Below, piece after piece: positions 1-21,230 of a stretch of 21,230 nt of DNA; position 1 is the stretch's first letter, and each line of letters starts with the position of its first letter. The translations under genes were made by a program, and so were the position numbers. This DNA comes from Promethearchaeota archaeon (GTDB taxonomy: Archaea > Asgardarchaeota > Lokiarchaeia > Sigynarchaeales > SOKP01), in the NCBI GenBank assembly GCA_030605085.1, contig JAUWBH010000103.1:1-21230 (forward strand). The letters run 5' to 3'. Below the pieces are notes generated by a model. That model saw only the letters and a program-made list of their open reading frames with translations, searched no databases and had not been told where the DNA came from.

Positions 1-37
1 TCATTATTTTAAGTAAAATTTGGAGAAGTTTTGTAAA

Positions 38-196
38 ATGTCAGAATGGAAAAATAAAATACATGATACCAGAGAAGAAGAAACTTATTGTGGAGGATGA
101 GGCATTTTTGATGGAATCGCATTTTGTGTTCGAAAGATAAAGAATCATTTTCGCAATAAAAAACTTTCAAAAAACAAATTAAATCTCAAAAATTAA
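38..196 (+). pseudogene. Short reading frame with internal UGA; possible SelW/Rdx-like selenoprotein fragment
   Basis: From ATG at 38 the frame runs 20 codons to a UGA at 98-100, then 31 more sense codons to TAA at 194-196. The UGA sits in the context TYCGG-(UGA)-GIFDGIAFC, i.e. a CxxU arrangement like the redox motif of SelW/Rdx proteins (YCGxU), followed by a helix-like stretch (VRKIKNHF). Known: Lokiarchaeota have a selenocysteine system. Against: the piece is about 52 codons while SelW is about 85, the second half of the fold is missing, and the residues before the motif are not the usual beta strand. A small hairpin (GCTC 225-228 / GAGC 234-237) lies downstream, but I could not match it to a SECIS element. 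It could be a decayed fragment or chance. Confidence 0.25.
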
Positions 197-419
197 ATCG
201 AAAATGCTAGGATTTAATTTTGACGCTCCGCAAGAGCTTGGGATTATCATATTTTAAATTTACTCTTTATTGTCTGTTAACAATTAAAGAATTAATCTTA
301 AAAAAAATAAATGTGAATGTTTACATATTTATTTATATTAATGTTCATAGCGTTATTATTTTTTTTAAAAATTTATATCCAAGAAGACTTAAGAACTTAC
401 AATAAAAATCAACAAGAAA
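197..419. other. AT-rich intergenic region upstream of the GTPase
   Basis: I see no supportable gene here. The 61-codon frame starting with TTG at 220 is low-complexity and overlaps the small hairpin at 225-237. The stretch presumably carries the promoter of the GTPase gene starting at 420; no Shine-Dalgarno site precedes that ATG. Confidence 0.5.
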
Positions 420-1847
420 ATGCTACGTCAAGTATTTATTATTAAGGGCGACAATATTATTTATCAAAACATTTTTGGAAACGCTTTAAATAGAGACGAG
501 GTTGAAAATTTTCGTTTTAGGATTAAACAGGATGCTAAGAAAGAATACGGACAAACAGTTGGTTTTTTTGATTACTATAAATATCGAATCGCTTATAGAA
601 TAGAACTTGAATTAGATTTAATATTTATTTTTATAGCAGGATTAATGGATGATTTCTTCAGGGTAATTCATCCAATAATGAATAATTTTAGAGACGAATT
701 TTTCAATTTATTTGGAAGGAATATCGAAGAAAAGAAGTTTGATTCAGCAAAGTCAAAGACCTTAGATTCTATTTTCGACCCATACATAAGTAAGATAATA
801 CCTAAAATTTCGATTGTTGGTCTTTCTGGTGTAGGGAAAACAACAATTGCAAATTTAATCAAGATGGATGAAATACCTTCCCTGCATATTCCTACTATTT
901 CAGGAGTGACTTCAATTATTAAAATTGGCAAATTAAAGTTTTCGTTTCTTGATTTCGCCGGTCAAGAAGAATATAGATATCTCTGGAAGGGCTTCATCAA
1001 AGGAAGTAATGCTGTACTAGTTGTAACTGATTCTACTCCTATAAACATTGAGCAATCCCGGTACTTCATCGAATTGAGAAACAAAGAAGCCCCTTATGCC
1101 CGAATAGCAGTTATTGGAAATAAACAAGATCTTAGAAATGCGATGCAAGTTAAAAGTATCGAAAGATATTTGGGTCTTAAAACTTATCCTATGATCGCAA
1201 ATAGACCTGAAAATCGAGATAAAATGGTTGGCATTATAGCTGATATTTTAGATTTAAGATTAGATGAATCTCCTATAACAGAAAAAGGAATTGAAAAAGA
1301 AGTATCAGAGGCAATGGAAGAAGATAAAAAGGTGGCAGAAACAGAAGTTAGCATAGAGAAAATGGAAGAAGCTTTCAGTACTGTTAGTTTGGATTCTAAA
1401 TTATGTAATGAAATAATTGATGATATTAAAGGAGTGCATATTGAAAATATTTTAAGAAATCATCTTAATATGATAAATACAACAATAAAACTGATTAATA
1501 ACAACGAAGAATTAACACTTGAAGAATTCTACGATAATTATCTATCGTATACGAGAAATTCCTTTGTATGTAAGAACATTGCTTTGAAACAGTTTTTAGA
1601 AACTCAATTTTTGTTACTACAAAAATCAATTGAAGAAGATGAATTTATAGCTTCAAAACTGAAGGTTGACAGAGATATTATCTTGAATGCCTTACTGTGT
1701 GCTTATCTTAGTATTGCTAATCCAACTAGATATCCAATCTTTGAAACGATAATAAAAGAGTTTAAATTTGACAATTATGAACTAGAAGCTGTGAAGGAGA
1801 TACACGCATATTACTTAAGAATCGTGAATAAAATTAGTAAAGGTTGA
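420..1847 (+). CDS. Longin-like domain / Ras-superfamily small GTPase with C-terminal extension
   Basis: A 475-residue protein. Residues 1-~95 begin with the beta-strand pattern typical of longin/roadblock-type domains (MLRQVFIIKGDNIIY). Residues ~128-280 are a small GTPase: P-loop GLSGVGKT at 134-141 (K140, T141), DFAGQ at 178-182 (with the switch II Gln182), and NKQD at 234-237. The usual SAK of the G5 loop is not obvious. Residues ~285-475 are a charged linker and a helical domain I do not recognise. Known: Asgard archaea have expanded small GTPases, some fused to longin or roadblock domains. Inference: the GTPase and longin-like halves act as one signalling or membrane-trafficking-like module. 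No lipidation Cys is at the C-terminus and no signal peptide is seen. The gene stands alone; the next gene is convergent. Confidence 0.85.
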   Translation: MLRQVFIIKGDNIIYQNIFGNALNRDEVENFRFRIKQDAKKEYGQTVGFFDYYKYRIAYRIELELDLIFIFIAGLMDDFFRVIHPIMNNFRDEFFNLFGRNIEEKKFDSAKSKTLDSIFDPYISKIIPKISIVGLSGVGKTTIANLIKMDEIPSLHIPTISGVTSIIKIGKLKFSFLDFAGQEEYRYLWKGFIKGSNAVLVVTDSTPINIEQSRYFIELRNKEAPYARIAVIGNKQDLRNAMQVKSIERYLGLKTYPMIANRPENRDKMVGIIADILDLRLDESPITEKGIEKEVSEAMEEDKKVAETEVSIEKMEEAFSTVSLDSKLCNEIIDDIKGVHIENILRNHLNMINTTIKLINNNEELTLEEFYDNYLSYTRNSFVCKNIALKQFLETQFLLLQKSIEEDEFIASKLKVDRDIILNALLCAYLSIANPTRYPIFETIIKEFKFDNYELEAVKEIHAYYLRIVNKISKG

Positions 1848-1887
1848 ATAAGAAAATTAGCAAAGATTGAATAAGAAAATTAGCAAA
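1844..1887 (+). repeat. 23-bp tandem repeat across the GTPase stop codon
   Basis: The 21-mer TTGAATAAGAAAATTAGCAAA occurs at 1844-1864 and 1867-1887. A weaker third copy lies just upstream (about 1825-1842), inside the coding end. The first full copy contains the TGA stop (1845-1847). It looks like slippage or duplication at the 3' end of the gene. Confidence 0.8.
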
Positions 1888-1904
1888 AAATAAAAAAAGC
1901 AAAA

Positions 1905-3299
1905 TTATCTAACATTTTTTGAGCCTTCCCCGACCTTTCGATAAATAAATCCTATTTCTCCGACAATTTTTTTATCAAAGATATTACGACCGTCAATAAT
2001 AATTGGTGTTATCATTTTCTTTTTAATATCACTCAGGTTTAAGTTGTAATATTGCTTATGATTAGTTGCAAAAATCAGGACATCTGCACCTGAAACTGCT
2101 TCATTTAAATCATCAGTTAATTGCGTTTCTTTATAATCCCTTTCCTTGACGTAAGGATCGTGGGCAATATATTGAATATTATGAGAATGGTATCTTTTCT
2201 TTAAAGTCCATACGATTTTTTCTATAGGTGTATTTCTCGTGTCATCTGTGTCTGCTTTGTATGATACGCCCATTAAAGCAATTTTTAAATTGTCGTGTTT
2301 ATTAGCTTCCTTGAGGGCATCCTCCATTAATTCAACCATATGGTTAGGCATGAAATCGTTCAATTCTCTTGCTTTTAGCAATATATCGGAATTATATTTA
2401 TTATTAGTGTAAGTGCGATGCCCAAATACAAGGAGATGTGGGTCTTTGGTCAGGCAATGCCCCCCTACCCCAGAACCTGGGTAATGCATCATCCGGTCGT
2501 GTCTATGATTAATTAATTCAATAATTTCGAAGATATTTCTATTAAAATCCTCACAAACAAGGGCCATTTCGTTAGAAAACGCGATATTTACATCCCTGTA
2601 TGTATTTTCTATGCATTTTGTAAGCTCTGCTGTAAGCGTATCTGTTACTTGGAGTTCTTTTTTAACAACCTTCCCATATAAAAATTTTGCATTCTCATTA
2701 GCTTTATCACATCCACCGCCAATAACTCTTGGAAAATCTGTAATGTATTCAATCAATTTACCAGGCATAACTCGTTCAAACGAAAAAACTAAATAGAAAT
2801 CCTCTCCCCGCTTCATCCCACTTCCTTTCTCAAAAATTTGTTGAACAATATTATCTGTTGTTCCCGGAGCAACAGTTGATTCAATGATAACGGTTACTCC
2901 TTTTTTCATATGAAGAGCAATCAGTTTTGAAACATCCTTTAACGAATCGTATCTTGGTATTCTATGGTCGTCTACCGGTGTTTGTACATCAATAAGTATG
3001 AAATCAGCATCATCACAGGATTCATATTTATCTGTCACCTTAAATTTTCCCTTTTTCACGACTCGGGCGATTAATTCGTCTAATCCTGGTTCTTCTCCTT
3101 CAAAAGGATTTTTTCCCTCATTAAGCCAGTCAATTTTCCAACCAGATCTTTGAGACCTCCGTTGTACTCCCGTAACATAAAAATTTTTCACATCTGCCAG
3201 TAAAGCGGCCATTGGAACGCCGACTACGGCGGCCTAAAAGAAATCTTTAAGCCTATACCCCATTCCAATGACAGTTATATTTGTTCTTTTTAAGGACAT
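1905..3299 (-). CDS. Nucleotide-sugar (UDP-sugar) dehydrogenase, split by a 30-nt insertion; join(1905..3224, 3255..3299)
   Basis: UDP-glucose/UDP-N-acetylmannosamine 6-dehydrogenase family (WecC/Ugd type), which oxidises a UDP-sugar to the uronate with NAD+ for surface glycan synthesis. Uninterrupted from ATG 3212, the product is 435 residues but lacks the N-terminal GxGxxG strand. That strand is encoded upstream: ATG 3299 to 3255 gives MSLKRTNITVIGMGY, and 3224-3213 gives VGVP directly before the MAALLAD that starts the long frame. Between them lie 30 nt (3254-3225) with an in-frame TAG at 3236-3234. Joined, the protein has 454 residues and an intact GMGYVGVP motif at about 12-19. The catalytic region is intact: K218 (AELTKCIENTYRD) and C272 in GGHCLTKDP. 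An ATG-to-stop reading would miss the first 19 residues and the NAD-binding loop. It could alternatively be a pseudogene. Confidence 0.85.
3225..3254 (-). other. Candidate 30-nt bulge-helix-bulge mini-intron in the dehydrogenase gene
   Basis: On the minus strand, the interval separates codon TAT (Tyr, 3257-3255) from GTC (Val, 3224-3222) of the conserved GYVG motif and contains TAG. Its ends fold on themselves: 3253-3246 pairs with 3231-3238 (8 bp including one G-U), then a bulged U3239 and pair 3245-3240 around a 4-nt loop. Flanking exon bases pair too: 3269-3261 (AUUGGAAUG) with 3211-3219 (CGUUCCAAU), 9 bp. Between these helices, 3257-3259 pairs with 3230-3228, leaving 3-nt bulges AUA (3256-3254) and UAG (3226-3224). 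The frame-restoring cuts (3255|3254 and 3225|3224) fall after the second base of each bulge, as the archaeal splicing endonuclease prefers. Imperfect points: a G-G mismatch (3260/3227) and four unpaired bases (3223-3220). Confidence 0.6.
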
Positions 3300-3385
3300 C
3301 ATAATATTTAACACTTCAGTATAATTGATTGTTTAAATTAAAAATTATTTATTTATTTTTTCTTTCATCTTATGTTGTGAGTAAT

Positions 3386-3415
3386 ATTTCCTATCTAAAT
3401 ATTTCCTATCTAAAT
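3386..3415. repeat. 15-bp perfect tandem duplication in an otherwise empty 323-bp gap
   Basis: ATTTCCTATCTAAAT occurs twice in tandem (3386-3400, 3401-3415). The intergenic stretch 3300-3622, between the dehydrogenase promoter side and the 3' end of the HTH gene, shows no other supportable feature beyond AT-rich sequence that could hold the dehydrogenase promoter. Confidence 0.7.
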
Positions 3416-3622
3416 AATCTTTTTAATTAGTATAATCGGGTATGAATTGAAACAATTAAATAAATAATTGTTCAGACCTTCAATTTCTTATACTTTGTTG
3501 CACGAAAAATCTAGATTTTCAAATTCTTCAAATGGTCTAAACAGCAAAAATAGCAAATTATAAATTAAAATACATCGGCTTTATTGATTTTCAAATCTTC
3601 CTAATTTTTCTAAAAAATTTGA

Positions 3623-3931
3623 TCAATATTGAAACTCCTTGTAGTGTTGATAAGATTTTCCGCGATTAAGGATTAATTGCCAAATGCTACTGTAATGACT
3701 GCCTTTTTTTATTTCAACACCGTAATCTTTAGCGACTCTAGATATTGTACCGTGATCTACACCCAATGTCTTTGCGATAGCCCTAGGAGACAAGAATTCT
3801 AATATTTGTTGTAAGGTATCTTTTGGTAATACCTTCATTAACCAACGCCTTACACGAGAGACACCATAATTCTCAAAAACCTCAAGGGAAACTCTTTTTC
3901 TTTGAAGACCACCTTTGTAAGCCTTTAACAT
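3623..3931 (-). CDS. Small helix-turn-helix DNA-binding protein
   Basis: A 102-residue basic protein. Residues ~48-70 (LSPRAIAKTLGVDHGTISRVAKDY) read as a helix-turn-helix of the transposase/resolvase or sigma-like type: a short helix, a turn with G57, then a recognition helix with TISRVAK. The N-terminus is Arg/Lys-rich; the C-terminus is aromatic (SYQHYKEFQY). No catalytic domain is visible, so it is either a small regulator or the DNA-binding remnant of a larger recombinase-like protein. The start ATG at 3931 has no Shine-Dalgarno site. Its upstream region carries two copies of a 23-bp repeat (3971-3993, 4001-4023) that could be promoter or operator elements. Confidence 0.6.
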   Translation of the reverse strand: MLKAYKGGLQRKRVSLEVFENYGVSRVRRWLMKVLPKDTLQQILEFLSPRAIAKTLGVDHGTISRVAKDYGVEIKKGSHYSSIWQLILNRGKSYQHYKEFQY

Positions 3932-3970
3932 TTTTTTGAAAAGCTCAATACCTAAATAAAGCGTATATGC

Positions 3971-4023
3971 TTTAGTTTTTTTATCCTTCCGCTAAAATAA
4001 TTTAGTTTTTTTATCCTTCCGCT
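3971..4023. repeat. Two direct copies of a 23-bp sequence upstream of the HTH gene
   Basis: TTTAGTTTTTTTATCCTTCC followed by GCT is present at 3971-3993 and 4001-4023, 30 bp apart. Read on the minus strand it is purine-rich then A/T-rich (GCGGAAGGATAAAAAAACTA), compatible with a duplicated BRE/TATA-like promoter or an operator about 40-90 bp upstream of the HTH start at 3931. Confidence 0.6.
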
Positions 4024-4028
4024 CTAAA

Positions 4029-4052
4029 AATAATCTTTTTAGATTGAAAATT
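4029..4052. repeat. 24-bp direct repeat, left copy (right copy 4621-4644)
   Basis: AATAATCTTTTTAGATTGAA plus AATT at 4029-4052 matches 4621-4644 with one mismatch. The two copies bracket the two-TM zinc-ribbon gene (4146-4535). The first 13 or so bases also occur at 3414-3430. Function unknown: flanking duplication, shared regulatory site, or chance in AT-rich DNA. Confidence 0.5.
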
Positions 4053-4145
4053 CCCCTACCCAATTCTTTAATATTTAAAAAAATTTAAATAGCAGAACTA
4101 TTTTTAAGTAATTTAATCATTGAACTAAATAAAGCGATTCAAACC

Positions 4146-4535
4146 TTGGGGAAATATAAACGAACGAAAATATGGATTATCCTTATTATTACATTATTTT
4201 TTCTCACATTATTAGTAACAGCGATTTTTAAGGGAGCCGAATGGGTTGGGGGTTTTTTTATTGCATTGTTGATTCTTTTAATATTTTTTTGTCCGATTTT
4301 AATCGTTGACGTAAAACATGCTTCAGAGCCTAAGAAAGAAAAAAAAGAGGACGCTAAAAAATTAGAGTTAAAACGTGCTGAAATAGAATTAGAGAGAGAA
4401 AAGTTAGAAGTAGAAAAATTAAAATTACAGAAAGGTATTGTGGAGGACTCTGGAAATTATTGTAAATTTTGTGGTGCTTCAATAGAGGGTGAACCTACTA
4501 TATGCCCTAAATGTGGAAGTCCTTTGTCCGAGTAG
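4146..4535 (+). CDS. Two-TM membrane protein with coiled coil and C-terminal zinc ribbon
   Basis: A 129-residue protein from a TTG start (upstream codons in frame contain no ATG/GTG; no Shine-Dalgarno, so the start is tentative). Segments: basic N-terminus (GKYKRTK), TM helices ~9-28 and ~34-54, a Lys/Glu-rich coiled coil ~60-97 (repeats such as ELEREKLEVEKLKL), then a zinc ribbon with C106xxC109 and C120xxC123. Small archaeal membrane proteins with a cytosolic zinc ribbon are common; the partner is unknown. Inference: the positive N-terminus and cytoplasmic ribbon place both termini inside. The gene stands alone, 332 bp from the convergent... rhomboid gene end at 4724 is 189 bp downstream. 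Confidence 0.65.
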   Translation: MGKYKRTKIWIILIITLFFLTLLVTAIFKGAEWVGGFFIALLILLIFFCPILIVDVKHASEPKKEKKEDAKKLELKRAEIELEREKLEVEKLKLQKGIVEDSGNYCKFCGASIEGEPTICPKCGSPLSE

Positions 4536-4620
4536 AAAAAAATAAAAAAAAAAATAATTTAGGCACCATAATATTGATATCGTTTTATCAGCTTTAACAA
4601 ATAAGCAAAGATGATGATTA

Positions 4621-4644
4621 AATAATCTTTTTAGTTTGAAAATT
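4621..4644. repeat. 24-bp direct repeat, right copy
   Basis: One mismatch (T for A) relative to 4029-4052; lies 86 bp after the stop of the two-TM zinc-ribbon gene. Confidence 0.5.
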
Positions 4645-4723
4645 AATCGTAATTGAAAAAATTTAAGAAAATGAAAATAAAAAAAAAGAATTAAAAGTTA
4701 AGTTTTTCAAATACTTGAAAATT

Positions 4724-5392
4724 CTATCCGTATCCAATTCTTTGCTTAAAAGTTTCGTATCTACCCTTGGTTATTACTTTAAAGATAATCGCAAATATGA
4801 CACCTATGATAAACCCTCCTATGTGCGCGAAATGAGCGGTCCCTGTAATAACAAATAGAGAAATTAAACCGTAAATCAATTCCATTATAAAAGTTACGAA
4901 TATAAATGTTCTCGCGCTTATCGTTCCCCTTATATACAAGTATCTTAATCGAATCTTTGGAAAAAGAATTCCATATACAGCAATTATTCCCATAACTGCT
5001 CCAGACGCTCCCAGAGAGGGTATATCTCCCATTCCAATTGCTAAAGCTATAATAGCGTGAAGTAAGGAACCAACTATTCCCGATAAGATGTAAGTAATAA
5101 GAAATAGTATGTGGCCCATAGCTTTCTCAGAATTATCTGCAACAACATAAAAGAACCACATATTCATGAGGATATGAAGCCAATCAGCGTGCATGAACAT
5201 AGATGTGATAATTGTCCACATCCTTTTGCCCGCAAAGAATTCACTTGGTATAAACGCAGCTTCATATATGAACATATACCCTGTTGGATCAAAATATTGA
5301 ATAATGTGTACAATTATGTTAATTATGATAATCATTAAAGCCACATATTGCTTGTAAAATGGTATTTTATCGCTCTCTACTTCGTAAACCAT
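4724..5392 (-). CDS. Rhomboid-family intramembrane serine protease
   Basis: A 222-residue polytopic membrane protein. Hallmarks: first TM helix ~17-33; H68xDWLH73xLMN77 (the HxxxN element of TM2, oxyanion region); the catalytic serine in GASG (G128-S130-G131); and the catalytic histidine in AHIGG (H190). Six hydrophobic segments are visible, as expected of the rhomboid core. The family cuts substrate TM helices within the membrane; the substrate cannot be inferred here. The start ATG is supported by GGAGA on the minus strand (5404-5400), 7 nt upstream. It is a single-gene unit, convergent with the two-TM zinc-ribbon gene. Confidence 0.93.
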   Translation of the reverse strand: MVYEVESDKIPFYKQYVALMIIIINIIVHIIQYFDPTGYMFIYEAAFIPSEFFAGKRMWTIITSMFMHADWLHILMNMWFFYVVADNSEKAMGHILFLITYILSGIVGSLLHAIIALAIGMGDIPSLGASGAVMGIIAVYGILFPKIRLRYLYIRGTISARTFIFVTFIMELIYGLISLFVITGTAHFAHIGGFIIGVIFAIIFKVITKGRYETFKQRIGYG

Positions 5393-5492
5393 TTTAAGAT
5401 CTCCTTTTTTTCTAATTTTTTATTTTAGTTAAAACTTGAAATTATGAATTAAATTAAATGTAATTCGAAAAAGTATTAAATTTTTGTGTTAA

Positions 5493-5828
5493 AGTCGACA
5501 ACCTTACAATTTTTTTTTTTTTTTTTTTCTCTCAAAACATACCGCAAAAAATTTTAGAAAAGAAGTATTCGTACCAGAACTTACTAATAGAGATCGGCGT
5601 GGTTCATGGGTCAAGAAAGGCTCTAAAAATATTATAACTTCGGCACGTGATAAGGTAGAAGAAATACTTAATTCACAAAAAGGACCTGGTCTTTCTGCTG
5701 ACATAGAAGAAAAATTATCAGAGTACATAAAGAAAGTTGCCAAACGTACAATTGACGATTACCGGAGATTGGAAGGCATGGATAAAGAAAAAGGTCCTGT
5801 TGAGATTTCTGGTTTAAAGTTTGAATAG
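5493..5828 (+). pseudogene. C-terminal remnant of an MttB-family (trimethylamine/glycine betaine) methyltransferase
   Basis: The frame from 5532 encodes SKHTAKNFRKEVFVPELTNR... ending GPVEISGLKFE at TAG 5826-5828 (about 98 codons). The segment NFRKEVFVPEL, the RGSW/GSKNII stretch and the DKVEEIL helix match the C-terminal end of MttB-type corrinoid methyltransferases, which are normally about 480-500 residues. No start codon and no upstream catalytic barrel are present: just before it is a run of 19 T (5510-5528) and an in-frame TAA at 5490-5492. This is therefore a gene remnant, not a working enzyme. The T19 may mark a deletion or integration point, or an assembly weak spot. Genes on both sides are on the opposite strand. 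Confidence 0.75.
5510..5528 (+). repeat. Run of 19 T residues at the broken edge of the MttB remnant
   Basis: A homopolymer directly abutting the homologous part of the methyltransferase fragment. Such tracts are prone to slippage, deletion and read errors. Confidence 0.8.
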
Positions 5829-5854
5829 GCGAATATATCATGTATTATAATTCA

Positions 5855-6703
5855 TTAGACTATTTTTGGCGGTTCGGGAGGATTTCCAAGCATTTCATTC
5901 GTTAAAGGTATGAAATTATCGAAATGACCTGGTAAAATTTTTTGCACATAAAAAGCTTCAGCAACCTTCAAATAAACCTTACTTCCGATGATAGCAGCCA
6001 TAGATCGCAACAGTCTTTTTGCATATTTAGAGAGTTTTTTCAATTGTTTTTGAGTAACATTCGCAGGGTCAATATCTTCACCTGGTGCAAATAAATCTGC
6101 TATTAGTGTTAATGTAGCTTCGAATTTAAGAGCGGCTTTAATTTTTTTTTTTAGTGTTGAAGTAATATCCACAAAATAATTGGGTTGATGACCAAGAAGC
6201 CCCATCAGCCAAACTTCTGAACATGAATAAGGTTCAATGCCATTCTTTTTATGTTCTGGATATAATAATGGAAATGCGGCAAATGCTCCCGCTTCTGCTG
6301 CCATTCGCCCAACGATTAAATGATCTGGATGTACTTCATATTTAACCCAAGGATCGAAAGTAATTACGCGATCCGCTTTTAACTTCCTGACATAATAAAC
6401 GAGTTTTTCTCGCAACTCAGGACCAGGTATGAATCCGCCATCGGGGTATCCTAACATTATAGTTTCTTTTACGCCAATTATTTCATTAGCGGCTCTGAGC
6501 TCCTTTCCTCGCATTTCAGCTACTTGTTCCTTTGTTAAATCAGTTCTCAATGTTCCTACCTCACCACTTGTACAGCATAACGCGTAAATAGTGTTCCCTT
6601 CTTCTGCCCACTTAGCAAGGGTTCCCGCACAAAAAAAAGATAAATCGTCGGGATGAGCAAAAATGGCAACGACATTTAAAGAATTAGAATTGATAGAAGC
6701 CAC
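5855..6703 (-). CDS. PIG-L/LmbE-family zinc-dependent deacetylase
   Basis: A 282-residue protein. Zinc-site motifs: AHPDD (H17, D19, D20) after the first beta strand (NVVAIFAHPDD), and HPDH (H125-H128) after the strand VITFDPW. Members hydrolyse N-acetyl groups of sugar conjugates (GlcNAc-PI, GlcNAc-inositol, bacillithiol and mycothiol precursors, diacetylchitobiose). The substrate cannot be fixed from sequence. Beyond the ~190-residue core there is a ~90-residue helical C-terminal part. The start is a GTG at 6703 giving MASINSNSLNVV; there is no clear Shine-Dalgarno. It may work with sugar metabolism genes such as the dehydrogenase at 1905-3299, but they are not adjacent. Confidence 0.85.
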   Translation of the reverse strand: MASINSNSLNVVAIFAHPDDLSFFCAGTLAKWAEEGNTIYALCCTSGEVGTLRTDLTKEQVAEMRGKELRAANEIIGVKETIMLGYPDGGFIPGPELREKLVYYVRKLKADRVITFDPWVKYEVHPDHLIVGRMAAEAGAFAAFPLLYPEHKKNGIEPYSCSEVWLMGLLGHQPNYFVDITSTLKKKIKAALKFEATLTLIADLFAPGEDIDPANVTQKQLKKLSKYAKRLLRSMAAIIGSKVYLKVAEAFYVQKILPGHFDNFIPLTNEMLGNPPEPPKIV

Positions 6704-6937
6704 CTTCTCTTTTTAAATTACATTTATATGAATATCTCAATTTTTATATTTAAAATATGGGAACATTTCTTTAAAATAATTGTATCTGAATTTCTCAACA
6801 TCTTGTAAATTGAATTACTATTATGAAATTCGGAGATTCGTTCCTATAATTTAAAAAGAATCCTAGGATGTGAAAAATTCTAAAATAATGGTTCTATTAA
6901 AGGATTTTTTGATGTTATTCTAATAATTAAGATCTTC
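6704..6937. other. AT-rich intergenic region
   Basis: No gene seen. It presumably contains the minus-strand promoter of the deacetylase (TTTAAATTACATTTATA-type sequence just upstream of 6703) and the 3' end of the receiver-protein transcript. Confidence 0.5.
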
Positions 6938-7318
6938 TTAATTCGCTATTTTTTCTTGTACATACTTCAATAATTCCTTTCCAGAGAATGGTTTAGTAAG
7001 ATAACCATCGGCGCCCAATTTTTTGCCTTTTTGAATATCTTCGTTAAAACTTTTAACGGTAAATAAAATTACAATAATGTCCTGAAATTTATCGTTCTCT
7101 TTGATATCTTTTAGAACCGAATATCCGGATGTTCCAGGCATCATTATATCTAACAAAATAAGCGCAATCTCATTGTGTTTTTTTGTAACAATTTCCATTG
7201 CGTCCTTTCCGTTATTGCACGTAATTGTTTCAAAATCTCCCAATTTAAGAAATTTTTCTGTTAGATTTACGATATCTGGTTCGTCATCCACAATCAGGAT
7301 TGTATTTTTTCCTGTCAC
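6938..7318 (-). CDS. Stand-alone CheY-like response-regulator receiver domain
   Basis: A 126-residue single-domain receiver. Phosphoacceptor and acidic-pocket residues are present: D11, D12 (VDDEPD), D57 (LILLDIMMPG), T87 (VILFTVK) and K109 (YLTKPF). There is no output domain, so it acts through protein-protein contact, accepting phosphate from a histidine kinase not encoded here. The start is a GTG with GGGAG on the minus strand (7329-7325), 6 nt upstream. It is a single-gene unit, divergent from the Bud23-like gene. Confidence 0.93.
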   Translation of the reverse strand: MTGKNTILIVDDEPDIVNLTEKFLKLGDFETITCNNGKDAMEIVTKKHNEIALILLDIMMPGTSGYSVLKDIKENDKFQDIIVILFTVKSFNEDIQKGKKLGADGYLTKPFSGKELLKYVQEKIAN

Positions 7319-7504
7319 AAATATCTCCCTAAAATTATGCTAACTTTTTATTATTTATTGAATTTTTTTCTTTTATAATTATTTCTATGTTATAATATAT
7401 TGAACTTTTCATTTTAATAGTTAATAATTATTAGATATTATGTACTAATAGAACGAATTTGTTATAACAAAAATTTTTTTTCGATTTGATTGTTTTTTAA
7501 GTGA

Positions 7505-8158
7505 TTGTCGTTGGCAAGAAGGAGAGATTTACCAGAATTTCCGGATTCGTATATAGGTGAAAAAGCTGAGGAATATAACAGCCAAAAATGGATGGAAAGG
7601 AACCAAAAAAGAACTACTTTAAAGATCATCGAGTACTTATACGATAAAAAATTAGGAGAAGATATTCAAATGAATGTACCCTATTTGATCTTAGATTTGG
7701 GGTGTGGGACTGGATTTTCTTCCGAAGTTTTAATTCAAAATGGTTTTCGCGTAATTGGCGTAGATATTCTGAACGATATGTTAACAAAAGCCAATCAAAA
7801 AAAGGAAAATCTTCCAATTAAAGATATTGAATTGATACTCGCAGATATTAACTATTTACCCCTAAAAATTAATTCAATTAATCATATAATATCCGTATCA
7901 GCTTATAATTTCATTATTCATAACAAATTCGATGTACGAGAGAAAAGAAAAACATTGAATAATACAGCAAGGCATTTAAATAAGCTATTAAAAAAAAATG
8001 GAAGAATTATAATCGAATTTTATCCAAAATCTGAGGATCTAGATTTATTTGTTTCTTCTTTTACAGAAAATGGTTTTGATGGATTTATGGTTAAAAAGAA
8101 TCTTAAACAAAAGAGTGGACAGAAATTTTTATTATTAAAGAAAAAAAACCCGATATAG
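7505..8158 (+). CDS. Bud23/WBSCR22-like SAM-dependent methyltransferase
   Basis: A 217-residue class I methyltransferase. Motif I is LILDLGCGTGFSSE (~61-74), followed by the GVDI acidic strand. The layout fits eukaryotic Bud23 (the 18S rRNA m7G methyltransferase that needs Trm112): N-terminal PExPDSYIGEKAEEYNSQKWMERNQ with the same spacing as the Bud23 SEAxKYT...RxxxIQ segment, a SVSAYNFI motif in place of ISISAxQWL, and IIIEFYPKSE matching FYPK. Inference: a small-subunit rRNA methyltransferase. The eukaryotic-type C-terminal basic tail is absent. The start must be TTG 7505 or 7511, since TGA at 7502-7504 is in frame just upstream; a leaderless mRNA is likely. The next gene begins 3 nt after the stop, so they form an operon. 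Confidence 0.7.
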   Translation: MSLARRRDLPEFPDSYIGEKAEEYNSQKWMERNQKRTTLKIIEYLYDKKLGEDIQMNVPYLILDLGCGTGFSSEVLIQNGFRVIGVDILNDMLTKANQKKENLPIKDIELILADINYLPLKINSINHIISVSAYNFIIHNKFDVREKRKTLNNTARHLNKLLKKNGRIIIEFYPKSEDLDLFVSSFTENGFDGFMVKKNLKQKSGQKFLLLKKKNPI

Positions 8159-8161
8159 AAA

Positions 8162-9295
8162 ATGGGAACATGCAAATTTTGCGGTAAGAAAGATAGAGTA
8201 ATCTCAAATATTCTTCAGGTATGTAGAGCTTGTATTATAAATGGAGATTGGGATTTAATTAAACCTCATGTTCTCTCTGTTCATAGGGAGGTCCGTAAAC
8301 TCGTAGAATTACCCGATAAGCCCCCTAAAGCAGAGAAACCAAATATTAAATTAAAATGCAATTTCTGTGTAAACGAATGCGCTCTCTCTGAAAATGATGT
8401 AAGCTATTGTGGTTTAAGGAATATTCAGAAAAATAAAGAAGGAGATTTGCCTTTACCATCAAAATCAAAAGGATATATCCACGGATATTTAGACGCGAAT
8501 CCAACGAATTGCTGTAATGCGTGGTTTTGTCCAGCCGGAACTTCCGCAGGATATCCCAAATATTCAGATTCTGATAGTCCGGAATATGGAACTTATTCGT
8601 ATGCAGCATTTTTGTATGGATGTACCTTTTCGTGCCTCTTCTGTCAAAATAGTAGCCATAAGCAATTTCAGAGACGGAATCTTTTTGATAGTGAAATTAT
8701 AGCAAATCAAATAGTAAAGAATGAAAAAATAACCTGTTTGTGCTATTTTGGAGGGACACCAGAATCTCAATTACCTTTTTCTATAAGATTAGCAGAATTA
8801 ATATTAAAGAAAATCGATCCAGAAAGAATGATGCGTATATGTTGGGAATGGAATGGAAGCGGAAGAAGGGATTTGGTTGAGAAATGTATAGAAATTGCGA
8901 TGAGGACTGGCGGCAATATCAAATTTGATCTAAAAAGTTTCAATGAGAAATTAAATCTCGCCCTCTGTGGTGTTAGTAATAAAAGAACACTTGATAATTT
9001 CAGATATCTTGCTGAGAATTATTTTGGTACACGAGGAGAAGATATGCCCGAAATAAGCGGGTGCACATTAATGGTACCTGGTTATACAAACCACGAAGAG
9101 GTTGAACAGATCGCCAAATTTGTTAGTTCTATAAACGAAAATATCCCTTACAGTCTCTTGATTTTTCATGGTGATTATCAGATGAGAGATTTACCAGTAA
9201 CCCCCAAAAAACAAGCTTTAAAATGCTTCGAGGTAGCAAAAAAATACATAAAAAAAGTAAATTTAGGAAATAAATTCCTATTAGGCTTTTCTTGA
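8162..9295 (+). CDS. Radical SAM protein (PflA/AmmeMemoRadiSam-like) with N-terminal zinc ribbon
   Basis: A 377-residue protein. The radical SAM [4Fe-4S] motif is C154xxxC158xxC161 (YGCTFSCLFCQN). The N-terminus has C4xxC7 and C21xxC24, a small zinc-ribbon. A further cysteine cluster lies before the barrel: C66xxC69, C73, C83, C117, C118, C123. The core resembles the COG1180 pyruvate-formate-lyase-activating-enzyme-like group found in archaea; the substrate is unknown. The start ATG lies 3 nt after the stop of the Bud23-like gene, so the two are co-transcribed. That may be a functional link (RNA modification?) but this is only inference. The 3' end converges with the B-box-like gene, 12 bp apart. 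Confidence 0.85.
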   Translation: MGTCKFCGKKDRVISNILQVCRACIINGDWDLIKPHVLSVHREVRKLVELPDKPPKAEKPNIKLKCNFCVNECALSENDVSYCGLRNIQKNKEGDLPLPSKSKGYIHGYLDANPTNCCNAWFCPAGTSAGYPKYSDSDSPEYGTYSYAAFLYGCTFSCLFCQNSSHKQFQRRNLFDSEIIANQIVKNEKITCLCYFGGTPESQLPFSIRLAELILKKIDPERMMRICWEWNGSGRRDLVEKCIEIAMRTGGNIKFDLKSFNEKLNLALCGVSNKRTLDNFRYLAENYFGTRGEDMPEISGCTLMVPGYTNHEEVEQIAKFVSSINENIPYSLLIFHGDYQMRDLPVTPKKQALKCFEVAKKYIKKVNLGNKFLLGFS

Positions 9296-9307
9296 AATTT
9301 AATTTTA

Positions 9308-10111
9308 CTAATGACTTGCCATATATCCCATAATCTGAGACCAAGATTTCGGGCCGTACTTCTTTTTAGCCTCCTTAACACAATTGGGGCACACACTAAA
9401 TGGTACTTTTCCCATTTCTTTTTTGCTCTTCAGATATAGCTTTTGTCCGCTTAAAGGATTTTGAAGACAATCTAAACAAATTGCTTTTTTACAAATATCA
9501 CAGAGCACATCAGCAGCGACATCTGGATGTAAATAACACATTGAACCATCGGTTACTTTTTCTGCCGCCACAGTTGCAGCATATTCCTTCATCATTTTAA
9601 CCGATTTTTTCTGCATCTTTGTTAAATCCTTTCCTTCTGGACTCATTACAGCCTCTAAATACTTTTCCGACCTACTCTTCTTTATCTTCTTTGCTTTTTT
9701 ACTCCCTAAAGTAAAGTCCTCTCCGACTGCTGACTCGTAAGCCTTCTCTATTTCATTAGTAAATATGGTCCTAACCGTCTTTTCTATTAACTTTAATACT
9801 GGTTTCCTTTCACCAGCTTCGTTTGTAATATTAACTTCGTAGCCAATATCTACGCTTTTAGAACTAATAATATAATGAATAGTTAGTTTTATTACAGAAC
9901 CAGAACCCGGCATATTTGCTTGAAATATCGAAGATATGTTTTCATGTGGTCCAATTTCGCTCATTTTAATAGTACCACCCATTGCTGTAGTTCGCTCTGT
10001 TTTTGCAATTATATCAGCGAAAGTCTTAAAACTAGCCTCAGGATCATTAGGAATCTTATTTGAGGAATAAATCACAACTTCCGGAAAATTCATTTTTTTC
10101 ACTTTTCCCAT
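9308..10111 (-). CDS. Unknown protein with C-terminal B-box-like zinc-binding domain
   Basis: About 267 residues from ATG 10111, which is preceded at 6 nt by AAGGTG (10123-10118 on the minus strand). A GTG at 10120 would add three residues. Residues ~1-130 form a mixed alpha/beta domain I do not recognise. Residues ~135-180 are a Lys-rich linker. The C-terminus carries C192-x2-H195-x8-C204-x2-C207-x4-C212-x2-C215 and C241-x2-C244: a B-box-like pattern plus a further knuckle. Known: B-boxes are usually eukaryotic protein-interaction domains. Inference: part of the eukaryote-like protein-interaction repertoire of Asgard archaea. No TM helix is seen. It is divergent from the flavoprotein gene at 10415. 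Confidence 0.65.
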   Translation of the reverse strand: MGKVKKMNFPEVVIYSSNKIPNDPEASFKTFADIIAKTERTTAMGGTIKMSEIGPHENISSIFQANMPGSGSVIKLTIHYIISSKSVDIGYEVNITNEAGERKPVLKLIEKTVRTIFTNEIEKAYESAVGEDFTLGSKKAKKIKKSRSEKYLEAVMSPEGKDLTKMQKKSVKMMKEYAATVAAEKVTDGSMCYLHPDVAADVLCDICKKAICLDCLQNPLSGQKLYLKSKKEMGKVPFSVCPNCVKEAKKKYGPKSWSQIMGYMASH

Positions 10112-10242
10112 TTTTTTCACCTTAATGTCTTGTTTTTTTTTTATAATACACTAATCTACTTGCCCTTTATATATCTTTTTTTTTATTCAATCCATTTTTT
10201 AAAATATACAAAAAGCTCGAATAAGACGAAAAAATTACTTGA

Positions 10243-10286
10243 TTATGCTATTTTGCACAGCATCTTGTTATTTTGGCATAGCATAA
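10243..10286. promoter_or_regulatory. Inverted repeat in the divergent intergenic region
   Basis: TTATGCTAT (10243-10251) and ATAGCATAA (10278-10286) form perfect 9-bp arms around 26 bp, between the divergent B-box-like gene and the flavoprotein gene. It is a candidate operator or hairpin. The rest of this ~294-bp gap is AT-rich; a TATA-like TTTTATATTTT sits near 10349-10359 ahead of the flavoprotein gene. Confidence 0.35.
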
Positions 10287-10414
10287 ATTCTTATTTTCTT
10301 AGTTTTCTTTTCTCGTTTTCGAAATCATACACCATAAAAAGAAAACTATTTTATATTTTGTAGATGTTTAAACGTAGAAATTACACCTATAATTAAAGTC
10401 AAAAATGATGTTAA

Positions 10415-11455
10415 ATGGTAATTGAAACAAATGTCACCAAAATGTTAGGGATTAAGCATCCCATCATTGGAGCTCCAATGGGTCCTTTTTATACTACTGA
10501 ACTATCGATAGCAATATCAGAAGCTGGAGGTTTAGGTGTTTTGAGCCACACGAACTTATTTGGAAAGAGCAGCATTGACGAAATGTGTAGGGACATGTTG
10601 CATGTAGTTGAACACACAGATAAACCTTTTGGATTCAACATTAGGACTGCACGTCTGCAGCCAGACGCTCCAACGCTTTGTAGAAAAATACCAAAACATA
10701 TTATGAGTAATCCTAAAATAAAAGAGCAGTGTAGGTATGTAGTCACTAGCGCAGGTTCTCCAAAATTGATGAATACTAAAACTTTTCAAAAGTTAAAGGA
10801 AAGCGGTTCAGAGATCAAGCATTTCCACGTGGCTCCCGCATTATGGCTTGCCGATAAATGTGTTGCTTCAAATGTAGATGGATTGGTAGTAACTGGAATC
10901 GAAGGTGGAGGTCATCAATCCTACGAAAAAGTAACAGGTTTAGTATTATTACAACAAGTAGCGCAAAAATATCCAGACATTCCTATAATTGCATGTGGAG
11001 GATTTGCCAACGGTCAAGGATTAGCAGCTGCTTTAGCCACGGGCGCTGGAGGAATTGCCATGGGATCGAGGTTCATAGCATCAAAAGAAAGCGAATTTCA
11101 CGATAATTACAAGAATATCGTTCCACCTGCGAAAGCACAAGACACAATTTTAGTAACGGGACTTTTTGGACCAATAAGGCTGTGGAAAAACGAATATTCT
11201 TTACATCATGATCTCGTTGGTACTAAAGAGGAAAAGATGGCAATAGAATCAGCTATGAATGCCGAAGAAATAACAGAAAGATTCAAAACTGCCGAAAAAG
11301 TATATGCAGGTGATATAAACGCGGGAGGTGTTCTTTTAGGTCAAAGTATAGGAGTTATAAACAGTATAGAAAGCGTACCAGATATTATTGATACAATAGT
11401 CAAAGACGCAGAAAAATGCTTAAAAAATGCCTCTAATTCCATAAAGCAATCGTAG
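10415..11455 (+). CDS. Nitronate monooxygenase-like / FabK-like flavin oxidoreductase
   Basis: A 346-residue TIM-barrel FMN protein of the nitronate monooxygenase (2-nitropropane dioxygenase) family. Signatures are PIIGAPMG near the N-terminus (~15-23), EGGGHQ (~163-168), and the phosphate-binding stretch CGGFANGQGLAAALATGAGGIAMGSRF (around residues 194-220). The histidine of EGGGH is the usual catalytic-region residue. Relatives either oxidise alkyl nitronates or reduce enoyl-thioesters (FabK). Because a crotonase gene follows 88 bp downstream on the same strand, a role in acyl-CoA chemistry is plausible, but the reaction cannot be decided from sequence. ATG 10415 has no Shine-Dalgarno. Confidence 0.85.
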   Translation: MVIETNVTKMLGIKHPIIGAPMGPFYTTELSIAISEAGGLGVLSHTNLFGKSSIDEMCRDMLHVVEHTDKPFGFNIRTARLQPDAPTLCRKIPKHIMSNPKIKEQCRYVVTSAGSPKLMNTKTFQKLKESGSEIKHFHVAPALWLADKCVASNVDGLVVTGIEGGGHQSYEKVTGLVLLQQVAQKYPDIPIIACGGFANGQGLAAALATGAGGIAMGSRFIASKESEFHDNYKNIVPPAKAQDTILVTGLFGPIRLWKNEYSLHHDLVGTKEEKMAIESAMNAEEITERFKTAEKVYAGDINAGGVLLGQSIGVINSIESVPDIIDTIVKDAEKCLKNASNSIKQS

Positions 11456-11520
11456 TAAATCCTATAAAAAAATTATTAAAAAAATATTATTTTTATAATT
11501 AATTTTATTCAATATTCTGA

Positions 11521-11540
11521 AAGTATTAAAATATTAGGAG
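11521..11540 (+). promoter_or_regulatory. TATA-like element and Shine-Dalgarno of the crotonase gene
   Basis: AAGTATTAAAATATT (11521-11535) is A/T-rich and TATA-like, and AGGAG (11536-11540) is a clear Shine-Dalgarno. The spacer is 3 nt to ATG 11544 and 9 nt to ATG 11550, so the second ATG is the better start. Confidence 0.5.
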
Positions 11541-11543
11541 AAT

Positions 11544-12320
11544 ATGATTATGAGCGAATATATTATTACTGAATCCAAGGATAGAATTCTACGAATTGAG
11601 ATTAACCGTCCGGATAAAAAAAATGCTTTAAATATGAGCATGTATGGTGCAATTGGTAGTGCCATTAACGAAGGAGAACAAGATCCTTCCATTCGCGTTA
11701 TATTAGTCCATGGGCAAAAAGAATTCTTTTCTGTTGGTAACGATATTAAAGAATTTCAGAGCGTTTCTGTCCAACCTGGGACGAATCCATTAAGAATTTT
11801 TGGTAATGCGATTACGACAGCTAAAAAACCTCTTGTTGCTGCAGTAAACGGTTACTCCATTGGAGTGGGAATGACAATGCTACTTCACTTTGATCTAGTT
11901 TATGCGGGAACAAATGCTAAATTTCGAGCTCCTTTTGTGGATTTGGCATTATGCCCTGATGCGGGTTCGACTTTTATTTTACCACGATTGGTAGGGCATC
12001 ATCGCGCTGCGGAAATATTTCTTTTTTGCGATTATCTTACAGCTGAAGAGGCTTATAGGATTGGATTTGTCAATAAAGTTTTTCCAGAAGATGAATTGTT
12101 AGAAAATGTGGTATCTTTGTGCCAACGATTAGCTCTTAAGCCATCTGCATCAGTACGACTTACTAAAGAATTGCTTAAAAAATATACTGCCGATATCGTA
12201 AAAACGCAAAAAGCAGAAGAATTTAAGAATTTCACAAGGAGATTAAGATCTCGTGAAGCTCGAGAGGTTTTTAAAGCGTTCTTCGAGCGCCGAAAACCCG
12301 ATTTTTCTAAATTTAATTAA
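11544..12320 (+). CDS. Enoyl-CoA hydratase/isomerase (crotonase) family protein
   Basis: A 258-residue protein (256 if it starts at ATG 11550, which is better spaced from AGGAG). Crotonase-fold signatures are FFSVGNDIKEF (first oxyanion strand), NGYSIGVGMTMLLHFDLVYA (second oxyanion glycine) and a C-terminal FFERRKPDF. Both glutamates of true enoyl-CoA hydratase are replaced: CELAMM corresponds to MTMLL, and the FGQPE glutamate position is Phe in FRAPF. The loop reads ALCPDAGST, where Delta3,Delta2-enoyl-CoA isomerases carry a catalytic Glu (SPEG); here it is Asp. Inference: more likely an enoyl-CoA isomerase-like enzyme than a hydratase. It is probably transcribed with, or after, the flavoprotein gene. 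Confidence 0.88.
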   Translation: MIMSEYIITESKDRILRIEINRPDKKNALNMSMYGAIGSAINEGEQDPSIRVILVHGQKEFFSVGNDIKEFQSVSVQPGTNPLRIFGNAITTAKKPLVAAVNGYSIGVGMTMLLHFDLVYAGTNAKFRAPFVDLALCPDAGSTFILPRLVGHHRAAEIFLFCDYLTAEEAYRIGFVNKVFPEDELLENVVSLCQRLALKPSASVRLTKELLKKYTADIVKTQKAEEFKNFTRRLRSREAREVFKAFFERRKPDFSKFN

Positions 12321-12327
12321 TTTCTAT

Positions 12328-12335
12328 TTTTTTTC
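12328..12335 (+). terminator. Poly-T terminator after the crotonase gene
   Basis: A run of eight T eight bases after the stop codon (ends 12320), the usual archaeal U-rich terminator. There is no stem-loop requirement in archaea. Confidence 0.4.
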
Positions 12336-12515
12336 ATCTTTAATGATTTTGGTAATAAAATCCCGTTGAGATTTTCTTAACTTTATTCAAATACCTATTT
12401 GAAGATTATTTGATAAAATTTATTTAAAATCAATAATTTTGGTAATTACTATTATGACCCGTAAAATTTAAAAACATTTCATTGGTGATAAAACTCGCAG
12501 AAAGCAAGGATTAGA

Positions 12516-12800
12516 TTGAGCTCCACCGACTTAGAAGCTTTAAAGGCCGTATGTAAACAACTAGAAAGCGTTTGCGGAAAAACGGGTATAAAGAAATATG
12601 GTCCCATCCCTCTTCCTACGAAAAGGTTAAGGGTTCCAGTTTTGAAAGCTCCTTCTGGACAAGGGACCGCTACATGGGCTAAATTTGAGATGCGTATTCA
12701 CAAACGACTTTTTGAGATAATTACCGACGAGAAAAGTATGCATCTTATCATGAAAATTCAAATTCCTGAATCTGTTCTTGTAGAAATAGAATTAATGTAA
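12516..12800 (+). CDS. rpsJ: Small-subunit ribosomal protein uS10
   Basis: The 94-residue frame from TTG 12516 has the archaeal S10 signatures GPIPLPTKRLRVP (about residues 29-41), GQGTATW and FEMRIHKRLFEI, with a VEIEL end. S10 lies in the 30S head and contacts 16S rRNA. The 5' end is a problem. Archaeal S10 begins (M)QKARIRL, and these residues are encoded in frame by 12498-12515, yet no ATG/GTG/TTG precedes them: in-frame TAA lies at 12489-12491, followed only by AAC TCG. Options are an initiation at TTG 12516 with loss of the first beta strand, a non-canonical start on a leaderless mRNA, a small intron joining ATG 12454 (ATGACC) to CAG 12498, or a sequence error. The gene is outside the usual tuf/EF-1 alpha context. 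Confidence 0.88.
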   Translation: MSSTDLEALKAVCKQLESVCGKTGIKKYGPIPLPTKRLRVPVLKAPSGQGTATWAKFEMRIHKRLFEIITDEKSMHLIMKIQIPESVLVEIELM

Positions 12801-12882
12801 TCTTACATTCTAATTTTAAAAATAAATATTTTGTATCGTTTGTTTTTCTAAATATTAATGATCTTTATTTTGATGTTTAAAA

Positions 12883-13719
12883 ATGTCTGACGAAATTAGT
12901 ATAGATTTCTTAAAACAAATAGCGATTAAAGTTTACGATAATGTGTATCCCCTCTTAGGTACAAAAGAAGGTGCAAGAAAAACGAAAAGAGGTGCTGGGA
13001 ATGATATCTCGATGCAAATTGATCTGATTGCTGAAAATGTTATAATTGATACATTAAAAAAGAAAAATGCGCATCTATTATTCATTAGTGAGGAAGTTGG
13101 AGAAAAATACATCGGAGATAAAGAAGTAGCTATAAGAAACCAAAATAAGTTAATTGTTGATCCAATTGATGGATCTAATAACGCCGCGCGCGGAATTCCG
13201 TATTCTTGCGTATCAATTGCATATGCTGCTGGTAAAAAAATAAGAGATATAAATAAAGCAGTAGTTCTTGATTTAACTACTAAAGATTTATATTGGGCGA
13301 TTAAAGGGGAAGGCGCTTATTTAAACGATAAAAAAATATCTGTTTCTGACATGGATATATCACAAAAATGTGTTTTTGAAATTAATCTTGCGATGAGAAA
13401 TCTCATAAAAAATTTAACCAAATACAAGTCTATTCTTGACAAGATTTACAGAATAAGGGTACTAGGGAGCACAGCATTGTCAATGTGTCAAATAGCAAGA
13501 GGGACCATGGACGCATTTCTTAATTTAAGGAAAAGTAATCGTTTAGTGGATGCAGCAGCAGGTATTCTAATCGTTAGGGAAGCAGGTGGTAAATTTTTTT
13601 CAATCGAAGGGATGGAAATTGATGAAGAATTGTCAATTGATTTAAGATTTCCGTTTATTGTCTCAAACGCTAAATTAGAAACATTCCTTAAAGAAAAGCT
13701 GGTTGAAATTAACTCTTAG
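12883..13719 (+). CDS. Inositol monophosphatase / archaeal fructose-1,6-bisphosphatase family protein
   Basis: A 278-residue Mg2+-dependent phosphatase. Metal-site motifs are E70-E71 in ISEEVGE, D93-x-x-D96-G97-S98 in DPIDGSNN, and D223 in LVDAAAG (the usual WD pair has lost its Trp). In archaea this family often acts on both inositol phosphate (for di-myo-inositol-phosphate or ether phosphoinositide lipids) and fructose-1,6-bisphosphate; the sequence alone does not separate the two. It starts at ATG 12883 after an AT-rich leader without Shine-Dalgarno. The AAG-type glycosylase gene follows 50 bp downstream on the same strand and may be co-transcribed. Confidence 0.9.
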   Translation: MSDEISIDFLKQIAIKVYDNVYPLLGTKEGARKTKRGAGNDISMQIDLIAENVIIDTLKKKNAHLLFISEEVGEKYIGDKEVAIRNQNKLIVDPIDGSNNAARGIPYSCVSIAYAAGKKIRDINKAVVLDLTTKDLYWAIKGEGAYLNDKKISVSDMDISQKCVFEINLAMRNLIKNLTKYKSILDKIYRIRVLGSTALSMCQIARGTMDAFLNLRKSNRLVDAAAGILIVREAGGKFFSIEGMEIDEELSIDLRFPFIVSNAKLETFLKEKLVEINS

Positions 13720-13769
13720 GATGAAAAGCAATTAAAAAGAACATAGATTAAAAAAAATTATAAGAGAAA

Positions 13770-14375
13770 ATGAAAAAGGTTGACGAAAAGCCTTTAACAA
13801 GGGGATTTTTTAAAAGAGATACTCAACTTGTAGCAAAAGATTTACTTGGAAAGTACTTAGTCAGAAAATCTAAAAAGGCGAATATGATTGGAAAAATAAT
13901 TGAAGTTGAAGCTTACCTTGGTCCAAATGATAAAGCCTGTCATTGTTATAATTATAAGAAAACCGCTAAAACTAAAGTAATGTATCAAAAACCAGGTACT
14001 ATTTACGTGTACTATATCTACGGGATGTACTTTTGCTTGAATGTAATAACTGAACCAGAGGGAATGCCTTGTGCGGTATTTATTAGACAGCTGTATCCAA
14101 TTGAAGGCATCGATTTAATGAAAGAAAATCGCAGTGTAAAAATCGGAAAGAATTTTAAAAATTTGGTTGATGGTCCCAGTAAACTTTGTATGGCATTTCA
14201 GATATCTAAGGACGAATTTAACGGCAAAGATTCGTGTTCACCAGATTCAAAATTATTTTTCACTAATGGTGAGGAAGTTAATGAAAACGATATTGTTTCA
14301 AATAAAAGAATAGGTATAGACTATGCTGACGAAGATAAAGAACTCCTCTTAAGATTTACACTCAAAATCGAATAA
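13770..14375 (+). CDS. 3-methyladenine DNA glycosylase, AAG/MPG type
   Basis: A 201-residue alkyladenine DNA glycosylase of the human AAG fold (not AlkA), which flips out and excises alkylated purines in base-excision repair. Residues matching human E125, Y127 and H136 are E47, Y49 (IIEVEAYLG) and H58 (KACHCY). The YVYYIYGMYFCLN block (~79-91) carries the intercalating Tyr and N91, matching N169. GPSKLCMAFQI and RIGIDYA complete the core. Family members are common in bacteria and eukaryotes and patchy in archaea, so transfer is possible. Starts at ATG 13770. Confidence 0.93.
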   Translation: MKKVDEKPLTRGFFKRDTQLVAKDLLGKYLVRKSKKANMIGKIIEVEAYLGPNDKACHCYNYKKTAKTKVMYQKPGTIYVYYIYGMYFCLNVITEPEGMPCAVFIRQLYPIEGIDLMKENRSVKIGKNFKNLVDGPSKLCMAFQISKDEFNGKDSCSPDSKLFFTNGEEVNENDIVSNKRIGIDYADEDKELLLRFTLKIE

Positions 14376-14423
14376 TTATAGTTTAATAATTCTTGAATTT
14401 TTTATTTTCTTTAAAATTTTAAA

Positions 14424-14438
14424 AAGTATTAAATACTT
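14424..14438. promoter_or_regulatory. 15-bp dyad AAGTATTAAATACTT
   Basis: AAGTATT (14424-14430), centre A, AATACTT (14432-14438): a perfect 7-bp dyad in the leader of the gene at 14512. AAGTATTAAA also occurs at 5471-5480 (upstream of the MttB remnant) and 11521-11530 (crotonase leader), so it may be a promoter-class TATA element as much as an operator. Confidence 0.3.
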
Positions 14439-14501
14439 CTAAGTTAAAATAATATCATAGTTATCATAGTTAAAATAAATTTATTAACATCAAATATTAT
14501 A

Positions 14502-14506
14502 AGGGG
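14502..14506 (+). promoter_or_regulatory. Shine-Dalgarno of the V4R-like gene
   Basis: AGGGG five bases before ATG 14512; one of the few strong sites in the window, and it fixes that start. Confidence 0.6.
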
Positions 14507-14511
14507 ATATA

Positions 14512-14961
14512 ATGGCTCTAGATGCTATGAAATTTTTACAGGCATATATTAAAGAAATGATAAAGGTAGGCGGTGAAAATTTACCTAAAACAATCTCGTC
14601 CACTTTAGGTGCAAAATTAGGAAAATTATATAAGTCAAAAGGGATATCAGATATAGTAAATGGCTTGAATGAATGTTATAGAGTACTTCAGGGTAAACCA
14701 AAAATTACTAAAATAAACGATAGAGAATATGAAATAGATGTGACCTTTCGTAAAAAATTCTGTCCTGTAGGAGGTAGCTATAACCCTAACTTAGCAGAAC
14801 TTATGCAAAATAGTATTTGTATCCCATATACAGTGGGACTCTTAAATATTTTGGACCCACAATTTAAATACAGGGCCGATCTTCACGAATGCATACTTAA
14901 AAGCAAAAAGAACTCTTGCCGATACACGCTTTATTTAGAGGAAAAAGATAAAGAAAATTAA
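14512..14961 (+). CDS. Small cysteine-containing protein, possibly V4R-like
   Basis: A 149-residue soluble protein. The N-terminal helices (ALDAMKFLQAYIKEMIK) are followed by a mixed domain with CPVGG (~84-88), SIC (~101) and a C-terminal HECILKSKKNSCRYTLYLEE. The last element resembles the ExxC...G..C.(F/Y) end of V4R/hydrocarbon-binding small-molecule sensor domains found next to archaeal regulators. I do not recognise the full protein; the assignment is weak. AGGGG upstream supports the start. The stop codon (14959-14961) abuts the 3' end of the convergent SRP RNA gene. Confidence 0.5.
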   Translation: MALDAMKFLQAYIKEMIKVGGENLPKTISSTLGAKLGKLYKSKGISDIVNGLNECYRVLQGKPKITKINDREYEIDVTFRKKFCPVGGSYNPNLAELMQNSICIPYTVGLLNILDPQFKYRADLHECILKSKKNSCRYTLYLEEKDKEN

Positions 14962-15256
14962 AAAACCCGACCCTCGATTCCAATCATAGCTGTTATGCCA
15001 TGTAATGTGCCCCTCCACGCCAAGACCAGAAAGCGTGAACATTTATGCTTACGACTGCTCCATTCCTGGCCTTATCGAGTTTACAATTAAGAGCTTTTAC
15101 CTTTCCTACAAAAGATACTGCCCAAATACCCACCAATCTGGGTGGCGATTCGCCGAGACATAAAACTGGATAACAACAACTCATGAAACCTCAAATCAGG
15201 CAATTTCCGCTATGAGCATTCAACGGTCAATCCAGCATGGGATATCAGGTCAGCCC
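14961..15256 (-). ncRNA. Archaeal signal recognition particle (SRP/7S) RNA
   Basis: About 296 nt on the minus strand, clearly more GC-rich than its surroundings. Helix 8 is diagnostic: CCA-GGAA-UGG (GNAR tetraloop) followed by AGCAGUCGUAAGC, at 15072-15047, the SRP54-binding core. The 5' end (CUGACCUGAUAUCC, about 15253-15240) pairs with the 3' end (GGAAUCGAGGGUCGG, about 14981-14967) to give the helix 1 that archaeal SRP RNAs have. Transcription would end in the T-run at 14966-14959. With SRP19 and SRP54 it delivers nascent membrane and secreted proteins to the translocon. End positions are approximate. A 63-codon frame inside it (14993-15184) is a by-product. Confidence 0.92.
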
Positions 15257-15269
15257 AAACGACCCATTT

Positions 15270-15280
15270 CAATATAGTAA
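15270..15280 (-). promoter_or_regulatory. Candidate TATA box of the SRP RNA gene
   Basis: On the minus strand, ACTATATTGAA-type sequence lies about 20-25 bases before the inferred RNA 5' end near 15256, the normal archaeal TATA-to-start distance. Confidence 0.4.
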
Positions 15281-15327
15281 ATAAGAGAATAAAAACTTAT
15301 TGATTGTTAGTTTCTTTAAAATGGTAT

Positions 15328-15420
15328 AAATATAACTCCAAAAAAAATAATATTTATGATTTATTTCGAATTGAATTGGTAGGTAATAAACTTGTTCTTT
15401 GGATTTTAATTTCTTCTTAA
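15328..15420. repeat. ~92-bp direct repeat, left copy (right copy 16928-17019)
   Basis: Roughly 80% identical to 16928-17019, both ending in GGATTTTAATTTCTTCTTAA-like sequence. The right copy includes the last codons (KKKLKSEEQV) of the minus-strand gene 16985-17206. The left copy encodes KKKLKSKEQV and then runs on, so it is a fragment of that gene's 3' end plus flank. Confidence 0.75.
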
Positions 15421-15505
15421 AAAAGATTTTGAAAAACCAAGCAAGTTAAATGTAATAAACATCAAATTTTAACAAAATAATTTCTATTTAGGAAGTGAAT
15501 GAAGT

Positions 15506-16897
15506 TTGGAAAAAGTTGAAGAACCTCCAAGAAAAATTCCTGTGATGGCTGAGACAGATGTTTTAGTCGTAGGTGGGGGTCCAGCTGGGCTTTCAGCAGC
15601 GTTAGCAGCTGCAAGAGAAGGTGTAGATACAATCCTTCTAGAACGTTATGGTTACTTTGGTGGAACAATAACTCAGGCAATGATAGGATCCATCGCTTGG
15701 TATCGTTATCCAAAAACAATTGATGCTGGAGGAATCCGTCTAGAATTTGAACAACGGGCAAAAGAGATGGGAGCTACAATAGATATACTCGGGAAGATTA
15801 AGAATAAAGAAATGATAAAATCTCTTGAACATGATGGTTTGATAGTAGATGGGGAGCCAATGTATGAAGTTTTGAACACAGAGAAGTTTAAGTATGTGGC
15901 AGATACTATGATTCAAGAAGCGGGGATTGTTCCTTTATTGCATTGTTTGGCTGTGGATGTGATTATGGACGGAAATAAAATTAATGGTGTAATCACAGAA
16001 AGTAAATCTGGAAGACAAGCAATTTTGGCTAAGCGAGTAATTGATACAACTGGAGATGCTGATATTGCATATCATGCTGGTGCGCCATATCGAAAAAATC
16101 CAAAAGGAGAATTATTGTGGGTAACAGTAAACTTTGGCTGTAGTGGGATTAATATTAAAGATTTTTTATTATATTCATTGGAAAATGCCAGTAGTATAGG
16201 GGATTGGGGTTTTTTAGGATTTCTTAGGTTCCCTTATCTGGTAGAACCATTTAACAAGGCCAAGAAAGCAGGAGAAATTCCTGAAGATGTAGATATAAAA
16301 GGCTTTTGGGATAGCTATACAGATGCTGGAGAGATACCGTCCATCAATGGGATTCATATGACGGATATAGACTGTACAGATGTATGGGATCTAACTAAAG
16401 CAGAAATTGAAGGGAGAAAAAGTATTATATGGGCTATAAATGCTTTGAAAAAATATGCACCTGGGTTTAAAAAGGCAAGGCTCAGAACAATTGGATCGTC
16501 GTTGGGTACCAGAGAATCACGAAAAATCATTGGTGAATACAATATTACGGAACACGATGTGAAAAATCAAGCCCGTTTTGAGGACTCAATCGGTATCTGT
16601 CCGGAATTTATAGATGGTTATGGTATGATTGTTATGCCTTCTACAGGTAGGTACTTCCAAGTCCCTTGCGGTATTATCCTTCCACAGAAGGTGGAAAATC
16701 TTCTTGTTGCTGGTCGCTGCGTTGCCGGAGATAAAATTTCTCACGCTGCAACGCGTCAAATGGTGTGCTGTATTGTTACAGGACAAGGTGCTGGGGTGAC
16801 TGCGGCTCTTTCAATTAAAGATAAGGTTAAGTGTAGAGATGTTGATATTTTAAAGGTCCAAAATGCGCTTAAAAATCAAGGTGTCAGAATAAAATAG
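15506..16897 (+). CDS. FAD-dependent oxidoreductase (FAD_oxidored family)
   Basis: A 463-residue flavoprotein. The N-terminal Rossmann motif is DVLVVGGGPAGLSAALAAAREG (G23-G24-G25-P-A-G28) with E46 as the adenosine-ribose acid. The middle contains TTGDADIAYHAGAPY. The second FAD segment near the C-terminus is LLVAGRCVAGDKISHAATRQM, and GTRESRKIIGEY (~333-344) is typical of the PF12831 group. The substrate is unknown; there are no iron-sulfur motifs, so it is not a full HdrA. It starts at TTG 15506, preceded by AGGAAG at 10 nt. It is a single gene framed by two ~92-bp direct repeats, suggesting duplication or insertion. Confidence 0.85.
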   Translation: MEKVEEPPRKIPVMAETDVLVVGGGPAGLSAALAAAREGVDTILLERYGYFGGTITQAMIGSIAWYRYPKTIDAGGIRLEFEQRAKEMGATIDILGKIKNKEMIKSLEHDGLIVDGEPMYEVLNTEKFKYVADTMIQEAGIVPLLHCLAVDVIMDGNKINGVITESKSGRQAILAKRVIDTTGDADIAYHAGAPYRKNPKGELLWVTVNFGCSGINIKDFLLYSLENASSIGDWGFLGFLRFPYLVEPFNKAKKAGEIPEDVDIKGFWDSYTDAGEIPSINGIHMTDIDCTDVWDLTKAEIEGRKSIIWAINALKKYAPGFKKARLRTIGSSLGTRESRKIIGEYNITEHDVKNQARFEDSIGICPEFIDGYGMIVMPSTGRYFQVPCGIILPQKVENLLVAGRCVAGDKISHAATRQMVCCIVTGQGAGVTAALSIKDKVKCRDVDILKVQNALKNQGVRIK

Positions 16898-16927
16898 CCA
16901 TTCCTCAATTTTAGAGTAAATCTGAAG

Positions 16928-17019
16928 AAACATAACTAAAGAAAAGAAATATTTATAACTTCTTTCGATTTGAATTGGAAAGCATTAAACTTGTTCTTCA
17001 GATTTTAATTTCTTCTTAA
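16928..17019. repeat. ~92-bp direct repeat, right copy
   Basis: Partner of 15328-15420. It overlaps the C-terminal codons of the 73-residue protein gene, so this is the likely parent copy. Confidence 0.75.
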
Positions 17020-17206
17020 CATCAGAGGTTATTTTTTGATTTACAAATTTTCTTTTAAGCACCGCGATAAATTCTTCTGTATCGGGAAACACATATGTAA
17101 TATTGTCATCATAGTCGGAATCAATAGTTATTTCTTTGTAAAATCTTCCAACAACTTTCTTATTTAAATCGTTAATAATCATAAATAACGAATGTATTGA
17201 ATACAT
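16985..17206 (-). CDS. Small hypothetical protein (73 residues)
   Basis: A short acidic/basic protein without TM helix: an N-terminal strand-rich part (MIINDLNKKVVGRFYKEITI, then DYDDNITYVFP) and a C-terminal Lys/Glu helix. No recognised family. Coding is supported by a normal residue mix and by the partial second copy of its last ten residues at 15328-15420 with conservative changes. An alternative start is the internal Met at residue 9. It lies downstream of the nitroreductase gene on the same strand, with a structured element between them (17252-17296). Confidence 0.5.
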   Translation of the reverse strand: MYSIHSLFMIINDLNKKVVGRFYKEITIDSDYDDNITYVFPDTEEFIAVLKRKFVNQKITSDVKKKLKSEEQV

Positions 17207-17251
17207 TCAAATAACCAAGTATCATGTAGATAAGATTGTGAACTAATACTG

Positions 17252-17296
17252 CCTGAAGGCAATAGCTTCCTACGAATCCGCACCTACTTTTTCAGG
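17252..17296. other. GC-richer inverted-repeat element, possible structured RNA
   Basis: CCTGAA (17252-17257) pairs with TTCAGG (17291-17296). Inside are a short GAAG/CTTC stem and two CCTAC copies (17269-17273 and 17283-17287). The segment is GC-richer than its surroundings, like the SRP RNA gene. It lies between two minus-strand genes and could be a leader, terminator or small RNA. No tRNA, C/D or H/ACA match was found. Confidence 0.3.
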
Positions 17297-17334
17297 TTAA
17301 AATATCGTTATTTGGAAAAATCGATAATTATGTA

Positions 17335-17853
17335 TCATTCTAATCCTTTTATTTTAAGTGGCGGTCGCGGGACCGTTCTACGATATTTAACGGCAGGAAA
17401 ACCCAATGTGAATGCTCCAAGTACATGCCCTTTTATTCCTAAAATATTCAATATTTCTCGATTCATCGGAATCGCTCCTTGAAGCATTCCAATCCAACAC
17501 GTTCCAAGACCCAGACTTTCAGCAGCTAACATACCATAAGTTAAGGCTATTCCCGCATCGTTTGCTCGCAAACCAATCATTGTTTTATTTTTTTCAAGGG
17601 TTTTATAGTACAGAATAATTACGATTAGATCTTTCACATTTATTGCGTGATTCGTCTCAAATAACGCTTTTAATGGTCCTATTGAAAAGCGCCTAATTCT
17701 ATTTTTGATGCTAATGAGTGTTTGGTTTAACATTGGAATAGAATTTTTATATATTTTTTTATATTCTTTACAACATATCTCGAACCCTCTCCAATTACGA
17801 GAATTTCTATTTTCACACACTTTTGTTAGAATTTCAACTAAAACTTTTTCCAT
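17335..17853 (-). CDS. Nitroreductase-family protein, truncated or divergent at the N-terminus
   Basis: A 172-residue protein whose second half is clearly nitroreductase: NDAGIALTYGMLAAESLGLG with TCWIGM (~99-123) is the conserved helix and flavin-pocket region, and LGAFTLGFPAVKYRRTVPRPPL is the typical end. The N-terminal RRSxRxF FMN-phosphate motif is missing, and 173 codons is short for the family (about 180-270). Inference: either a 5'-truncated relic or a divergent protein with weak FMN binding. The start ATG lies just downstream (on the minus strand) of two copies of the palindrome TTTCGTATTACAAAA, which are candidate operators. No further coding sequence lies upstream. Confidence 0.7.
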   Translation of the reverse strand: MEKVLVEILTKVCENRNSRNWRGFEICCKEYKKIYKNSIPMLNQTLISIKNRIRRFSIGPLKALFETNHAINVKDLIVIILYYKTLEKNKTMIGLRANDAGIALTYGMLAAESLGLGTCWIGMLQGAIPMNREILNILGIKGHVLGAFTLGFPAVKYRRTVPRPPLKIKGLE

Positions 17854-17913
17854 TTTCTTTTTTACACTTACGATTAACTGTCGTTAAATATAGTAAAATA
17901 CATACGGGTTTGA

Positions 17914-17963
17914 GTTTTGTAATACGAAACTTACTTATTTGCAAGAGTTTTGTAATACGAAAC
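17914..17963. promoter_or_regulatory. Two palindromic sites upstream of the nitroreductase gene
   Basis: GTTTTGTAATACGAAAC occurs at 17914-17930 and 17947-17963, exactly 33 bp apart (about three helical turns). It is the same dyad, with one arm change, as the array at 20664-20866. The position, 61-110 bp before the nitroreductase ATG, fits an operator pair. Confidence 0.5.
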
Positions 17964-18066
17964 CATTTTAAGAAAAGTTGAATAAGAGAGAGAAGAGATC
18001 CCCTCCTAAAAAAGTAGGTGTAAATAAAAGAAAAAGAATTAGAAAATATTCGATTATTTTATTGAT

Positions 18067-18702
18067 TTAACAAAAGAAAAAGATTACAAATGATTGTACT
18101 ATTCCTACGAAAAGCAAAAATATCCCCACATATAAACAGATTCTTAGATTTACTCCAACTTTTTGATAATTTGCTTGATAAAAGTATTGTTTTAATAACG
18201 TCCTCAAATCATTCTTTATTAAGCTTTGATCACCTTCTTTTATTAAATCCCTAAATTTATTAAAACAATCCTTATTTGAAATTTTTGGATAATCAATATC
18301 AAAAACTTTGTAATGGCTAAGATTTGAATGTCCAAAAGAAGTAGTATAAGACTTTTTCGGTATTACTACCATGAAATAAATAGAATAAATGGCTATTGGA
18401 AGAATTAAAATTATTAAACAAATCCCCGATCTTAAAGTAGTTGGCTCTAATAGAGAAGAATTTAGATTAAGATAAATACCAAAATATGCCAAAAAAATAG
18501 CTAATAATGAAAAATTGAAACCAATATATTTAACTCTAATATTTCCATAGTAATGAGCATTTCTAAGTGCTTCAGAACGATAACTGCTTAAATTCTTCCT
18601 AAAATAAGAACTAAAATCAATAAGTCTAATCTCTTTTAACATCTCATCAATAAGATCCTTATTCTTTTTCTCAATCTTTTCTCTCTTGTTTTTAAAACAC
18701 AT
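18067..18702 (-). CDS. Predicted membrane protein, three TM helices
   Basis: A 211-residue protein of no recognised family. It has a charged N-terminal ~55 residues (KNKREKIEKKNKD), TM helices ~60-79, ~93-113 and ~186-210, and a ~70-residue cytosolic or external loop (DIDYPKISNKDCFNKF) between TM2 and TM3. The protein ends in a hydrophobic tail with a terminal Cys. ATG 18702 has no Shine-Dalgarno. The neighbouring gene 18952-19569 also encodes a membrane protein on the same strand, 249 bp upstream, with no gene between them, so they may be a functional pair. Confidence 0.6.
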   Translation of the reverse strand: MCFKNKREKIEKKNKDLIDEMLKEIRLIDFSSYFRKNLSSYRSEALRNAHYYGNIRVKYIGFNFSLLAIFLAYFGIYLNLNSSLLEPTTLRSGICLIILILPIAIYSIYFMVVIPKKSYTTSFGHSNLSHYKVFDIDYPKISNKDCFNKFRDLIKEGDQSLIKNDLRTLLKQYFYQANYQKVGVNLRICLYVGIFLLFVGIVQSFVIFFFC

Positions 18703-18951
18703 AATTTATATATATTGATTATACTATAAATCGGTTCTTATTAAAAAACAAATAAAACATAGATTTCTTTATTAAGTGATTAAGTTTAAAAAAATAAGTA
18801 TTTTTATAAATATCTCAATTTTTTTCATTTTAAACATCAAAAAACGCCATATTTTGATATTACGATAATTATTGAAAATATATAAAATTCTATTAATCTA
18901 ACTATTTTTGTTTGACATTATATTTATTTCAAAACGATCAAAGCATAATTC
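18703..18951. other. AT-rich intergenic region
   Basis: No gene or repeat of note; presumably the promoter region of the membrane protein ending at 18702 and the 3' end of the next transcript. Confidence 0.5.
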
Positions 18952-19569
18952 TTAAATAGTTAAAAGTAATCCCGAAGTAAATCCGCACACAATACCCATT
19001 ATTACACCTAAGATAAAAAAAGAGTAAGATTTATACTTAGTTCTTAGAACTCTTTTGTTAAACAAAATTAGGTAAATGCCAAAACTAATTAAAATTAGGG
19101 AAACAAACGACAATAGGCTGATAAAAAGAAACAGGGAAGCTTCAAAAATGTCGTAATTTTGTAAGTCTTCCAGAGAAATTATATTACCGTAAAGGTGGGC
19201 AATATTTAACCATCGGAATATTGGCGGAGGCAAGGACGACTGAAAACACATTATAAGAAAGATAGCCAACCCTTTAAACAAAAATCCTATCCCAAGAAAA
19301 ATGAAAACGACAGAACCCGCTCGACCTCTTTTTTGAACATATTCGAGGTTTCTACCCCGAATTTTATCCCTATTTTCCTTTTCTTTTGCGGTTATTAACA
19401 AGTTAAGCCCCATAGCTAAGAAAATTAAAAACAATATCCAATTTCCGAAGCGAAACACATTCACGCAAATTTCGTCGAATATTTCTAAGATCGTAACGAA
19501 AGTTTTCATTGCCGAGTTAAAGACTTGAAACGGATTAGAGTTAGAGTCTTCACGAAAATACATCACCAT
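18952..19569 (-). CDS. Predicted membrane protein, four TM helices
   Basis: A 205-residue protein without a recognised family. TM helices lie at ~40-60, ~85-108, ~143-168 and ~180-203, with a basic cytosolic loop (KEKENRDKIRGRN, YVQKRGRAG) between TM1 and TM2. The last helix ends at the stop (GFTSGLLLTI). It may start at Met1 or Met3. Function unknown; it belongs to the accessory-looking right end of the window. Confidence 0.6.
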   Translation of the reverse strand: MVMYFREDSNSNPFQVFNSAMKTFVTILEIFDEICVNVFRFGNWILFLIFLAMGLNLLITAKEKENRDKIRGRNLEYVQKRGRAGSVVFIFLGIGFLFKGLAIFLIMCFQSSLPPPIFRWLNIAHLYGNIISLEDLQNYDIFEASLFLFISLLSFVSLILISFGIYLILFNKRVLRTKYKSYSFFILGVIMGIVCGFTSGLLLTI

Positions 19570-19712
19570 TTGTTCTACATTCCCCTATTTAAAGGCGTAG
19601 GAAACCCGACATTAACATATTTTAATGTTTTTAAAAAAAAGAGATCTTTTAATACCATATTAGCAAAAGATTTGTAATAAAAAACTTTTACAAAAAAATT
19701 TAGAACATTTTA

Positions 19713-20309
19713 ATGCCGAAAAATGAAGACAATGAAAAGGATAAGGGAGGGAGACCAAAAAAATTTGAAGGAGATAGCAAAGTGATCTCTTTTAAAATAA
19801 ATGGGAATGTATATACAAAGAGAAGAGATAAAATTCGAGAGATAATAGACGAAGTGATAAAAGAAGAAGTAATAAAAGAAGGAGAAAAAAAAGAAGAAGT
19901 GATGAAAGAAGAAGTGAAAAAAAAGGAAATAACGAAAGATAGACCAATAAAAGAAGAAGACACAAAAGACAAAATAAAAAAGGAAGAAGTAATAAAAGAC
20001 GAAGACACAAAAGACAAAATAAAAAAGGAAGAAGTAATAAAAGACGAAACAACAAAAAATAAAACAAAAAAAGAAGAAGTAACCTTAGAGAAAAATAACG
20101 AAATTGGGAAAGAAAAACAAGAAGTCAGGAACGGTGATAACGAATTATCAGACCCTTTAAAGAAAAAACTCGAAGAAAATGTTGAAGAAGAAAAAGGAGA
20201 AGTAAGGGATCAGAGTAAAGAATTAGATCATTTACCAAAGGAAGAATCTGGAGAGATTGCTGAAAAAGAAAGCGATACGGAAAGAGAAGATAAAAAGTAT
20301 CTTTTTTAA
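19713..20309 (+). CDS. Lys/Glu-rich protein with ribbon-helix-helix-like N-terminus
   Basis: A 198-residue protein. GGRPKKFEGDSKVISF, then KINGNVYTKRRDKIREIIDEVIKE (~12-50), has the layout of RHH DNA-binding domains (strand with KVISFKI, two helices) preceded by an AT-hook-like GRPKK. Residues ~50-190 are low-complexity Lys/Glu with 15-residue repeats (DTKDKIKKEEVIKDE; DNA period 45 at 19956-20000 and 20001-20045). The frame ends with TAA TAA (20307-20312), but the same frame then continues open to 20549. Inference: a DNA-binding regulator with a disordered tail, possibly acting on the palindromes nearby. Confidence in the RHH call is moderate. Confidence 0.55.
   Translation: MPKNEDNEKDKGGRPKKFEGDSKVISFKINGNVYTKRRDKIREIIDEVIKEEVIKEGEKKEEVMKEEVKKKEITKDRPIKEEDTKDKIKKEEVIKDEDTKDKIKKEEVIKDETTKNKTKKEEVTLEKNNEIGKEKQEVRNGDNELSDPLKKKLEENVEEEKGEVRDQSKELDHLPKEESGEIAEKESDTEREDKKYLF
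19956..20045 (+). repeat. 45-bp tandem repeats within the Lys/Glu-rich gene
   Basis: Two near-identical 45-bp units (19956-20000, 20001-20045) plus a diverged third encode the EDTKDKIKKEEVIKD repeat. Confidence 0.85.
20292..20306 (+). terminator. Small hairpin immediately before the tandem stop codons
   Basis: AAAAAG (20292-20297), TAT, CTTTTT (20301-20306): a perfect 6-bp A/T-rich hairpin ending one base before TAA at 20307-20309. It could help termination or recoding, or be chance. Confidence 0.3.
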
Positions 20310-20312
20310 TAA

Positions 20313-20549
20313 AAACACAGGGAAGAAATTAAAGAAAAAGTAGAAAAATTAATAAAAGAAGAAGAAAAGGAAGAAGTGAAAACGCCTATTGAACAGAGTA
20401 ATTCTAAATTCGAGCAAAAAGAAAGGACTCCTAAGGAAATTTACGAAGAATTTTGGGAGTTAATAGACGACGATAACCCAGAATTTCAAGAATTCATACT
20501 AGCAGACGAAAGAAGAAAGAATAAAAAAAAGCTTTTTGATACGTCCTAA
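20313..20549 (+). pseudogene. In-frame continuation of the Lys/Glu-rich protein after TAA TAA
   Basis: Directly after the two stops, the same reading frame encodes KHREEIKEKVEKLIKEEEKEEVKTP..., then a better-mixed segment (IYEEFWELIDDDNPEFQEFILADERRK) to TAA 20547-20549, 78 codons in all. The composition continues that of the upstream protein, so the two were probably one gene of about 278 codons, either broken by stops or read through. Confidence 0.5.
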
Positions 20550-20663
20550 TTTTGTCCTCCTCCCCCTATTTAATTTTTTACCTTATTTTTAGGTTTCGAC
20601 AGCAAGAGTTAGCTTTTTTCATGCATTTTTTGGTATTAATTGTTAATAAAAACAATATTTTGG

Positions 20664-20866
20664 TTTTGTAATACAAAAGTTTAGGACTCTTTTTTTTTAA
20701 TTTGGTTTTGTAATACAAATTGTTTGAGTTTTGTAATACAAAAGTTTAGAACTTTTTTTTTAATTTGGTATTGTAATACAAATTATTTAGTATTGCAATA
20801 CAAAACATAGATTCTAGATTAGATTAAGTTTAACTATATTTCAATAAGGGGTTTTGTATTACAAAA
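20664..20866. repeat. Array of six palindromes, consensus TTTTGTAATACAAAA
   Basis: Copies at 20664-20678, 20706-20720, 20729-20743, 20769-20783, 20791-20805 and 20852-20866. The dyad is TTTTGTA-N-TACAAAA; arms vary slightly (TATTGTA, TACAAAT). Starting distances are 42, 23, 40, 22 and 61 bp. A ~65-bp unit (20663-20727) is duplicated at 20728-20790. The stretch 20550-20883 contains no gene. It is a candidate operator cluster, iteron-type replication origin or centromere-like site. The same motif occurs twice at 17914-17963. Confidence 0.75.
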
Positions 20867-20943
20867 CTCCATCCGATACGAAAATGGGGGCATTTAAAAA
20901 GATAAAATTAATAATATTTTTAGAAAAACAACGAGGAAAAAAA

Positions 20944-21230
20944 ATGTCAAAAAGCAAAGAAAACAAGACGATAAACAAAATAAGCAGAAAGACAGCCTTG
21001 AAAATAACGGATCTTTCTCAATTACCTTGTCGTAGGACGCATTAAAACAACACACTCAAGCGAAACACTTCAAACCTAAGACAATAACCGAAAAAAACAT
21101 CGCGTTTTGCGAAGAATGTAACAATTTGATGAGTTATTCGATTCAAAAAGGGGGATTAACATGCGTAGTGTGTGGTCTTTTTAAACCCTGTTCTTTGAAA
21201 GAAAAACAACACCATAAACTTACCCAACAA
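20944..21230 (+). pseudogene. Zinc-ribbon protein (TFS/RPB9-like), frameshifted and cut by the window end
   Basis: ATG 20944 follows GAGG at 7 nt and encodes 33 residues (MSKSKENKTINKISRK, ending RRTH) to TAA 21043-21045. In another frame, open from 21036 to the window edge, the sequence reads ...KTITEKNIAFCEECNNLMSYS...LTCVVCGLFKPC..., a zinc ribbon of the type at the N-terminus of transcription factor S and RPB9 (CxxC...NLM...CxxCG). That frame has no usable start: TAG lies at 21033-21035. A single-base shift near 21036-21042 would fuse the two. So the gene may be frameshifted, misassembled or recoded; the 3' part lies outside the window. Confidence 0.45.

Follow-up and report, generated by a model that had tools for sequence, protein, structure and literature searches.

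The window, the whole 21,230-nt stretch analysed here, carries on its minus strand a gene for a nucleotide-sugar dehydrogenase, in which a Pfam search detects all three UDPG_MGDP_dh domains. The product has a relative of solved structure (PDB 3g79, E 6.5e-92), and its closest genome loci, as well as most of its named database relatives, belong to Lokiarchaeota or Promethearchaeota, so that the window itself very probably comes from a Lokiarchaeon. The gene is arranged as two exons around a putative 30-nt intron. Exon 1 (3255..3302, minus strand) begins with the start codon and ends at Tyr16 in the NAD-binding loop (MMSLKRTNITVIGMGY), the insert (AGGCUUAAAGAUUUCUUUUAGGCCGCCGUA) occupies 3225..3254 of the same strand, and exon 2 (1905..3224, minus strand), to which the Pfam domains and the PDB relative correspond, extends from Val17 to the stop (439 codons plus stop) and contains no further stop. 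Elsewhere in the window, a Lys/Glu-rich repetitive ORF of 198 aa without a Pfam match lies at 19713-20309 on the plus strand.

The insert (3254-3225, minus strand) separates the Tyr and Val codons of the GMGY-VGVP NAD loop, and its seventh codon is an in-frame TAG (UAG in the transcript); when it is retained, translation ends after 22 residues. Among all deletions of 20-45 nt starting at most 40 nt from the site, exactly one restores GMGYVGVPMAALLADV, that of these 30 nt. The joined gene encodes 455 aa counted from the first ATG and 454 from the second, with no other stop in the 455 codons and with 439 intact codons downstream. The original prediction had placed a 30-nt, TAG-bearing interruption between Tyr and Val, had held that removal of exactly 30 nt restores the frame, and had described an otherwise intact enzyme of 454 residues; all three statements agree with these results. 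The loop itself is well conserved, as 117 of the 120 listed homologues read through GMGYxGxP, the other three (P0001, P0017 and P0095) beginning right after it. P0001, encoded on a 2413-nt contig of another assembly, is identical to the window protein except for one residue and starts at the same place after the site, which argues against an assembly slip; given this sequence, known as a protein alone, and the comparable inserts in other genomes, an assembly error in the window is unlikely. The internal start at MAALLADV proposed by the gene caller was rejected, as it would drop the conserved NAD loop standing just upstream.

An 81-nt stretch containing the site folds at -28.6 kcal/mol (z = -3.07), and none of 200 shuffles folds as well. 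In the bulge-helix-bulge (BHB) form, the intron hairpin (3231..3253, minus strand, as are all elements of the fold) has arms of 9 nt paired at 9 of 9 positions and a 5-nt loop, AUUUC. The central helix brings the exon-1 strand GGGU (3257..3260) together with the intron strand GCCG (3227..3230) in three of four possible pairs, the remaining position being a G-G mismatch. The outer helix is formed by an exon-1 strand (3261..3272; GUCAUUGGAAUG) that pairs at 12 of 12 positions with an exon-2 strand (3208..3219, paired as 3219-3208), leaving four exon-2 bases (UCGG, 3223-3220) unpaired. These helices set out two 3-nt bulges, AU/A on the 5' side (3254..3256) and UA/G on the 3' side (3224..3226), in which the slashes mark cuts predicted between 3255 and 3254 and between 3225 and 3224. 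The prediction follows the pre-mRNA introns of cbf5 in Crenarchaeota, in which cleavage falls between bases two and three of each bulge (PMC2738675).

The hairpin, originally given as 8 bp plus 1, is present, and the frame-restoring cuts do fall after the second base of two 3-nt bulges, at the very boundaries set by homology. The imperfections that had been listed (a central helix of 3 bp, a G-G mismatch and four extra unpaired bases) are likewise all found; the window insert thus has the 3-nt bulges, central helix and cuts of an archaeal BHB intron in a relaxed rather than a perfect form. The exon pairing, described as extending over 9 bp, exists and covers 12 positions, but it is weak as evidence: exon-exon pairing of 8-12 of 12 is also reached at 37 distinct intronless sites, so that the outer helix proves little and is largely inherent in the near-self-complementary coding of VIGMGYVGIPMA. 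The same coding may be a reason why introns settle there. In the minimum-energy fold the central helix is absent, the intron strand GCCG pairs with exon 2 instead and the 3' cut site lies in a small loop; because of this alternative pairing, forcing the BHB form costs 3.6 kcal/mol.

Comparable inserts interrupt other dehydrogenase genes. In L034 (genome G001, isolate LW60_5) a 30-nt insert with TGA and TAA in frame occupies the same site, as does a 29-nt insert with TAA in L002 (G002, isolate AMARA_1S). A third, in L066 (G121), has 30 nt and an in-frame TAA and lies at another place, the GGHC motif, the Cys of which we take to be the catalytic cysteine. A search across the phylum matched the dehydrogenase in at least 205 of 227 genomes; 49 of them, made up of the 30 top matches plus 19 more, were examined for inserts (G105 offering only a fragment without the loop), and three carry one: G001, G002 and G121. 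The out-of-frame insert of G002 was recognised in two comparisons and went unflagged in a third. This 29-nt insert is the unique deletion that restores its protein, and it obeys the cut rule, with four of four pairs in the central helix, bulges UG/A and AA/U, and a Val codon split G/TC. At -0.5 kcal/mol its hairpin is too weak to pass the BHB-score filter, and its central helix plus hairpin are equalled in 26 of 5000 shuffles. The predicted loop AUUUC is common to the G002 and window inserts, an identity from which the two may share descent. For the G121 insert, four placements restore the protein equally.

P0095, encoded on an ENA contig of 48583 nt, starts right after the loop as intron-bearing genes do and is perhaps another carrier, its insert being surmised from this start. 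Two further loci contain defects that are not introns: the dehydrogenase of L098 (G061) has a lone TAA between ERVMPGKL and EYI and no insert, and L027 is frameshifted next to Ns.

A quick tree of 139 proteins requires five changes of the label 'insert', which pools the two sites and includes P0095 with its presumed insert, and the starred branches force at least four. The insert-bearing L002 is sister to L001 and P0007, both insert-free; gain or loss of the inserts therefore looks recent and recurrent. L001 and L002 are ~97% alike over most of the gene, but identity drops to ~87% in an interval that begins 136 nt upstream of the site and ends ~100 nt past it; several synonymous changes adjoin the intron, and farther upstream there is no alignment. 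This local divergence could stem from co-conversion with a donor that bears the intron; selection on pairing or unrelated recombination would explain it too.

Inserts are not confined to the dehydrogenase. An all-against-all comparison of 2.03 Mb of stretches from five genomes, with homologous matches spanning ~1.0 Mb and results listed for the loci from L103 on and the window, added only one case to those known: the G3 motif of a Rab-like GTPase in G001 (L151:1366-1395) is interrupted by 30 nt that include an in-frame TGA. The other flagged places were judged by eye as gene borders or antisense frames. BHB introns in protein genes therefore look rare, as seen through a filter that misses out-of-frame examples such as the 29-nt insert of G002. 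With its 30 nt removed the GTPase reads WDIAGQPQF, and WD(I/V)AGQPQF is present in 120 of 120 listed orthologues (92 with WDIAGQPQF, 28 with WDVAGQPQF), with up to 94% identity to the spliced product; the junction had been written into the query before the orthologues were retrieved. A Ras-family search returned 67 matches in G001, one of them with an internal stop, namely the L151 insert. Among the 79 matches in G121, one fragment contained stops and stood beside a second fragment shifted by one nucleotide in frame. An ab initio scan for BHB motifs over 1.27 Mb tested 2585 stops and kept 66 sites. Within the 45 listed, the inserts of the G001 dehydrogenase, of G121 and of the GTPase (the latter as a 39-nt placement) rank high, and two candidate places in L129 and L123 score above the known inserts. 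The window insert is absent from these 45 sites, we think since exon 1 of its gene falls short of what the filter requires.

BHB motifs have a central helix of 4 bp. Together with the cbf5 cut rule, this fixes the intron length at 1 nt plus the hairpin plus 6 nt, whereby an intron of 30 nt needs a hairpin of 23 nt. All four 30-nt inserts share this plan: 1 nt, a 23-nt hairpin with 9-nt arms and a 5-nt loop, and 6 nt. Of nine possible hairpin pairs, the window insert forms 9, the G001 dehydrogenase insert 8, the GTPase insert 7 and the G121 insert 8; of four central pairs they form 3, 4, 3 and 4, in the same order. When the insert was shuffled and hairpin plus central helix were scored in this fixed geometry, equal or better values arose in 82 (window), 34 (G001 dehydrogenase), 1099 (GTPase) and 49 (G121) of 200,000 shuffles, the G121 figure being for the best of four placements; in the first placement tried, 2907 of 200,000 were as good. 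With no constraint on arm, loop and offset, the hairpin is matched by a fraction of 0.006 of the shuffles for the window and 0.014 for G121, and by unremarkable fractions of 0.107 and 0.150 for the two G001 inserts.

Ranked by BHB score against all positions of its gene at its own length, the insert comes first in the window (1 of 1296), in the G001 dehydrogenase (1 of 1330) and in the GTPase (1 of 570), and second in G121 (2 of 1310), where it is outscored by a placement of that insert displaced by 2 nt. Over lengths of 20-45 nt none is top, the ranks being 7 of 33,631, 3 of 34,515, 49 of 14,755 and 14 of 33,995 for the window, the G001 dehydrogenase, the GTPase and G121. The four best sites listed per gene all overlap the insert in the three dehydrogenases, and two of the four do so in the GTPase. 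The BHB form is the predicted minimum-energy fold in none of the five inserts. Forcing it costs 2.1 kcal/mol in the G001 dehydrogenase, 6.6 in the GTPase, 1.8 in G002 and, in G121, 2.1 in the best placement or 4.9 in the first; the six bulge bases are all unpaired in the minimum fold of the window insert only. Energy predictions of this magnitude carry uncertainty, and the endonuclease may select the BHB form, so that the fold alone is no proof.

Related genomes, carriers among them, contain tRNA introns of similar size. Genome-wide scoring, which covered 150 of 199-298 tRNA candidates per genome, gave 61 tRNA matches in G001, G008 and G121 (17 in G001). At least 95 nt are spanned by 32 of them, of which 29 measure 98-105 nt, implying an intron of ~25-33 nt if the mature tRNA has 72-73. 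Clear BHB introns of 29-31 nt were recognised in four of 13 distinct tRNA genes (Gly, Ala and two Thr; L240, L242, L243 and L247), and all four obey the same cut rule as the protein-gene inserts. No clear BHB intron was seen in the other nine (L239, L244, L246, L248, L249, L251, L252 and the Lys and Phe genes of L210); in this test the stretches of L240 and L251 had been cut at a wrong offset. ARAGORN at its preset settings found no tRNA in 51 stretches, and with introns allowed it found eight in an enlarged set. At the Rfam gathering score, three sets of G001 stretches yielded no tRNAs and two G008 sets yielded four.

The enzymes that would process such introns are also encoded. The tRNA-splicing endonuclease EndA (PF01974) is present in nine of nine Lokiarchaeota genomes tested, a set that includes the carriers G001 and G002 and excludes G121; two copies occur in eight, both carriers among them. 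In sequence, the G001 alpha chain comes closest to PDB 3p1z and 3ajv, which we take to be the two-chain EndA of Aeropyrum pernix, and it keeps a His that is Ala in 3ajv; by eye, the beta chain of G001 lacks that His. Enzymes with two kinds of chain are able to cut relaxed BHB motifs, and the two-chain endonuclease expected of BHB introns is thus found in Lokiarchaeota, including G001 and G002. The ligase RtcB was detected in four of five genomes searched, the three carriers G001, G002 and G121 plus G008; it was not found in the fifth, G003, which has no insert in its dehydrogenase.

Taken together, the 30 nt very probably form a BHB intron that the tRNA-splicing machinery removes from the transcript of this Lokiarchaeal nucleotide-sugar dehydrogenase gene. 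The original proposal of a tiny BHB-type intron in a protein gene gains support from the same-site inserts, the GTPase insert, the size of the tRNA introns, the two EndA chains and RtcB. In the proposed mechanism, exon 1 would pair with exon 2 and the intron would fold into its own hairpin, the last bases of exon 1 would pair with the last bases of the intron as the central helix, and two 3-nt bulges would thereby be set out. The two-chain EndA would cut behind the second base of either bulge, whereupon RtcB would join the exons in frame to give GMGYVGVP, the full NAD loop; the similarly sized tRNA introns of these genomes would be handled by the same pair of enzymes. We infer the cutting and joining, the fold adopted in the cell, and an enzyme that imposes or captures the BHB form. 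Other classes of intron do not fit. None of the five inserts has the GT-AG ends of spliceosomal introns (their ends are AG..TA, AA..AA, AG..AA, AC..TT, or TT..AC in another placement, and TG..AT). Group I and group II introns possess a catalytic RNA core of hundreds of nucleotides, and the inserts have only 29-30 nt.

The intron could also be real and partly spliced, the stop in the retained form tuning the amount of enzyme as a regulatory switch. A product made from the retained form ought to be inactive, since the inserts fall in the NAD-loop, catalytic-Cys and G3 motifs; in-frame stops occur in five of five inserts, and the BHB form competes with other folds. However, the patchy presence of the inserts, with L001 lacking one beside its close relative L002, argues against a conserved switch, which we regard as unlikely. 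Programmed ribosome bypassing, in which the 30 nt would be skipped without any cutting of RNA, would suit a structured gap passed over in frame and a length that is a multiple of three in four of the five inserts. In known cases of bypassing, take-off and landing codons match; here they match in none of five (TAT/GTA, TAT/TAA, TAT/CTA, CAC/TAC and CAA/AAT, with one placement for G121). Bypassing, which explains neither the BHB cut rule nor the likeness to tRNA introns, was rejected on this codon comparison and is very improbable.

That the interrupted genes are pseudogenes or assembly errors deserves little credence, even though all sources are metagenome assemblies and the homologue L098 has a lone stop without an insert. 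The near-identical P0001 comes from another assembly and has the same start, the inserts occur in separate genomes, conserved codons are intact on both sides and no other stop interrupts the 455 codons; a pseudogene was rejected on the strength of the intact flanking codons. Finally, translation of the insert, with its stop read as an amino acid and ten residues added to the loop, is extremely improbable, even though TAG is read as pyrrolysine in some archaea. The five inserts use all three stop codons, on which ground a reassigned stop was rejected; the one of 29 nt would put the downstream codons out of frame, and a ten-residue addition within such motifs is expected to abolish nucleotide binding or catalysis.

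A BHB intron in the dehydrogenase pre-mRNA would have its counterpart in the cbf5 introns, for which PMC2738675 cites Watanabe 2002 and gives lengths of 33, 36 and 39 bp for four species. The likeness lies in a BHB motif within coding sequence, the same cut rule, disruption of the codon for a catalytic residue, and gain and loss; in addition, some non-standard BHB forms of cbf5 are expected to need a hetero-oligomeric EndA (PMC2738675). However, cbf5 is a single gene of crenarchaeal orders with spliced cDNA, whereas the inserts described here, recognised from sequence, affect another phylum, two gene families and three sites. The interrupted genes being a nucleotide-sugar dehydrogenase and a Rab-like GTPase, the inserts are not cbf5-type introns in the strict sense; what would be new is the use of the same presumed mechanism in this setting and at a near-uniform size of 29-30 nt, close to that of the tRNA introns.

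Asgard tRNA introns, present in 92-95% of the tRNA genes of Atabeyarchaeia and Freyarchaeia according to the portion of the paper available (PMC11291895), presumably share the machinery and, in Lokiarchaeota, about the same size, the same cut rule applying in four. Their host RNA, unlike that of the inserts, is tRNA rather than mRNA, and protein genes are not mentioned in that portion. An mRNA is a substrate of EndA in Haloferax, where the BHB sites of HVO_1309 are cleaved in the 5' UTR, an untranslated leader; by 2020, cbf5 was the only additional BHB intron reported in archaea (PMC7714728). Tiny insertions in coding genes were also put forward for an archaeal virus by Peng et al. (as cited in PMC2738675), these putative introns measuring 12 bp, with splicing not demonstrated and translation possible. 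Judged by titles and the openings of abstracts, no report of protein-gene introns in Asgard archaea was recognised among the open-access journal papers listed.

A broader reading, which we advance tentatively as somewhat less probable than its opposite, is that Lokiarchaeota harbour dispersed BHB introns of ~30 nt that pass from tRNA genes to protein genes or back, with reverse splicing or co-conversion as possible routes, and that have repeatedly entered highly conserved nucleotide-binding and catalytic codons, all without a spliceosome. Gene callers truncate such genes unnoticed, as P0017 (G002), P0001 and probably P0095 start at the first ATG after the site. Asgard archaea are relatives of the ancestors of eukaryotes. 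If the dehydrogenase insert is indeed spliced, it would join the handful of introns known from protein genes of archaea, the recent gains and losses of such inserts would offer material for studying how introns enter genes, and the tRNA-splicing machinery would also serve mRNAs in archaea that stand near the eukaryotes.
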